A stretch of 64,000 nt of DNA, from positions 434,001 to 498,000 of the forward strand of contig BPUI01000001.1 of assembly GCA_019973575.1 (NCBI GenBank), read 5' to 3'. Position 1 is the first letter of the stretch. Each line of letters starts with the position of its first letter. Positions 1-64,000 of the stretch are shown here, in pieces. The position numbers and the translations under genes were made by a program. Below the pieces are notes generated by a model. It had not been told where the DNA came from, ran no database searches, and was given only the letters and a program-made list of their open reading frames with translations. The DNA comes from Gemmatimonadetes bacterium T265. Lineage in GTDB: Bacteria > Gemmatimonadota > Gemmatimonadetes > Gemmatimonadales > Gemmatimonadaceae.

Positions 1-1
1 G

Positions 2-673
2 CCCGGGTCGGCCCGGGGGCGCAAGGTGGCGATCCTCGTGGCCGAGGGCGTCGACGCGGCGCAGGTCGAGGCGGCGCGCGCCGGGCTCGCGGCGGCGGGC
101 GCGGTCGGCGAGGTCGTCGGGCCCGCGTTAGGCATGGTCCCCGCCGCGGACGGGGCGGCGCCCGGCGCGGCCGCCGGCGCCGCGGTCGATGCGAAGCGCA
201 CGTTCGCCAACGCCGCCTCGGTACTCTACGACGCGGTGTACGTCCCGGGCGGCGCCGCGAGCGCCGCGACGCTCCGGCAGACCGGCGACGCGCGCGCGTT
301 CGTGAGCGAGGCGTACAAGCACGGCAAGCCGATCGCGGTCACCGCGGAGGGGCTGCAGCTGCTCGGCGCGTCCGAGGTCGGGGCCCTGCTCGACCAGCGC
401 GGCGCCGGCGACGACCTGCCCGCGCACGGCGTGCTGGTGGTCGACGGCCCCGACGGCACGCGCGCCGCGGAGGCGCTCGTCGCCGCCCTCGCCCGGCACC
501 GCTTCCCCGACCGGCCGGGGCTCGAGCAGCCGCGCGGCCGCCGTGTTTTTCGGCAACGACGTCGACGTCTGGCGCGCGCACGAGCGTGCCCGCCAGACCG
601 CTGTGCGCCCACGGATACGCGGTTCGCGGTCGTCGGGAGGCGCGGACGAGGTGAGGCGGGCGACAACGGTTAG
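2..673 (+). CDS. KatE-type catalase, C-terminal GATase1-like domain (5' truncated by window)
   Basis: The frame is open to the window edge, so only the C-terminal part of the gene is present. After the edge the peptide reads GRKVAILVAEGVDAAQVEA and later SVLYDAVYVPGGAAS. These match the class I glutamine-amidotransferase-like flavodoxin domain that ends large-subunit (HPII/KatE) catalases. The haem catalase core would lie upstream of the window. Similarity to the family fades after about base 520. From there to the TAG stop the frame encodes an Arg-rich tail that looks like out-of-frame read-through, so a small frameshift near 520-540 is possible. The stop codon lies inside a GTTAGGC motif (669-675). 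The domain assignment is confident; the true C-terminus is not. Confidence 0.75.
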   Translation, partial: PGSARGRKVAILVAEGVDAAQVEAARAGLAAAGAVGEVVGPALGMVPAADGAAPGAAAGAAVDAKRTFANAASVLYDAVYVPGGAASAATLRQTGDARAFVSEAYKHGKPIAVTAEGLQLLGASEVGALLDQRGAGDDLPAHGVLVVDGPDGTRAAEALVAALARHRFPDRPGLEQPRGRRVFRQRRRRLARARACPPDRCAPTDTRFAVVGRRGRGEAGDNG

Positions 674-721
674 GCGCCCCGCGCCGGGTTGTAAGAAATC
701 ACGCCCCGCGGCTACCAACCG

Positions 722-1279
722 GTGGAGAACGCCCCAACCGGACCCGCCGTGTCGAGCGAACGCGAGCAGCACTTCCTGACCCTGGTGCACGAGAACGCCG
801 CGCGGTTGGGGCGGATCTGCCGCGTCTACGCGCCCGACGCCGAGGGCCGCAAGGACCTGCACCAGGAGATCCTGCTGCAACTCTGGCGCGCGCTCCCGTC
901 GTTCGCCGGCGCCTCGTCGCCGTCCACCTGGCTCTACCGCGTGGCGCTCAACACCGCCCTCGCCCACGCACGCCGGCGTTCGGTGCGCCGCGAGACCTCG
1001 CTCGACGCTGAGAACGCCTCGGCCGACGCGGGCGCGACCGACCGCGGCACGACCGACGACGCCGACGAGCAGCTCGACGCCGCGGAACGGGTCGGGCGGC
1101 TGTACGCCGCGATCGACCGCCTGAACGTCGTGGACCGGATGCTCGTGACGATGTACCTCGACGACCGGAGCTACCACGAGATGGCCGACGTGCTCGGCAT
1201 CAGCGCGGGCAACGTCGGCGTCAAACTCCACCGCATCCGGAAGGTGCTGGCCCGCCGGCTGGCCGAGGAGACCGCATGA
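722..1279 (+). CDS. ECF-type RNA polymerase sigma factor
   Basis: 185 aa. The region 2 helix contains DLHQEILLQLWRALPSF followed by STWLYRVALNTALAHARRR, as in sigma-70 regions 2.1-2.4. After an Asp/Ala-rich linker comes region 4, with LNVVDRMLVTMYLDDRSYHEMADVLGIS and a helix-turn-helix ending VKLHRIRKVLARRL. No anti-sigma zinc motif is present in this gene. The GTG start at 722 is used; a second in-frame GTG at 749 gives a shorter product and neither has a clear Shine-Dalgarno sequence. The stop overlaps the ATG of the next gene (ATGA), so the two should be translationally coupled. The downstream membrane protein may therefore act with or against this sigma factor, which is inference from position. 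Confidence 0.9.
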   Translation: MENAPTGPAVSSEREQHFLTLVHENAARLGRICRVYAPDAEGRKDLHQEILLQLWRALPSFAGASSPSTWLYRVALNTALAHARRRSVRRETSLDAENASADAGATDRGTTDDADEQLDAAERVGRLYAAIDRLNVVDRMLVTMYLDDRSYHEMADVLGISAGNVGVKLHRIRKVLARRLAEETA

Positions 1280-1833
1280 CGCACGACAGGACGACCGACG
1301 ACGAACGGATCCTCGCGCTCGTGCGATCGGACGCGCGCCGGCTCGACCGACAGATCCGTCGTCGGGACTGGGGCGAGGTGGGCGGCGCCGCGATCGCCGC
1401 GCTCCTGATCGCTCCCGCCGTCCTCCGCGGTGCTCCGCTCGCCCGGCTCGGCGCGCTCGTCATCCTCGTCAGCCTCGCATCCATCGTCTGGCGACTCTAC
1501 CGCGCGCGGCGCGTCGATGGTGCCGACGCCGCCGACGCCACGCTCCCCGTGGCCGCGGCGCTGCGGGCCGAGCGGCGCCGGGTGGACGCGCAGATCGCCC
1601 TCCTCCGGAGCGTTCTCTGGTGGTACGTCGCGCCGCTCGCGGCGGGCGCGGTGCTGATGGTGGCCGGCGATCGCGGCGCGTCGTGGGTCACGCTGGCGTA
1701 CGTCGTCACGGCCGTGCTCTTCTCGTGGGGGGTCGTCGCGCTGAACGCACGCGCCGTCCGCCGCGCGCTCGTGCCGAAGCGCGACGAGCTGACCGAGCTA
1801 CTCGCGCAACTCGAACGTCTACCGCGGGACTGA
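1276..1833 (+). CDS. Membrane protein coupled to ECF sigma factor
   Basis: 185 aa of unknown family. Two hydrophobic pairs are visible: roughly residues 35-75 (AAIAALLIAPAVL, then LGALVILVSLASIVW) and residues 115-165 (WWYVAPLAAGAVLMVAG, then VTLAYVVTAVLFSWGVVAL). Between them lies an Arg-rich cytoplasmic-looking segment, giving a likely four-helix inner-membrane protein. The N-terminus (about 35 residues, charged, with LDRQIRRRDWGEVG) is probably cytosolic. The ATGA overlap with the sigma gene and similar product lengths suggest a sigma/regulator pair. No HxxxCxxC zinc anti-sigma signature is present. An anti-sigma role is an inference from context only. Confidence 0.7.
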   Translation: MTHDRTTDDERILALVRSDARRLDRQIRRRDWGEVGGAAIAALLIAPAVLRGAPLARLGALVILVSLASIVWRLYRARRVDGADAADATLPVAAALRAERRRVDAQIALLRSVLWWYVAPLAAGAVLMVAGDRGASWVTLAYVVTAVLFSWGVVALNARAVRRALVPKRDELTELLAQLERLPRD

Positions 1834-1878
1834 TTCCCCCTCATGGCCCAACACTCGAACCCCCAACGGGAGCACCGC

Positions 1879-3294
1879 ATGCCCCGCCCCACGCCCCTCG
1901 TGTTCCTCGCCGTCGCGCTCGCGTCGCCGGCCGCCGCCGTCGCGCAGCCGTCCACCGCCGCCCCGGCCGCCGCGCCGCGCGCGTTCCCGCCGGACACCAC
2001 GGTCCTCGGCATCATCCGGCAGCGGGTCGACCAGAAGCGCAGCGCCGGAATCGTCGTCGGCCTCCTCGAGCCGGACGGCCGCACCCGCGTCCTCGCGTAC
2101 GGCGACCCGGGCCCCGGCCGGCCCCCGCTCGACGGTCACAGCGTGTTCGAGATCGGCTCCGTCACGAAGGTCTTCACCGCGACCGTGCTCGCCGAAATGG
2201 TGCAGGAAGGCAAGGTCCGCCTCGACGACCCGGCGCAGCGGTATCTGCCGCCTAACGTCCGCATGCCGGCGCGCTCGGGGCGGGCGATCACGCTCGAGAG
2301 CCTCGCGGAGCAGAACTCCGGGCTGCCGCGCCTGCCCGACAACCTCCACCCCGCCGACCCTGCCAACCCCTACGCGGACTACAGCGTGCAGCAGCTCTAC
2401 GACTTCCTGTCGCGCTACACACTCCCCCGCGACCCCGGCGCGCAGTTCGAGTACTCGAACCTCGGCGTCGGACTGCTCGGCCACCTGCTGTCGCGCGCGG
2501 CGCGCGAGTCGTACGAGGCGATGGAGCGCGAGCGCGTCTGGGCGCCGCTCGGCATGACGCACACGGCGATCACGCTCACGTCGTGGATGCAGGCCCACCT
2601 CGCCCTCGGCCACGACGAGCAGGGGCGCGTCGTGGCGAACTGGGACCTGCCGACGCTCGCCGGCGCGGGCGCGATCCGCTCGACGACGGACGACATGCTG
2701 AAGTTCGTCGACGCCAACCTGCACCCGGAGCGCGGCACGCTGCAGCGGGCGATGGCGTTCGCGCGCGCGGAGCGGGCGCCGGCCGGCGCCATGTCCATCG
2801 GCCTCAACTGGCTCGTCGTCCACGCGGGCGCCGACACGATCGTCTGGCACAACGGCGGCACGGGCGGCTACCGCACCTTCGTCGGCTTCGAGCCGTCGCG
2901 CAGGACCGGCGTCGTCGTGATGACTAACAGCGGCGGCGCCGGCGCCGACGACCTCGGCATGCACCTCCTCGACCCGGCACTGCCCCTCGCGCCCGCGCCG
3001 TCGCCCCCCAAACAGCGCACCGCGGTCGCGGTGAGTCCCGACGTCCTCGCCCGCTACGTCGGCAACTACCGTCTCGCGCCGCAGTTCACGATCGACGTCA
3101 CCGTGAAGGACGGCGCGCTCTACGTCCACCCGACCGACCAGCCGACGCTCCGCCTCTGGGCCGAATCGGAGACGGAGTTCTTCCTGAAGGAGGTCGACGC
3201 CCAAATCACCTTCGTGCGCGACGCGCGGGGGAACGCGACGGGGCTCGTCCTGCACCAGAACGGGCAGGACGCGCCCGCGCCGAAGGCCCGCTGA
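1879..3294 (+). CDS. Serine hydrolase, class C beta-lactamase/PBP-like, exported
   Basis: 471 aa from the ATG at 1879, preceded by GGGAG seven bases upstream; an in-frame ATG at 1843 would add 12 residues before the signal peptide. The N-terminus is a signal peptide (LVFLAVALASPAAAVAQ). The beta-lactamase/transpeptidase-like fold is shown by the SxxK motif (EIGSVTKVF), a YSN motif (FEYSNLGVG) and HNGGTGGY near residue 330, the equivalent of KTG. The last 80 residues (YVGNYRLAPQFTIDVTV onward) resemble the small C-terminal beta domain (DUF3471 type) common in esterase/aminopeptidase members. True beta-lactamase activity is only one possibility; peptidase or esterase activity is equally likely. 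It sits 45 bases after the membrane gene and may be part of the sigma operon. Confidence 0.88.
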   Translation: MPRPTPLVFLAVALASPAAAVAQPSTAAPAAAPRAFPPDTTVLGIIRQRVDQKRSAGIVVGLLEPDGRTRVLAYGDPGPGRPPLDGHSVFEIGSVTKVFTATVLAEMVQEGKVRLDDPAQRYLPPNVRMPARSGRAITLESLAEQNSGLPRLPDNLHPADPANPYADYSVQQLYDFLSRYTLPRDPGAQFEYSNLGVGLLGHLLSRAARESYEAMERERVWAPLGMTHTAITLTSWMQAHLALGHDEQGRVVANWDLPTLAGAGAIRSTTDDMLKFVDANLHPERGTLQRAMAFARAERAPAGAMSIGLNWLVVHAGADTIVWHNGGTGGYRTFVGFEPSRRTGVVVMTNSGGAGADDLGMHLLDPALPLAPAPSPPKQRTAVAVSPDVLARYVGNYRLAPQFTIDVTVKDGALYVHPTDQPTLRLWAESETEFFLKEVDAQITFVRDARGNATGLVLHQNGQDAPAPKAR

Positions 3295-3297
3295 CGC

Positions 3298-4677
3298 CTA
3301 ACTCCGGAAGCTCCGCGCGGCCGGGTCCCACGCGACGGCGCTCTGCCGGAAGTACGACTCGTTCGCCATGTGGCAGGCGAGCGCCGCGTGGTGTCCGAAC
3401 TGCGCGTCCTCGACGACCGGGTGCCGCGACCGCACGGCGTTGAAGAACGTCGCCAGGTGCGGCGAGCGGTCGTCGTAGTTGGGCCCGCGGATCGTCGTGA
3501 CCTCCGACACCGCCTCGCGCGCGAGGCGCGCGTCGTTCTCCTCGTGCCACCGCCGCTCGTACGCCTGGAGCATCGCGCGCGGGTAGCTGTTCTCGGCGTA
3601 GTAGCTCGGGCTCGAGTCCTCGCCCGACTGCGGCGTCACGGTGATCGTGTCGCCGTTGGTGAGCTCGAGCACCCCCTTCGCGCCCTGGAAGCGGTAGGTC
3701 TCCGCCGCCGCGGTGCCGAGGTTGAGCCGCATGTACACGGGGAGCCCGCCGTAGTCGAACGTGACCGCGAGGACGTCGGGCAGCGTGCGCCCGTCCTTCC
3801 AACGCCTAACACCACCCGTCGCCATCACGCGCGCCGGCGGGTCGGTGACGCCGAGCATGAACATCATGCCGCTGACGAGGTGCACGAGCAGGTCGCCCGC
3901 GACGCCGGTCCCGTACTCGCGGTACGCGCGCCAGCGGGCGAACGCCTTCGGGTCGAAGGCCCGCCGCGGGGCGCGCCCCTGCCAGGTGTCCCAGTCCAGG
4001 GTCTGGGGCGAGAGGTCCGGTGGCGGCGGGTACTCCCACGCGCCCGTGGGGTCGCCGCGGCCGATCCACCCCTCGATCAGCGTCAGCTCGCCGATCGTCC
4101 CCTTCGCGAGCAGGTCGCGGGCGCGCGCGCAGAGCTGGGAGCTGACGCGCTGCGAGCCGACCTGCACGATGCGCCCGGACTTCCGCGCCGCGTCGAGCAT
4201 CGCCACGCCGTCGGCCGCGTCGTGCGACATCGGCTTTTCGCAGTACACGTCCTTACCCGCGGCGAGCGCGTCGACGACGATCGGGCGATGCCAGTGGTCC
4301 GGCACCGCGACGATCACGGCGTCGATGGTCTTGTCGTCGAGGATCTCCTGGTAGCGGCGGGTGACGCGGAGGCCGGACCCGGCGATCTCGCGGGCGAGCG
4401 TGTGGCGGCCGTCGTAGAGGTCGCTCGCGGCCGCGCACTCGACGTTGGGCAGCGCGATGGAGTTGCCCAGCAGCCCGGACCCTTGCATCCCGACGCCGAT
4501 GATGCCGAAGCGTACCCGGTCGCTCGGCGCGCCGGCCGGCGGCGCGGCCGCGGGCCCGGGGCCCGATAGGTCGCGCAGGAGCCCGGGGCTCGCCGCGGCG
4601 CGGTCGCCGACGAGGGTCACGCCGGCGGCGACGCCGGCGCCGAGGAATTCGCGGCGCGAGAAGTGGTGCTGGGGCAC
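3298..4677 (-). CDS. Gfo/Idh/MocA-family oxidoreductase, Tat-exported
   Basis: 459 aa. The N-terminus has a twin-arginine signal (FSRREFLGAGVAAGVTLVG). The Rossmann segment reads RFGIIGVGMQGSGLL, and the family motif EKP appears in DVYCEKPMSHDAADG, with VAVPDHWH before it. The C-terminal half is the alpha/beta dimerisation domain, with GDLLVHLVSG and YGGLPVYMRLN. Such secreted members occur in Bacteroidota, Planctomycetota and Gemmatimonadota and are often linked to sugar or glycan metabolism; the substrate here is unknown. Its TAG stop lies inside a GTTAGGC motif (3296-3302) and is only three bases from the convergent stop of the serine hydrolase, so the genes meet almost end to end. Confidence 0.9.
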   Translation of the reverse strand: MPQHHFSRREFLGAGVAAGVTLVGDRAAASPGLLRDLSGPGPAAAPPAGAPSDRVRFGIIGVGMQGSGLLGNSIALPNVECAAASDLYDGRHTLAREIAGSGLRVTRRYQEILDDKTIDAVIVAVPDHWHRPIVVDALAAGKDVYCEKPMSHDAADGVAMLDAARKSGRIVQVGSQRVSSQLCARARDLLAKGTIGELTLIEGWIGRGDPTGAWEYPPPPDLSPQTLDWDTWQGRAPRRAFDPKAFARWRAYREYGTGVAGDLLVHLVSGMMFMLGVTDPPARVMATGGVRRWKDGRTLPDVLAVTFDYGGLPVYMRLNLGTAAAETYRFQGAKGVLELTNGDTITVTPQSGEDSSPSYYAENSYPRAMLQAYERRWHEENDARLAREAVSEVTTIRGPNYDDRSPHLATFFNAVRSRHPVVEDAQFGHHAALACHMANESYFRQSAVAWDPAARSFRS

Positions 4678-4906
4678 GGAGTCTCCGGAGGTGGACGCGT
4701 GGGTCGGGCGGCCGTGGGCCGCGTGCCAACTATGAAGGCGTGCGCAGGCGTGCGCCAGACATGGCGGCCCGGCGACCGGCCGGCCTCCACGCCGTCGACG
4801 GCGACGCGCACGACGGCGACACGCACTACGACGGCGGGGTCGGCGGCGAGGTGGCCGGTGACCGGCCGCCGCGGGGTCTGGATCCCGGGGTTGTCGACGA
4901 GGAACG
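4678..4906 (-). other. Short intergenic interval with a possible coupled small ORF
   Basis: This is the gap between the carboxylesterase stop and the oxidoreductase start, read on the minus strand. A GTG at 4910 overlaps the esterase TGA (GTGA) and opens a frame that runs through the gap to 4617, overlapping the first 60 bases of the oxidoreductase gene. Its product would be about 97 aa and starts MTFLVDNPGIQTPRRPVTG. I recognise no domain, the second half is Pro/Thr/Arg-rich, and a real gene is doubtful. Confidence 0.25.
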
Positions 4907-6616
4907 TCACGTCCGGGGCCGCGCGTTAGGCCGACCCGCGGGGTCGAGGTAGCCCAGCGCCGCCCACATCTCCCGCTCCGGCCGGTGCCGGTCCTCGATC
5001 ACCGCGCACGTCGTGTCGATCCGCATCGTCGCGCGCCGGGCGAGGTCGTAGGCGGGCCAGGCGGGTTGGCCCGCCGCCGCGGGCCGGCCGGTGCGGGCGA
5101 AGGTGGTCCAGAACTCGGCCATGTGGCGCGACGCGACGAACCGCTCCGGCCGGGCGCCCGAGAACGGGCTCGGCGTGTCCACGTTGTTGAACTTGAACGC
5201 GATGTCGGCCGCGTGCGGCGTGCCCATCGGGTAGTCCGTGCCCGGGACCTTCACCTCCGACTTGTATCCGAAGTTGTATAAATACGCGGGCGCGCCCCCC
5301 TGCGCGGCCTTGCGCTCCGCGATCGCGACGGAGCCGAGCCCCATCATCGTCACCGTCTCGACCGCGACGTAGACGTCCGTCGGGGACGCCGCGGGCCGGC
5401 TCCCCCGGTACGTGTCCACGATGCGCGCCGCGTCCGCGCCGAATTGCGAGGCCAGCTTGGCCCGCACGCCGCCCCAGTCCAGCCCGAACCCGCTCGTGTC
5501 CTTATTCGCCCAGGCGACGAAGGTGTACTCGTCCTCGTTCCACCCGACCACCAGCGGCTTGTCGCGCGATACGTTAGGCGCCGCCGGGTCGAACGGGTGG
5601 TGCGGCAGCACGACGCCGTCCACGACCGGCGCGAAGCCGCCCGGCGCCGCGGGCCCGATCCCGATCGGATGGCGCGGCCCCCCGGCCGTCCGACCCGGCG
5701 CCGCCGAGTGCGCGACCGAGGGCAGCCGCATCTGCAACGCCAGCAGGTCGGCGGCGCTGACCTCCAACAACCGATGCCACTCGCCCGGCGCGATGTTCAT
5801 CTGCTTGAGCAGGAGCGCCGTCGTCGCGGCGGCGTCCTCGCGCGGGGTCATGCGGACGCCCGGACCGCTCTCGATCGACGCCTTGTTGAAGAGCGAGGCC
5901 GCGCTCGGCATCGCGTAGACGCACGAGGTCTTCGCGCCCCCGCCCGATTCACCGAACACCATCACGTTCCCCGGGTCGCCGCCGAACGCCGCGATGTTCT
6001 GCCGCACCCACCGCAGCCCGTCGACGATGTCGAGCACGCCGTTGTTCCCAGAGCCCGCGTACGCCTCGCCCGCGACCTCGTCGAGGTACAGATAGCCGAG
6101 CAACCCCAGGCGGTGGTTGGTCTCGACGACGACCACGTCGAAGTGGCGGGCGAGGTTGGCGCCGTCCTGCCCGCGGCTCCCGCCGGATCCCCGCTCGAAC
6201 CCGCCGCCGTGGTTGTAGAACATCACCGGGCGCCGGCCGCCGTCGGCCGCGGGCGTCCAGACGTTCAGCACGAGACAGTCCTCGGCCGGCGGCGGCTCGT
6301 TGATGCCGTACGTGGACTTGGGCGGCTGGATGGACGGCGGCCCGAGCCGCAGCGCGTCGCGCACGCCGGTCCACGGCTCGAGCGGCGCGGGCCGGCGGAA
6401 GCGCCGATCGCCCGACACGCGCCCGGCGTAGGGCACGCCCCGGAAGATGCTCACGCCGGCCTCCCGCACGCCGCGGAGCTTGCCGTACGCCGTGTCCACC
6501 ACGACGCCCTCCTGCCCACCGTGAACGCCCGACGCGAACGCGAGGCCGGAGAGGCCGACCGCACCCGCGGCGAGCGACGCGGACGAAAGGAACTGCCGGC
6601 GGGAGATGCGAGTCAT
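4907..6616 (-). CDS. Type B carboxylesterase, Tat-exported
   Basis: 569 aa. A Tat signal is visible (RISRRQFLSSASLAAGAVG). Carboxylesterase type B landmarks follow in order: VSIFRGVPYAG, EDCLVLNVWTP, the oxyanion segment YNHGGGFERGSG, and the nucleophile elbow VFGESGGGAKTS with Ser in GESGG. A GTPHAADIAFKF segment near residue 470 supplies the likely catalytic His. It hydrolyses carboxylic esters outside the cytoplasmic membrane; the natural substrate is not evident. It contains GTTAGGC motifs at 4925 and 5573, both read as Pro-Asn codons (CCT-AAC). The divergent amidase gene starts 95 bases from its start, so the two may share a promoter region. Confidence 0.92.
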   Translation of the reverse strand: MTRISRRQFLSSASLAAGAVGLSGLAFASGVHGGQEGVVVDTAYGKLRGVREAGVSIFRGVPYAGRVSGDRRFRRPAPLEPWTGVRDALRLGPPSIQPPKSTYGINEPPPAEDCLVLNVWTPAADGGRRPVMFYNHGGGFERGSGGSRGQDGANLARHFDVVVVETNHRLGLLGYLYLDEVAGEAYAGSGNNGVLDIVDGLRWVRQNIAAFGGDPGNVMVFGESGGGAKTSCVYAMPSAASLFNKASIESGPGVRMTPREDAAATTALLLKQMNIAPGEWHRLLEVSAADLLALQMRLPSVAHSAAPGRTAGGPRHPIGIGPAAPGGFAPVVDGVVLPHHPFDPAAPNVSRDKPLVVGWNEDEYTFVAWANKDTSGFGLDWGGVRAKLASQFGADAARIVDTYRGSRPAASPTDVYVAVETVTMMGLGSVAIAERKAAQGGAPAYLYNFGYKSEVKVPGTDYPMGTPHAADIAFKFNNVDTPSPFSGARPERFVASRHMAEFWTTFARTGRPAAAGQPAWPAYDLARRATMRIDTTCAVIEDRHRPEREMWAALGYLDPAGRPNARPRT

Positions 6617-6710
6617 GGGACGAATGCGCGGGCGGACGTCGTGTCGGTCGGGACCGTGAAGAGTACCCCCGGCGCTTCACCCGCGTAGGGCCGCGTCCTA
6701 TGCTTGCCGC

Positions 6711-8408
6711 ATGACCAGTCCCCTGTCGCGCCGCGACTTCGTGCGGGCCGCCGCCCAGGCCTCGGCGCTCCCGCTCCTCGCCCCCCTCACCGCCGCCACG
6801 CCGCCGCTGCCTAACGCGGACGCGGGGCCCGCCGGCGCGCCCGCGCCCGCCGGCATGGACGCCGACCTCCTCGAGGTCACCGTCGCGCGTCTCCACGCGC
6901 TGTACGCGGCCGGGCGCTACACCCCGACGCAGGTCACGCGCTGGTACCTCGACCGGATCGCGCGGTACGACGGCACCTACCGCGCCTTCATCCACGTCGA
7001 CGCGCCCGGGGCGCTAGCGACGGCCCGCGCGCTCGAGGCCGCGGCGTCGGCAGCCCACACGCGCGCCGCCCGCGGCCCGTTGTGGGGCGTGCCGGTCATC
7101 ATCAAGTCCAACACGAGCGTGCGGGGCCTCGTGACGAGCGCCGGATGGTGCGGCTACCTCATCCCCGGCCGGGAGCTGGTCGCGCCGAAGGACGCCCCGG
7201 TCGCGGCCCGACTGCGCGCGGCGGGCGCGATCATCGTCGGCCAGGCCAACATGCCGGACTTCGCAGCCAGCGACGCGAACGTGAGCACGGCGTACGGCCG
7301 CACGGGGAACGCGTACGACCCGCGTTTCAGCCCCGGCGGCTCGTCGGGGGGCGTGGTGACCGCGGTGACCGCGAACCTCTGCGTCCTCGGCAACGGCACC
7401 GACACCGGGAACTCGATCCGCATGCCCGCCGGGACGAGCGCGGTGGTCGGGCTCTTCCCGACGCGCGGGCTGGTGAGCATCGCCGGCATCCACCCGCTCG
7501 ACTGGCTGCGCGACAACACCGGGCCGATCGCGCGCACGGTGGCGGACGTCGCCGCGGCGTTAGACGTGATGGCCGGCGCGGACCCCGAGGACGCGCGCAC
7601 GCGCGACGCGCCGGCCGCGGCGCAGCGCGGGCCCTACGCCCAGTACCTCCGCGCCGACGCGCTCCGCGGCGAGCGGTTCGGCGTGCCCGCGTTCATGCTC
7701 GGCGCCCACACGAAGAGCGGGCCGTGGGACGCGGACCTGCCCATGCGCCCGGAGACGCGCGCCATGTTCACCCGCGCGCTCGACGCCTTACGGGCCGCGG
7801 GGGCGACGGTGGTGTTCGACGACGCGCTGCTCCCGGACGCGTTCCCGCAACTCGTGGCGACCATCCAGACGGAGCCGTATCTGGCCGAGGGCGTCGAACA
7901 CTTCCTGCGCGACTACGGGCCGGCGGCGTACCACTCCGCGGCCGAGTACGCGCAGGTGGTGGGCGCGCCGTTCCCGGCGCAGATGCGCGGGGCGGGGCCG
8001 GACGGGGCGCTGGTGCCGGACCGGCGCCGGGTGCTCGAGACGGACCCGCAGGCCGAGGCGGCGTTCTGGGGGCCGCGGCGCCGGGCGCTGGCGGCCTACG
8101 CCGAGGCGCTCGACCACTTCCGGCTCGACGGGCTGGTGTACCCCGCACTCCAGATGCCGCCTAACGACGAGCTGGCGGACCTGCGCGCGGGGCGCGCGAG
8201 CGAGGGGCCGCACAGCGCCACCGCGTGGGTGAACCCGCTCGGCGTGCCGGCGCTCGTGGTGCCGGGCGGGTTCTACGCCGGCGGGCTGCCGTTCGGGCTG
8301 GAGTTTTCCGCGCGGCCGTGGCGCGACGGGGATCTGCTCGGGTGGGGCTACGCGTACGAGCAGGCCACGCGGTACCGGCGGCCGCCAACGCTCGCGGGGG
8401 CACGTTAG
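6711..8408 (+). CDS. Amidase-signature family hydrolase, Tat-exported
   Basis: 565 aa. The N-terminus is a Tat signal (LSRRDFVRAAAQASALPLL). The amidase-signature catalytic Lys lies in GVPVIIKSNTSVRG, the first Ser in FSPGGSSGGVV and the nucleophilic Ser in TDTGNSIRMPAG. In most relatives the last motif reads TDTGGSIR, so Gly to Asn is a minor change. An exported amidase of this type would cleave a carboxylic amide, possibly a peptide or acyl amide. Its TAG stop is inside GTTAGGC (8404-8410), and two further copies in the gene (6809, 8159) encode Pro-Asn. Confidence 0.92.
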   Translation: MTSPLSRRDFVRAAAQASALPLLAPLTAATPPLPNADAGPAGAPAPAGMDADLLEVTVARLHALYAAGRYTPTQVTRWYLDRIARYDGTYRAFIHVDAPGALATARALEAAASAAHTRAARGPLWGVPVIIKSNTSVRGLVTSAGWCGYLIPGRELVAPKDAPVAARLRAAGAIIVGQANMPDFAASDANVSTAYGRTGNAYDPRFSPGGSSGGVVTAVTANLCVLGNGTDTGNSIRMPAGTSAVVGLFPTRGLVSIAGIHPLDWLRDNTGPIARTVADVAAALDVMAGADPEDARTRDAPAAAQRGPYAQYLRADALRGERFGVPAFMLGAHTKSGPWDADLPMRPETRAMFTRALDALRAAGATVVFDDALLPDAFPQLVATIQTEPYLAEGVEHFLRDYGPAAYHSAAEYAQVVGAPFPAQMRGAGPDGALVPDRRRVLETDPQAEAAFWGPRRRALAAYAEALDHFRLDGLVYPALQMPPNDELADLRAGRASEGPHSATAWVNPLGVPALVVPGGFYAGGLPFGLEFSARPWRDGDLLGWGYAYEQATRYRRPPTLAGAR

Positions 8409-8658
8409 GCGGGACGACGGACCGGTGTTGCGGGCGATAGACCCGACTCGCGGTCAGCCGGGCGTGGGTTGTCTCAGCTGGCGTGCAGCGACCGCGGCGT
8501 GAGACGCTGATTGCGATACGAGGTTTCGTGTCGCGGCCCAACCCGGGACGCGGCACCTGTCGGAGGCGACGGACTGCGAATCGCAGAATCTACCGGCGAC
8601 CGGACTGGAGCCGGACCACCATGCGCCGCCACCCCAACGTGGCGGAATCCCGGCGCGC
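8409..8658. other. Intergenic, nothing recognised
   Basis: Convergent interval between the amidase stop and the stop of the OLD-like ATPase/TOPRIM fragment. Its base composition is slightly less GC-rich than the flanks. I see no gene, clear hairpin terminator or repeat. Confidence 0.5.
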
Positions 8659-10130
8659 TCAGGGCGAGCGAGCGCGTCTAAGCTCCCGGTGAGCCACTCG
8701 GAGGCTTGGCCGGATCGCCGTCTGCGCGACCGCGTTCACGTTCTCGTCCGCCTTGACAACGAGCGGGAACCCGCTGACGTCGAGCCCCGGCGCAGCTAGG
8801 TGCACTTCGAGGCTTGGAGCAGAATCGTCCCCAGCCCGTATAATCCTGAAGAGGCCAGCGACGTCGCGTGCATGCCGGCTCGCGACCGCAAGGTCAGCCG
8901 GCGTCGCGTCGGGATTACGACGCAGTTCGTCCAGCGCGGGCGCCACGACGGCCAGGAATGCCTCCGCGACGGCGGCAGACTCGTCGATTGGTTTCGCCCG
9001 TGAAACGTGCTGTAGCGCCCGCAACGCGGTGGCGTGCCGCACCCGAGCCGACGCGGGGTCCGCCGCGACTGCGTCGGACTCAGCCCAGGCCGTCGCGATT
9101 TTGTCCGCGTGGTCGGCCGGTGCCGCGTAGCTGTCCTCGATCGTGCCGTGACGCAGGATGAAGAGCCCCGCGGCCTCGAGCAGCGAGAGGACAGCCGTTA
9201 GGCGTTGACGTAGCGGCAGCCACTGCTCGGCTCCGCTCGGGAGGTCGCGAACGGCCGCCTCATCCGCCTGCAGAAGCGCAGCCGCCACGGCCCGCCGCTT
9301 CCGCCTCGCGTCGTCCGCGACATCGCCGGCCCTCCAGTACGAGTGCTTCGTAGCGATCGCCTCTATTTCACCCCAGCGTGTCGTCGCGAGAGCGGCGAGC
9401 TGGTCGTGGACGGGCTTCGCCGCGTCGTAGAGATTCGCGTGCCCCCGGCTGAGCGCCATCGCGCGCCCCTCGGCGACGTCGTTACACGCCTGGACGAGCC
9501 CGAGGTCGTCGGTGAAGGCGTCCAAGTGCGCCAGCGCCGCCGGCTCCTTCCCAGTCAGCCGGAGCAATTTCAGGATAGTGGGCATCGAGCCCTTGCCTGT
9601 GGCAGGGAGAATGTGCCCGCCCGCGGCGTGCAGATTCGTCCCGGATGCCGCATTCAGTGCGTCGAGGACGATCTCATCGCTTGGCCCCTCCACTACGAGC
9701 GGCCGCGTCGCGAACAGCGCCTCGCGATGGCCCGCCCCCAAGCTCCGTGCGAACGCGCTCAGCTTCCGGTTCTGGAGTTCGCCGGCCGACTGGTCCACCT
9801 GCGTCGGCGGCGTCTCGGCGTCCGAGAAGAACGCGACGTCGGGTAGGTCCGCGACGGAACGGAGCCTGACCATCGCCGGCGCGTGCGTCGCGTAGATCAC
9901 GATCTTCCGACCCGCCGTCGGGTCCCCCGCCACGCGCTCGATCTCCCGGCGTACGAATGCTTGATACTGCGGGTGCAGCGAAAGCTCAGGCTCGTCGATG
10001 AGCACCGCCTTGAGTTCGTCGTCGTAGAGCGCGGCGAGGATGGCCACCACATGTAGCAGGCCGCTCGCCTCGCGGAACGACGGGTACACTGTCGTCCCGC
10101 GCGCGAACTCGACCTTCAGATTCCCGCGGC
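8659..10130 (-). pseudogene. OLD-like ATPase/TOPRIM nuclease, C-terminal part (frameshifted)
   Basis: The frame ends at 8659 and carries the second half of an overcoming-lysogenization-defect (OLD)-like protein. It has the ABC-type Walker B region KAVLIDEPELSLHPQYQAF, the switch His in YATHAPAMV, and then a TOPRIM domain with LVVEGPSDEIVLDAL and AHLDAFTDD, the likely metal-binding Glu and Asp-x-Asp region. The open frame continues upstream as ATDLGRGNLKVEFARG past 10089, where the first GTG lies. It therefore joins the upstream fragment if one indel near 10140-10150 is corrected. OLD proteins are ATP-driven nucleases, several of which act in phage defence. Whether this copy is intact in the living cell depends on that single frame break. 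Confidence 0.7.
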
Positions 10131-10541
10131 CTAAATCAGTCGCATTTCGCGCCCGAAGAGCGCTCGGAGGCGCTCAGCGACCTTGATCTGGATGTCCATG
10201 CGGTCCGAGAGGCGGTTCAACACACCCTGTACCGACTCGACCTGGTACCAACGCCCGCGGTAGCTCTCGTGCAGGGTGATGGTTGTTTCGCCTTGCTGGC
10301 CCGGGTCACCGTATCCGGGGTCGAGGATCAAGCGTCGGGTCTCAAGCGGCTGCAGCCGGCCGGCTCCGAGCAGCAGGATGGGCCCGTGATTGGCCAGGTG
10401 CGACTTGATCCCTCGCAGCACTTGGCTCTTCCCCGACCCGTTCGGTCCGAGCAAGGCGAGCATGCCCGAGCGGACGGTCAAGGTTATCGCAGCGCCCCGG
10501 TATAGATTTGGAACGCTGAGTGGAAGTGCGAGTGGGAGCAC
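10131..10541 (-). pseudogene. OLD-like ATPase, N-terminal part with Walker A (frameshifted)
   Basis: A GTG start at 10541 opens 136 codons with a perfect P-loop (LALLGPNGSGKSQVLRGIKSHL), then a segment with IQIKVAERLRALFGRE, ending at a TAG at 10131. This is the first third of the same AAA-type ATPase whose Walker B and TOPRIM halves lie in another frame just downstream. Repaired, the protein would be roughly 620 aa. The break could be a natural mutation or an assembly error. The gene stands alone with no partner such as a UvrD-like helicase (GajB), so a Gabija system is not supported. Confidence 0.7.
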
Positions 10542-10970
10542 CGGTGTGGGGCAAGGGTCAGGGTCGCGTCACGCGAATAGCGTGAGCGCGGGGGGCAGTT
10601 ACGCTCGTGGTAATGACGCAACCCCGGTGTTTCCGGCCATCGGTACGCATGCGGCTCGCGTGAGCAAGTCGGCGAAGCCGCGCAAGCAACGGGCGGCTCT
10701 GGGTACAGACGAATCTCACGTACTCATACCCGCGACCGACTTCTGAGGCAGCTGCTAGTGAAGGAGCGGCTCGACCAATCGCGTCCGCGCAGAACGGATC
10801 TAGCGTTTCGGGACGCCCCGCCGACCCGTACACAAACGACCCTTGTTACCAGCACGCATCCATCTGCCCTCCTACGGACACCGATGATGTAGATACGGCA
10901 AAGCACCTATGATCCGTGCCGAACGTGACGCACGACTAACGATGATCCCATTACCGCCACGGAGTCCGAG
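10542..10970. other. Divergent intergenic region, 429 bases
   Basis: This lies between the divergent OLD-like gene (minus) and the ABM monooxygenase gene (plus) and must hold promoters for both. It is visibly less GC-rich than its surroundings. Short frames occur on both strands but none resembles a protein. A CGTTAGTC near-match of the window-wide motif is at 10935-10942, read as GACTAACG. A CGGAG Shine-Dalgarno-like run precedes the ABM start. Confidence 0.5.
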
Positions 10971-11297
10971 ATGACCGAAACGCCTGCCCTGCTGATCTAC
11001 ACCACCTACCGTCTCCTGCCCGACGACGTGGACGCGTTCCGGTCGCTCGCGTTGCGCATGGCGACGACGGCAAAGGCGCGCGATGGCTGCGCCTTCCTTG
11101 ACGTGGCGCAGGATGTCAGTGACCCGGCCACCTTCCGTCTGATCGAGGGCTGGCGGGATCAAGCGGCCTTGGATGCCCACGGCGCCAGTGACGAGTTTCA
11201 GACCGTGCTGAAGGACGCGGCGGCGCTCGGAATCGTCGGCCGTTCTATCGACGTGTACGTGGTTGCGGAGAAGAAGACGGTCGACATGCCTTCATGA
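10971..11297 (+). CDS. ABM-domain (quinol monooxygenase-like) protein
   Basis: 108 aa; the ATG at 10971 follows a CGGAG run. The whole protein is one antibiotic-biosynthesis-monooxygenase (dimeric alpha/beta-barrel) domain, with YRLLPDDVDAFRSLALRMATT, then GCAFLDVAQDVSDPATFRLIEGW and DAHGASDEFQTVL. Relatives include YgiN quinol monooxygenase and haem- or quinone-handling enzymes; the substrate cannot be read from the sequence. It lies directly before the IS1182-like element and may have arrived with, or been left beside, this accessory segment. Confidence 0.85.
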   Translation: MTETPALLIYTTYRLLPDDVDAFRSLALRMATTAKARDGCAFLDVAQDVSDPATFRLIEGWRDQAALDAHGASDEFQTVLKDAAALGIVGRSIDVYVVAEKKTVDMPS

Positions 11298-11377
11298 TTG
11301 CGGTGCGCTTCGAGCGCAGCCGAGCCGTGGTCATATGTCATCCCAGCATGCCGGTCAGCACCTTCTAATAGGGAGGG

Positions 11378-11394
11378 GATGCTGTTGGCGAATT
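11378..11394 (+). repeat. IS1182-like left terminal inverted repeat
   Basis: GATGCTGTTGGCGAATT, exactly complementary to 13189-13205. It lies 48 bases upstream of the transposase GTG. Confidence 0.9.
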
Positions 11395-11442
11395 GGCCCG
11401 GGGTTCGCGGCGGGTAGGTTCCCCCCCGCCGCGAGGTGCCGC

Positions 11443-13181
11443 GTGTCGCTGCAGCCTGGTTCGATCCCGCCCGTCCCCGAGCAGACCGCGGCCGTCGCGC
11501 GCCGCGCCTTCCGCCGCCCGCCGCTCGCGGTGCGGCTACGCGACGAGTTCGGGGCGCTGTACGCGGACGCCGACTGCGCCGCGCTCTTCCCCGTGCGGGG
11601 CCAGCCCGCGCTCCCGCCGTGGCGGCTCGCGCTCGTCACCGTGCTGCAGTTCCTCGTGGGCCTCACGGACCGCCAGGCGGCCGACGCGGTCCGGGCCCGG
11701 ATCGATTGGAAGTACGCGCCGGGGCTGGAGCTGACCGACCCCGGCTTCGACTACCGCGTGTTAAGCGAGTGCCGCGCGCGGCTGGTCACCGGCAGCGCCG
11801 AGCAGGTGCTGCTCGACCGGCTACTCGACCATGCGGCCGGGCGGGGGCTGGTGAAGGCGCGGACCACGCAGCGCACGGACAGCACACACGTGCTGGCCGC
11901 CGTGCGCACCCGCAACCGCCTGGAGCTCGTCGGCGAGTCGGTCCGCGCCGCGCGCAACACGCTGGCCGCGGCCGCACCGAGGTGGCTTCGGGCCGTCGCG
12001 CCGCCCGAGTGGCACGCGCGGTACGACCACCGCGTCGAGGAGGCGCGGATGCCCTCGACGGGGCCCGCGCGCGCGCCTCCTGCGCGCGTTGGGCGAGGAC
12101 GGCGCCGCGCTGCTGGCCGCGGTCGACGCGTCGGACGCCCCACCCGCGCTGCGTGCACTGCCGCCCGTCGCCGCGCTCCGCCACTGGCGCGCTACTATGC
12201 GCGCGAGCCCGCGGGCGGCGCGCCGTCCGGGGACGACGCGGCGCCGGGCGACGACGGCGGCGCGGCCGGCGACCTACGGCCGCGCGCCAAGGGCGAGCTG
12301 AAGCAGGCGCCCCGCGCCGTGGAGTCGCCCTACGAGGCGGACGCCCGCTACGGGTAGGCTCGTCCTGCAGTCGGCCCGGCGCGGTGTGGGTCGGCGACAT
12401 GGTCCACGCGAGCGGCGGAGCCGTGAGCGAGACGTGCGCGCCGGGCCTGCCACGGCTCGTGACGCACGTCGACACCACGCCGGCGGGCGTGTACGAGGCG
12501 ACGCGGGTGGACGCGATCCACGCGGCGCTCGCCGCCAAGGGCCTCCTGCCGTCCGAGCACTTCGCCGACGGCGCCTACCTCAGCGCGGCGCTGCTCGTGC
12601 GGAGCAAGCGCGACCACGGCGTCTCGCTCCGGGGGCCGACGAAGACCGGCGGCGCGTGGCAGGGCCGCGACGGCGGCTTCACCCCCGCCGCCTTCCGGAT
12701 CGCCTGGCGCCGGAAGCGGGTCACGTGCCCGGCCGGGCGCGCGAGCAACACGTGGGGTGCGTACGACGGGTCGGCCGGCGACCCGCGCCAGGCGCGCGCC
12801 CCGTACCTCACGGTGCGCGTCGCCCCGAGCGTCCGCGGCGCCTGCGCGCTCCAGGCCCGCTGCGTGCGCGCGCCCCGCCGCGGGCGGCAGCTCCTGCTGC
12901 ATCCGCGGGCCGAGCAGCAGGCGCTGGCCGCGGCGCGCGCCCGCCACGCCTCGCCCGCGGGGCGCCGCGCGTACGCGGTGCGCTCGGGCATCGCGGGCAC
13001 CGTCTCGCAGGCGGTGCAGGCCCTCGGCCTGCGCCCGGCGCGGTACCAGGGGCTCGCGAAGACGCGCCTGCAGGGCGTCGCGACCGCCGCGGCGCTCAAC
13101 GCCGCCCGGCTCGACGCGCGGCTCGCCGGCCGGCCGCTCGCCCCGACGCGCACCTCGCACTTCGCCCGGCTCGCGGCCTAA
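11443..13181 (+). pseudogene. IS1182-family transposase with frameshifts and altered DDE glutamate
   Basis: GTG at 11443 starts MSLQPGSIPPVPEQT, the classic IS1182 N-terminus. It is followed by the InsH-type domain (GQPALPPWRLALVTVLQFL, DRQAADAVRARIDWKYAPG) and the first catalytic Asp in QRTDSTHVLAAVR. Continuity needs frame changes near 12065, 12195 and 12355, where an in-frame TAG ends the first frame. The C-terminal half then runs to 13181 with the second Asp in HFADGAYLSAALL. The expected catalytic Glu of the conserved IEGT motif is replaced by Ala (GIAGTVSQAVQALGLRPARY), a one-base GAG to GCG change. With several frame breaks and a lost catalytic residue it cannot work. The TAA stop lies inside a GTTAGGC motif. 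Confidence 0.9.
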
Positions 13182-13188
13182 CGAACGG

Positions 13189-13205
13189 AATTCGCCAACA
13201 GCATC
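13189..13205 (-). repeat. IS1182-like right terminal inverted repeat
   Basis: AATTCGCCAACAGCATC on the plus strand, exact reverse complement of the left repeat. It starts seven bases after the transposase stop codon. Confidence 0.9.
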
Positions 13206-13310
13206 ACTGTGCTATGTATCTGACATTACACTACCAGCAACTCGGGGTGGCCCGTCGTACGTGGCGCTGTGCCGGGGAGGGCGACCCGCCACTGGGACGT
13301 CGCCCGCGCC

Positions 13311-14105
13311 CTACACCGCCGCGAACGGCTCGCCCGCCGGCACGAAGTCGACCGGGACCTCGGTAAGGAACCCGCGCAGCCACTCGGCCACCTCGCGCAT
13401 CCCGTAGTCCTCGGACTGCAGGTGGCCGAGGATCACGAAGCCCTTCGGCCGCCCCAGCGCCGCGGCGTCGAGCGCGTACTCGGCGTTACCGCCGGCCTCC
13501 GGCTGCTCGCCGCCGATCGAGACGTCGAGCTCCGCGCCGAGCGGCGGCGCGGACCAGCCGAGGCCGAGCCCGACGCGCGTGACCGGTGTGCCCGGGTCGC
13601 CGACGACGCGGATCGCGCGCCCGCCGAGCCGGCGCGCGAAGTCGCGCGCGAGTGCGCCTAACGTGGTCGGGGGCACGACGAAGACCCGCGCATCCGCCGG
13701 CGACGCGTACGGCGTGAGGCCGAGCGCGCGCGCCGAGCCGACGAAGAGCGGGTCCGGGCGCAGCGCGTGCGCGTGGTCGTGGAAGCGCCAGACCACCAAG
13801 TCGTGCTCCGCGATGAACCGCTGCTTGGCCGCGTACACCGGGTCGTCGGCGAGGGGCGCCGTCTCGTCGAGGTGGTTGTAGAACGTCGGCTCGTGGGTGA
13901 CGACAAAGTTGCGCCCGGCCGCGGCGGCGCGCCGCAGCACGTCGAGCGTCGCCATCCCGGTGGTCGCGACGCCGCGCACCGGCGCGTCGGGGTTGCCGGC
14001 CTTGAAGGTGTCGACGGTTTCGGCGCGCCACGTGATTCCCTGTTCCGCGAGCCGGCCGCGGATGCGCGCGACGATCTCTCGCGCGGTCAGCATACTCGTC
14101 ATCAT
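13311..14105 (-). CDS. NIF3-like protein, metal-site residues retained
   Basis: 264 aa; the first of two adjacent ATG codons at 14105 overlaps the TGA of the upstream paralogue (ATGA). The N-terminal half has TFKAGNPDAPVRGVATTGMAT, and a metal-site segment FVVTHEPTFYNHLDETAPL. The C-terminal half carries VILGHLQSEDYGMREVAEWL, matching the GH...E ligands of the NIF3/YbgI (DUF34) fold. NIF3 proteins are hexameric, bind two metal ions and have been linked to nucleotide or metal-cofactor repair, but the biochemical role remains open. This copy has no export signal, whereas its upstream neighbour does. Confidence 0.85.
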   Translation of the reverse strand: MMTSMLTAREIVARIRGRLAEQGITWRAETVDTFKAGNPDAPVRGVATTGMATLDVLRRAAAAGRNFVVTHEPTFYNHLDETAPLADDPVYAAKQRFIAEHDLVVWRFHDHAHALRPDPLFVGSARALGLTPYASPADARVFVVPPTTLGALARDFARRLGGRAIRVVGDPGTPVTRVGLGLGWSAPPLGAELDVSIGGEQPEAGGNAEYALDAAALGRPKGFVILGHLQSEDYGMREVAEWLRGFLTEVPVDFVPAGEPFAAV

Positions 14106-15040
14106 GCCGCGGGGCTCCAGTACGGGTCCGCGACCGCGAACGGCCGCACCGGAACCTCGGTGACTAACGTGCGCAGCCACTCGGCGCACGCGCGCATCCC
14201 CGGCTCCTCCGAGATTACGCGGCCGAGGGCGACCATGCCCGCGAGCCGGCCGGCCGCGACGGCGTCGTACGCGTACTCGACCGCCTCCCACTCGCGCGGC
14301 TCGCCGGCGAGGATCAGGTCCACGCCGGGCGCGCGCCGCACCGTGTCGCGCCACTCCACGGTGCCGGGGCTCACGAGCACGCGGCGGACCGGCGCGCGCG
14401 CGTCGCCGATCACGCGGAGGCCACCGCGCGCGCCGAGCCGCGCGCGGGCGAGCGCGACGACGTCGCCGACCGTGGTGGCGGGGACGTCGTAGGTTCGGTC
14501 GTCGCTGCCCTGCTCGGTCCACCCCATCGCGGCGGCGAGCGCGCGCGCCGTCGCGTCGGGCGTCCGCGCGCGCCAGTGGTCCGCGAAGCGGAAGACGACC
14601 AGGCGCCGCTCGTCGATGAGCGCGCGCTTGGCGAGGTAGACCGGATCGTTCGCCCGGGCGCCCGAGGCGTCGTCCGCCGCACCGTCGTGCGCCCCGTAAA
14701 ACGTCGGCTCGACCGTCACGACGAAGTTGTGCCCGGCGTCGGCGGCCCGGCGCAGGACGTCGACCGTCGCCATCGCCGCCGTCGCGATCCCGGTGACGCT
14801 GGTGCTCGGGTCGCCCGCCTTGAAGCCGTCGACGGTGGAAGGCTGCCACGGCACGCCCACGCCGGCGCGGATCCGGTCCGCGACCTCGCGCGCGGTCAGC
14901 GCCCGCCGCGCGGCGCCCCGCTGAAGGGCCGCGGACGCCACCGCCGGCGCCCCGGCAAGCAGGGCGGCCGCACGCAAGAACGCGCGGCGCGACGGGCCGT
15001 GCGCGTCGGGCGCCAGCGGGTCCCGGTCGTCGCCCATCAT
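14102..15040 (-). CDS. NIF3-like paralogue, Tat-exported, metal-site residues lost
   Basis: 312 aa. The N-terminus is a Tat signal (PSRRAFLRAAALLAGAPAVA). The body aligns end to end with the downstream NIF3 gene (TVDGFKAGDPSTSVTGIAT, VPVRPFAVADPYW). The metal-binding histidines are replaced: THEPTFYNH becomes TVEPTFYGA, and ILGHLQSE becomes ALGRVISE. This copy is therefore an exported, probably non-metal-binding derivative of a duplication. Overlaps of the ATGA type with both neighbours place it in the middle of a three-gene operon with the GH5 enzyme. Its function is unknown. Confidence 0.85.
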   Translation of the reverse strand: MMGDDRDPLAPDAHGPSRRAFLRAAALLAGAPAVASAALQRGAARRALTAREVADRIRAGVGVPWQPSTVDGFKAGDPSTSVTGIATAAMATVDVLRRAADAGHNFVVTVEPTFYGAHDGAADDASGARANDPVYLAKRALIDERRLVVFRFADHWRARTPDATARALAAAMGWTEQGSDDRTYDVPATTVGDVVALARARLGARGGLRVIGDARAPVRRVLVSPGTVEWRDTVRRAPGVDLILAGEPREWEAVEYAYDAVAAGRLAGMVALGRVISEEPGMRACAEWLRTLVTEVPVRPFAVADPYWSPAA

Positions 15041-16815
15041 CGCCCCGCGTCCGACTCGAACTCGATCGCGCGGAGGCTCGTCCCGTCCCGCTCGGAGCGG
15101 AGGACGAGCGTGTTGCGGCCCGGTAGCAGGGTCACGGCGACGGCCCCGCCGGCAGGACCGTTAGGCACCGCGGCGCCGTTCACGGCCACCGCGACGCCGG
15201 CGGGCGCGCCCGCCGCGTCGCGCACGCGGAGCCAGTACGCGCCGCCGGGCGACGTCACGGTGTACCGCAGCCACTCCCCCGCGCCTAACGACCGCACGTA
15301 CGGCGCGCCGCCGGCGTCGCGCGCCAGGTCGACGGGATCGTTGCGGTAGGCCCCGCCGGGGTTGTAGCGCGCGGGCGGCCCGCCGTCGCTCACGTGGTAG
15401 TCGGCCGGCGTGCGGCTGAAGTAGGCGACGCCGTTGCGCCCCAGGTCGAAGTCGGCCGCGGGCACTCGGCCGCCCGCCGCGCCGACCGCGTGCTCGCCGT
15501 AGGGCGCGCCGGACACGTCCCCGGGCGCCTGCCGGAGCGCGTAGGCCACGTCCGGGTGTCGCTCGTTGTGCTCGAAGCGCACGTCGGACGTCGCCAGGCG
15601 CATGAGCGCGGCGCGCGCCTCCTCCGGGGACGGCCGCGGGCCCTTGCCGAGCCAGTAGTCGGTCACGCGCTGGAACCCCGGGTTGGGCCGGATCTGGAGC
15701 GGGCTGCTGAAACCGAACTTCTTGAGCGTCCACCACGCCCAGCCGATCCCGTCAGCTTCGACGGTCGCGACCATCCCGGCGAACCAGTCGTTCGAGTTCT
15801 CGCCCGATTCGCCGAGCCAGACGGGGAGCCCGGTGCGCGTGCGCAGGGCGAGCACGTCCCGGATTGCCCCCTGCCCCGGCCGCACCCAGTACCGGTGGAA
15901 GCTGAGCGCCATGTTAGCGTCCCAGTCGGGGACGACCCCGGCGTAGTTGTTCCCCCAGCAGTTGCCCTCGATGATGAGCAGGTGGTTGGGGTCCACCTGG
16001 CGGATCGCGGCGGCGGTGCGCTTGTAGAGCGCGACGAGCGGCGCCTGCTCCTTCACCTTGCACCCGTGCTCGTTGCCGGAGCCGTCGAGGTCCCAGTTGG
16101 GCTCGTTCAGCAGGTCGTAGCCCGCGACGTGCGGCTCGTCCTTGTAGCGCCGGGCGATTTCGGCCCAGAGCGCGACCATCTTGTCCTGGTTCGCGCTGCT
16201 CTCCCAGAGGCTCGGCTTCGCGGGGTCGCGGTCCGCGATCGGCAGGTCGGTGCCCTGCCCGCCGGGCGCCGCATGGAGGTCGAGGATCAGGTACATATTG
16301 TTCGCCTTGCACCACGCGAGCAGCGTGTCGATCCGCCGGAAGCCGGCCTCCTTCCACGTATTCCGCCCCTGCACCGGCTCGTCCTCTACCGACGGCGTCA
16401 GCAGCTCGTAGTGCATCGGCAGGCGCACCGAGTTGAACCCCCATGCGGCAAGCGCGTCGATGTCGGCCTTGGTGACGAAGTTGTCGAGCCAGGCAGCGTA
16501 GAACTGCTCGGTCGCCACAGGGCCGATGAGCTCGGCCATCTTCCGCCGCATGACATGCTGCGTCAGCCCGCCGGCGTTCAGCATGTAGCCTTCCTGGAGC
16601 ATCCAGCCGCCGAGGCCCATCCCGCGCAGGACGACGGCCCGGCCGGCGCCGTCGACGATCTGCCCGTCGTGGGCGTGCAGGAAGTCGGCGGGCGCGGCGG
16701 GTCCGTCGTGCTCCGCCCGCCTTGACGCGCCCTGCCCCGCTGCAGTGATCGCGGTCGCCGTGATTGCGGTCAGGCACGCGGCGGTCCACGCGCGCGCTTT
16801 GCGTCCTCGGGTCAT
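15037..16815 (-). CDS. Glycoside hydrolase family 5 (cellulase-type) with C-terminal CBM-like domain
   Basis: 592 aa with a secretion signal (AACLTAITATAITAAGQG). The (beta/alpha)8 core starts at GQIVDGAGRAVVLRGMGLGG. The acid/base Glu is about residue 238 in DLLNEPNWDL, and the nucleophile Glu is about residue 336 in PVWLGESGENSND. SFHRYWV and GWAWWTLKKFG are further GH5 landmarks. The last 130 residues (SLGAGEWLRYTVTSPGGAYWLRVRD region) form a beta-rich carbohydrate-binding-like domain of CBM6/35 type. It probably cleaves a beta-linked glucan or related polysaccharide outside the cell. It is the first gene of an operon with two NIF3-like genes. Confidence 0.9.
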   Translation of the reverse strand: MTRGRKARAWTAACLTAITATAITAAGQGASRRAEHDGPAAPADFLHAHDGQIVDGAGRAVVLRGMGLGGWMLQEGYMLNAGGLTQHVMRRKMAELIGPVATEQFYAAWLDNFVTKADIDALAAWGFNSVRLPMHYELLTPSVEDEPVQGRNTWKEAGFRRIDTLLAWCKANNMYLILDLHAAPGGQGTDLPIADRDPAKPSLWESSANQDKMVALWAEIARRYKDEPHVAGYDLLNEPNWDLDGSGNEHGCKVKEQAPLVALYKRTAAAIRQVDPNHLLIIEGNCWGNNYAGVVPDWDANMALSFHRYWVRPGQGAIRDVLALRTRTGLPVWLGESGENSNDWFAGMVATVEADGIGWAWWTLKKFGFSSPLQIRPNPGFQRVTDYWLGKGPRPSPEEARAALMRLATSDVRFEHNERHPDVAYALRQAPGDVSGAPYGEHAVGAAGGRVPAADFDLGRNGVAYFSRTPADYHVSDGGPPARYNPGGAYRNDPVDLARDAGGAPYVRSLGAGEWLRYTVTSPGGAYWLRVRDAAGAPAGVAVAVNGAAVPNGPAGGAVAVTLLPGRNTLVLRSERDGTSLRAIEFESDAGR

Positions 16816-16873
16816 ACCGTCTACGGGGTGCGGGAGAGGTGCCGCCTGAAGTTACCCCGGTCAGCTCGTGAAG

Positions 16874-16915
16874 CGTAACGGGGCGCGCTCCACGTGTGGA
16901 GCGCGCCCCGTTACG
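16874..16915 (-). terminator. Strong hairpin downstream of glmS
   Basis: A 20-bp perfect stem (CGTAACGGGGCGCGCTCCAC at 16874-16893 and its complement at 16896-16915) closes on a 2-base tip. It lies between the glmS stop (16940) and the GH5 start (16815), so it most likely ends glmM-glmS transcription. No T-run follows on the minus strand, so it may act by stem strength or as a 3'-end stabiliser. Confidence 0.75.
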
Positions 16916-16939
16916 GAGATCCGGCGTACGCCTAACGCC

Positions 16940-18766
<1,827 letters not shown>

Positions 18767-18771
18767 AAGCG

Positions 18772-20163
18772 TTACCGGGTTGATGATGCCAGCGCGTCCA
18801 ACGGCTCCCGCGACCGCGCCACGAGCGCGCGCGCGTCGGCCTCGGTCGGCCCCTCCGCGATCACGCGCACGATCGGCTCGGTGCCGCTCGGCCGCACGTG
18901 CACCCAGCGGTCGGGCCAGGCGAGCCGGAGCCCGTCCTGCGTGTCGCGCGTCGCGTCGGGGAACGCGGCGCCCAACGCGGCATACACCGCGTCGAGCGGC
19001 GCGTTCGGCCGGTCGAGCTTGTCCTTGACGATCGCGTACCGCGGATGGTCAGCGACGACCGCCGACAGCGGCCGCCCCTCCTCCGCCAAGAGCTGCAGCA
19101 CGAGCGCGGCGCCGAGCGGGGCGTCGCGCCCGAGGTGCAGCGCGGGGAGGATCACCCCGCCGTTCCCCTCGCCGCCGACTACCGCGCCCTCGTCGCGCAT
19201 CCGCACGGCCACGTTCACCTCGCCCACCGGCGCGCGCACCACGCGGCTCCCGGCCGCCTCGGCTACGTCGTCCACCACCCGGCTCGTCGACAGGTTCGTC
19301 ACGACCACGCCCGGCGTGTGCGCCAGCACCAGCCGCGCCGCGAGCGCGAGCGTGTAGTCCTCGCCGATCGCGCGCCCGGTCTCGTCGACGAGCGCGAGCC
19401 GGTCGACGTCGGGGTCGACCGCGAAGCCCACGTCCACGCCCGCCGCGCGGGTCAGCGCCTCCAGCTCATCGAGGTTCTCCGCGACCGGCTCGGGCGGTCG
19501 CGGAAAGTGGCCGTCTGGCTCCATGTTGACCGCCGTGACCTCGCAGCCGAGCCGCTCCAGCAGGTAGGGCATCACGACCGCCCCCGCACCGCGGCACGCG
19601 TCGAGCACGACCTTGAACCGCCGCGCGCGGATCCGCTCCACGTCCACGTAGGGCAGCGCGAGCACCTGCTCGACGTGCCGCCGCGCGGCCTCCGCGTCCG
19701 GCACCACGGAGCCGAGCTGGTCCCACGTCGCGTACACGGTCCCTTTCTCCATCCCCGCCCGCATCTCCGCCCCCTCGGCCGCGTCGAGGAACAGCCCCGA
19801 CGCGCCGATCAGCTTCAGCGCATTCCACTCGATCGGGTTGTGGCTCGCCGAGATCATCAGCCCGCCCGCGGCGTGGTGGTGCTCGACGGCGAGCTGACAC
19901 GTGGGCGTGGTCGTCATCCCGAGGTCGATCACGCGCGCGCCCACGGACTCGAGCGCGGAGACGACGACGCGGTGGAAGAGCGGCCCCGACACGCGGCTGT
20001 CCCGCCCGACGACGATCGTCCGCGCGCCGCCCCGCGCGGCGTGGCGCGCCGTCGCCCACGCGCCGAACGCCGCCGCGAAGCGCGCGACGACCTCGGGCGT
20101 GAGTCCCTGCCCAACGCGGCCGCGGACGCCGGACACGGAAACCATCAAACCTTCGTACGCCAT
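18772..20163 (-). CDS. glmM: Phosphoglucosamine mutase
   Basis: 463 aa from the ATG at 20163 (MAYEGLMVSVSGVRG). A second ATG seven codons in gives MVSVSGVRGRVG and is also plausible. The phosphoserine loop is MISASHNPIEWNALK, the metal loop DPDVDRLALVD, the sugar loop GGEGNGGVI, and the phosphate-binding loop RPSGTEPIVRV near the C-terminus. This order is diagnostic of alpha-D-phosphohexomutases. Adjacency to glmS supports glucosamine-6-P to glucosamine-1-P conversion rather than phosphomannomutase. Confidence 0.94.
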   Translation of the reverse strand: MAYEGLMVSVSGVRGRVGQGLTPEVVARFAAAFGAWATARHAARGGARTIVVGRDSRVSGPLFHRVVVSALESVGARVIDLGMTTTPTCQLAVEHHHAAGGLMISASHNPIEWNALKLIGASGLFLDAAEGAEMRAGMEKGTVYATWDQLGSVVPDAEAARRHVEQVLALPYVDVERIRARRFKVVLDACRGAGAVVMPYLLERLGCEVTAVNMEPDGHFPRPPEPVAENLDELEALTRAAGVDVGFAVDPDVDRLALVDETGRAIGEDYTLALAARLVLAHTPGVVVTNLSTSRVVDDVAEAAGSRVVRAPVGEVNVAVRMRDEGAVVGGEGNGGVILPALHLGRDAPLGAALVLQLLAEEGRPLSAVVADHPRYAIVKDKLDRPNAPLDAVYAALGAAFPDATRDTQDGLRLAWPDRWVHVRPSGTEPIVRVIAEGPTEADARALVARSREPLDALASSTR

Positions 20164-20310
20164 CGGTGCGGGATGCGAGAAATCGGGGCCGGCCGGGGGG
20201 CCACAGACCGGTGAGGCCGCGGACCGGGAGAAGGGTATGCGCGCCGGGTCGCCGGCGCAGTCTCGCAGCGCGGCGGCTACCTTGGCGCGACACTCGCCCA
20301 CCCGCGTCCG

Positions 20311-21792
20311 ATGCCCGACCCCCTCGCCGTCGTCCCCTACGCCCTCGCCGCTGCCGGCGGCCGCGTCGATGCCGCGGGCAGTAGTGACTCCGCAGGCGTC
20401 CAGCACTTCGACGCCGGGCAGCTCACCGCCGCCGGCCTCACGCTGCTCCGCCGCTCGGCGCCGCTCGTGCGCGCGCTCGCCGGCCGGCGCGCGGCGATCC
20501 TGCTCCCCACGTCGCCGGCCTTCCTCGTCGCGCTCGCCGCCTGCGAGGGCCGCGGCGCGGTGCTCGTCAATCCGCTCGCCGCGCCGCCCGAGATCGCCGA
20601 CCAGCTCGCCGACGCGGACGTCGGCGCGGTGTTCACGATCGGCGCGCTCGCCGCGCGGCTCCCCGCCGGCACGCCGCACGTGCTGCTCGACGCGGTCCCG
20701 GCCGCCGCGCGCGTCGTCGCCGCCGACGGTACCACGCGCGACCTCGACCTCGCCGCGCACGCGGGCGACGCGCTCGCGCTCGAGGGCTCGCGCGGCGCGG
20801 AGGGGCGCGACGAGGAGGCCGCCGTCGTCTACACCTCGGCGATGCGCGGGCGCTCGTTAGGCGCGGTCCTCACGCACCGCAACTTGCTCTCCAACGCGCG
20901 CGCCACGGTCGAGGCGGGCGGGCTCCGCGCCGACGACCACGCGCTCGCCGTCCTCCCCTTCTCGCACCTCTTCGGGCTCGTCGTCGCGGGACTCGCGCCG
21001 CTGCTCGCGGGCGCGCGCGTGACGACGATGGCGCGCTTCAACCCGATCACGGCCGCCGACCTGATCGCGCGGGGCGGCGTGACCTTCCTCGTCGGCGTGC
21101 CGGCCGTCTTTGCCGCGCTCGTGCAGGCGGCCGAGCGGCGCGGCGGGCTCGGTGCGAACGCGCTCCGGACGTGCATCTGCGGCGGCGCGCCGCTCCCGGT
21201 CGCGCTGCAGGAGCGCTGGCACGCGGTCACGGGCGCGGAGCTGCGCCAGGGCTACGGCCTCACCGAGGCGGGCCCAGTCTGCCTCTTCAACCGCGTCGAC
21301 CGCCCCAACCGGCGCGGCACGTTAGGCGTCCCCTTCCCGGGCGTCGCGGTCGCGGTGCGCGACGAGCAGACCGGCGCGCCGTGCGCGACCGGCGCGCGCG
21401 GCGAGATCTGCGTCTGCGGCCCGAACGTCGGCCCGGGGTACGTGAGCGGCGGCGCGGACGGGCTCGGGCGCTGGCCGGACGTCCCTCGCGACTCCTGGCT
21501 CCGCACCGGCGACCTCGGCTCGGCCGACGCCGACGGGTACGTGACCTTCCACGGCGTGTGCAAGCCGATGTTCACGCGCAACGGCTTCAACGTCTACCCG
21601 CGCGAGCTGGAGCGCGTCGTGGGCGCGATGCCGGGCGTTAGGCACGTCACGGTCCGCGCCGTCCCCGACCCCGCGCGCGAGCACGACATCGCGCTCGACG
21701 TCCAGGGCGGCGTCACGCCCGACGCGGTGAAGGCGTGGTGCGCGGCGCGGCTCAGCGCCTACAAGCAGCCGAGCGAGATCACGGTCCGCTGA
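20311..21792 (+). CDS. ANL-superfamily (acyl-CoA synthetase-like) protein with degenerate ATP loop
   Basis: 493 aa. The fold of AMP-forming acyl-CoA synthetases is clear: LPFSHLFGLVVAGLAPLLAGA, CICGGAPLPVAL, QGYGLTEAGPVC, SWLRTGDLGSADADGYVTF and FTRNGFNVYPRELE. However, the A3 phosphate loop (normally TSGTTGxPKG) reads YTSAMRGRSLGAVLTH at about residues 172-187. The protein also ends just after SAYKQPSEITVR, without the A10 PxxxGK lysine. Adenylation is therefore doubtful, or it uses an unusual site. It is transcribed alone, divergent from glmM. Confidence 0.82.
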   Translation: MPDPLAVVPYALAAAGGRVDAAGSSDSAGVQHFDAGQLTAAGLTLLRRSAPLVRALAGRRAAILLPTSPAFLVALAACEGRGAVLVNPLAAPPEIADQLADADVGAVFTIGALAARLPAGTPHVLLDAVPAAARVVAADGTTRDLDLAAHAGDALALEGSRGAEGRDEEAAVVYTSAMRGRSLGAVLTHRNLLSNARATVEAGGLRADDHALAVLPFSHLFGLVVAGLAPLLAGARVTTMARFNPITAADLIARGGVTFLVGVPAVFAALVQAAERRGGLGANALRTCICGGAPLPVALQERWHAVTGAELRQGYGLTEAGPVCLFNRVDRPNRRGTLGVPFPGVAVAVRDEQTGAPCATGARGEICVCGPNVGPGYVSGGADGLGRWPDVPRDSWLRTGDLGSADADGYVTFHGVCKPMFTRNGFNVYPRELERVVGAMPGVRHVTVRAVPDPAREHDIALDVQGGVTPDAVKAWCAARLSAYKQPSEITVR

Positions 21793-21804
21793 GCCGCTAC
21801 CGCC

Positions 21805-21916
21805 GTCGTCCCGAGCGGAGCGAGGGACCTACGGTCCGAGGTGTCGGGGCGAGGCCGGTGCACGTTCCGGTCGCCGTCACCAGGGTGAGCAGGTCCCTCG
21901 CTCCGCTCGGGACGAC
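21805..21916. repeat. Inverted-repeat pair, GTCGTCCCGAGC variant
   Basis: Two 26-base arms, perfectly complementary: 21805-21830 (starts GTCGTCCCGAGCGGAGCGAG) and 21891-21916, with a 60-base loop. They lie between the convergent ANL and hydrolase genes, 12 bases past one stop and 24 before the other. It belongs to the same family as the repeats at 25278, 35439 and 38379. Confidence 0.9.
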
Positions 21917-21940
21917 AGAGGCACCCGGAGCGCCCGCCCG

Positions 21941-22780
21941 TTACGGCTCCCCCGCCGGGGCCGCCCCGCCCGGCGCGGCCCCGCCGCCGAGCGCGAACAG
22001 GCGCCGCGGCCGCAGCTCGCGGTTGAAGAACCGCACCGTGCGCGCCTGCGCGTCCAGATCCGCGCGGCCGTCGAGCCCGTGCTTCTGCCCCGGGTAGACG
22101 ACCAGCTGGTGCACCACGCCGAGCCGCCGGAGCGTGCTGTCGACCGCGAGCGCGCGCGCGAGCGGGACCACGTCGTCGTCCCGGCCGTGCAGCAGGAGCG
22201 TGGGCGGGAGCCGCCGCACCACCGGCCGCAGCGAGTCGAAGAGCCCGCTGCCGATCCCGACGACGGCGCCCACGCGCCGGTCCTCCGCGCCTAACGCGAG
22301 CCCCATCCACGCGCCGAGCGAGAAGCCGAAGACGCCGACCCGGGCGGGGTTCACGGCCGGGTCATGCTGCACGAAGGTCACCGCGTCATCGAGCGCCGCC
22401 GTCCAGACGCGGAACTCGGCGTCCTCGCGCGCGTCGTCCGTGCGGGTGTCGCCGGTGCGGTCGAAGTAGTGCACGACGTAGGCGACGTACCCCTGCGCGG
22501 CGAGCACCTGTGCGTAGCGGCGCACGTACTGCACGCCGCTCCCGGCGACGCCGTCGGACGGGTAGAGGACGAGGACCGCCGGGCGCCGCCCCCCGCCCGG
22601 GAGTGCCACCCGCTCGACCGCGATCCGCGCGCCGCCGCTCGTGTACGCGGTGTCGGTGCTCACGACGCGCGGGTCGGACCGGTAGACTGCCGTCCGCCCC
22701 GCGCAGCCGTACGTCGCCCCGCCGGCGGCGAGGAGGGATACCACGGCGACGACCGCGAGCCGAACGCGAGACGCGTGCAT
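21941..22780 (-). CDS. Dienelactone hydrolase-family alpha/beta hydrolase, probable lipoprotein
   Basis: 279 aa from the ATG at 22780. The signal region LAVVAVVSLLAAGGATYGCAG ends in a lipobox-like Cys. The alpha/beta-hydrolase core has PAVLVLYPSDGVAGSG, the elbow VGVFGFSLGAWMGLAL (Ser in GFSLG), TLLLHGRDDDVVPLA for the Asp, and YPGQKHGLDG for the His. The DLH family normally has Cys at the elbow, so Ser makes this a general esterase or peptidase-like member. The substrate is unknown. It lies 56 bases after the HD-GYP regulator on the same strand. Confidence 0.85.
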   Translation of the reverse strand: MHASRVRLAVVAVVSLLAAGGATYGCAGRTAVYRSDPRVVSTDTAYTSGGARIAVERVALPGGGRRPAVLVLYPSDGVAGSGVQYVRRYAQVLAAQGYVAYVVHYFDRTGDTRTDDAREDAEFRVWTAALDDAVTFVQHDPAVNPARVGVFGFSLGAWMGLALGAEDRRVGAVVGIGSGLFDSLRPVVRRLPPTLLLHGRDDDVVPLARALAVDSTLRRLGVVHQLVVYPGQKHGLDGRADLDAQARTVRFFNRELRPRRLFALGGGAAPGGAAPAGEP

Positions 22781-22836
22781 GGCGCGCCCGGGTGCACGCC
22801 CGATGCCGCGGGCGACGTCCGTCGTCGGTCGACGGC

Positions 22837-23946
22837 TCACGGGTCGACGACGATGTCGCCCGCCGCCACGGCGTCCACGAACGCGGTGACCACCGCCGGG
22901 TCGTACTGCGCCCCGCTGCACCGCCGCAGCTCGGCCACCGCCGCGTCGACCGTCAGCCCCTGCCGGTACGGCCGGCGGCTCGTCATCGCGTCGAACGAAT
23001 CCGCCACGCTCGCCACCCGTGCCTCGTACGGGATGTCGTCGCCCGCGAGGCCGTCCGGGCCGCCGCGCCCGTCCCACCGCTCGTGGTGCGAGCGCACGAC
23101 GGCGAGCGCCGCGGGCCGGTCGTCCATGATCGGCTTGAGCAGGCGCCAGCCAATCACCGGGTGCGTCATGATGTGCGCGTACTCCTCGTCGCTCAGCGGG
23201 CCCGGCTTGTTGAGCACCGCCTCGCGCACGCCGATCTTGCCGAGGTCGTGCAGGTGCCCGCCGAGCTCGAGGTGCGCGACCGCGGCGGCGTCGCCCCCCA
23301 TCGCGCGGCCGATCGCGGCCGCGTAGCGCCCCACGCGCAGCGAGTGCCCGCGCGTGTACGGGTCCTTGACCTCGAGCGCGTCGGCGAGCGCCTGCATGCT
23401 CGCGAGCGAGAGCGCCTCGATGCGCCGCGCCTGCTCCGCCACGCGCGCCTCGAGCGCCCGCTGGTAGGCCCGGTTGTCGACGATTAGCCGCCGCCGCTCG
23501 AGCGCCTGGCGCACGCGCGCGCGCACCTCTTCCAGGTGGAACGGCTTCGTGAGGTAGTCCATCGCGCCCAACGCGAGGCACTGCACGGCCACCTCGACGT
23601 CCGCCACCGCGGTGATCATCACCACCGCCGTCCCGGGGTGCCGCTCGCGGATGGCATGCAGCAGTTCCACACCGTCCACCCCCGGCATCCGCAGGTCGCT
23701 CAGCACGAGCGGCGCGGGCCACTCCGCGAGCACCTCGAGCGCGGCCGCGCCGTCGGCCGCGTCGCGGCACTCGAAGCCGTCGCGCGCCATGATGCGCACG
23801 ACGAGTTGGCGCAGCCGCGGCTCGTCGTCGACGACGAGCACGCGCGCGGCCTCGTCGGGCGCGAGGAGCGCCGACACGGTCGCCGACGGCGCCGCGGCGG
23901 GGGCGGCGACGGCCGCGGCGTCGGGCGCGGGTGCGATCGCAGGCAT
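22837..23946 (-). CDS. Response regulator with HD-GYP-type output domain
   Basis: 369 aa from the ATG at 23946. After an Ala/Pro-rich leader, the receiver domain has RVLVVDDEPRLRQL, the phospho-acceptor Asp in LVLSDLRMPGVDG and the Lys in DYLTKPFHLEE. A short coiled linker leads to an HD-GYP domain with DPYTRGHSLRV, GGHLHDLGKIGV and the segment HHERWDGRGGPDGL. Canonical HD-GYP proteins read HHExxDGxGYP; here Tyr is Gly, so cyclic-di-GMP hydrolysis is likely but not certain. No cognate kinase is adjacent. The gene is divergent from the cystathionine-synthase gene with 63 bases between. Confidence 0.92.
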   Translation of the reverse strand: MPAIAPAPDAAAVAAPAAAPSATVSALLAPDEAARVLVVDDEPRLRQLVVRIMARDGFECRDAADGAAALEVLAEWPAPLVLSDLRMPGVDGVELLHAIRERHPGTAVVMITAVADVEVAVQCLALGAMDYLTKPFHLEEVRARVRQALERRRLIVDNRAYQRALEARVAEQARRIEALSLASMQALADALEVKDPYTRGHSLRVGRYAAAIGRAMGGDAAAVAHLELGGHLHDLGKIGVREAVLNKPGPLSDEEYAHIMTHPVIGWRLLKPIMDDRPAALAVVRSHHERWDGRGGPDGLAGDDIPYEARVASVADSFDAMTSRRPYRQGLTVDAAVAELRRCSGAQYDPAVVTAFVDAVAAGDIVVDP

Positions 23947-24009
23947 GCGCAACAATGTCGGCGGACGCGCCGGCCGAAGCCAGCGGCCGCGCGGGCTATT
24001 TTGTCCCGA

Positions 24010-25218
24010 ATGACACGCATCCTGGACGACGATTTCTTCACGAACGGCGGCCCCGCGGGCGCCCACGCGGGCTTCGGCACCCGCGCCATCCACGCCGGCC
24101 AGCGTCCCGACCCGACGACGGGCGCGATCATGACGCCGATCTATCAAACGTCCACCTACGTCCAGGACGCGCTCGGCCAGCACAAGGGCTACGAGTACGC
24201 GCGCGGCAAGAACCCCACGCGCGAGGCGCTCGAGCGGAACGTCGCCGCACTCGAAGGCGCGCGCCACGGCTTCGCCTTCTCGAGCGGGATGGGCTGCCTC
24301 GACTCGATCATGAAGCTCTGCCGCGCGGGCGACCATGTCGTCTGCGGCGAGAACGTCTACGGCGGCACCTTCCGCCTCTTCGACAAGCTCCTGCAGCACC
24401 TCGGCATCACGTTCACCTACGTCGACGCGCGCGACCCGCAGCGCATCGCCGACGCGATGCGCGCCGAGACGCGCATGGTGCACGTCGAGACGCCGACCAA
24501 CCCGCTCATGCGCCTCACCGACCTGCGCGCGGCGGCCGAGGTCGCGCACGCGGGCGGGCGCGACGGGCGCGCGCTGCTCGTCGTCGACAACACGTTCGCC
24601 ACGCCCTACTTCCAGCGCCCGCTGGAGTTCGGGGCCGACATCGTCTGGCACTCGTCGACCAAGTACCTCAACGGCCACTCGGACCTCGTCGGCGGCGTCG
24701 CGGTGCTGAACGACGACGACCTCGCGGCGCGCCTGCAGTTCATCCTCAACGCCGCGGGCGCGGTGCCCGGCCCGTTCGACGCCTGGCTCGTGCTGCGCGG
24801 GACGAAGACGCTGCACCTGCGCATGCGGCAGCACGACGCGAACGGGCGCGCGGTGGCCGCCTGGCTGGCCGAACGGGTGGGCGAGGAGTGCGTGCTCTAC
24901 CCGGGGCTGCCGTCGTTCCCGCAGCACGCCCTCGCCGCGCGGCAGATGTCGGGCTTCGGCGGGATGATCTCCGTCGACCTCGGCACGCGCGAGCGCGCGG
25001 CGCACGTCCTCGGCCGCACGCGGGTGTTCGCGCTCGCCGAATCGTTAGGCGGGGTGGAGTCGCTCATCTCGCACCCGGCCGGCATGACGCACGCGAGCGT
25101 CGAGCCCGAGCGGCGCGGTTCGATCGGGCTCGGCGAGGGGCTCGTGCGACTCTCCTGCGGGGTGGAGGACACCGAAGACCTGATCGAGGACCTGGCGCAC
25201 GCCTTCGAGGGACTGTGA
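24010..25218 (+). CDS. Cystathionine gamma-synthase/lyase-family PLP enzyme
   Basis: 402 aa from ATG 24010. The Cys/Met-metabolism PLP family is shown by FGTRAIHAGQRPDPTTGA, PIYQTSTYVQ, YEYARGKNPTREALE, FAFSSGMGCLDSIM and the PLP-lysine segment WHSSTKYLNGHSDLVGG near residue 217. ESLISHPAGMTHASV and LVRLSCGVEDTEDLIEDL close the protein. The family includes MetB, MetC, MGL and cystathionine gamma-lyase, which sequence alone does not separate. A role in transsulfuration or methionine synthesis is likely. An inverted-repeat element lies about 60 bases past the stop. Confidence 0.93.
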   Translation: MTRILDDDFFTNGGPAGAHAGFGTRAIHAGQRPDPTTGAIMTPIYQTSTYVQDALGQHKGYEYARGKNPTREALERNVAALEGARHGFAFSSGMGCLDSIMKLCRAGDHVVCGENVYGGTFRLFDKLLQHLGITFTYVDARDPQRIADAMRAETRMVHVETPTNPLMRLTDLRAAAEVAHAGGRDGRALLVVDNTFATPYFQRPLEFGADIVWHSSTKYLNGHSDLVGGVAVLNDDDLAARLQFILNAAGAVPGPFDAWLVLRGTKTLHLRMRQHDANGRAVAAWLAERVGEECVLYPGLPSFPQHALAARQMSGFGGMISVDLGTRERAAHVLGRTRVFALAESLGGVESLISHPAGMTHASVEPERRGSIGLGEGLVRLSCGVEDTEDLIEDLAHAFEGL

Positions 25219-25277
25219 GCGGGGGTGTGAGTCGGCGGAGCGTCGGCGCGACGGAGCGTTCGTGGCACGAGAAGCCG

Positions 25278-25346
25278 TGTCATCCTGAGCGCAGCGAAGG
25301 ATCGGTCAGCCCGGCGAGGCGATCCTTCGCTGCGCTCAGGATGACA
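25278..25346. repeat. Inverted-repeat pair, TGTCATCCTGAG variant
   Basis: Arms of 26 bases, 25278-25303 (starts TGTCATCCTGAGCGCAGCGA) and 25321-25346, are perfectly complementary with a 17-base loop. They lie between the cystathionine-synthase stop and the purD start. In RNA this would form a long hairpin just upstream of purD. Confidence 0.92.
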
Positions 25347-25378
25347 GCGGCCGCTTCGCACCGCGTCCACCGCGGCCC

Positions 25379-26668
25379 ATGAAAGTCCTCCTCGTCGGCT
25401 CCGGCGGCCGCGAACACGCGCTCGCGTGGAAGCTCGCGCGCGAGGGCGCGGAGGTCGTCGCCGCGCCCGGCAACCCGGGCCTCGCGGCGCTCGGCCGCTG
25501 CGTCCCGGCGCGCGCCGACGACCTCGACGCGCTCGTCGCCCTGGCCGAAGTCGAGCGCCCCGACTACACGCTCGTCGGCCCCGAGGCGCCGCTCGCGTTA
25601 GGCATCGTCGACCGCTTCCGCGCGCGCGGCCTGCCGGTCTTCGGGCCGACCGCGGCGGCCGCGCGGATCGAGACGTCGAAGGCGTGGGCGAAGCGGCTCA
25701 TGCTCGGCGCCGGCGTCCCGACGGCGCGTGCGTCGACGCACACCGACCCCGCCGACGCGAAGCGCGCCGCGCACGCGCTCGGCGCGCCGGTGGTCGTGAA
25801 GGCGTCGGGGCTCGCGGCCGGCAAGGGCGTCGTGGTCGCCGAGACGCTCGCGGCGGCGGCGGCGGCGATCGACGACATGCTCGTCGGCAACCGCTACGGC
25901 GCGGCCGGGGCGGAGGTGCTCGTCGAAGAGTTCATGGAGGGCGAGGAGCTGTCGCTCTTCTTCGTCACGGACGGCGAGACGGCCGTCCCGCTGCCGGCGG
26001 CGCAGGACCACAAGCGGCTGCTCGCGGGCGACCACGGCCCGAACACGGGCGGGATGGGCGCCTACGCGCCGGCCGCGCGCGCCGACGTGGCCGCCGAGGT
26101 CGACCAGCGGATCGTCGGGCCGACGCTCGCGGCGATGCGCGCAGCGGGCACGCCGTTCACGGGCCTGCTCTATGCCGGCCTCATGCTGACCCGCGACGGG
26201 CCGCGCGTCGTCGAGTTCAACTGCCGCTTCGGCGACCCGGAGACCCAGGCCGTCCTCCCCCTCATGGATGCGCTCGGCTCGCCGCTCGGCCCCATGATCG
26301 CCGGCTCGCTCGGCCTCGCGGCACCGCGCGTCGTGCGCACCGCCGACGACCCGCCGGCCGCCGTGACGACGGTGCTCGCCGCCGCCGGCTACCCCGACGC
26401 GCCGCGGACGGGCGACCCGATCACGCTCCCGGCCGACCTCCCCGACGGCGTGACGATTTTCCACGCCGGCACGGCCCGCGACGCGTCGGGGCAGCTCGTT
26501 ACCGCGGGCGGCCGCGTGCTCGCCGTCACGGCCGTGGCTGAGACGTTCGCGCGCGCGCAGGCCCTCTCGCGCGAGACCGCCGCCCGCGTCGAGTTCGCCG
26601 GCAAGCAGTACCGCGACGACATCGGCTGGCGCGAGGCCGCACGCCACGAGGCGACACGGCCGGCGTGA
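25379..26668 (+). CDS. purD: Phosphoribosylamine-glycine ligase
   Basis: 429 aa, normal length. The start MKVLLVGSGGREHALAWKL is the signature GARS N-terminus. The ATP-grasp core has VVVKASGLAAGKGVVVAET, VLVEEFMEGEELSLF, DHKRLLAGDHGPNTGGMGA and VVEFNCRFGDPETQAVLPL. It ligates glycine to 5-phosphoribosylamine in the second step of purine synthesis. It stands alone here, preceded by an inverted-repeat hairpin and separated by about 80 bases from mutM. Confidence 0.98.
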   Translation: MKVLLVGSGGREHALAWKLAREGAEVVAAPGNPGLAALGRCVPARADDLDALVALAEVERPDYTLVGPEAPLALGIVDRFRARGLPVFGPTAAAARIETSKAWAKRLMLGAGVPTARASTHTDPADAKRAAHALGAPVVVKASGLAAGKGVVVAETLAAAAAAIDDMLVGNRYGAAGAEVLVEEFMEGEELSLFFVTDGETAVPLPAAQDHKRLLAGDHGPNTGGMGAYAPAARADVAAEVDQRIVGPTLAAMRAAGTPFTGLLYAGLMLTRDGPRVVEFNCRFGDPETQAVLPLMDALGSPLGPMIAGSLGLAAPRVVRTADDPPAAVTTVLAAAGYPDAPRTGDPITLPADLPDGVTIFHAGTARDASGQLVTAGGRVLAVTAVAETFARAQALSRETAARVEFAGKQYRDDIGWREAARHEATRPA

Positions 26669-26746
26669 GGAGCAGGAAGCGGGCGCCGGCGGCGGGGTAG
26701 CATCGGCGCGCCGCGCGCGGCAGCTTCCCTCCCCCGCCCCCCGCCC

Positions 26747-27619
26747 GTGCCCGAGCTCCCCGAGACCGAGACCATCGCCCGCGACCTCGACGCCGCCCTC
26801 CGCGGCGCCGTGATCGCGGACGTCGAGGTCCCGCGCCCGTCGGTGCTCCGCGGCGTCGACGCGGCCGAGCTCGCCCGGCGCACGCGCGGCGCGCGCGTCG
26901 AACGCGTGTGGCGCCGCGCGAAGCTCATCGTGCTCGACCTCTCGACCGGCGACCGGCTCGCGGTGCAGCCGCGCTTCACGGGCACCGTCCTGCTCGAGGG
27001 TTTCGGCGAGCCCTTCCCCGAGGCGGAGCGCCGCTTCGTGCGCGTCACCTTCCGCCTCGCGGACGCCGGCGGCGGCGCCCGGGCCTTCCACTACCGCGAC
27101 ATCCGCACGTTAGGCACCGTCGCCCTGCTCGCGCCGGCCGAGTTCGACGCCGCCGTCGCCCGGCTCGGCCCCGAGCCGCTCGACGCCGCGTTCACCGCCG
27201 ACGCGCTGCGCGCCGCGCTGGGCCGCTCGGGGCAGCCGGTCAAGCGCGTGCTCATGGACCAGGCCCACCTCGCCGGCGTGGGCAACATCTACGCGAACGA
27301 GGCGCTCTGGGCGGCGCGCATCCACCCCGCCCGCCCCGCCGCGTCGCTCACCGACGCCGAGGTCCGCGCGCTGCGCGACGCCGTGGTCGACGCGCTCGAC
27401 GAGAGCGTGCACCACGGCGGCACGACGTTCGAGAACTTCCTGAGCCCGCGAGGCCGCCGCGGCGCGTACGTGCTGCACCTCAAGACCTACGGCCGCGGAG
27501 GCCGCCCGTGCTTCCGCTGCGGCGATCCGTTAGGCGAGACGCACGCGATCGACGGGCGGACGACCGTCTTCTGCGCGCGCTGCCAGCCCGCGCCCGCCGC
27601 GCACGCGGACGCCGCGTGA
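26747..27619 (+). CDS. mutM: Formamidopyrimidine-DNA glycosylase
   Basis: 290 aa with a GTG start giving MPELPETETIARDL, in which Pro2 and Glu3 are the catalytic residues after Met removal. The middle has FTGTVLLEGFGEPF and the helix-two-turn-helix segment DQAHLAGVGNIYANEALW. The C-terminal zinc finger is CFRCGDPLGETHAIDG then VFCARC (C-x2-C ... C-x2-C). It removes oxidised purines such as 8-oxoguanine. Its stop overlaps the GTG of the next gene (GTGA), linking base excision with the UvrC-like nuclease. Confidence 0.97.
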   Translation: MPELPETETIARDLDAALRGAVIADVEVPRPSVLRGVDAAELARRTRGARVERVWRRAKLIVLDLSTGDRLAVQPRFTGTVLLEGFGEPFPEAERRFVRVTFRLADAGGGARAFHYRDIRTLGTVALLAPAEFDAAVARLGPEPLDAAFTADALRAALGRSGQPVKRVLMDQAHLAGVGNIYANEALWAARIHPARPAASLTDAEVRALRDAVVDALDESVHHGGTTFENFLSPRGRRGAYVLHLKTYGRGGRPCFRCGDPLGETHAIDGRTTVFCARCQPAPAAHADAA

Positions 27620-28956
27620 GCGCCCTCTCCGAATTCGGGCCGGACGCCGTGCCGGCCCCGCCGCCCGTCCCGGCGATCGTCGCCGCCGCGCTCGCCTCCG
27701 CGCCCGACGCGCACCTGCCCGCGCTGCGCGACTACGTGCGCGCCGAGGCGCACGACCGCCCCGGCGTCTACCGCATGCTCGGCGAGAGCGGCGAGGTGAT
27801 CTACGTCGGCAAGTCGAAGCACGTGCGCACCCGGCTGCTCTCGTACTTCCGCTGCGTCTACCCCGAGGAAAAGGGCGCGCGCATCCTCCGCGACGCGTGC
27901 CACCTGGAGTGGGAGTACACGCCGAGCGAGTTCGCCGCGCTGCTGCTGGAGCTACGCCTCATCAAGCGGCTGCGGCCGCGCTACAACGTCCTCATGAAGC
28001 GCGACGCGCGGCACTGGAGCTTCATCAAGCTCACGCGCGGCGCGGCGCCCAAGCTGCAGGTCGTCCGCGGCTCGACGGGGAGCGCGGACGGCGGCGTCTA
28101 CTACGGCCCGTTCCGCGGCGCCGACCAAGTGGCCGAGGCGGTGCGCGAGCTGAGCGACGCGTTAGGCCTGCGCGACTGCGCCAACGACGTGCCGATGCGC
28201 TTCGGCGACCAGCCCGACCTCTTCGCGGGCGCGGGCGTCCACGTGGCCGGCGTCACCCCGCGCGCCCCGCGCTGCATCCGCCACGAGATCAAGAAGTGCC
28301 TCGGGCCCTGCGTCGGCCTCTGCACGGTCGACGAGTACCGCGGGCGCGTCGGGCTCGCCCGCGCCTTCCTCGACGGGTCGGACGACGCCCCGCTCGCCGC
28401 GCTGCGGGCCGACATGGAGGCGAGCGCGGAGCGGCTCGAGTTCGAGCGCGCGGCGCACCTGCGCGACAAGGTGCGGCGGTTGGAGCTGCTGCAGGCGCAG
28501 TTCGACCGGCTGCGCTTCGCGGTCGAGACGCTCTCCTTCGCGTACGTCGTCCCGGGCGACCCGGGGCGCGTGCCGCAGCGGCGGCGCGGCGCCCCCGCAC
28601 CCGCCCCGCAGGAGGCGCCCGCCCGCGTCTACCTCGTGCGCCGCGGGCGCGTGCGGGCCGACCACCCGCTGCCGCACGACGCCGCGTCGGCCGCCGTGCT
28701 GGCCGAGGACGCGCGGCGGATCTACACGCCGCGCGAACGGATGCGCGGCGCGGTCCCGACGCACGAGGTCGACGAGCTGCTCCTCCTCTCGTCCTGGTTC
28801 CGCCACCGTGACGGCGAGCTCGGCCGCACGGCCCTCCCCCGCCACCTGCTGGCCCACGCGGCCGAGCCGGGGTGGTGGCAGGCCCGATTGGAGGCCGCGT
28901 CTAACGCGGTGCGCGCCGGCGGGGCGGACGACGTTCTGCTCGAGGACGCCGCGTAA
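27616..28956 (+). CDS. UvrC-like GIY-YIG nuclease (Cho-type, with UVR motif)
   Basis: 446 aa from the GTG at 27616, which overlaps the mutM stop. The GIY-YIG domain runs GVYRMLGESGEVIYVGKSK (about residues 49-67) to LLELRLIKRLRPRYNVLM. Conserved UvrC segments GGVYYGPFRG and CIRHEIKKCLGPCVGLC follow, then a UVR (UvrB-binding) helix ADMEASAERLEFERAAHLRD. The full UvrC C-terminal RNase H-like and HhH domains are absent, so the protein is shorter than UvrC (about 600 aa) but longer than E. coli Cho. It probably makes the 3' incision in a UvrAB-type repair or an auxiliary pathway. Confidence 0.9.
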   Translation: MSALSEFGPDAVPAPPPVPAIVAAALASAPDAHLPALRDYVRAEAHDRPGVYRMLGESGEVIYVGKSKHVRTRLLSYFRCVYPEEKGARILRDACHLEWEYTPSEFAALLLELRLIKRLRPRYNVLMKRDARHWSFIKLTRGAAPKLQVVRGSTGSADGGVYYGPFRGADQVAEAVRELSDALGLRDCANDVPMRFGDQPDLFAGAGVHVAGVTPRAPRCIRHEIKKCLGPCVGLCTVDEYRGRVGLARAFLDGSDDAPLAALRADMEASAERLEFERAAHLRDKVRRLELLQAQFDRLRFAVETLSFAYVVPGDPGRVPQRRRGAPAPAPQEAPARVYLVRRGRVRADHPLPHDAASAAVLAEDARRIYTPRERMRGAVPTHEVDELLLLSSWFRHRDGELGRTALPRHLLAHAAEPGWWQARLEAASNAVRAGGADDVLLEDAA

Positions 28957-29168
28957 GCGCAACCGCCCGCAGGACTTCCGGCCACGCGGGAGAACGCACT
29001 AAGGGTGGCCGTCGTCTTGCGTTTTCTCACGGGAGGCGACGCACAGCAACGAACGGACGGGCGCCGTTGAAACGCGCGCCCACACTCCGTCGTCCGCCGC
29101 GCAGGAACGCCCCCCGCCGGCCCTCCTGATCGCGCCGGCCCCACCCCCCCACCGGAGCGGAGCGACCA
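28957..29168. other. Intergenic, 212 bases
   Basis: Lies between the UvrC-like gene and a small ORF. Around 28990-29033 an imperfect pairing (GAGAACGC against GCGTTTTCTC) could act as a weak terminator. A CGGAGCGGAG run just before 29169 provides the ribosome-binding site of the next gene. Confidence 0.4.
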
Positions 29169-29408
29169 ATGGCAACGACCTGGCAGCCTCCCGACGCCGC
29201 GTGGGAGCCCGCGACCCTCGTCCAGTGTGTGTCGGTACGGCCGTGGCTGCTGATCCCCGGCGAGTCGGAGCCCGGCGGCTGCGATGACCTCACGCTCGGG
29301 CGGTACTACGAGCGGATCGGGGTCGAGGGAGACGGCGCGTTCTACCGGATCATCGACGATTCGGACGACGATTACCTATACCCCGCGTCGCACTTTCGCG
29401 TGGTTTGA
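29169..29408 (+). CDS. Small conserved-looking protein, function unknown
   Basis: 79 aa, ATG preceded by GGAGCGGAG. It is acidic and soluble, with WQPPDAAWEPATLVQCVSV, LLIPGESEPGGCDDLTLG and YRIIDDSDDDYLYPASHFRV. The ending (YRIIDDSxxDYLYPxxxF) resembles small SH3-like or regulatory proteins seen beside many unrelated genes, but I do not recognise a family. The stop codon is followed by a sequence that recurs after the BON gene at 55973. Confidence 0.6.
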   Translation: MATTWQPPDAAWEPATLVQCVSVRPWLLIPGESEPGGCDDLTLGRYYERIGVEGDGAFYRIIDDSDDDYLYPASHFRVV

Positions 29409-29458
29409 AGGGCGGGCCGGTTGAAGCGTCGGCGATGGGGCCGCTGAGGGAACGACCG
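29408..29458 (+). repeat. 3' repeat copy A (AAGGGCGGGCCGGTTG...)
   Basis: Starts in the stop codon of the small gene and shares two blocks with 55973-56023: AAGGGCGGG[C/T]CGGTTG and GGGCCGCTGA followed by a similar run ending ACCG. A small ACCG-CGAA-CGGT hairpin and TTTT follow, so transcription may end here. Confidence 0.55.
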
Positions 29459-29473
29459 CGAACGGTTTTAACA

Positions 29474-29968
29474 TCACAACTCGATTAATTCCGCTTCCGC
29501 CTTCCGGTCCTGCACGGTCAGCCGCGCGACGCACGGCACCAGGTCAAACCGCCGCGGCCCCGCCGCCCCCGGGTTCACCACCAACCGCCCGTCCGCCGCT
29601 CGCCACACGACCTGCTTGTGCGTGTGGCCGTACACGCACACGTCCGCGTCCGGATACGCCGCGTGCACGCGCTCCGGGTTCGGCCGTCCCAGTTCGTGCC
29701 CGTGCTGGACGTGCACCCGCAGCCCGCCGACCGTGACGTCGAGCGACGGCGCCAGCCACGGCACGCCGGGCGGGTCCGTGTTTCCGAACACCGCGCGCAC
29801 CGGCGCGATCGCGCCGAGCTCGGCGAGGAGTTCCGGCCCGCCGACGTCCCCCGCGTGGAGGATCAGCTCGACGCCGGCGAGCGCGTCGAACACGGCCGGG
29901 CGGAGGAGCCCGTGCGTGTCGGCGATGAGGCCGACGACGCAGACCGGCGGATCGTCAGGCGTGGACAT
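29474..29968 (-). CDS. YfcE/MJ0936-type metallophosphoesterase
   Basis: 164 aa. Motifs of calcineurin-like phosphoesterases appear in order: GLIADTHGLL (D-x-H), ILHAGDVGGPELL (GD), VFGNTDPPGV (GN-D), HVQHGHELG (GH) and VYGHTHKQVVW (GHTH). These proteins hydrolyse small phosphodiesters in vitro; the cell substrate is not known. The gene follows ubiE by 34 bases on the minus strand and is probably co-transcribed. Confidence 0.92.
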   Translation of the reverse strand: MSTPDDPPVCVVGLIADTHGLLRPAVFDALAGVELILHAGDVGGPELLAELGAIAPVRAVFGNTDPPGVPWLAPSLDVTVGGLRVHVQHGHELGRPNPERVHAAYPDADVCVYGHTHKQVVWRAADGRLVVNPGAAGPRRFDLVPCVARLTVQDRKAEAELIEL

Positions 29969-30002
29969 CGGGGCGCGCCTCGGCGCGCGTGGGGCCCCGC
30001 GG

Positions 30003-30797
30003 TCACGCGACTCCCACGTGGATCGCCGCGACGCCGAGCGTGAGCCGCTCCCAGCGCACCGCGGCGAAGCCCGCGGCGCGCATCCGATCGGCGAGGGCGG
30101 CCTCCGGCGGGAAGTGGGCCACCGACTCGGGCAGGTAGCGGTACGCCGTCCGGTGCCCGCTCACGAGCCCGCCGACCGCCGGCAGGACGCGGCGGAAGTA
30201 GGCGTGGTACGCCGCCCGCACGACCGCGTTGGGCGGCGTCGTGAACTCGAGGATCACGAACGACGCGCCCGGCCGGAGCACGCGCCGCACCTCGGCGAGC
30301 GCGGCGTCGAGCCCCGCGACGTTGCGGATCCCGAAGGCGACGATCGCGCCGTCGCACGACTCGTCCGCGAGCGGGAGCGCGACCGCGTCGGCCGCCACCG
30401 GGGCGAGCGCGGGCGCGCCCGTGCCAGGCGCGCCTGTCCGCGGCGCCTTGCCCGCGCCCGCGCGCAGCATCGGCTCGGCGAAGTCCGCGCCGACGATGAG
30501 CCCGCGGAACCCCGGCTGGCGCGCGAGCAGCGCACCGACGTCGAGCGTGCCCGCGCAGAGGTCGAGGTAGACGCCCTCCGGCCGATCGGTCCACGCGAGC
30601 GCGGCGAGCGCGCGCCGGCGCCAGCCGCGGTCGAGGTTGAGCGAGAGCAGGTGGTTCAGCAGGTCGTAGCGCGGCGCGATTTCGGAGAAGATGCGCTGCA
30701 CGTACGCCCGCTTCTCGCGCCCGCCGGCCGCCGCCGAGCGGACGAGGTCGGGGGCGCCGTCGCGGGCGCCGTCGGGCCGCGGCGTGGGAGACGACAT
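30003..30797 (-). CDS. ubiE: Demethylmenaquinone/ubiquinone methyltransferase
   Basis: 264 aa. The UbiE/COQ5 N-terminal signature is YVQRIFSEIAPRYDLLNHLLSLNLDRGWRRRAL, abbreviated here as IAPRYDLLNHLLSLNLDRGW. The SAM motif is VYLDLCAGTLDVGALLA, and the family motif SCDGAIVAFGIRNVAGLD follows. It methylates demethylmenaquinone in the final step of menaquinone synthesis (menG function); no ubiquinone genes are nearby. The start region lies divergent to the sigma gene at 30959. Confidence 0.95.
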   Translation of the reverse strand: MSSPTPRPDGARDGAPDLVRSAAAGGREKRAYVQRIFSEIAPRYDLLNHLLSLNLDRGWRRRALAALAWTDRPEGVYLDLCAGTLDVGALLARQPGFRGLIVGADFAEPMLRAGAGKAPRTGAPGTGAPALAPVAADAVALPLADESCDGAIVAFGIRNVAGLDAALAEVRRVLRPGASFVILEFTTPPNAVVRAAYHAYFRRVLPAVGGLVSGHRTAYRYLPESVAHFPPEAALADRMRAAGFAAVRWERLTLGVAAIHVGVA

Positions 30798-30840
30798 GCG
30801 CCGTAAGCTCGCTCGCTGGCCCGCGCGGTCGCCAGCCGCG

Positions 30841-30876
30841 GCGCGCGCACGAAGGCGCGCACGGAGGCGCGCACGG
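30841..30876 (+). repeat. 12-bp tandem repeat, three copies
   Basis: Units GCGCGCACGAAG, GCGCGCACGGAG and GCGCGCACGGGC stand head to tail in the divergent region between ubiE and the sigma gene, with a partial fourth. They lie 44 bases upstream of the ubiE ATG and about 80 before the sigma start, so they could be part of either promoter. Confidence 0.7.
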
Positions 30877-30958
30877 GCGCGCGGACGGCGCCGCGGCGTA
30901 CGGCGCGGCTACTTTGTGCCGGCTGCGACCCACGCGCGTCCCGGCCGCTTCTCCCCCC

Positions 30959-31570
30959 ATGCCCCCGCCGCCGCCCTCCCTCGACCTCGCCAACCTGCCC
31001 GATGCCGACGTCGTGCGGCTGGCGCAGGAAGGGCGCGAGCGCGCCTACCGCGAGCTCGTGCGGCGCTACGAGCGGCCGGTGTTCTCGCTCATCTACCGCA
31101 TGGTCCGCGACCGCGAAACGAGCGAGGACCTCGCGCAGGAGACCTTCGTCAAGATCCTCAACCACATCGACAAGTACAGCCCCGAGTTCAAGTTCTCGAG
31201 CTGGATCTTCAAGATCGCCAACAACGTCGCGATCGATCACCTGCGCCGGAAAACGCTCGACACGGTGAGCATGGACGGCTCGCCGCACGCGCGGACCGCG
31301 GCCGAAACGGCCGCCTCGGCGCTCGACATCGCGGCGCAGCAGGAGTCGGCCCTCGAGGAGTTGGAGGCGCGCGAGCTCGGCACGGCGATCGAGCGGGCCG
31401 TCGCGGACCTCCGGCCGATGTACCGGGCCTGCATCATGCTCCGGCACGTCGAGGGCCGCTCGTACGAGGAGATCGCCTCCGCGCTCGACCTGCCACTCGG
31501 CACCGTCAAGACCTACATCCACCGCGCCCGCCACGAGCTCCGCCGCGCGCTCGAAGGCACGCGCCAGTAA
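30959..31570 (+). CDS. ECF sigma factor (RpoE/SigW-like)
   Basis: 203 aa from the ATG at 30959; an upstream TTG at 30914 would add 15 unlikely residues. Region 2: EDLAQETFVKILNHIDKYSPEFKFSSWIFKIANNVAIDHLRRK. Only its core is quoted: SEDLAQETFVKIL and WIFKIANNVAIDHLRR. Region 4: LRPMYRACIMLRHVEGRSYE and IASALDLPLGTVKTYIHRAR, a clear helix-turn-helix. It is followed 85 bases later by a zinc-type anti-sigma gene and then a bactofilin-like membrane gene, so it probably controls an envelope response. Confidence 0.95.
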   Translation: MPPPPPSLDLANLPDADVVRLAQEGRERAYRELVRRYERPVFSLIYRMVRDRETSEDLAQETFVKILNHIDKYSPEFKFSSWIFKIANNVAIDHLRRKTLDTVSMDGSPHARTAAETAASALDIAAQQESALEELEARELGTAIERAVADLRPMYRACIMLRHVEGRSYEEIASALDLPLGTVKTYIHRARHELRRALEGTRQ

Positions 31571-31655
31571 CCCGGGCCGTCGTGCCCACGCCCACGCCGC
31601 CTGCTCTGAAACCCGACGTCCCGCCCCGGCGTACGCCCTGTCGACCTCCCGTTCC

Positions 31656-32252
31656 GTGAACCGCCACCTGCTCCCCGACGAGTTCGACCTGCTGGTCGAC
31701 GCCGAATCCGGTCTCGAATCCGGGTTCGGCGTGGCGCCGCTACGCGCGCACGTGCGGGAGTGCGCCACGTGTCGGGCCGAACTCGAGCAGGCGGAGGCGC
31801 TCGCCGCGACGCTCGACGTGTTGCCACACTTCGCGCCGTCCGTCGGGTTCGCGGACCGCGTGATGGCCGACGTCCAGGTGTTCGAGCCGTGGCACGTCGC
31901 GCTCGCCGACACCGTGCGGCGGCTCGTGCCCGCGTCCCCCCCGCTGCGCGCGCTCGCCGCCGGCGGCGTGCTCGCGATGGGCACGCTGCTCACGACGGTC
32001 ACGCTCTGGGTGCTGGCGCGCGCCGACGTACTCGCCTTCACGACCGACGCGGCCGCCGCGCACCTCCGCGGCGTGCTCTGGGACGGGCTCCGCGGCTTCG
32101 TCACGGCCCTCGCCGGCACGCCCGCGACCTCGGCGGGCGCACTCGCGGCCGCGCTCGGGATGCTCGTCGTCGCCTTCGCGCTCGCCGGCACCGGGCTGCG
32201 CGCGGCCGCGGCGGCGAGCCGGCGGATCGAGTCACCCTCGAGCGAGCCATGA
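31656..32252 (+). CDS. Anti-sigma factor, zinc-finger type, membrane
   Basis: 198 aa with a GTG start. The N-terminal cytoplasmic part holds the ZAS motif HVRECATCRAELEQAEALA (H-x3-C-x2-C), which binds zinc and clamps ECF sigma factors. Two hydrophobic segments follow, near residues 103-125 (AAGGVLAMGTLLTTVTLWVLA) and 160-180 (LAAALGMLVVAFALAGTGL). The first quoted segment is trimmed to keep only its core. Position next to the sigma gene makes it the cognate regulator. Its stop overlaps the next ATG (ATGA). Confidence 0.9.
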   Translation: MNRHLLPDEFDLLVDAESGLESGFGVAPLRAHVRECATCRAELEQAEALAATLDVLPHFAPSVGFADRVMADVQVFEPWHVALADTVRRLVPASPPLRALAAGGVLAMGTLLTTVTLWVLARADVLAFTTDAAAAHLRGVLWDGLRGFVTALAGTPATSAGALAAALGMLVVAFALAGTGLRAAAAASRRIESPSSEP

Positions 32253-33238
32253 CGGCGGCGATGGGCGACGCGCACCAGGCCAACGTGCCGACGGCCGAAT
32301 CGGCGCCGTCCGGAGGCCTTGCCGTGCCGGCGGGCGTCACCCAGCCGGGGAGCGTGATCCTCGTCCGCGGGCCGGTCGACGTCTACGGGACCGTCAAGGG
32401 CGACGTGCTCACCATCGCCGGCGACGTCGTCGTCCATCCGGGGGCGCACGTTGACGGCACCGTCGCGAGCCTGCTCGGCCACGCGACCCGCCTCGACCGC
32501 ACGTCGGCGGCGATCCCGGATGCGAGCGCCGCCCCCGCCGTACCGCCCACGCTCGCCGCGGCGCTCGGCGTGCCATTCGGCTGGTTCCTCCTGCTCGCCG
32601 CGCTCGGCGCCGCGGTCGCGACGCGGGCCGACCGTCAGCTGCGCGCCGTCCGTGAACTGGTCGAGCAGCACCCCGCGCGCGCGCTCGGCGCCGGGATCGC
32701 CGGCCAGCTGCTCGTCGTGCCGGTGCTCGTCCTGATCGCCGCCGCGCTCGCCGCGACCCTCATCGGGATCGTCGCCATCCCGCTCGCGGTCGTCGTGTTC
32801 ATCGCCGCCGCCGCCGGGCTCGCGACGCTCGGCTTCCTCGCCGCGGCCGCGGTGCTCGGGCGCGCGCTGATCGCGCGGACGCCGGCGGGATCGGCCGCGG
32901 CAGCGCCTCGCTCGCCGCGGCCGGTGCTCTTTGGACTCGGCGCGTTCCTCGCGCTCTGGCTGCTCGCGGGCGCGCTCGCCGGCGTGCCGGGCGCGGCGCT
33001 CGTCACGCGGACGCTCGCCGTGGCCGCGACCTGGCTCGCACTGAGCGCGGGGTTCGGCGCCGCGCTCCTGACGCGCGCCGGCACCGCCACCGGACGCCGC
33101 CGCGCGGGCACGGCCGGGGTCGCCGACACGCTCGTCACCGAGCGCGGCGTGGTGCCCGCGTGGCAGACGCCGACGCCGATCGCCACGCTCGTCGCCGCAC
33201 GGTCGAGCGCGTCCGTTCCCACCGGGCGGCTCGACTGA
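32249..33238 (+). CDS. Bactofilin-like/polymer-forming domain membrane protein
   Basis: 329 aa from the ATG at 32249, which overlaps the anti-sigma stop. Residues about 35-80 are a short right-handed beta-helix-like segment (ILVRGPVDVYGTVKGDVLTI, then GDVVVHPGAHVDGTVASLL) as in bactofilin/polymer-forming proteins. The rest holds about six hydrophobic helices (FGWFLLLAALGAAVATR, LLVVPVLVLIAAALAATLIG, VLFGLGAFLALWLLAGAL). The protein could shape or sense the envelope; as part of the sigma operon it may be its output or a co-regulator. Confidence 0.82.
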   Translation: MTAAMGDAHQANVPTAESAPSGGLAVPAGVTQPGSVILVRGPVDVYGTVKGDVLTIAGDVVVHPGAHVDGTVASLLGHATRLDRTSAAIPDASAAPAVPPTLAAALGVPFGWFLLLAALGAAVATRADRQLRAVRELVEQHPARALGAGIAGQLLVVPVLVLIAAALAATLIGIVAIPLAVVVFIAAAAGLATLGFLAAAAVLGRALIARTPAGSAAAAPRSPRPVLFGLGAFLALWLLAGALAGVPGAALVTRTLAVAATWLALSAGFGAALLTRAGTATGRRRAGTAGVADTLVTERGVVPAWQTPTPIATLVAARSSASVPTGRLD

Positions 33239-33365
33239 CCGCCGGCGTGCGGCGCGCCCCACGCCGCACCTGGCCTGTCGCTTGCCCGATGACCGGGTTG
33301 GGCCGTCCGGATCGGGCGCCCCGACGGGCCGGCCGCACGCGCCGGCGTTCTCGGAGCCACGGCGC

Positions 33366-34310
33366 ATGGAAATCAAAGGCTACCGCCTCGGACCGCTGCT
33401 GAAGAAGGTCGGCGCGCAGATCATCGCCGACGACGTCATCGACCTCGCGGCCCAGACGGCGTACTACTTCTTCTTCTCGCTCTTCCCGATCTTCCTGTTC
33501 CTGGCGCCGCTGCTCGCGCTCGTCGGCGACAAGCAGAAGACGTTCACGTTCCTGCTGACGCAGCTGTCGCGCGCCGTCCCGGGCGACGCGTTCGCGCTGG
33601 TGCAGAACGTCGTCAAGGACGTCGTGTTCTCGCCGAGCGCGCCGGGGGTCGTGTCGGTCGGGGCGCTGCTCGCGCTCTGGTCGGGGTCGAACGTGTTCAG
33701 CGGGCTGATGGCCGCGCTCAACATGGTCTACAAGCACAGCAACGACGACCCACGGCCGTACTGGAAGCGGAAGCTGATCGCGCTCGCGTGTTTGTTAGGC
33801 GTGGGGCTCCTGTTCATCCTCGCGACGACCGTGCTGCTCTTCGGCCCGAACGTGGTCGACTGGGTCGGCGACCACGTCGGGCTCGGGAGCACGGCGCGCG
33901 CGCTCTGGAACCTCGCGCAGTTCCCGATCGCGGGCGTCATCGTGACGGCCACCGCGTTCATCGTCTTCAAGGTTCTCCCCGACGCGAAGCAGCGGAACTC
34001 GCACGTGCTGGTCGCGTCGGTCGTGACGACGGTGCTCTGGCTAATCGTCACGCTCGCGTTCCGGATCTACGTGCAGCGGTTCGGCGATTACAACAAGACG
34101 TACGGCACGATCGGCGGGGCGATCGTGCTGCTCACCTGGATGTACCTGTCGTCGCTCGCGCTGCTCGCGGGGGCGGAGCTGGCGGCGGAGCTGATGCACG
34201 GGACGGGCGCGACGAAGTCGCGGGCGGGGCACCTGTACGGCGACCGGATCTCGACGGGGGGGCCGACGGACGCGCCGTCGCTGGGAGGGGAGAAGAAGGC
34301 GACGGCCTAA
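33366..34310 (+). CDS. YihY/UPF0761-family membrane protein
   Basis: 314 aa from the ATG at 33366. Hallmarks are AQTAYYFFFSLFPIFLFLAP, LWSGSNVFSGLMAALNMVY, and the C-terminal GDYNKTYGTIGGAIVLLTWM and LLAGAELAAELMHG. Six to seven membrane helices are evident. The family was once called ribonuclease BN, but it is an inner-membrane protein of unknown role, and no nuclease activity should be assumed. The TAA stop lies in a GTTAGGC motif (34305-34311). Confidence 0.93.
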   Translation: MEIKGYRLGPLLKKVGAQIIADDVIDLAAQTAYYFFFSLFPIFLFLAPLLALVGDKQKTFTFLLTQLSRAVPGDAFALVQNVVKDVVFSPSAPGVVSVGALLALWSGSNVFSGLMAALNMVYKHSNDDPRPYWKRKLIALACLLGVGLLFILATTVLLFGPNVVDWVGDHVGLGSTARALWNLAQFPIAGVIVTATAFIVFKVLPDAKQRNSHVLVASVVTTVLWLIVTLAFRIYVQRFGDYNKTYGTIGGAIVLLTWMYLSSLALLAGAELAAELMHGTGATKSRAGHLYGDRISTGGPTDAPSLGGEKKATA

Positions 34311-34649
34311 CGCTTAATCCGCCTCGCACTTCTCGCGGGATTCGGCCCGGACTCGCCGCGGTCGCCGGGACGGAGTGCGCCGCGGGACGTTCGGGGCGGG
34401 AAGGGTGACACCCACGGCGCCCGTACCGCGGCGCGACAGCGGCGGCCGGGTCGGGCACGGCCGGGGAGAGAACTTGCCCCACCCGGGTCGTGCCGTCAGC
34501 CGCTCGTCCCGTCCCGTGGCCCCGCTCCGCTGGCTCTGCCCCGCCCGGTCCGGCACCGCCCCAACGACCCGCCCGCGTGCGCCCACATCGCACGCCCGCC
34601 CACCCACGCCCTACCCGCCCCGAACGCTCCCGCGACGCACTCCGGCACG
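34311..34649. other. Convergent intergenic region, 339 bases
   Basis: Lies between the YihY stop and the stop of the SAM-hydrolase gene. It is C-rich on the plus strand in its second half (many CCC/CCG runs, 34500-34640). Open frames across it have no recognisable family and look like composition artefacts. No clear terminator is seen. Confidence 0.5.
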
Positions 34650-35411
34650 TCACCCACGGTAGAGCACGACGTTCGTCCCCCTCCTCATCCCCAGCACCGC
34701 CGCCGCACTTCCGTCCCGCACTGCGACCTCCAGCAACCCGTTCGACCCCGCGAGCGCCACCGCCTCTCCCGTCCCGACGTCCGCGTACACCCTCCGGATC
34801 GGCACCGCCCGCTCCCCCACGCGCACCGCCCCTCCCGGCGCAGCCGTCGCCCCGCTCGCCACGAGGTTGGTGATCGCGTTCCCGAAGCGGTCGACCGAGA
34901 TGACGACGCCCTCGATCCCCCCGTCCGCGAGCCGCCGCGCCTCGGGCGTGCGGCGCAGCACCGGCCCGTCGGCCGGACTGCCTAACGCGTCGAGCGGTAC
35001 TCCCCCGGCGAGCCGCGCGGCGGCGGGGGCGAAGACGTCGCGCCCGTGGAACGTCGCCGCGCTGCGCGCCGGGACCGGCAGCCGCACCGCGCGCGCGCCG
35101 GCGCGGAGCAGCGCGGGCGTGAGCACCCCGTTGTCCGGCCCGACGAGCCACCTCCCCTCGCTCCCCACGGCGATCGCGGCGCGCTCGGTCCCGACGCCCG
35201 GGTCGACGACGACGAGGTGCACCGTCCCGGGCGGGTAGCGCAGCCAGTAGCGCGCGAGCGCCAGGCGCGCGCCGTCCACGTCCTGCGGCGCGAGGTCGTG
35301 GGCCGCGTCGACCAGTGTCGCGCCGGGCGCCTCGGTCAGCAGCACCCCCTTTACCTCGGCGACGTAGCCGTCGGCGGTGCCGAAGTCGGTGAGGAGGGTG
35401 ATGAGCGGCAT
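34650..35411 (-). CDS. SAM hydrolase (DUF62, S-adenosyl-L-methionine hydroxide adenosyltransferase)
   Basis: 253 aa from the ATG at 35411 (MPLITLLTDFGTADGYVAE). The family core appears as GTVHLVVVDPGVGTERAAIA, LVGPDNGVLTPAL, FHGRDVFAPAAARLA, ISVDRFGNAITNL and a closing GSNGLLEVAVRDG. The DUF62 proteins fold like bacterial fluorinase and chlorinase but lack their halide loop and cleave SAM with water into adenosine and methionine. The halogenase loop insertion is not visible, so halide chemistry is not supported. The role of SAM hydrolysis in the cell is unresolved. Confidence 0.9.
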   Translation of the reverse strand: MPLITLLTDFGTADGYVAEVKGVLLTEAPGATLVDAAHDLAPQDVDGARLALARYWLRYPPGTVHLVVVDPGVGTERAAIAVGSEGRWLVGPDNGVLTPALLRAGARAVRLPVPARSAATFHGRDVFAPAAARLAGGVPLDALGSPADGPVLRRTPEARRLADGGIEGVVISVDRFGNAITNLVASGATAAPGGAVRVGERAVPIRRVYADVGTGEAVALAGSNGLLEVAVRDGSAAAVLGMRRGTNVVLYRG

Positions 35412-35438
35412 GCGGGTGACCTCGACCGGGGAGGAGTG

Positions 35439-35567
35439 TGTCATCCTGAGCGCAGCGAAGGATCTTCTGCCCCTGCTGTTGGGCTGTACGGGACGCGCCG
35501 GCGCCGGCCTGACGGCACGCCGCTCCACGTCTCGCACGCAAGATCCTTCGCTGCGCTCAGGATGACA
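35439..35567. repeat. Inverted-repeat pair, TGTCATCCTGAG variant
   Basis: Arms 35439-35464 and 35542-35567 are perfectly complementary over 26 bases and separated by 77 bases. The pair fills most of the gap between the MATE exporter stop (35613) and the SAM-hydrolase start (35411). The sequence of the arms is identical to the pair at 25278. Confidence 0.92.
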
Positions 35568-35612
35568 CTAAACCCCGGTGCGCCGCCTTACACCCTCCCG
35601 GTCCCGCACTCC

Positions 35613-37070
35613 CTACACCCGGTTCCGCTTCCACCGCCCCGCGCGCCAGAGCGCGATCATCGCCAGCCCCCGCCCGACCGCGGTGAGCGAGATCGCCCAC
35701 CACAGCCCCGGCGCCCCGTACCGCGGCGTCGCCCACGTCGCGAGCGGAATGCGCGCCGCCGTGAGGCTCGTCGACGCGACCATCGGCGCGACCGTCGCCC
35801 CCGCCCCGCCGAGCGCCCCTTCGAGCACCACCTCGGCGCAGACGACGAGCTGCGACACCGCCGCGATGCGCAGGTAGCGCGCGGTCTCGGCTACCACTGC
35901 GGCGTCGCGCGTGAAGATACCGGCGAGGAACGCGGGTGCCGCGAAGCTCGCCGCGGCGGCGACGAGTGCCGGGACGCTCGCCGCGCCGAGCATCGTCCAC
36001 CCCGCCCGCTCGGCCCGTTCGACGCGGCCCGCGCCCATGTTCTGCCCGATCACCGCCGCGGCGGCCGCGCCGAAGCCGACGCCGACCATGTAGAGCCAGC
36101 TCTCGACCCGGAAGCCGAGGCCGAGCGCGGCGAGCGCCGGCACGCCGAGCGACGACGCCGAGCGGCCGATCACCACGTAGACGACCGAAAAGAGCACGCC
36201 CGTGGCCGCCGTCGGCAGCCCGACGCGGAGCACGGTCGCGAGCACGGCCGCGTCCGGCCGGCCGAAGCGCACGAGCCCGCGCCGCCGCAGCAGGAGGAAG
36301 CCGACGAGGCAGGCGACGCTGCGCGTGGCGGTCGTCGCGAGCGCCGCGCCGGCGATCCCCAACTCCGGGAACCCGAAGCGGCCGAGGATGAGCAGCGGGT
36401 CGAACACGAGGCCCATCGCCACCGAGCCGGCGAGCACGAGGAGCGGCGTCCGCGTGTCCCCGCTCGCGCGGAAGGCGGCGTCGACGGTGAAGTAGGCGTA
36501 GAGCACGGGCGCCGCGAGCGCGTACACGCCGAGGTAGCGCGCACCGAGCGCGGCGACGGCCGCGGGCGCGTGCATGAGCGCGAGCAGGCCCCCGGCGTTC
36601 GTGCGCCCCGCGACGGCGACGACGGTGCCTAACACGACCGCGAGGAGCAGCGCGTCGCCCGTCGCGCGCGCGGCGTCGGCCGGGCGGCGCTCGCCGTGCC
36701 GGCGGGACGCGACGGCCGTGAGGCCGACGGAGATCATTTCCGCGACCGAGATCGCCATCCAGACCCAGAACACCGACGCCGTGACCGCGGCGAGCGCCGT
36801 CGGCCCGAGGTGCCGGCCGACCCAGAACGCGTCGGCGGCGAGGAAGACGGTCATGAGCAGGTTGCTCACGACCGCCGGCAGCGCGACGCGGACGACGAGG
36901 CGGCCTAACGGCTCGCGGACGAGCGCGGGGTACTCGCCCGTGGGACGTCCGCCCGCCCGGTCGCCGCCGGCGGGGTGCTCGCCGGTGACGCGGGCCGCCA
37001 GCGCGGGGGTGAGCGCGACGGGGACGCCGCCGTCGCGCTCCTCGACGGGGAGGGTGCGGGTGGCGGTCAC
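35613..37070 (-). CDS. MATE-family multidrug/cation exporter
   Basis: 485 aa with a GTG start overlapping the stop of the Mrp gene (GTGA). After about 50 variable residues come twelve hydrophobic segments with MATE features: VALPAVVSNLLMTVFLAADA, DAFWVGRHLGPTALAAVT, and AALGLGFRVESWLYMVGVGF. The latter is followed by AVIGQNMGAGRVERAERAG, the typical QNxGAG loop. It exports organic cations or drugs using a Na+ or H+ gradient; substrate not predictable. It forms an operon with the mrp gene. Confidence 0.93.
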   Translation of the reverse strand: MTATRTLPVEERDGGVPVALTPALAARVTGEHPAGGDRAGGRPTGEYPALVREPLGRLVVRVALPAVVSNLLMTVFLAADAFWVGRHLGPTALAAVTASVFWVWMAISVAEMISVGLTAVASRRHGERRPADAARATGDALLLAVVLGTVVAVAGRTNAGGLLALMHAPAAVAALGARYLGVYALAAPVLYAYFTVDAAFRASGDTRTPLLVLAGSVAMGLVFDPLLILGRFGFPELGIAGAALATTATRSVACLVGFLLLRRRGLVRFGRPDAAVLATVLRVGLPTAATGVLFSVVYVVIGRSASSLGVPALAALGLGFRVESWLYMVGVGFGAAAAAVIGQNMGAGRVERAERAGWTMLGAASVPALVAAAASFAAPAFLAGIFTRDAAVVAETARYLRIAAVSQLVVCAEVVLEGALGGAGATVAPMVASTSLTAARIPLATWATPRYGAPGLWWAISLTAVGRGLAMIALWRAGRWKRNRV

Positions 37071-38287
37071 CCCGCGGCCGCGCCCGCCGCCTCCGGGTAC
37101 CGGTCCCGCACCCGCTCCACCACCCGCCCCGCCACCTGCTCCAGCGCGCGCGACACGCCCGCCTTCGGCTCGTGCACGACGATCGGCCGCCCCGTGTCGC
37201 CGCCCTCGACCACCCGCGGGTCGAGCGGGATCTGGCCTAACAGCGGGACCCCGACCTCGTCGGCCAGCGCCTGGCCGCCGCCCGACCCGAACACCGCGAT
37301 CGGCTTGCCCGTCTCGGGGTTCTCGAGGTAGCTCATGTTCTCGACCACGCCCAGCACCGGCACGCCGACCCGCTCGAACATCCGCACGCCGCGGAGCGCG
37401 TCGCCGACGGCCACCTGCTGCGGCGTGGTGACGACGACCCCGCCGTGCACGTGCGTCGCCTGCACGAGCGAGAGCTGCGCGTCGCCCGTGCCCGGCGGCA
37501 TGTCGACGAAGAAGTAGTCGAGCTGGCCCCAGTTCACGTCGCGCAGGAACTGCGTGATCACCTTCATGATGATCGGGCCGCGCCAGATCGCCGGCTGGTC
37601 GCGCTCGATCAGCAGGCCGATGGAGATGACCTTCACGCCGTAAGCGAGCAGCGGCTGGATCTTCTCGTCGCGCACCGGCGGCGCCTCGCTCACGCCTAAC
37701 ATGCGCGGCAGGTTGGGCCCGTAGATGTCGGCGTCCATGAGCCCGACCCTGGCGCCCTGCTTCGCGAGCGCGACGGCCACGTTCACCGCCACGGTCGACT
37801 TCCCGACCCCGCCCTTGCCGCTCGACACCGCGATGATGCGGCCGAGCTGCGGGTACGCGACCGGCGTGGGCGCGGCGGGCGTCTGCGGGGCGGCGCGCGG
37901 CGGCGCCGCATCCATCACGGGCAGCGCGCGCCCCGAACCCGGGGCGCCGACGGGCTTGCCGCCCCCCGGTGCCTGCCCGCCCGCGCTCGCGCCGCGCGCC
38001 TCGCGCTGCGCCTCCCGCCGCGTCGCGCGCGCGGCGGCGTACGCAGCCGGGTCCTGCACGTCGACCCGGACGTCGGTCACGCCGGGCACGCGTTCGACGG
38101 TCTGGCGCACCTCGCGCACGAGCGTCGCCTCGTCGGCGGCGTCGAGCAGCAGCGTGAAGCGGACCTTGCCGTCGGGCGTGGTCGCCACGTCCTGCACCTG
38201 CTCGGCGCTGACGAGGTCGCGGCCGTGCCGCGGGTTGCGCACGCGGCCGAGGGCGTCGGCGATGCGCTGGGTGAGGGGGGTGCTCAT
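37067..38287 (-). CDS. Mrp/NBP35-family iron-sulfur cluster carrier ATPase
   Basis: 406 aa from the ATG at 38287 (MSTPLTQRIADALGRV). The N-terminal MIP18/DUF59 domain (about residues 5-85) has RNPRHGRDLVSAEQVQDV. After an Ala/Gly/Pro linker comes the deviant Walker A P-loop IIAVSSGKGGVGKSTVAVN, then LMDADIYGPNLPRMLG, VDMPPGTGDAQLSL and VVENMSYL. The usual CxxC after the MSY motif is not present (NMSYLENPETGK), so cluster binding may differ from ApbC. It delivers or scaffolds Fe-S clusters in the cytoplasm. Confidence 0.93.
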   Translation of the reverse strand: MSTPLTQRIADALGRVRNPRHGRDLVSAEQVQDVATTPDGKVRFTLLLDAADEATLVREVRQTVERVPGVTDVRVDVQDPAAYAAARATRREAQREARGASAGGQAPGGGKPVGAPGSGRALPVMDAAPPRAAPQTPAAPTPVAYPQLGRIIAVSSGKGGVGKSTVAVNVAVALAKQGARVGLMDADIYGPNLPRMLGVSEAPPVRDEKIQPLLAYGVKVISIGLLIERDQPAIWRGPIIMKVITQFLRDVNWGQLDYFFVDMPPGTGDAQLSLVQATHVHGGVVVTTPQQVAVGDALRGVRMFERVGVPVLGVVENMSYLENPETGKPIAVFGSGGGQALADEVGVPLLGQIPLDPRVVEGGDTGRPIVVHEPKAGVSRALEQVAGRVVERVRDRYPEAAGAAAG

Positions 38288-38378
38288 GCGTGAAGACCTA
38301 TGGAGACGCGGCAAGGCGCCGCGGAGTGTGCGGGCGAAGGTGCACCCGGGTTGAGGACGTCGTCCCGAATCCGTTCGG

Positions 38379-38567
38379 TGTCATCCTGAGCGCAGCGAAG
38401 GATCGCTGTCCGACAGAACCCATGTCGTCCCGAGCAGCGCGAGGGACCTACTCTCCCTGGCGAGGGGCCGGGCCCATCACCTCGGACGGTAGGTCCCTCG
38501 CGTTGCTCGGGACGACAGGACGCGGGCGCCACGGATAGCGATCCTTCGCCTTCGGCTCAGGATGACA
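38379..38567. repeat. Outer inverted-repeat pair, TGTCATCCTGAG variant, carrying an inner pair
   Basis: Left arm 38379-38405 matches the arms at 25278 and 35439. The right arm 38539-38567 is its complement with a short CGCCTTCGG difference. Between them sits a complete second pair of the other variant (38423-38517). The whole block fills the gap between the mrp start and the nrnA stop. Confidence 0.88.
38423..38517. repeat. Inner inverted-repeat pair, GTCGTCCCGAGC variant
   Basis: Arms 38423-38450 (TGTCGTCCCGAGCAGCGCGA...) and 38490-38517 are near-perfect complements, with a 39-base loop. They resemble the pair at 21805. Lying inside the other variant, they suggest one element inserted in another. 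Confidence 0.88.
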
Positions 38568-38621
38568 ACCCGTCGAAAGCGCCGGACGTGCCCGACGCCG
38601 AAAGCTAGCCGCCCCCGTTTC

Positions 38622-39710
38622 CTACCCCACCGCCACCCCCACGTGCGCCCGCGCCGCCTCCACCACGCGCGCCCGCACCTCGTCCAACGCCCCCGCGATC
38701 ATCGCCCCGCTCGCCTTCGCGTGCCCCCCGCCCCCGAACGGCCGCGCGAGCGCGTTCACGTCCACGTCCCCAGTGCTCCGGAACGACACCTTCACCTTTC
38801 CGTGCCCGAGGTCGCGGAAGAGCATCGCGCACCGCGTCCCCGCGATCGACCGCGGCTGCTCGACGATCCCGTCGAGGTCCTCCGACTTCACCCCGTAGCG
38901 CTCCAGCGCCCCCGCCGGAATCGAAATCCACGCGAGCCCGTGCGCCGCGTCGGTCTCGAGCGTGCCAAGCGCGTCGCGCAGCAGGAAAAGCTTCCCGACC
39001 GGCTGGCTCGCGTAGATGCGCCGGTACATCGCCTCGGGGTCCACCCCCGCCGCGAGCAGCTCGGCCGCCACCGCATGGCAGCGCGGCGAGGTGTTGCTGA
39101 AGCGGAAGCCGCCGGTGTCGGTGAGGATCGCGACGTAGAGGGCGGTCGCGATCGCGGGCGTGAGCGGCCGGTCGAGCGCGGCCAGGAGGTCGAACACGAG
39201 CTCCCCCGTCGCGCTCGCCGAGATGTCGCTCACCACGACCCGGCTCGGCGGCTCATCACTCGGGAGGTGGTGGTCGATCGTGAGTTTGGGCTCGGCGAAC
39301 GCGCGCACCGCGTCGGCGAGCGTGCCCAGCCGCTTCACATCCGCGATGTCGAGCACCACGAGGAGGTCGACGCCACGCAGCGCGGCCGCCCCCTTCGCGC
39401 TCGCCTCCTCCACCGCCGCGTCGCCGGGCCCGTCGCCGGCGTTCTCGAGCAAGAAGCGGAAGCTGTCCGGCCACGGCGTCGGGTTGACGATCACGGGCCG
39501 GAGCCCCATCGCCGCGAGCGCGCGGGCGAGCCCGACCTCGGAGCCGCAGCCGTCGCCGTCGGCGTTGATGTGCGTCGAGAGCGCGACGCGGATCCCGGGG
39601 CGGAAGTAGGGCCCGAGGGCGCGCAGCTGTTCGAGGCGTGGGGCCGAGGCGGCGAGCGCCTGGTCGACGGCCTCGGTCAGGGCGGCGGGCGCGGGGATGG
39701 TGTTCGACAT
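38622..39710 (-). CDS. DHH-family phosphoesterase, NrnA-like (oligoribonuclease/pAp phosphatase)
   Basis: 362 aa from the ATG at 39710; an ATG eight codons upstream is possible. Motifs are STHINADGDGCGSEVGLA (first Asp motif), LLVVLDIADVKRLG, the DHH signature LTIDHHLPSDEPPSR, and the C-terminal DHHA1 domain with FGGGGHAKASGAMI. NrnA-type enzymes degrade nano-RNA and cyclic-dinucleotide breakdown products and dephosphorylate pAp. DHH/DHHA1 spacing and length fit NrnA rather than RecJ. Confidence 0.9.
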   Translation of the reverse strand: MSNTIPAPAALTEAVDQALAASAPRLEQLRALGPYFRPGIRVALSTHINADGDGCGSEVGLARALAAMGLRPVIVNPTPWPDSFRFLLENAGDGPGDAAVEEASAKGAAALRGVDLLVVLDIADVKRLGTLADAVRAFAEPKLTIDHHLPSDEPPSRVVVSDISASATGELVFDLLAALDRPLTPAIATALYVAILTDTGGFRFSNTSPRCHAVAAELLAAGVDPEAMYRRIYASQPVGKLFLLRDALGTLETDAAHGLAWISIPAGALERYGVKSEDLDGIVEQPRSIAGTRCAMLFRDLGHGKVKVSFRSTGDVDVNALARPFGGGGHAKASGAMIAGALDEVRARVVEAARAHVGVAVG

Positions 39711-39740
39711 GCCGGAAGAAAGCAGGCCCGGCAAACGAAC

Positions 39741-39774
39741 ACCGCCCGGGCGCCAGTGTCGGCGCCCGGGCGGT
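39741..39774 (-). terminator. Hairpin downstream of amino acid permease
   Basis: A 14-bp perfect stem, ACCGCCCGGGCGCC at 39741-39754 and its complement at 39761-39774, has a 6-base loop. It lies between the permease stop (39810) and the nrnA start (39710) on the minus strand and so is placed to end permease transcription. Confidence 0.75.
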
Positions 39775-39809
39775 CCATGAACGAAGCGGTCGCGCGTGCC
39801 GGCCGCGGC

Positions 39810-41300
39810 TCAGTCGCCGGCCATGACAGGCTGTGCGCCGACTCGTGCCATGGTCCCGCCGACGCGCGAGTGCGTGCGCCCGTACAGGAAGTAGATCACG
39901 AGTCCGATGAGCAGCCAGACGAACAGCCGGACCCAGGTGTCGTACGGCAGGTGGTACATGAGGTAGCCGCACACCAAAATGCCGAGGATCGGCACGACCG
40001 GGACGAACGGCGTCTTGAACGGGCGGACCAGCTCGGGGCGCTTGTAGCGGAGCATCAGGACGCCCGCGCTCACGACCACGAAGGCGAAGAGCGTCCCGAT
40101 CGAGACGAGTTCGCCGAGCAGGTCGATCGGGAAGAAGCCCGCGATGACCGCCGCGATCGAGCCGCAGAGGATCGTCGTCACGTACGGCGTCTGGAAGCGC
40201 GGGTGGACCTTGCCGAACACGGGCGGGAGCAGCCCGTCGCGCGCCATCGAGAAGAAGACGCGCGGCTGGCCCATGAGCATGACGAGCACCACCGAGGCGA
40301 GCCCGGCGATGGCGCCCAGGTCGACGAGGTAGCCGAGCCACGCATAGCTGGACGGCAGCGCGCGCACCGCGATGTCGACCGGGTGCGGCACGTTGAGCTG
40401 CTGGAACGGCACGAGCCCCGTCATCACGAGCGACATCAGGATGTAGAGGACCGTGCAGACGCCGAGCGAGCCGAGCATGCCGATCGGCATGTCGCGCTGG
40501 GGGTTCTTGGCCTCCTGCGCCGCGGTGCTCACGGCGTCGAAGCCGATGTACGCGAAGAACACCACGCCCGCCGCACGCACGATCCCACTGAAGCCGTAGA
40601 CGCCCTCGCCCTGCGCGGGCGGCACGAACGGGTGCCAGTTCGCCTGATGGACGTAGGCGAAGCCGATGCAGATGACGAGCAGCACGATCGCGAGCTTCAC
40701 GAACACGATCGCGTTGTTGAAGCGGGCCGACTCCTTCATGCCGACGACGAGCAGCGCGGTCATTGCCAGTGTGAGCAGGATCGCGGGCAGGTTAATCACG
40801 CCGCCCGGGATGCGCTCGAACGACTTGCTGGCCTCGATCCACTTGAGGGGCGCCGTCGTGTACGCGGTCCCGACGTTCAGGCCGAGCTTGTTGAGCAGGG
40901 CGACGAAGTACCCGGACCAGCCCACCGCGACCGTCGACGCGCCGAAGAGGTACTCGAGGATCAGGTCCCACCCGATGATCCAGGCGACGAACTCGCCGAG
41001 CGTAGCGTAGGCGTACGTGTACGCGGAGCCGGCGACCGGGATCATCGAGGCGAACTCGGCGTAGCAGAGCCCCGCGAAGAGGCAGCCGAGGCCCGCGAGC
41101 ACGAAAGACCAGACCACGGCGGGCCCGGCGTTGTTGGCCGCGGCCGTCCCGGTCAGCACGAAGATGCCGGCGCCGATGATCGCGCCGATGCCGAGCGTGA
41201 CGAGGTTGGTGGCCGTGAGCGAGCGCTTGAGGGTGTGGGACCCCTCCTCGCTCGCCTCGCTCTGGATCTGCGAGATACTCTTGGTAGACGACAGCGCCAT
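39810..41300 (-). CDS. APC-superfamily amino acid permease (cationic amino acid transporter type)
   Basis: 496 aa from the ATG at 41300 (MALSSTKSISQIQSE). Twelve or more hydrophobic helices are seen. TM1 has the consensus VTLGIGAIIGAGIFVLTGTA, the helix-breaking GAIIGAGIF motif that binds substrate in LeuT-fold transporters. FFAYIGFDAVSTAAQEAKNP and PQRDMPIGMLGSLG follow, as in YfnA/CAT proteins. The C-terminal VWLLIGLVIYFLYGRTHSRV is typical. It imports amino acids with protons. It is followed by a hairpin terminator. Confidence 0.94.
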   Translation of the reverse strand: MALSSTKSISQIQSEASEEGSHTLKRSLTATNLVTLGIGAIIGAGIFVLTGTAAANNAGPAVVWSFVLAGLGCLFAGLCYAEFASMIPVAGSAYTYAYATLGEFVAWIIGWDLILEYLFGASTVAVGWSGYFVALLNKLGLNVGTAYTTAPLKWIEASKSFERIPGGVINLPAILLTLAMTALLVVGMKESARFNNAIVFVKLAIVLLVICIGFAYVHQANWHPFVPPAQGEGVYGFSGIVRAAGVVFFAYIGFDAVSTAAQEAKNPQRDMPIGMLGSLGVCTVLYILMSLVMTGLVPFQQLNVPHPVDIAVRALPSSYAWLGYLVDLGAIAGLASVVLVMLMGQPRVFFSMARDGLLPPVFGKVHPRFQTPYVTTILCGSIAAVIAGFFPIDLLGELVSIGTLFAFVVVSAGVLMLRYKRPELVRPFKTPFVPVVPILGILVCGYLMYHLPYDTWVRLFVWLLIGLVIYFLYGRTHSRVGGTMARVGAQPVMAGD

Positions 41301-41426
41301 CGCGGGTCCTCTCGTGCCCGGGCCGTGGCCGGGCCGGGATGCTGAAACGGTGGGGTACTCGGCGGGCCGGGTGGTGGGCGCACCCCGGGGCAGGAGGCGC
41401 AAGCTGCCCGGCGCGTGCGGGGGTTG
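41301..41426. other. Short intergenic interval
   Basis: 126 bases between the norD stop and the permease start on the minus strand. No hairpin or gene recognised; it should contain the permease promoter. Confidence 0.4.
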
Positions 41427-43370
41427 TCAACAGACCGACCCCGCGCCGACCAACTGCCGCACGGCTCCGACGAGCGCGAGCGGGAGCTGCTCCGGACGCC
41501 GCAGCACCGTGTGCCCGGCCGCGCCGAAAATGTGCGGGAGGTACTCCGCTTCTTCCCGGTCCACCGTGAGACAATATGGGTAGACGCCGCCGGCGCGCGC
41601 CTCGTGGATCGCCTGCCGCGCGTCCTCGGTCGCATAACGCCCCTGGTAGCCGTCGGCGTCGTTGGGGCGCCCGTCGGAGAGGAGCAGGAGCAGGCGGTGC
41701 CCGGCCGGCTGGCGCGCGAGGAGCGCCGTGGCGTGGCGCACCGCGGCCCCGAGCCGCGTGTTCCCACTCGGGCGCATGGCCGCGATCCGCCGCCGCACCG
41801 CGGCGTCGTGGCGCTCCGCGAACGCCTTGATGGTCGTGACGCGCACCGCGTGCGCGCCGCGGCTGCTGAACGTCAGCACCGCGAACGGGTCGCCGAGCGC
41901 TTCGAGCGCCTCACCCGCCAGGAGGAGGGCTTCCTTCTCGACGTCGATGATCTGGCGCGTCTCTCCCCGCCGCGTGCTCACCGGGGCGTCGGTCGAGCCG
42001 CTCACGTCGACGAGGATCGCGATGGCGAGCGCGCGCCGCGCCGGGCGGACGGCGACGTAGAGTCGGTCGCCGCCGGCGCTGCCCGTGCGGCGGTCGACGA
42101 GTGCGTCGACGCACGCGGCGAGGTCGAGCTCCTCGCCGAACGGCTGCCGGGGGAGCCGCGCACGCCGGGCGCGCAGGGGTTCGAACCGCTGGCGCACGCG
42201 GCGCACCACGGCCGCGTGGTCACGGAGGATCGCATCCGCCCAGGCCCCATCCCCCTCGGGGGCGCGCGCGAGCACGACCGTCGCGCCGCACAACCGGTGG
42301 CGCCCGGCCCCGGCGTCCCACTCGGGGTACGTAACGCGCCCCGCCTCGTCCGACGCGCCGGCCGACCGATCGCTCGGCCGTGGGCCGTCTGCGGGCGGTC
42401 GCTCGGGCACGCGCTCGGGCACGAGTGGGCGGTCGCCGTCGTCCATCGCGACGACCATCTGCGCCGACGCGTCGGCGGGCGGCGAGGGCGCATCGCCGAG
42501 TGGCGTGCCGCCAGCGCCCGGAATCGGAACGGTCTGATCCGGCCGGCGGGCGCCGCGCGACACGCTCTCCTGCTGCAGCCCCGGTAAGGACACCGGCAGC
42601 GCCGGTGGCGCGTCGCGGACGCGCGCGGCGAGCTCGCGCTCGGAGTCTGGCAGCTGCCCCCAGTGCTCGACGGGCAGCACGGCACGGAACGCCCGCCCGT
42701 GCACCGCCCGCAGCCGCGCGGCGGTCGCCCGCGCCCACGCCAACGACGCGGCCGCGTCCGCCGCACCGGCCGGCATGTCGGGGGCGTCGGGGAGGGCCGG
42801 GCCGTCCGCCGCCGGGTCGCCAGCGAGCACCGCGCGCACGAGCTGTTCGACGTCGCGCTCGGCCGCGGGCAGCAGCGCGAGCGGCGGGCGGATCGCGAGC
42901 GCCGCGGCCCGGGCCGCCCGCAGCGGCGCACCCGCGGCGCGCGTCCGCTCGAGGAGCGCCCGGTCGACCGCGGCCCCCTCGCAGAGCGCGTACAGCGTGC
43001 GCTCGAGCGGGTCCTCCGCGCCCTCGACGAGCGCCGCGCTCCCGCGCACGACGCGCTCCGCCTGCCCGAGCGCGAGCAGACGCCAGCACGCGAGGGCTTC
43101 GTCCGCGTCGGTTGCCGGCAGCGTGTGTGGCAGCCGGATCGTGTCCCCGGCGTGCGTGGCGAGCGGCGGTGCCGGACGCTGCGCGCCGAGCAGCCGCCAC
43201 ACCCACGACGGCGGTCGCGGCTCCGGCGCCGGCTCGACGCGCAGCGGGCGCCCGTACAGCGCGGCCAGCACCAGCTCGAGGCGCCGGCGCACGTCCTCGA
43301 GCGCGGGAAGCGCGGGCGCCGCTTCCCTCCGCCCCAGGCGCGCCCGCAGCCGCGCCCCCGCCCGGCGCAC
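41427..43370 (-). CDS. norD: NorD-like protein with C-terminal VWA domain
   Basis: About 647 aa if the GTG at 43370 is the start, 26 bases after the norQ stop. An earlier start at 43481 would overlap norQ by 85 bases. The first 430 residues are Ala/Arg-rich helical. The C-terminal VWA domain has the MIDAS motif AIAILVDVSGSTDAP, then LGDPFAVLTFSSRGAHAVR, LLLLSDGRPNDADGYQGRYA, EDARQAIHEARAGGVYPYC and YLPHIFGAAGHTVL. This pattern is the NorD/CbbO type, partner of a MoxR-like AAA ATPase in loading metals into enzymes. No nitric-oxide reductase or Rubisco gene is nearby, so the client is unknown. Confidence 0.88.
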   Translation of the reverse strand: MRRAGARLRARLGRREAAPALPALEDVRRRLELVLAALYGRPLRVEPAPEPRPPSWVWRLLGAQRPAPPLATHAGDTIRLPHTLPATDADEALACWRLLALGQAERVVRGSAALVEGAEDPLERTLYALCEGAAVDRALLERTRAAGAPLRAARAAALAIRPPLALLPAAERDVEQLVRAVLAGDPAADGPALPDAPDMPAGAADAAASLAWARATAARLRAVHGRAFRAVLPVEHWGQLPDSERELAARVRDAPPALPVSLPGLQQESVSRGARRPDQTVPIPGAGGTPLGDAPSPPADASAQMVVAMDDGDRPLVPERVPERPPADGPRPSDRSAGASDEAGRVTYPEWDAGAGRHRLCGATVVLARAPEGDGAWADAILRDHAAVVRRVRQRFEPLRARRARLPRQPFGEELDLAACVDALVDRRTGSAGGDRLYVAVRPARRALAIAILVDVSGSTDAPVSTRRGETRQIIDVEKEALLLAGEALEALGDPFAVLTFSSRGAHAVRVTTIKAFAERHDAAVRRRIAAMRPSGNTRLGAAVRHATALLARQPAGHRLLLLLSDGRPNDADGYQGRYATEDARQAIHEARAGGVYPYCLTVDREEAEYLPHIFGAAGHTVLRRPEQLPLALVGAVRQLVGAGSVC

Positions 43371-43396
43371 GAGCGCGCGCGTCAGAACCGCGCGGG

Positions 43397-44218
43397 TCAG
43401 AACGAGGCCGCGACGAGATCGCCGATGGCCCCGAGCAGGTCGGGGTCGTCGGTGAGCGGGCCGGCGAGGGCGACGCGACACGCCTCCGCCGGCGGGATTC
43501 CGTCCGCGATCAGCCGCCCGGTCGCGACGAGGAGGCGCGTCCCCGGCACCTCCGCCAACCCCTGGTCACGCAACGCGCGCACGCGCCGGGCCAGTTGCAC
43601 GAGCGCCGCGGCGCGCCCGCGATCCAGCCCGCTCTCGTGCGCCACGATCGCGGCCTCGACCTCGGGCGCGGGATGGTCGAAGTCGAGCGTCACGAAGCGC
43701 TGGCGCGTGCTCGGCTTCAGGTCCTTGACCGCGTGCTGATACCCCGGGTTGTACGACACGACGAGCTGGAAGCCCGGCGCGGCCTCGACCACCTCGCCCG
43801 TGCGCTCGATGGGAAGTATCCGCCGGTCGTCGGTGAGCGGGTGGATGACGACGATCGTGTCCTGCCGCGCCTCGACCACCTCGTCCAGGTAGCAGATCGC
43901 GCCGGCGCGCGCCGCCGCGGCGAGCGGCCCGTCGACCCACACCGTGTCACCGCCGCGGATCAGCCACCGGCCGGTGAGGTCGCTCGCCGAGAGGTCGTCG
44001 TGGCAGGCGACCGTCACGAGCGGGCGCCCGAGCCGCCACGCCATGTGCTCGACGAAACGCGTCTTGCCGCACCCCGTCGGCCCCTTGAGCATCACCGGAA
44101 GTCCGCGTGCGTGGCAGCGCTCGAACACCTCGACCTCGCGACCCAGGGGGACGTAGTAGGGCCCCGGTCCGGTCCGGGGGGACGACCCGTTCGGCGCGGA
44201 CGCAGCGCTGGCCGACAT
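43397..44218 (-). CDS. norQ: NorQ/CbbQ-type MoxR AAA ATPase
   Basis: 273 aa from the ATG at 44218 (MSASAASAPNGSSP). PYYVPLGREVEVFERC precedes Walker A GPTGCGKT (residues 46-53). SASDLTGRWLIRGGDTVWVD, Walker B ICYLDEVVEARQDT, the sensor VVSYNPGYQHAVKDLKPS and RQRFVTLDFD follow. This is the NorQ/CbbQ/GvpN subfamily. With NorD it would act as an ATP-driven activase. Upstream in the same operon lie a cupin gene (19-base gap) and guaB. Confidence 0.92.
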   Translation of the reverse strand: MSASAASAPNGSSPRTGPGPYYVPLGREVEVFERCHARGLPVMLKGPTGCGKTRFVEHMAWRLGRPLVTVACHDDLSASDLTGRWLIRGGDTVWVDGPLAAAARAGAICYLDEVVEARQDTIVVIHPLTDDRRILPIERTGEVVEAAPGFQLVVSYNPGYQHAVKDLKPSTRQRFVTLDFDHPAPEVEAAIVAHESGLDRGRAAALVQLARRVRALRDQGLAEVPGTRLLVATGRLIADGIPPAEACRVALAGPLTDDPDLLGAIGDLVAASF

Positions 44219-44237
44219 GGTGGCGATCGGGCCGCCG

Positions 44238-46405
<2,168 letters not shown>

Positions 46406-46453
46406 TCAAGTCGAACCCGCGCCGGCGTTGGCACCGGCGGGGTAACGGTCCAG

Positions 46454-46981
46454 TTAGCGCCGGCTCGGCCGTCCCATCCCGCGGCGCACCATGCCGACGA
46501 GCTTGGTGCGCACGCCTCCGGGCAGAAAGAGCACCGCGGCGCCGAGCACTTCCTTGACGTTGAGTTCGTGGAGCTCGTCGGGGTCGCCGTGCCAGTGGTC
46601 GAGCAGCACATCGTGCCCCGCGTTCGCCACGAGCCGCTGCAGCGCGAGCATCATGACGAATACGTCATCGACCTCGCCGATGAAGGGGATGAAGTCGGGG
46701 ATGAGGTCGATCGGCGAGATCACGTAGGCCATCGCGCCGGCGACGAGCGCCTTGTCGAGCGTCGAGACGCGCGCGTCGAGGAGCAGGCCGCCGAGGAGCC
46801 GCAGGTATGCGGGGAGCTGCCGGATCGTGTCGAGCAGGGTGTGCTTGGCCTCGGCGCGCGTGCGCGGCGGGCGCGAGGCGTCGCGGAAGTGGTCGTCCTG
46901 AAAGCGGCGGTCGTCCGAGTCGGCGCGCGGGCGGGCGCGCGGGGCGGACGAGGACGGCGAGTCGGCGCGGGGCGCGGTCAC
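46454..46981 (-). CDS. DUF1232 (YkvA-like) protein
   Basis: 175 aa, GTG start. The conserved DUF1232 segment is LDKALVAGAMAYVISPIDLI followed by PDFIPFIGEVDDVFVMMLAL, the typical ALxYxxSPxDLIPDxIPxxGxxDD motif. The N-terminal 50 residues are Arg/Ser-rich and charged. DUF1232 proteins are membrane-linked by context and have no established function. It is separated from guaB by about 78 bases. Confidence 0.88.
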   Translation of the reverse strand: MTAPRADSPSSSAPRARPRADSDDRRFQDDHFRDASRPPRTRAEAKHTLLDTIRQLPAYLRLLGGLLLDARVSTLDKALVAGAMAYVISPIDLIPDFIPFIGEVDDVFVMMLALQRLVANAGHDVLLDHWHGDPDELHELNVKEVLGAAVLFLPGGVRTKLVGMVRRGMGRPSRR

Positions 46982-47018
46982 GGATGGCGGCTCCAGACGA
47001 GGGGTGCGAACGGGCGGG

Positions 47019-47486
47019 TCAGGACGGCGACGGATAGCTCGGCATGTCGGTCGGATCGGTCGCCGGGCGGCCGGGCGGCGCGCCGGCGCCCGGAGCTGGC
47101 GGAGCGGCCGGACCGCTGGTGCCTGCCCCCTGCGCAGATGCCGTACCGGGCGCGGAGCCGGTCGCCGGCTCGGTCATGCGCTGGGCCGCGGTCGCGATGT
47201 CCGTGGCGACCGTGCGCCCTGCCGTCGCGACGTCGTTCAACACGCCGACCGCCTTGTTCAGGAAGCCCATCGCCTCCGACACGGTCGACGCGGCGACGCC
47301 GCCCGCGCGCAGCCGGTCCTCGATCCCGTCGGCGAAGCGCTGGAGCGGGTTGACCGGCGTCGGGTTGGCCGCCGGCTGCCCGTAGCGCAGTTCGAGGAAC
47401 TCGACGTAGTCGAGCACCTGGTACAGGCGCTCGTCGCGGAGGGTGGCGAGCTTGCGCTGGATGCGGTCGCGGATGTGATCGCTCAT
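47019..47486 (-). CDS. Uncharacterised helical protein with Pro/Ala-rich tail
   Basis: 155 aa from the ATG at 47486 (MSDHIRDRIQRKLATLRDER). Residues 1-45 are a helix with LYQVLDYVEFLELRYGQPAA. A central amphipathic region follows (STVSEAMGFLNKAVGVLNDV), then TVATDIATAAQRM. The tail is Ala/Pro/Gly-rich. No known domain is recognised. It lies divergent from the kinase gene. Confidence 0.7.
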   Translation of the reverse strand: MSDHIRDRIQRKLATLRDERLYQVLDYVEFLELRYGQPAANPTPVNPLQRFADGIEDRLRAGGVAASTVSEAMGFLNKAVGVLNDVATAGRTVATDIATAAQRMTEPATGSAPGTASAQGAGTSGPAAPPAPGAGAPPGRPATDPTDMPSYPSPS

Positions 47487-47720
47487 GACGAAGGGTGCGG
47501 GTGAGGCGTCGTAGTCTAGGGGCCAGGAAGGGCCGCGCACACCGGCGCGCGCACCGCCGTAGCGATCAGCGGGTGCGATCTCCGCGGCGTAGTGGCTTGA
47601 CGGGGGCACGCGAAGGTCCCCACCTTCGCCCCGGCGGCCCGACCGACACTCGGACGGCCCTCGCCGGACGGCCCCGGCCGTTTTTCCCGTCAGGCGCGCG
47701 CGCGATCGGTAAGGTCTTTC
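47487..47720. other. Divergent intergenic region, 234 bases
   Basis: Lies between the hypothetical protein (minus) and the kinase (plus) and should hold two promoters. An AGGTC ribosome-binding-like run is near 47711. No repeats recognised. Confidence 0.45.
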
Positions 47721-50177
47721 ATGTCGGACCCGTCCACGGCCAGCAGGCACCCGGCCACCGAACCCACGACCCTCGTTCCACCGGGCAGCATCATCTGCCC
47801 GCGCTGTGGCGCGGTCGTCGGGGCCGAGTCGCGCTTCTGCCCGGCCTGCGGGAACGCACTCGCGGCGCCCAAGCCGACCGGCGAGGACCACCTCCTCACG
47901 CGCCTCCGCCACGCCACGCAGGGCGAGTACGAGGTGCTCCGCGAGATCGGACGCGGCGGCATGGCGGCGGTGTACCTCGCCTGGGACCGCGAGCTCGCGC
48001 GCTATGTCGCGATCAAGGTGCTCCTCCCCGAGCTGGCGCACCACCCGACGATGTCGCAGCGCTTCCTCCAGGAGGCGCGCACCGCGGCCAACCTCGACGA
48101 CCACCCGAGCGTCGTGCGCGTCTACCGCGCAAAGGAGTCCGAGGGGCTGCGCTACTTCGTGATGAAGTACGTCGACGGCTGCTCGCTCGAGCAGCTGCTG
48201 CGCAGCACGGGGCCGCTCCCGCCGGACCTCGCCGTCCACGTGGTCGACCAGGTCGCGCTCGCGCTTCAGTACGCGCACGAGCACGGGGTCGTGCACCGCG
48301 ACGTGAAGCCGGGCAACGTGCTGCTCGACCGGTCGGGCAACGTCGTGGTGACCGACTTCGGCATCGCCAAGGTGGCCGAGGGGGAGCAGCTGACGCGCAC
48401 CGGGATCGCGATCGGGACGCCGCACTACATGAGCCCCGAGCAGTGGCGCATCGAGCCGCTCACGCCCGCGTCCGACCAGTACGCGCTCGGCGCGGTCGCC
48501 TACTACCTGCTCACGGGCGAGGTCCCGTTCGACGGCACGCAGTACGCGATCCAGGAGCACCACCTCCGCTCGGAGCCGCCCGCGCTCGCGACCCGGCGCG
48601 ACGGCGTGCCCCCGGCACTGGACGTGGTCATCCGCCGCATGCTGGCGAAGGCGCCCGCCGCGCGCTACACCGATCTGCGCAGCGTGAGCCACGCGCTCGC
48701 GGCCATCCCGCGCGACTCGACGCCGGTCCTCCGGGAACGGCTGAGCCGGCTCATCCCGGCGGTGAACATGCCCGGGGTGCGCGAGGTCCCGCCGCCTGAC
48801 GTGCCGCCCGCGCACGCGCCGGTCGCCGTCGAGCGCCGCTCGGGCGGGACACCGGTCGGTGCATCGGCGGCGGTCGCGCCGACGGTGCTCCCGAACACCC
48901 CGGCCGATCCGCCGGCCGCGCCACTGGCCCCGGGCGTGGCGGAGACGCCCGTCGATGCGCCTCGAGAGGTCGCCGCCGCGGTATCGCCACCCGTCGGCAC
49001 CCCACCCGCCCCGGCGCTCGATCTCACGACAGCGTTCCGGCCCCGGCCGTCGCCCGTCCTCAACGCCGACGGACGCACCGAACCCGCGACGCCGCCGGAC
49101 ACGCCGCGGGCGGTTACGTCGTACCCCGACGTCGACGCCGACGAGGTGCCCGCGGATCACGCGTGGACGGCGACCCCGCCGGTGACGCGCGTGCTCGACG
49201 GTCCGATCACGCGGCAGTATTCGACGCGTCGCATCGCGCCGTGGGTTGCCGCCGCCGTCGTTGCGGCCGTACTCGTCGGAATCGGGGTCGCCTTCCGCTC
49301 GCGCGCGGCCCCGGCGGCGCGCGTGACCGACTCGGCGGCCACGATTGCGGTTGCCACGCCCGGGCCGCCCGCCGTGGCGGCCGCTCCCACGCCCGCGCCG
49401 GCCGTCGATTCGGCCGCACTCGCCGCTCGCGCGGCGGACTCGACCGCGCGGGCGGCGGCGGACTCGGTGGACGCGGACTCGACCGACCAGTCGACGCCGC
49501 CCGGCCCACCTACCGCCCTGCTCATCGTCGGCGCGCCGCCCCATGGGACGCTGACGCTGCCGGTCGGCGATTCGGTGCGGCTCCGCGCACGTGTGAACGA
49601 CGCCCGCGGCACGCGCCTCGTCGACGCCACGGTCCGCTGGACGTCGGCGGATCCGGCGCGCGTCGCGTTCCGCAACGGTTGGGCGGTCGCGGTCGCGCCG
49701 GGTGGTCCGGTCGCCGTGACGGCGAGTTCGGGCGAGCTGGCGCGGTCGGTCCGCCTCGTCGTCGGCCCCCTCCTTCCCGCCCCGCCGCACACCACGGTCT
49801 CGAGCTTCGCGCGCCCGACGTCGGCCGAGCTGCGCGCCGAGGTGCAGCGGTTCGTCGCCGCCCTCGACGCGCACGACCTCGACGCCGTCGCGCGCCGGCT
49901 CGCGCCGCGCGCGGTCGACGGGTCCTCGGCGCGCGAGTTCGTCACCTGGCTCGAAGGAACGCAGGGCCTCTCTGCAGACGCCGCGGCGCTCGGCGAGGCG
50001 TCGGACGAGGGGAGCCGCGCGCGCGTGGCCTTCCGCGTGCCGCTGCGCTGGCGGGGCGGCGGCGGGTCGCTCGGCGACCGCGGGCGCAAGGACGTCACCT
50101 TCTGGATGACCCTCACGCACGACGAGCAGGGCTGGCACGGCGGCGAAGTCCTGCTCGGCGGCCGCGTCGCGCCGTAG
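47721..50177 (+). CDS. Membrane Ser/Thr protein kinase with zinc ribbon and extracellular Ig-like domain
   Basis: 818 aa. A zinc ribbon opens the protein (Cys26/29 in IICPRCG, Cys40/43 in FCPACG). The kinase domain spans about residues 70-330: YEVLREIGRGGMAAVYLA, VAIKVLL (Lys99), VHRDVKPGNVLLD, VTDFGIAKV and GTPHYMSPEQW. A long Pro/Ala-rich juxtamembrane region leads to a transmembrane helix (WVAAAVVAAVLVGIGVAF, about 505-525). Outside the membrane lies a BIG2-type Ig-like domain (LTLPVGDSVRLRARVNDARG), then a SnoaL/DUF4440-like domain. The kinase likely phosphorylates cytosolic targets in response to an external signal. Confidence 0.92.
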   Translation: MSDPSTASRHPATEPTTLVPPGSIICPRCGAVVGAESRFCPACGNALAAPKPTGEDHLLTRLRHATQGEYEVLREIGRGGMAAVYLAWDRELARYVAIKVLLPELAHHPTMSQRFLQEARTAANLDDHPSVVRVYRAKESEGLRYFVMKYVDGCSLEQLLRSTGPLPPDLAVHVVDQVALALQYAHEHGVVHRDVKPGNVLLDRSGNVVVTDFGIAKVAEGEQLTRTGIAIGTPHYMSPEQWRIEPLTPASDQYALGAVAYYLLTGEVPFDGTQYAIQEHHLRSEPPALATRRDGVPPALDVVIRRMLAKAPAARYTDLRSVSHALAAIPRDSTPVLRERLSRLIPAVNMPGVREVPPPDVPPAHAPVAVERRSGGTPVGASAAVAPTVLPNTPADPPAAPLAPGVAETPVDAPREVAAAVSPPVGTPPAPALDLTTAFRPRPSPVLNADGRTEPATPPDTPRAVTSYPDVDADEVPADHAWTATPPVTRVLDGPITRQYSTRRIAPWVAAAVVAAVLVGIGVAFRSRAAPAARVTDSAATIAVATPGPPAVAAAPTPAPAVDSAALAARAADSTARAAADSVDADSTDQSTPPGPPTALLIVGAPPHGTLTLPVGDSVRLRARVNDARGTRLVDATVRWTSADPARVAFRNGWAVAVAPGGPVAVTASSGELARSVRLVVGPLLPAPPHTTVSSFARPTSAELRAEVQRFVAALDAHDLDAVARRLAPRAVDGSSAREFVTWLEGTQGLSADAAALGEASDEGSRARVAFRVPLRWRGGGGSLGDRGRKDVTFWMTLTHDEQGWHGGEVLLGGRVAP

Positions 50178-50217
50178 CGGCGTTACCGGGGCTGGAGCGC
50201 CGCCGGCCGGAAGACCG

Positions 50218-51387
50218 CTACCGCCGCCACCACCGCGCCCGCCGCCCGCGGACGTCGATGTGCACGTAGGGCGATGCGACGCTCGTGTACAGCCCGAGCC
50301 CGCCGACGAGCTCGGGGTGCTTCTCCTCGACCAGCTCCGCGGCCGACTGCACCAGCTGCGCGTCGAGCGCGGTGAACCGCCCGTCGCCGTTGGCGTCGAT
50401 CGCCACGTCGGCGGCGTCGCCGTACTGGTGCCGGCTGTTGAAGGCGGCGCCCTCGACGCCGCCGTTGTGCGCGGGCGTGCGGAACCCCGAGTGCACGTCC
50501 AGCGCGATGCGCCCCGGGTCGGACACGCCCCGCAGGCGCGCGAGCTCGTCGGCCACGAGCTCGATCTTGTCGAGCAGCTGCGGCTTGACCGCGACGTAGC
50601 GCGGCCACTGCGCCTGCCCGTCGTGCGTGACGAAGTCTTCGAGGCGCAGGTGGCGCGAGACCGGGAGGCGGGCCGTCGCGGGCATCACCTCGATGAAGCC
50701 TAACGGCGTCTCGCCGCCGAACGCCTCGAGCGGGTAGCGGCCGATGCGGTAGCCGTGGAGCACGCCGCCTAACTTGTCGGCGAACGGCGTGAGCACGGCG
50801 AGCGAGACGTCGTCGAGCAGCCGGCGCGCCGGGCCGCGCACGAGCGCGAGGTGGTAGACGCCGGGCTGCGCCGGCGCGACGACGACCGAGCCCGTGAGCG
50901 GGAGCGGCTCCGTCGCGACGGAGTTGTCGGCGGCGCGCGTCCACTGGTAGGTCACGTCCGCGTCCGGGCGGGTCGGCGCGACGGGGTACTCGATCACCTG
51001 CCCCGGCATTGCGACGCGCAGGTAGACGGCCTGGCTGACGCCAAACGCGGGGCGGAGCGGGACGCTGACCGGGACGGCCGCGGGGTCGGCCGGATCGAGG
51101 CGCGGGCCCGCCGCGACCGGCGCCGGCGCGGGTAGCACACTGCGTGGGGCGACGGAGGCGGTCGTCGCGTCGAGCGACGGCTTGAAGGCGATGACGGCCC
51201 CGACCGCGACGAGCGCGAGGGCGACGAACTGCAGCCCCCGCTGTGCAGCCCGGCGCGCGGCGGCCAGCCCCGGCGCGTCCGGCGCCCCGCCGGGCGCGAG
51301 CCCCGCCTCGGCACGCAGGCCGGCCTGCACGCTCGCGGCCTCGCGCCGGGCCTCTTCGAGGCGCGCGAGTTCGAACAGCGTGAGCAC
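50218..51387 (-). CDS. M15-type (DUF882) peptidase, membrane-anchored, with EF-hand loop
   Basis: About 389 aa from the GTG at 51387; the frame is open further upstream, to beyond the stop of the upstream paralogue (51477), so the start is uncertain. A helix GLQFVALALVAVGAVIAF anchors it. A beta domain (PGQVIEYPVAPTRPDADVTY) follows. The peptidase core has GFRTPAHNGGVEGAAF, the zinc motif NSRHQYGDAADVAID and a final His in YVHIDVRGRRAR. Between Asp and His an EF-hand-like loop DANGDGRFTALD is inserted. Relatives such as YcbK/VanY cleave peptidoglycan peptides. It shares the last 240 residues with the neighbouring gene. Confidence 0.85.
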   Translation of the reverse strand: MLTLFELARLEEARREAASVQAGLRAEAGLAPGGAPDAPGLAAARRAAQRGLQFVALALVAVGAVIAFKPSLDATTASVAPRSVLPAPAPVAAGPRLDPADPAAVPVSVPLRPAFGVSQAVYLRVAMPGQVIEYPVAPTRPDADVTYQWTRAADNSVATEPLPLTGSVVVAPAQPGVYHLALVRGPARRLLDDVSLAVLTPFADKLGGVLHGYRIGRYPLEAFGGETPLGFIEVMPATARLPVSRHLRLEDFVTHDGQAQWPRYVAVKPQLLDKIELVADELARLRGVSDPGRIALDVHSGFRTPAHNGGVEGAAFNSRHQYGDAADVAIDANGDGRFTALDAQLVQSAAELVEEKHPELVGGLGLYTSVASPYVHIDVRGRRARWWRR

Positions 51388-51476
51388 CGGGCGCGGCGCG
51401 GCGCCCGCCCGTGGTTCTAAGGTCTCGGGCGGGGGCGGGTCGCCGGGGGCGTCGACGGGCGGCTCGTCGATAACCG

Positions 51477-52745
51477 TCAGACGTGGCCCCAGCGCGCGCG
51501 CCGGCCGCGGGTGTCGATGTGCACGAACGGGCCGTGCGCGCCGTTCCCGCGGTAGACGCCCACGCCGCCGACGAGCTCGGGGTGCAGCTCCTCGACCCGC
51601 TCCGCGGCCGCGGCGAGCACCGCGGCGTCGCGCGCGTCGACCCGCCCGTCGCCGTTCAGGTCGGCCATTTCGCCGGTCCCGTTCTCCACCCACACGTCGG
51701 CGGCGTCGCCGTACTGGTGCCGGCTCATCTCGGCGCGTCCGCGCGGGTCGCCGCCGGTCTGGTTGTACTGCGGGGTGCGGAACCCGCTCATCACGTGCAG
51801 CCGGTCGGCGCGGAAGCCGTGCGCGCGCAGGTCGTCGAGCACGAGCTCGAGCTTGTCGAGCAGCGGCTCGCGGAGGACGAGGTACTTGGGCCAGACGTCC
51901 TGCTGGTCGTGCGTGAGGAAGTCGGCGAGCTGGAAGTGCTCCGAGACGTAGGTCGCCTGGTTGGCGGCCGTGACCTCGATGAAGCCGAGGGGGTTGGCGT
52001 AGGCCTCGCCCCCACGCCCGGAGGTCTCGCCCGGCCAGAAGCCCATGTTGTAGCTCCCGACGTGGCCCTCGACCTTCTGGCTGAACGGCAGCATGGTGAT
52101 GAGCGCGAACGCCGGCCGCCCGTCGCCGGCGGGCGCCGCGTAGACGCCCGGCGTGACACGCGCGGCCGTGTCGCCGAACAGGCGGCGGAGGTAAGGGAAG
52201 AACCCGGCGACCGACTTCGCGGCCCCGGCCGCGACCGCGCCGACGGCGGCGGACGCGACGACGAACCGCGCGCGCAGCTTTCCGCTCCGCCCGGCGAGCG
52301 TGTCGCCGGCCGGCGCGCTCGGCGCGCCCGTGGCCGACAGGTTGATCGTCGGCACGAGCGGCACCGGGGGGAGGTCCGCGCGCTCGTCCGCCACCGATCG
52401 CGCGAGCGCATGGCGGGTCGTATGGGCGAGCCGCGTGTGCGCCGAGTGCGTGTGCGCGAACCGGGCGTGGGCGGCGCGCGCGTGGCTCGTGTGCGCCGCG
52501 TGCGCCCGATTGGCGCTCGCGTGTTTTGTACTCGCGTGCTCGCGACTCGCACGCTCGCGACTTGCGTGCTCGCGACTCGCACGCTCGCGACTTGCGTGCT
52601 CGCGACTCGCGTGCTCGGCGTGCGCGCGGCCGGCGTGCGGGCGCGTCGGGTGCGCGGCGGCGGCGGTGGCGATCGCGGCGTTCAGAACGGCGGCGGCGAG
52701 CGCGCGGCCGGCGACCGCGGGGCGAGTCGTGAGTCGATGCGGCAT
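51477..52745 (-). CDS. Secreted M15-type (DUF882) peptidase with His-rich segment
   Basis: 422 aa from the ATG at 52745 (MPHRLTTRPAVAGRALAAA), with a signal peptide. Residues about 32-115 are Ala/His/Ser/Arg-rich, made of HASRE/RASRE repeats and further His pairs. The rest mirrors its neighbour: PLGFIEVTAANQATYVSEHF, FLTHDQQDVWPKYLVL, the zinc motif MSRHQYGDAADVW, an EF-hand-like loop DLNGDGRVDARDAAVL and the final His in FVHIDTRGRRARW. Zinc-dependent cleavage of cell-wall peptides is likely. The His-rich linker may bind zinc or the wall. Confidence 0.87.
   Translation of the reverse strand: MPHRLTTRPAVAGRALAAAVLNAAIATAAAAHPTRPHAGRAHAEHASREHASRERASREHASRERASREHASTKHASANRAHAAHTSHARAAHARFAHTHSAHTRLAHTTRHALARSVADERADLPPVPLVPTINLSATGAPSAPAGDTLAGRSGKLRARFVVASAAVGAVAAGAAKSVAGFFPYLRRLFGDTAARVTPGVYAAPAGDGRPAFALITMLPFSQKVEGHVGSYNMGFWPGETSGRGGEAYANPLGFIEVTAANQATYVSEHFQLADFLTHDQQDVWPKYLVLREPLLDKLELVLDDLRAHGFRADRLHVMSGFRTPQYNQTGGDPRGRAEMSRHQYGDAADVWVENGTGEMADLNGDGRVDARDAAVLAAAAERVEELHPELVGGVGVYRGNGAHGPFVHIDTRGRRARWGHV
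52536..52610 (-). repeat. 15/30-bp tandem repeat inside the His-rich segment
   Basis: Two full 30-base units (52536-52565 and 52566-52595) and half a third consist of alternating 15-mers GTGCTCGCGACTCGC and ACGCTCGCGACTTGC. They encode the HASRE/RASRE pentapeptide repeats. Such identical repeats may expand or contract. Confidence 0.85.
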
Positions 52746-53047
52746 GACGGGGACGACGGTGCGGCGGGAATGACGAGGGATGCCCGCGTGCGACGTGGCG
52801 CACGGGACCCGGGCGGGGGCGATGCGAGGAGGGCTGCGGGGTGACGAGCGACTGCCGACCAAGGTAGCACCCGATTCGGTCTCGATTGTGCCCCAGCGTG
52901 CGCCGCCCCGCGCACGCGGGACTGACCGCGCGGCCAAGTCGCGCCCGGCGGCGGAGTCAGGCTCTCTCGAATCCGACGGACTAGATTGGGCGCGCGGCGC
53001 GATCATGCACGAGACCCCGACGCGCCGCCGAACCCTACCCGCCCCGC
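52746..53047. other. Divergent intergenic region, 302 bases
   Basis: Lies between the secreted peptidase (minus) and gpmI (plus). No gene or repeat recognised; promoters for both directions should lie here. Confidence 0.45.
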
Positions 53048-54649
53048 ATGCCCGACCCCCGATCCCGTCCCGTCGCCCTCGTCGTCCTCGACGGCTGGGG
53101 CTACCGCGCCGAGCGCGAGGGGAACGCCATCGCGCTCGCCAACACGCCGACGTGGGACGCGCTGTGGCGGCGCCGCTCGCGCACGCTGCTCCACGCCTCG
53201 GGGCGCCCGGTGGGGCTCCCCGAGGGCCAGATGGGCAACAGCGAGGTCGGCCACCTCAACCTCGGGGCCGGCCGCGTCGTCATGCAGGACCTCGTGCGCA
53301 TCACGGCCGCGATCGAGGACGGGACGTTCTTCGACAACCCGGCTTTTGTCGCGGCATGCGACCAGGTCACGGCGAACGGCGGCACGCTGCACCTCGTGGG
53401 GCTGCTCGGCAAGGGCGGCGTGCACGCGCTCGACCAGCACCTCTTCGCGCTCGTCGACCTCGCGGCGCGCCGCGGCGTGCCGCGCGTGGCGATCCACGCG
53501 ATGCTCGACGGGCGCGACACGCTGCCGAAGAGCGGGCTCGAGTACCTGCGCGAGACCCTCGCCCGCACCGCGGGCCGGGCGGTCGTCGCGTCGTTAGGCG
53601 GGCGCTACTACGGGATGGACCGCGACAAGCGCTGGCCGCGCGTCGAGCTCGAGTACCGCGCCGCGGTCGACGGCGCCGGCCCGACGACGACCGACCCGGT
53701 CGAGGCGGTCCGCCGGGCGTACGACGCGGGCACGACCGACGAGTTCATCCTGCCGGCGGTCGTCGTCGGCGCGGACGGGCGCCCGCTCGCGCCGATGCGC
53801 GACGGCGACGCGGTGGTCTGCTGGAACTACCGCAGCGACCGCATGCGGCAGCTCGTGCGCGCGCTCGCCGACCCCGCGTTCGACGGCTTCGACGTGTCCG
53901 CCCGCCCGCGGCTGTCGGTCACGACGATGACGGTGTACGACCCGACGCTGGAGGCGATCGGCGTGCGCGCCGCGTTCCCGCCGCAGTCGATGGCGCGGAT
54001 CATCGCCGAAGTGTTGAGCGAGGCCGGGCGCACGATGCTCAAGACGGCGGAGACGGAGAAATACCCGCACGTCACGTACTTCTTTAACGGCGGCAACGAG
54101 CCCCCCTACCCCGGCGAGGAGCGCATCCTCGTGCCGTCGCAGAAGGTCGCGACCTACGACCTCGCGCCGGAGATGAGTGCGCGCGGCGTGACCGACGTGC
54201 TGACGGCGTCGATGGACGCGCGCGCGCACGCGTTCATGCTCTGCAATCTCGCGAACGGCGATATGGTCGGGCACTCCGGCTCGCTCCCCGCGACGATCGC
54301 GGCGTGCGAGGTCGTCGACGCGTGCCTCGCGCGGATCGTCGCCGCGGCGGAGCGGTCGGGCACGCGGCTCCTCGTCACCGCCGACCACGGCAACTGCGAA
54401 CTGATGATCGACCCCGCGACCGGCGGCCCGCACACGGCCCACACCACGAACCCCGTCCCGTTCGTCGTCGTCGACCCGGACGGCGACGCGCCTCTCGTGG
54501 GCGGCGCGCCGTCGGGCGGCGGGACGACGGCCGTCGGCGGCGCGCTCTGCGACGTCGCCCCGACGGTGCTCGAGCTGCTCGGCCTCGAGCAGCCGGGCGA
54601 GATGACGGGGCGCCCGCTCCGCGCCGCGGTGCGGGCGGTGGCGGCGTGA
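53048..54649 (+). CDS. gpmI: 2,3-bisphosphoglycerate-independent phosphoglycerate mutase
   Basis: 533 aa, normal length. VALVVLDGWGYRAEREGNAI starts the alkaline-phosphatase-like domain, the catalytic Ser is in QMGNSEVGHLNLGAG, and the transferase insert has GLLGKGGVHALDQHL, HAMLDGRDTLPKSG and GGRYYGMDRDKRW. Metal-ligand motifs NYRSDRMRQL, TYFFNGGNE, GDMVGHSGSL and VTADHGNCELM follow. It interconverts 3- and 2-phosphoglycerate in glycolysis and gluconeogenesis. The stop overlaps the next GTG (GTGA). Confidence 0.97.
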   Translation: MPDPRSRPVALVVLDGWGYRAEREGNAIALANTPTWDALWRRRSRTLLHASGRPVGLPEGQMGNSEVGHLNLGAGRVVMQDLVRITAAIEDGTFFDNPAFVAACDQVTANGGTLHLVGLLGKGGVHALDQHLFALVDLAARRGVPRVAIHAMLDGRDTLPKSGLEYLRETLARTAGRAVVASLGGRYYGMDRDKRWPRVELEYRAAVDGAGPTTTDPVEAVRRAYDAGTTDEFILPAVVVGADGRPLAPMRDGDAVVCWNYRSDRMRQLVRALADPAFDGFDVSARPRLSVTTMTVYDPTLEAIGVRAAFPPQSMARIIAEVLSEAGRTMLKTAETEKYPHVTYFFNGGNEPPYPGEERILVPSQKVATYDLAPEMSARGVTDVLTASMDARAHAFMLCNLANGDMVGHSGSLPATIAACEVVDACLARIVAAAERSGTRLLVTADHGNCELMIDPATGGPHTAHTTNPVPFVVVDPDGDAPLVGGAPSGGGTTAVGGALCDVAPTVLELLGLEQPGEMTGRPLRAAVRAVAA

Positions 54650-55416
54650 GCGACGGCGCGCGTGGCCCCGCGCGCGCGGCGGCGGCGCTGCGCGCCGCCG
54701 TCGTGTTAGGCATGGTCGCCGGGGCGCGCGGCGCGGCCGCGCAGGGGGGCGAGGTCGGCTACCCGCCGGCGCGCTCGCCCTTCACCGACCTCGAGTACAA
54801 CCAGGCGCTGACCGTCATCGGCGGCTACTTCTCCGCGGCCAAGGACCCGGCCGGCGTCGCGCCGCGCGGCGGGCCGATGTTCGGCCTGCAGTACGACCTC
54901 GGCGGCGGCCCGGCGATCTTTACGACCCGCGTGCGGACGGTCGTCTCGGACCGCACGGTGCTCGACCCGGCGCGCCCGGCCAACGACCGGGTGATCGGCA
55001 CCGAGAAGCGCCCGCTCACGATGGCCGACGTCGGGCTCACGCTCGCCCTCACCGGCGCGCGCACGTTCCACGGCTTCGTCCCGCTCGTGCACGCGGGCGC
55101 GGGCGTGGTGACCAACTTCGCCGGCGCCGACCCCGGCGGCTTCACGTTCGGCACCTCGTTTGCACTCGCCTACGGCCTCGGCGTGCGCTACCTCCCGTCG
55201 CCAGCGTCGCGCTACGCGCTCCGCGTCGACCTCGGCAACTCGCTCTACCGCGTGCGCTACCCGACGGCGTACACCGTGCCGTCGACGGGCTACGACCCGA
55301 GGACCTACGTCGGCGCGCGCGACAGCACGTCGATCCTCCCGTCGAACACGGCGCTCTCGCGCTACCGCAACAACACGGCGCTCACCGTGGGCGTGTCGTA
55401 CCAGTTCCACCGCTGA
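54646..55416 (+). CDS. Outer-membrane beta-barrel-like protein, function unknown
   Basis: 256 aa with a GTG start overlapping gpmI. A signal peptide (ALRAAVVLGMVAGARGAAAQ) is followed by alternating beta segments: LTVIGGYFSAAKD, MFGLQYDLGGGPAIF, TTRVRTVVSDRTV, GFTFGTSFALAYGLGVRYL, RYALRVDLGNSLYRVRY. It ends with aromatic-terminated TVGVSYQFHR, the C-terminal signature of outer-membrane barrels. About eight strands are likely. Its role is unknown. Confidence 0.78.
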   Translation: MSDGARGPARAAAALRAAVVLGMVAGARGAAAQGGEVGYPPARSPFTDLEYNQALTVIGGYFSAAKDPAGVAPRGGPMFGLQYDLGGGPAIFTTRVRTVVSDRTVLDPARPANDRVIGTEKRPLTMADVGLTLALTGARTFHGFVPLVHAGAGVVTNFAGADPGGFTFGTSFALAYGLGVRYLPSPASRYALRVDLGNSLYRVRYPTAYTVPSTGYDPRTYVGARDSTSILPSNTALSRYRNNTALTVGVSYQFHR

Positions 55417-55452
55417 CGGGCGGCCCCTTTCTCGCCCCTACGAGGCTCGCTC

Positions 55453-55974
55453 ATGGCGCGCGACTACGAAGACTTCAGCAGCATCGACGACCTCGACGAC
55501 GACGAACTCCGCCAGCTCATCCGCGACCGCCTCGCCGACCAGCAGACGATCGACGTCGACGACATCTCGGTCATCGTCGAGAACGGCACGGTGCGGCTCG
55601 AGGGCCGCGTCGGCACCGAGGCGGAGCTGCGCGTCGCGGAGCACGTCCTCACCGACGTCGTCGGCGTGGTCGACTACGACAACTCGCTCGTCGTCGACGC
55701 GGTCCGTCGCGTCGAGACGTCGGACGACATCGACGACCACACGAACGAGGAGGAGCGGAGCGCGGGCGCGCTGTTCGGCGAGATGCCGCCGCAGCAGAGT
55801 GACGAGGTGCAGGAAGCGCGCGGCGACGAGGACCTGGAAGAGCGGATGTACGGGACGACGGACGCGCACGACGCGATCGCGCACGGGACGCCGTACATCC
55901 CCCCCGACGCGCCGACGCCGGAAGGGTTGGGAGGGACGGAGACCGGTCCCGGCGAGTACGGGGAAGATCACTAA
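55453..55974 (+). CDS. BON-domain protein, highly acidic
   Basis: 173 aa. Residues 10-85 hold one BON domain (LRQLIRDRLADQQTIDVDDI, then VIVENGTVRLEGRVGTEAEL and VLTDVVGVVDYDNSLVV). The remainder is Asp/Glu-rich and disordered (EARGDEDLEERMYGTTD). No signal peptide is seen, so it may be cytoplasmic or leave by another route. BON domains bind phospholipid or mediate envelope stability under osmotic stress. A terminator-like repeat follows the stop. Confidence 0.85.
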   Translation: MARDYEDFSSIDDLDDDELRQLIRDRLADQQTIDVDDISVIVENGTVRLEGRVGTEAELRVAEHVLTDVVGVVDYDNSLVVDAVRRVETSDDIDDHTNEEERSAGALFGEMPPQQSDEVQEARGDEDLEERMYGTTDAHDAIAHGTPYIPPDAPTPEGLGGTETGPGEYGEDH

Positions 55975-56030
55975 GGGCGGGTCGGTTGTACCATTCGTCG
56001 TCGGGCCGCTGACGGTACTACCGGCCCGCC
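55973..56030 (+). terminator. Hairpin and 3' repeat copy B after the BON gene
   Basis: Starts in the stop codon. Arms 55976-55992 and 56014-56030 pair over 17 bases with one G-U and one mismatch, and TTT follows. The first 51 bases resemble the sequence after the gene ending at 29408, including AAGGGCGGG[T/C]CGGTTG and GGGCCGCTGA. Confidence 0.65.
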
Positions 56031-56036
56031 TTTCCC

Positions 56037-56483
56037 GTGTCCTTCGCCTCTCTCACCCGTCGCGTCACCTTCGCCGCGGCCCACCGCTACCGCCGCCCCG
56101 ACTGGTCCGACGAGCAGAACGCGGCCGTCTTCGGCCCTTGCGCGCGGCCGAGCTTTCACGGGCACGGCTACACCTGTCACGTGACCGTGCGCGGCCCCGT
56201 GGATCCCGAGACAGGCTTCTGCGTCGACCTCGCCCGGCTCGACCGCGTGTTGCAGGACGAGGTGCGCGAGCGGTTCGACCACCGGAACATCAACACCGAC
56301 GTTCCCGAGTTCGCCGACGGTGCGCTCGTGCCGACCGGCGAGAACCTCGCGCGCGACATCGCGGAACGCGTGCAGCGCCGGCTCGACGAGGGCGTCCCGG
56401 CCGGCGGGCCGCGCGTGACGCGCGTCGTCGTGGCCGAGGACGAGACGTTGAGCGCGACGTACGAGCCGGGGCGCGACGCGTGA
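56037..56483 (+). CDS. 6-pyruvoyl-tetrahydropterin synthase/QueD-family enzyme
   Basis: 148 aa from a GTG start. The zinc-binding His residues lie in FAAAHRYRR and SFHGHGYTCHVTVRG. FCVDLARLDRVLQDEV, FDHRNINTDVPEF and PTGENLARDIAERV complete the PTPS fold. The catalytic Cys expected before the second His motif is present in FGPCARPSFHGHG. The enzyme acts on dihydroneopterin triphosphate in queuosine or tetrahydropterin synthesis; no other queuosine gene is near. The stop overlaps the next GTG. Confidence 0.92.
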   Translation: MSFASLTRRVTFAAAHRYRRPDWSDEQNAAVFGPCARPSFHGHGYTCHVTVRGPVDPETGFCVDLARLDRVLQDEVRERFDHRNINTDVPEFADGALVPTGENLARDIAERVQRRLDEGVPAGGPRVTRVVVAEDETLSATYEPGRDA

Positions 56484-58126
56484 GCGCCCGCGCCGGCGCG
56501 TTAGGCACCGCGGTCGTGCTCGCGGCCGCGTGCGGCGGGCGGCCCGGGCCGGCCGTCGCGCCAAGGCCGGCGGCGGAGTCCGCACCCGCGCCGGCGGTCG
56601 CCGGCCCGGCGGTCGCCGAGACGCCGCCGCGCCCCGCCGTGCCGGGCCTGTCGAACACGCCCGCCGCGTTCCGGACGGCCGTCGACTCGATCCTCGCCGA
56701 CCCGAAGTGGGCCGCCGCGCAGTGGGGCGTGCTCGTCGTCAACCCGCGCACGGGAGACACGCTCTACTCACGGAACGCGGGGAAGCTCTTCCTGCCCGCG
56801 TCCAACCAGAAAATCATCACCGGCGCGGTCGCGCTCGCGCGGCTCGGGGCGGACTACCGCTGGCGCACCGCGGTCGCCGTCGAGGGACTCGCGGGCGTGC
56901 GCGCCGACCGCGGCGTCGTGCGCGGCGACCTGTACGTGGTCGGGAGCGGCGACCCGACGGTCAGCGAGGCCATGCAGCACGGTGACGCGATGGCCCCGCT
57001 CCGCCTGCTCGCCGATTCGATCTGGGCGCGCGGCGTGCGCCGGATCGAGGGGGACGTGGTCGCGCGGGAGGACCCGCGCGCTCCGGACGGCCCGTGGAAG
57101 TTCGGCTGGGAGTGGGACGACCTCGACACGCCGTCCGGCGCGGGCGTGACCGAACTGCTCTTCAACGAAGGCGTGGCGCGGGTCGCCGTGTACGGCGGCG
57201 CGCGGGCCGGCGCGCCGGCCCGCGTCGTCGTCCGGCCCACGCCGGGCGCGCTCCCGCTCGACACGTCCGCGGGGTCCGGCGTGCGCACCGTGGCCGCCGC
57301 GGACAGCGCAGCACCTCGCGTGAGTGCCGCCTGGGACTACGACGCCCGGCGCTACCACCTGCGCGGCGCGGTGGCGGCCGGCGACAGCGTGGTCGTCGAG
57401 CTCGGCGTCCACGACCCGCGCCGCGCGTACGCCGGCGCGCTCGCGGACGCCCTGCGCGCCCGCGGCATCGTCGTCGACGGCCGCCGCGACCCGGGCGGCG
57501 GCCAGCCCGGGCCCGCCGCCCGGCTCGACACCCTCGCCGTCCTCACCTCCGCGCCCCTGCGCGACGTGCTCCCGGCGATGGAGAAGCCGTCGCAGAACCA
57601 GATCGCCGAGGCGCTCTTCCTGACGTTAGGCCGCTCGGGGACGGGCGTGGCGTCGGGCGACAGCGCGCGGCGCGTCGTCGGCGACCAGCTGCGCGCCTGG
57701 GGGGCCGAGCCCGAGCGCGACGCCGCGGTGCGCGACGGCAGCGGCCTCTCGCGCCACGACTACGCGAGCCCGGCCGCGCTCGTGCGCGTGCTCGACGGGG
57801 CGCGCCGGCTGCCGGGGTTCCGCGTCTTCTACGACGCCCTGCCCGTCGCGGGCGTCGACGGGACGTTAGGCGCCCGCCTGCGCGGGACGCGCGCGGCCGG
57901 GCGCGTGCACGCCAAGACCGGCTCGATCGACCGCGTGCGCGGCCTGTCCGGCTACGCCGCCACGGCCGACGACGAGCTCCTCGTCTTCTCGCTGCTCTGC
58001 AACAACTTCACGGCGCCCGCGGCGGAGGTGACCCGCGCCCAGGACGCGATCGCGGAGCGGATGGCCGAGCTGCGCGCGCGCGACCCGCGGGGCACGCCGC
58101 CGTTCGCGTCGGCCGTCCCGCGCTGA
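56480..58126 (+). CDS. dacB: D-alanyl-D-alanine carboxypeptidase/endopeptidase (PBP4)
   Basis: 548 aa from the GTG at 56480. A lipobox-like sequence (VLAAACGGRPG) suggests a lipoprotein. The PBP4 motifs are FLPASNQKIITGA (SxxK, Ser about residue 108), MEKPSQNQIAEAL (SxN) and VHAKTGSIDRVRGLSGYA (KTG). The inserted domains of PBP4 are present between SxxK and SxN, including the GDLYVVGSGDPTVSE segment. It trims or opens peptidoglycan cross-links in the periplasm. The GTGA overlap with the PTPS gene marks an operon. Confidence 0.94.
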   Translation: MSARAGALGTAVVLAAACGGRPGPAVAPRPAAESAPAPAVAGPAVAETPPRPAVPGLSNTPAAFRTAVDSILADPKWAAAQWGVLVVNPRTGDTLYSRNAGKLFLPASNQKIITGAVALARLGADYRWRTAVAVEGLAGVRADRGVVRGDLYVVGSGDPTVSEAMQHGDAMAPLRLLADSIWARGVRRIEGDVVAREDPRAPDGPWKFGWEWDDLDTPSGAGVTELLFNEGVARVAVYGGARAGAPARVVVRPTPGALPLDTSAGSGVRTVAAADSAAPRVSAAWDYDARRYHLRGAVAAGDSVVVELGVHDPRRAYAGALADALRARGIVVDGRRDPGGGQPGPAARLDTLAVLTSAPLRDVLPAMEKPSQNQIAEALFLTLGRSGTGVASGDSARRVVGDQLRAWGAEPERDAAVRDGSGLSRHDYASPAALVRVLDGARRLPGFRVFYDALPVAGVDGTLGARLRGTRAAGRVHAKTGSIDRVRGLSGYAATADDELLVFSLLCNNFTAPAAEVTRAQDAIAERMAELRARDPRGTPPFASAVPR

Positions 58127-58133
58127 GGGGCGC

Positions 58134-59498
58134 GTGCGCGAGCGGCTCGCCGTCGACGACGCGCTCGCCGCGGTGCTCGCCGCCGCGCCCGGGGGCCCGC
58201 TCGGCGGGCGTCCACTCCGCGCGGAGCGCGTCGCGCTTGGCGACGCGTTAGGCCGCGTGCTCGCCGCGGACGTGCGCGCGGGGTGGGACGTGCCGCCCCG
58301 GGCGAACGCCTCGATGGACGGCTACGCGGTGCGCGCGGCCGACGCGGCGGGCGCGCGCCCCGACGCGCCCGCGCGGCTCCGCGTCGTCGGCGAGGCGCCC
58401 GCGGGCCGGCCGTGGGGCGGGACGGTGGGCGCGGGCGAGGCCGTGCGCATCGCGACCGGCGCGCCGGTGCCGGCGGGCGCGGACGCGGTCGTGCGCGTCG
58501 AGGACACGGACGCGGCGGACGACGGCGGCACCGTCCTCGTGCGCGACGGCCGCGACGCGCGCGAGACGGACACGGCCGGCGGCGGCGCGCGCCGCAACGT
58601 CCGCCCCGCGGGCGAGGACCTGCGCGCGGGCTCCGTCGCGGCGCGCGCGGGGACGGCCGTGACGCCGGGCGTCGTCGGGGTGCTCGCGGCCGCCGGCGCC
58701 GCGCACGTCGACGTCGTGCGACGCCCCCGCGTCGCGATCGTCGCCTCGGGCGACGAACTCGTCGCCCTCGACGACCTCGCCCGCGCGCGCGCCGGCGACG
58801 CGACCGTGAACGCGAACGCCCCCGCGCTCGCCGCGCTCGTGCGCGCCGCGGGCGGCGAGCCCGTCGACCTCGGCGTCGCGCCCGACACCCCGGAGGGCGT
58901 GCGGGCGCGGATCGCGGCGGCGCGCGACGCCGGCTGCGACGTCGTGCTCACCAGCGGCGGCGTGAGCGTCGGCCCGCGCGACCTCGTCCGCCCGGCGGTC
59001 GAGGCGTTAGGCGGTAGGCTCGACTTCTGGCGCGTGCGGATGCGCCCCGGCGGCCCGCTCGCCTTCGGCACGCTCCCGGCGCCGGACGGGACCGCGCTCC
59101 CCTGGTTCGGGCTCCCGGGCAACCCCGTGTCGACCGTCGTCACGTTCGCGGTCTTCGTCCGGCCGCTGCTCCGCGCGCTGGCCGGCGACGCGCGGCCGTT
59201 CCGGCGCGTGCTGCGCGCCGCGGCCGGCGAGCCGCTGCGGACCGCGGCGCCGCTCACGCACTTCCTGCGGGTCACGCTCGCCACCGACGACGCGGGCGGG
59301 CTCGTCGCCCGGCTCACCGGGCCCCAGGGTTCGGGGCTGCTCTCGTCCGTCGCCGCGGCCGACGCGCTCGCCGTCGTGCCCGCGGGCGCGCGCGAGGTGC
59401 CGGCCGGGGCGCCCGTCCGCATCCTCCCGTTAGGCGGCGACGCGCTCGCCGGCGACCCGTTCGCCTGCGCCGACCGCCCGTCGTACGAGGGGACGTGA
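58134..59498 (+). CDS. moeA: Molybdopterin molybdotransferase
   Basis: 454 aa, somewhat long for the family. VALGDALGRVLAADVRAGWD, PPRANASMDGYAVRAAD, VRIATGAPVPAGADAVVR and VGVLAAAGAAHVDVVRRPRV are standard MoeA segments. The MogA-like domain holds VLTSGGVSVGPRDLV and WFGLPGNPVSTVVTFAVF. It inserts molybdate into adenylated molybdopterin in cofactor synthesis. It starts eight bases after dacB, and its stop overlaps the methyltransferase GTG. The substrate molybdoenzyme is outside this window. Confidence 0.94.
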   Translation: MRERLAVDDALAAVLAAAPGGPLGGRPLRAERVALGDALGRVLAADVRAGWDVPPRANASMDGYAVRAADAAGARPDAPARLRVVGEAPAGRPWGGTVGAGEAVRIATGAPVPAGADAVVRVEDTDAADDGGTVLVRDGRDARETDTAGGGARRNVRPAGEDLRAGSVAARAGTAVTPGVVGVLAAAGAAHVDVVRRPRVAIVASGDELVALDDLARARAGDATVNANAPALAALVRAAGGEPVDLGVAPDTPEGVRARIAAARDAGCDVVLTSGGVSVGPRDLVRPAVEALGGRLDFWRVRMRPGGPLAFGTLPAPDGTALPWFGLPGNPVSTVVTFAVFVRPLLRALAGDARPFRRVLRAAAGEPLRTAAPLTHFLRVTLATDDAGGLVARLTGPQGSGLLSSVAAADALAVVPAGAREVPAGAPVRILPLGGDALAGDPFACADRPSYEGT

Positions 59499-60184
59499 CC
59501 GGACCGGACGACGCGGCCGACGGCGCCGCGCTCGTCGCCGCGCTCGAGCGCGAGTTCCGGACGGTGGTCGAGGACGTGCCCGTCGGCGGCGCGTCGATCT
59601 CGGTGCTGAGGCCGGCCGAGCCGGAGGCGCTGATCGACGAGGACGCGTTCGCGCGCGACGAGCGGCTGCCCTACTGGGCGGACGTGTGGCCGTCGACGCG
59701 CGTGCTCGCCGCGCGACTGCTGGCCGAGCGGGGCGACGGGCGGCGGCTGCTGGAGCTGGGCTGCGGGAGCGGGGTGGCCGCGGTCGCGGCGGCGCGGGCC
59801 GGTTTCGACGTGACCGCGACGGACTACTACGACGACGCGCTCCGCTTCACGCGCGCCAACGTGTGGCGCGCGACGGGGCGCGCGTGCGAGACGCGGCTCG
59901 TCGACTGGCGCGCCCTGCCGCGCGACCTCGGCCGGTTCGACCTCGTCGTCGCGTCCGACGTGCTGTACGAGCGGCCGTACGCCGGGCTCGTCGCGCGGGC
60001 GATCGCGGGGACGCTCGCGCGCGGCGGGGTGGCGCTCGTGACGGACCCGGGGCGGATCGCCGCGCCGGCGTTCGTCGAGGCGGCGGAGGCGCTCGGGCTG
60101 GTCGTGCGCGAGCCGGAGGCCGACGTGGTCGAGGCGAACGGCACGCGGCAGACGATTCGGACGTACGGGCTACGTCGCCGTTAG
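59495..60184 (+). CDS. Class I SAM-dependent methyltransferase (METTL21/lysine-methyltransferase-like)
   Basis: 229 aa from the GTG at 59495. Motif I is LLELGCGSGVAAVAAARAGF, followed by VTATDYYDDALRFTRANV and FDLVVASDVLYERPYAGLVA. A DVWPSTRVLAARLL segment precedes the SAM site, as in METTL21/ETFB methyltransferases that modify protein lysines. The target is unknown. It is the last gene of the PTPS-dacB-moeA operon. The TAG stop lies inside GTTAGGC (60180-60186). Confidence 0.87.
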   Translation: MTGPDDAADGAALVAALEREFRTVVEDVPVGGASISVLRPAEPEALIDEDAFARDERLPYWADVWPSTRVLAARLLAERGDGRRLLELGCGSGVAAVAAARAGFDVTATDYYDDALRFTRANVWRATGRACETRLVDWRALPRDLGRFDLVVASDVLYERPYAGLVARAIAGTLARGGVALVTDPGRIAAPAFVEAAEALGLVVREPEADVVEANGTRQTIRTYGLRRR

Positions 60185-60203
60185 GCGTTCGCCGCGCGCG
60201 CCG

Positions 60204-60614
60204 TCACCAGAGGTGCTCGCCCCCGACCGCCGCGACGATCTCGGGGTCGCGCGTGACGAGCGGGTAGCCCAGCTCCAGCGCGGTCGCCGCGATCAGGCGG
60301 TCACCGCGCTCGGGGATCGCGTGCAGGTCGTGCGCGCGCACCGCCATCGCCGCCGTGAACGGGACGACGAGATACCGGGCCGGAGTGGACTCTAAGCGCG
60401 TGACCAGCTTCTCGAACGGTTCGGGTAGCTGGACCCGACCCCGACGCGCCTGCTCGCTGAGTTCGACCAGCGATAACGTCGAAACGCACGCGACCGCGTG
60501 ACCCCGGTCGACGGCCTCGACGAAGCGGCGGGCGCTACGACCGAGCCGCCCCAGCTCGTCGCCCAACCACCAGATAAGGGCGTGACTGTCCAAGAGCGCG
60601 ATCTCGGTCGCCAC
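60204..60614 (-). CDS. PIN-domain ribonuclease toxin (VapC-like)
   Basis: 136 aa with a GTG start. Four conserved acidic positions of PIN nucleases are visible: LLDSHALIWWL (first Asp), VSTLSLVELSEQA (Glu), PERGDRLIAATALELG (Asp), and VTRDPEIVA (last Asp). It probably cleaves RNA in a magnesium-dependent way. Its GTG overlaps the last base of the antitoxin stop (TAGTG), so translation is coupled. Confidence 0.9.
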   Translation of the reverse strand: MATEIALLDSHALIWWLGDELGRLGRSARRFVEAVDRGHAVACVSTLSLVELSEQARRGRVQLPEPFEKLVTRLESTPARYLVVPFTAAMAVRAHDLHAIPERGDRLIAATALELGYPLVTRDPEIVAAVGGEHLW

Positions 60615-61045
60615 TACCGAGATGCGCGACGTCCGAGGCCCCGAATCGCGGCGGGATCACGGGGCGGCTGGTCGGCCGCCGACGCCGTGTCCACGGACGG
60701 CTCGGGCGGTAGGTCGCCGAAAATGCGCGCCATCTTCGCCTCGTACCGCTCGTTGGCCTCACGGCGTGCCTCGCGCAACATCTCCTCGACATCGCCAATC
60801 ACCGTGGCGTACCCCGCGAGCGGCCGCGGCTCGGGCGCGACACGCTTCCGCAACTCGGCGAGCTCCGCCTCCATGCGCTCGACGTCACGCGCGCGCACGA
60901 GCAGTACCTGCTCGTCGACGCCGCGTCGCGAAAGCGCCACGCGGTCCGTGCGGCCGGCGAGCAGGTCGTCGACGAGCGGGAAGAGCCGCGCCCGCGCCTC
61001 GGTGAGCGGGACGGCACGACCGGGCTTGCGAGCGGGCTTGAACAT
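60614..61045 (-). CDS. Putative antitoxin of the VapC-like PIN toxin
   Basis: About 143 aa from the ATG at 61045; an ATG at 61084 would add 13 residues. The N-terminus AVPLTEARARLFPLVDDLLA and VALSRRGVDEQVLLV is the Phd/YefM-like fold that binds operator DNA. The remainder is a charged helix with MEAELAELRKRVAPEPRPLA and EEMLREARREANERYEAKMA. A longer antitoxin than usual (typical 70-90 aa). The GTG of the toxin overlaps the stop. Confidence 0.82.
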   Translation of the reverse strand: MFKPARKPGRAVPLTEARARLFPLVDDLLAGRTDRVALSRRGVDEQVLLVRARDVERMEAELAELRKRVAPEPRPLAGYATVIGDVEEMLREARREANERYEAKMARIFGDLPPEPSVDTASAADQPPRDPAAIRGLGRRASR

Positions 61046-61090
61046 CGAGGCCGTCCTGAAGAGGGCGCGACGTCCGGCCGTCACACCCGT

Positions 61091-61120
61091 GCGACCCGTA
61101 CATCATGCCGTACAGGTCGC
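61091..61120. promoter_or_regulatory. Inverted repeat upstream of the toxin-antitoxin pair
   Basis: GCGACCCGTAC at 61091-61101 pairs with GTACAGGTCGC at 61110-61120 (one mismatch in 11). It lies 45-75 bases upstream of the antitoxin ATG at 61045. Its placement fits an autoregulatory operator, as in other vapBC operons. Confidence 0.65.
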
Positions 61121-61176
61121 AATCTCACCGTCGCCGCGGGGCCCGACAAGGCGGGCGCCGACGCCTCGCCGGCGTC

Positions 61177-61683
61177 TCACCGCCCCGGCTCGCGCCGGGT
61201 CCCGCCCGAGAAATCCTCGAGGTCGACCGCGTCCGGGCCGTCGCGCGAAATTCCGCCCTCGGGCACGTCGTCCGACGCGCCGCGCCCCTCGAACGCGCCC
61301 GTCACCGCCTCGACGTTCGGGTCCGCCGGCGCATCCGTCGTGTCGTTCGCGCTCCCGCGGCCGTCCGTGTCGCGCTCGACGTTCGTCGCGTCGTCGGCCT
61401 GGCCCTGCCCGCCGGTCGCGCCGCCCGACTGCTCCTCCCCGGGTCCCGTGCGCCCGTAGCCCTCCCCCGCGTACGCGCCCCGCATCCGGCTCCCGCCGAT
61501 CCCGCTCTGCCCGCCGTAGCTCGATTCGGCGCTGTACATCGAGTCGTTCCCGCCGCCGCCGTAGCCGGTCCCCGCGTCGAAGCCCTTCCCGGGGATGCCC
61601 GTCCGCGGAACGTTCTGCCGCGGGTCGGCCGCGTCGTTGTCGCCCTGCGCGTCCGCGCCCTGGTCGTTCGACTGGTCTGCCAT
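61177..61683 (-). CDS. Disordered Gly/Asp-rich protein, function unknown
   Basis: 168 aa from the ATG at 61683 (MADQSNDQGADAQGDNDAAD). It is nearly all Gly, Asp, Ser and Ala, with YGGGGNDSMYSAESSYGGQS, and no membrane helix. No domain is recognised. Such proteins occur in stress-linked loci of GC-rich bacteria. It lies just past the iron-sulfur gene hairpin on the same strand. Confidence 0.65.
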   Translation of the reverse strand: MADQSNDQGADAQGDNDAADPRQNVPRTGIPGKGFDAGTGYGGGGNDSMYSAESSYGGQSGIGGSRMRGAYAGEGYGRTGPGEEQSGGATGGQGQADDATNVERDTDGRGSANDTTDAPADPNVEAVTGAFEGRGASDDVPEGGISRDGPDAVDLEDFSGGTRREPGR

Positions 61684-61708
61684 GCGAGCCTCGTGAGGTA
61701 AGAGCGAA

Positions 61709-61739
61709 GGAGGGTGCCGCTCGGCGAGCGGCACCCTCC
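61709..61739 (-). terminator. Hairpin after the iron-sulfur oxidoreductase gene
   Basis: Stem of 14 bp, GGAGGGTGCCGCTC at 61709-61722 with its exact complement at 61726-61739, and a 3-base loop. It lies 28 bases past the stop of the iron-sulfur gene (61768) and just upstream of the disordered protein ATG. Confidence 0.8.
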
Positions 61740-61767
61740 CCGTCTCAACCCTCGTGCCGCGTAGCCG

Positions 61768-63939
61768 TCAATCGCCGGCCATTGCGAGCCCGGCGTTCGC
61801 CCCGCCGCCCGGCTCGAGCGCCGCGGTCGGGCTCCCCTTCAGCCGCGACGCGACCACCTCGGAGATGTCGAGCACCGGGACCTCGCTCCCCGCGGCGGTC
61901 ACGCCGTCGGTCATCATCGTCATGCAGAACGGGCACGCGAGCGCGATCGCCTCGGCGCCCGTCGCGAGCAACTCCTCGGTGCGCTCGACGTTGATGCGCT
62001 TCCCCGTGTCCTCCTCCATCCACATCCGCCCGCCGCCCGCGCCGCAGCAGAGCCCGCGGCTCTTCGTCCGCTTCGGCTCGACGAGGTTCACGACCGGGAG
62101 CGCGCGCTTGAGCGCGTTGCGCGGCGCGTCGTACACGTCGTTGTAGCGGCCCAGGTAGCAGCTGTCGTGGTAGACCATCGTCAGGCGCCGCCCCTCGTCC
62201 GTGTCGAGCGGGACGAGCCCCTGCTGCAGCAGCCGCTCGATGTACGTCGTGTGGTGGATCACCTCGTAGTTCCCGCCTAACTGCGGAAACTCGTTGCCGA
62301 TCTGGTGGAAGCAGTGCGGGCAGAAGGTGACGACCGTCTTCACCTCGTAGCGGTCCAGCGTCTCGATCGCCCCCTTGGCGAGCGTCTGGTACAGGTACTC
62401 GTTCCCCATGCGGCGCGCGGGGTCGCCGTGGCAGGTCTCCTCCTGCCCCAAAATCGCGAAGTCCACGCCGGCCGCCTTCAACACCCGCGCGAATGCGACG
62501 GTGATCTTCTTCGCCCGGTCGTCGAACGAGCCCATGCACCCGACCCAGAAGAGCAGCTCCGGCCGCTTTCCCTGCTCGAACGCCTCCGCCATCGTGGGGA
62601 TCTCCATCCCCTCGGCCCACTCCTCGCGCACCGCGGGGCTGAACGCCCACGGGGAGCCGTTGCGCTCCATCGACGTGAACGCCGGCTGCAGCTGCTCCGG
62701 AAAGCGCGACTCCGAGAGCACGAGGTAGCGCCGCATCTCGTTGATCACGTCGAGCTGGTCGATGCTCACCGGGCACTCCTGCACGCACGCGCGGCAGCTC
62801 GTGCACGCCCAGAGCTCCTCCTCGGTGATGTAGTGGTCGAGGAGGGTGTTGCCGAGGATGTCGGCGGCGGTCCGCGCGCCGCCTTCGGCCGCGAGCCCGT
62901 CGGCCCCCTCGCCGGCGTCGAGGCGGTGGTGCTTCAGTTCGTCGAAGTCGCGGACGACGAGCGGCGCCTTCTCCATCAGGCGCTGCCTCACGTTGACGAC
63001 GATCTTGCGCGGGCTGAGCAGCTTGCCCGTGAGGTTGGCCGGGCACGCCGCCGTGCAGCGCCCGCACTGCGTGCACGAGTAGCCGTCGAGCAGGTTCTTC
63101 CACGTCAGCTGCCCGACGTCGTTCGCCCCGAACGACTCGGCCGTCTCGTCCTCAAGGTCCATCGGGCGCATCGCGCCCTTCGCGCCCGGGCCCTCGGTGT
63201 TGCTGAGGTAGGTGTTGGGCAGCGACACCAGCACGTGCAGGTGCTTCGAGAACGGGAGGTAGTTGAGGAAGCCGAGCACGAGGAGCGCGTGCGTCCACCA
63301 GCTCACGTTGCGCACGGCGAGCGCGGTGTCGGGCGGGACGACGCGGCCGAGCCCGATGCCTAACAGATGGCCCACGACGCGGCCGTAGCCCGGCGTCCCG
63401 GCCGCCATCGCCGGCTCGATCACCGCCTCCATCGCGTTCGTGAGCAGCAGCGTGAACATCAGCACCGCGATCACCGAGAGGATGATCACGGCCTCGCGCG
63501 TCTCCACGCCGTCCCCCTGCAGCCGCCGCGGCTTGAGCACGAGCCGGCGGTAGATGAGCCAGCTCACCGCGCCCCAGACGAGCAGGGCGAACAGCTCCTG
63601 CGAGAGCGCGAACGCGCCGTAGAGCGGCCCCGGCAGGAACTTCGCGTACCCGAACCCGCCCCACACGCCCTGCACCATCATCTCGGCCGTGCCGGCGGTG
63701 ATGACGCAGAAGCCCCAGAAGACGAGCGCGTGCATGAGCCCCGCGACGGGGTCGCGCAGGATCTTGCTCTGCGCGATCCCGATCGAGAGCAGGTTCCACA
63801 GCCGCCGCGCGGGGTCGTTCGTGCGATCGTCCGGTTTACCGACGCCGGTGGCGAACGCGTAGAGGCGTTGCGCGCTATAGGCGAAGAAGCCTGACGCGAG
63901 CACGAGGATGATGAGGAAGACGACGTTCGCGGTGGTCAC
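61768..63939 (-). CDS. Membrane-bound (Fe-S) oxidoreductase, HdrD/FadF-like with NarI-like helices
   Basis: 723 aa. The first 260 residues hold about six membrane helices (NarI-like), with [20 protein letters not shown] and [20 protein letters not shown]. Two [4Fe-4S] ferredoxin motifs follow: [14 protein letters not shown] and [13 protein letters not shown]. The C-terminal half holds two CCG domains with [57 protein letters not shown] and CPFC. This architecture is that of EtfAB:quinone oxidoreductase-type FadF and heterodisulfide-reductase-like proteins. It probably passes electrons from a soluble carrier to menaquinone in the membrane. It ends with a hairpin terminator. Confidence 0.93.
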
Positions 63940-64000
63940 GGTCGGGAATCGACGAGCGGGGGCCGGCGGCGCCGGCGTGCGACGAACAGCGTTCGGCGGC
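63940..64000. other. Window end, upstream of the iron-sulfur gene
   Basis: 61 bases upstream of the iron-sulfur gene start on the minus strand. Nothing is recognised; the promoter may lie beyond the window. Confidence 0.4.

What the first reader, a model, noticed from the sequence alone, without database searches (positions are those of the whole stretch)
13311..15040. Tandem NIF3-like duplicates, one exported and stripped of metal ligands
The upstream copy has a Tat signal and has lost the metal-site His residues (THEPTFYNH to TVEPTFYGA, ILGHLQSE to ALGRVISE), while the downstream copy keeps them and has no signal. Both are in one operon with a GH5 glycosidase. Pairing of NIF3 duplicates with a secreted glycosidase is unexpected and suggests a new role, perhaps in carbohydrate handling.
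Basis: partly seen in the sequence, partly recalled or inferred. Interest (0 to 1): 0.55.

Follow-up and report, generated by a model that had tools for sequence, protein, structure and literature searches.

The report
Paired NIF3 proteins with divided residues
Two neighbouring, overlapping genes encode sister NIF3-family proteins, one carrying an export signal but no metal-binding histidines and the other the histidines but no signal; the same pair recurs in Acidobacteria, which suggests the two are made and exported together as one mixed complex.

Summary
UP (14102-15040, minus) has a Tat signal and lacks the metal-site histidines; DN (13311-14105, minus) keeps them and has no signal. The genes overlap (ATGA). 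Both belong to the NIF3 branch of XynX, a Geobacillus xylan-cluster protein.

The pair is not strain-specific: 15 further intact pairs lie in genomes reached through Acidobacteria. All UPs form one clade (100/99), all DNs another (99/97). Of 33 columns conserved in 89 single-copy relatives, window UP departs at exactly four, all His (H71, H109, H113, H228); window DN at exactly W130, W205, E206, which all 16 UPs keep. Both are under purifying selection. A second tandem type has the signal on the intact copy.

Best explanation (inferred): an obligate hetero-oligomer of enzyme and pseudo-enzyme sharing an active-site cleft, exported whole by Tat on one signal. Complex, export, metal and substrate are not shown.

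The GH5 link looks local: no other locus held has it, and among 395 Gemmatimonadota genomes only the window's has the pair. A carbohydrate role is plausible from XynX but unproven.

The parts
14102..15040 (-). UP: NIF3-family protein, 312 aa, Tat signal, metal-site His 71, 109, 113, 228 (DN numbering) replaced by V, A, R, R
   Evidence: model pLDDT 89.0, best match XynX Z 30.8
13311..14105 (-). DN: NIF3-family protein, 264 aa, no signal, His residues kept, W130, W205 and E206 replaced by L, G, G
   Evidence: model pLDDT 94.6, best match XynX Z 30.8
14102..14105 (-). ATGA overlap of the UP stop and the first DN start codon (a second ATG follows in frame)
   Evidence: the same kind of overlap (-4, -1 or +1) in 15 of 15 other type-1 pairs
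15037..16815 (-). GH5 glycosidase with a signal-like N-terminus, 4-base overlap with UP; local member of the operon, not conserved with the pair
   Evidence: no homologue at other loci held

Best explanation
UP and DN are the two subunits of one obligate hetero-oligomer that descends from a single-gene, exported, homomeric NIF3 enzyme. After duplication the conserved residues were divided: DN keeps the metal-site residues (H71, E72, H109/D110/H113, H228, E232) and UP keeps a Trp/Glu set (W130, W205, E206) that in single-copy relatives sits in the same chain. The mixed complex rebuilds the active-site cleft. DN folds and takes its metal in the cytoplasm, binds UP (their synthesis is translationally coupled), and the folded complex crosses the membrane on the single Tat signal of UP, so that the signal-less, metal-bearing subunit hitch-hikes. 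Shown by sequence: overlapping tandem, one signal per pair, reciprocal residue loss, purifying selection on both, strict co-occurrence, two clades that include the window. Inferred: the physical complex, co-export, metal binding, the shared cleft. Unknown: the reaction; action on plant-polymer-derived compounds is a guess from XynX.
For: 15 other intact pairs with the same order; stop/start spacing of -4, -1 or +1 in 15 of 15; UP clade 100/99 and DN clade 99/97, window included; His columns 113 and 228 lost in 16 of 16 UPs and kept in 17 of 17 DNs, W205/E206 lost in 17 of 17 DNs and kept in 16 of 16 UPs; the window shows exactly these changes; dN/dS 0.04-0.22 in UP and 0.02-0.08 in DN; no orphan DN in 399 genomes; exactly one Tat signal in each of 22 intact diverged pairs, with the signal on the other partner in type 2; TatC in the genome; Tat hitchhiking of signal-less partners is known (PMC4273604; PMC10924467); the family is a trimer of dimers with a cleft said to be formed on dimerisation.
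Against: No complex, export or metal was tested. Tat in the pairs is inherited from Tat-bearing single copies, so its uniform use is weak evidence. XynX, the closest solved relative, is reported as a regulator acting on a promoter, so a signal-less member can work alone in the cytoplasm. Disjoint loss sets alone are expected by chance about 43% of the time (my arithmetic). H71 is kept in 4 and H109 in 2 of 16 UPs. The W205/E206 columns lie at a small insertion in DNs, so their alignment is less sure.
Confidence: 0.5

Rival explanations
1. Two separately located proteins: DN is a cytosolic enzyme or XynX-like regulator, while UP is exported alone as a metal-free binding protein or sensor; they share an operon but form no complex.
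For: DN lacks a signal and XynX, apparently signal-less, is reported to regulate xynA; two-compartment operons are common (general knowledge).
Against: DN descends from exported single copies; it lost residues conserved in 89 singles that UP keeps, which a self-sufficient cytosolic enzyme need not do; stop/start overlap in all pairs; the second type has the His-less copy in the signal-less role, which needs a second story.
Confidence: 0.3
2. UP has simply decayed after duplication and only DN works.
For: Loss of the four His; one UP of the class sample is frame-shifted (G700).
Against: UP dN/dS 0.04-0.22; Arg at 228 in 16 of 16 and 29 of the other 29 conserved columns kept in at least half of UPs; no DN without a UP in 399 genomes.
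Confidence: 0.05
3. A dedicated carbohydrate-handling unit with GH5: the three genes work together on a GH5 product.
For: 4-base overlaps of all three genes here; XynX in a xylan cluster next to a GDSL esterase; some other pairs lie near GH43, esterase, PfkB, SMP-30 or sugar-isomerase-like genes.
Against: No GH5 homologue at any other family locus held; the only pair among 395 Gemmatimonadota genomes is this one; neighbours heterogeneous and no base rate measured.
Confidence: 0.15

Closest known systems
XynX of Geobacillus T-6 (PDB 9g9u), NIF3 family
   Same: Best sequence hit for DN (E 7e-41) and best structural match of both models (Z 30.8); shares the H71-E72, H109-D110, H113, H228, E232 pattern; carbohydrate setting
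   Different: Single gene without a signal in the printed stretch; described as a regulator of xynA; no divided pair
Canonical NIF3/DUF34 (YbgI, YqfO, SA1388)
   Same: Same fold (Z 19-25) and Pfam family
   Different: Second His of the HH motif is Glu here and the Asp region is rearranged; not within the TIGR00486 cut-off; cytoplasmic homohexamers
Tat hitchhiker complexes HybO/HybC and PaoABC
   Same: One subunit with a Tat signal, catalytic partner without (PMC4273604 abstract and introduction)
   Different: Partners there are not paralogues; co-export here is inferred only
Mitochondrial processing peptidase alpha/beta and bacterial M16B pairs (recalled, from no call)
   Same: Paralogous subunits, one stripped of metal ligands and contributing other active-site residues
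   Different: Unrelated family; named only as an analogy of working

Membership tests
DUF34/NIF3 (PF01784) | Profile score above Pfam's gathering cut-off | tested here: met
   35.7 (DN) and 29.1 (UP) bits against 23.4
DUF34/NIF3 (PF01784) | NIF3 fold | tested here: met
   XynX Z 30.8, 1.8-1.9 A over 253-258 residues, then other NIF3 entries Z 19-25
DUF34/NIF3 (PF01784) | Conserved dinuclear metal residues (five His, one Glu, one Asp) | tested here: inconclusive
   DN has a changed set, HE..HDxxH..HxxxE; UP lacks the four His; no coordinates or metal were examined
DUF34/NIF3 (PF01784) | Toroidal hexamer (trimer of dimers) | not testable with these tools
   Only single chains were predicted
YbgI/SA1388 equivalog (TIGR00486) | Score above the NCBIfam cut-off of 130.55 | tested here: not met
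   DN 23.5 bits, UP no match
XynX branch | Clear sequence kinship and the HE..HD..H..HxxxE pattern | tested here: met
   Kinship; pattern kept in DN, lost in UP
XynX branch | Regulation of a glycosidase gene | not testable with these tools
   Needs experiment; literature statement for XynX only
Tat hitchhiker pair | Twin-arginine signal on one partner only | tested here: met
   UP SRRAF, DN none; the same split in 16 of 16 intact type-1 pairs, window included; judged by motif, not by SignalP
Tat hitchhiker pair | Physical complex and signal-dependent co-export | not testable with these tools
   Needs co-purification and fractionation

The most novel reading that the evidence does not exclude
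A hetero-oligomeric, Tat-exported NIF3 enzyme whose active site is divided between two sister subunits, one supplying the metal and the other the Trp/Glu side and the only export signal. The split may have evolved twice with the signal on opposite partners: in type 1 on the metal-less copy, in type 2 on the metal-bearing copy.
Probability: 0.4. Interest if true: 0.72.

Novelty: new variant of a known kind. Interest (0 to 1): 0.58.

Why it matters
NIF3/DUF34 proteins are found across life and have no agreed function. A pair in which evolution has separated the metal residues from other conserved residues shows which residues a partner can supply, and gives a handle on the reaction. If DN is carried out on UP's signal, it is a clean Tat hitchhiker between paralogues. 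The exported branch also places part of the family at the cell envelope, as relatives of the xylan-linked XynX.

Tried and rejected
GH5 as part of a conserved unit: phmmer of the GH5 against all ORFs of the loci held found only the window's own gene, there and in overlapping loci of the same place. A constant operon partner for single copies: 43 chosen same-strand upstream neighbours gave 60 Pfam families, the commonest being acyltransferase, 7 of 43 (71 upstream neighbours were located, 52 of them on the same strand, and 43 were given). A constant partner for type-1 pairs: 53 chosen neighbours (66 located) gave 102 Pfam families, the commonest being CarboxypepD_reg/TonB-type barrels (7), ABC (3) and Gfo/Idh/MocA (3). 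For type 2, 29 neighbours were located and 23 aligned, but only 9 were scanned. The ten proteins and those were picked by eye. Decay of UP: disfavoured by dN/dS. Tat as independent evidence for hitchhiking: dropped, because neighbouring singles in the tree are Tat-bearing too. Two origins of the His-less copies: favoured by the trees, but one common clade of UP and type-2 His-less copies is not rejected (AU p 0.167), nor is UP plus DN as one clade (p 0.075).

Rows dropped before counts: both pieces of L077 (broken single) and one of two L163 fragments; L163_1393 and L167_251 (broken partners) besides; near-identical rows for the first tree (141 to 123); the second tree has 70 rows, with singles chosen by hand and L166 and L120 left out; six distant rows (L011-L016) served as outgroup and were left out.

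Literature: no paper holds '9g9u' or both 'NIF3' and 'twin-arginine'; 'NIF3' with 'glycoside hydrolase' gave two papers, seen in listing only; 'Nif3-like dinuclear metal center' gave four, seen in listing only. A mixed-term search listed nothing of use. This covers open-licence PMC only.

Full report
What is there. On the minus strand three genes follow each other with 4-base overlaps: a GH5 glycosidase with a signal-like N-terminus (15037-16815), UP (14102-15040) and DN (13311-14105). UP and DN are 49% identical and both pass the Pfam DUF34_NIF3 cut-off, but neither reaches the YbgI equivalog cut-off. The genome also has a strong NIF3 match and another divergent one elsewhere, so the pair is an addition. 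UP begins with a twin-arginine signal, DN directly with the domain.

Which branch. The closest solved structure by sequence is 9g9u (E 7e-41), titled the structure of XynX, a NIF3 family protein from Geobacillus proteiniphilus T-6. Predicted models of DN (pLDDT 94.6) and UP (89.0) both match it best (Z 30.8; 1.8 A over 253 and 1.9 A over 258 residues), followed mostly by canonical NIF3 entries at Z 19-25. XynX is listed as negatively regulating xynA (PMC8469502, passages); another paper says that it binds the xynA promoter (PMC8670212, passages); its gene is divergent from xynA in one relative (PMC5053077, passage) and lies in a xylan cluster next to a GDSL esterase gene in another (PMC4593210, passage). 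The primary paper of 2014 is not held. So a NIF3 protein near a glycosidase has a precedent.

How common. With a profile of the family, 10 of 395 Gemmatimonadota genomes have a member at E <= 1e-20, and only the window's genome has two. Three of the others (G050, G115, G311) carry single copies with His intact and signal-like N-termini. A scan of named genomes found 352 relatives, of which the best 80 were kept, largely Acidobacteria. In the class of one of these genomes, 92 of 399 genomes have a member at E <= 1e-20.

The pair recurs. Five of the 80 loci (L018, L025, L035, L047, L067) and ten more from the genome searches hold the same two-gene unit: first a Tat-signal copy without the metal histidines, then a signal-less intact copy. 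In the 399-genome sample this is 13 intact pairs in 12 genomes, plus one with a frame-shifted first gene. The space between the genes is -4, -1 or +1 bases in 15 of 15. All 14 DN-type hits of about 400 bits or more in that sample lie beside a UP, one of them the frame-shifted one, so no orphan was seen. In a 70-row maximum-likelihood tree the 16 UPs, window included, form one clade (100/99) and the 17 DNs another (99/97). The window pair is thus kin of the other pairs and not a private duplication.

Which residues were divided. In 89 single-copy relatives 33 columns are conserved at 97% or more. They include exactly four His: 71, 109, 113 and 228. Across UPs these four and no others fall below half: H71 is kept in 4 of 16, H109 in 2, H113 in 0 and H228 in 0, with Arg in all 16; E72, D110 and E232 are kept in 15 of 16. 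Across DNs all four His are kept in 17 of 17, but W205 and E206 in 0 of 17, W130 and P73 in 2, F75 in 4 and L243 in 8; UPs keep the first five of these in 16 of 16 and L243 in 15 of 16. The window is a clean case: UP differs only at the four His, DN only at W130, W205 and E206. Purifying selection acts on both (UP dN/dS 0.04-0.22, DN 0.02-0.08 in six comparisons; a seventh had saturated dS). Disjoint losses alone are not improbable (about 43% for sets of 4 and 6 in 33, my arithmetic); the weight lies on strict retention in the partner and on the His-only loss.

Caution on the ligands. In the profile alignment to E. coli YbgI, H71 falls on the first His of HH, E72 on the second, and H228/E232 on HxxxE. 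Which of H109, D110 and H113 replaces the canonical Asp is not settled by sequence. No coordinates were inspected, so 'metal site' for this branch is inferred from the family.

A second tandem type. Seven other loci of the 399-genome sample (L164-L170) hold a tandem in which the His-less copy has no signal and the intact copy has the Tat signal; in six the intact copy is complete, in L167 it lacks its first part. So in 22 intact diverged pairs (16 type 1 with the window, 6 type 2) exactly one partner carries a signal, and that signal is of Tat type. This is less independent than it looks: the pairs nest among Tat-bearing singles, while of 87 singles 58 look Sec-type, 25 Tat-type and 4 were unscored by a crude rule. 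The trees put UP and the type-2 His-less copies apart, but a single origin is not rejected (AU p 0.167).

Mechanism. The simplest single rule for both types is a hetero-oligomer exported whole by Tat on one signal, as described for HybO/HybC and PaoABC (PMC4273604, abstract and start of the introduction) and for heterodimers in general (PMC10924467, abstract). The DUF34 hexamer is a trimer of dimers with active sites facing the channel (PMC8469502 section 3.2), and section 3.3 speaks of a part after the C-terminal (T/S)G(E/D) motif in the cleft formed on dimerisation, for eukaryotic members. W205 and E206 lie just after the GE motif here. That makes a shared cleft plausible: UP would supply the Trp/Glu side, DN the metal. 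The complex, the export, the metal and the reaction are all untested.

GH5 and carbohydrate. The GH5 has no homologue at any other locus held. Some pairs lie near GH43, esterase, GDSL esterase, PfkB, SMP-30, sugar-isomerase-like or DUF1349 genes (picked by eye), others do not, and no base rate was measured. The carbohydrate link therefore rests mainly on XynX.

Verdict. A real, conserved and selected two-gene module with divided residues: a new variant within the NIF3 family. The reading as a complex exported on one signal is the best guess, at about one in two.

Noticed in passing
window 11378-13205: An IS-like element with 17-base perfect terminal inverted repeats (11378-11394 / 13189-13205) and transposase domains DUF772 and DDE_Tnp_1_6 in different frames, so the transposase looks frame-shifted; it ends about 105 bases downstream of the DN stop.
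   Followed up: partly
window 16940-20760: Genes that look like glmS (16940-18766, minus) and a phosphoglucosamine mutase (within 18772-20760, minus) lie directly upstream of the GH5 (named by eye). A review lists GlmS as a putative partner of the E. coli NIF3 protein YbgI; probably coincidence, as other pairs do not show it.
   Followed up: no
L002 1432-2337 (own genome, near C1:2689000): A further divergent NIF3 homologue whose Pfam match covers only profile positions 92-241, on the same strand just downstream of what looks like trpF (by eye).
   Followed up: no
L164-L170: A second kind of NIF3 tandem: the His-less copy without a signal comes first and a Tat-signal copy with the His second. 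Two of these loci (L164, L165) sit between an alpha/beta hydrolase or its look-alike and a CE1-like esterase and PfkB kinase.
   Followed up: partly
L092 4729-6789: A young-looking tandem in which both copies keep all residues and both have Tat signals: what an undivided duplicate looks like.
   Followed up: no
L011-L016: A distant sister family in Gemmatimonadota genomes with THEPT[FY]..H, RCHDxWD and EHGC[ST]E or NHxC[ST]E-like motifs, some with Tat-like signals.
   Followed up: no
G401, contigs C72 and C28 (L047, L153): One genome holds two separate type-1 pairs.
   Followed up: no
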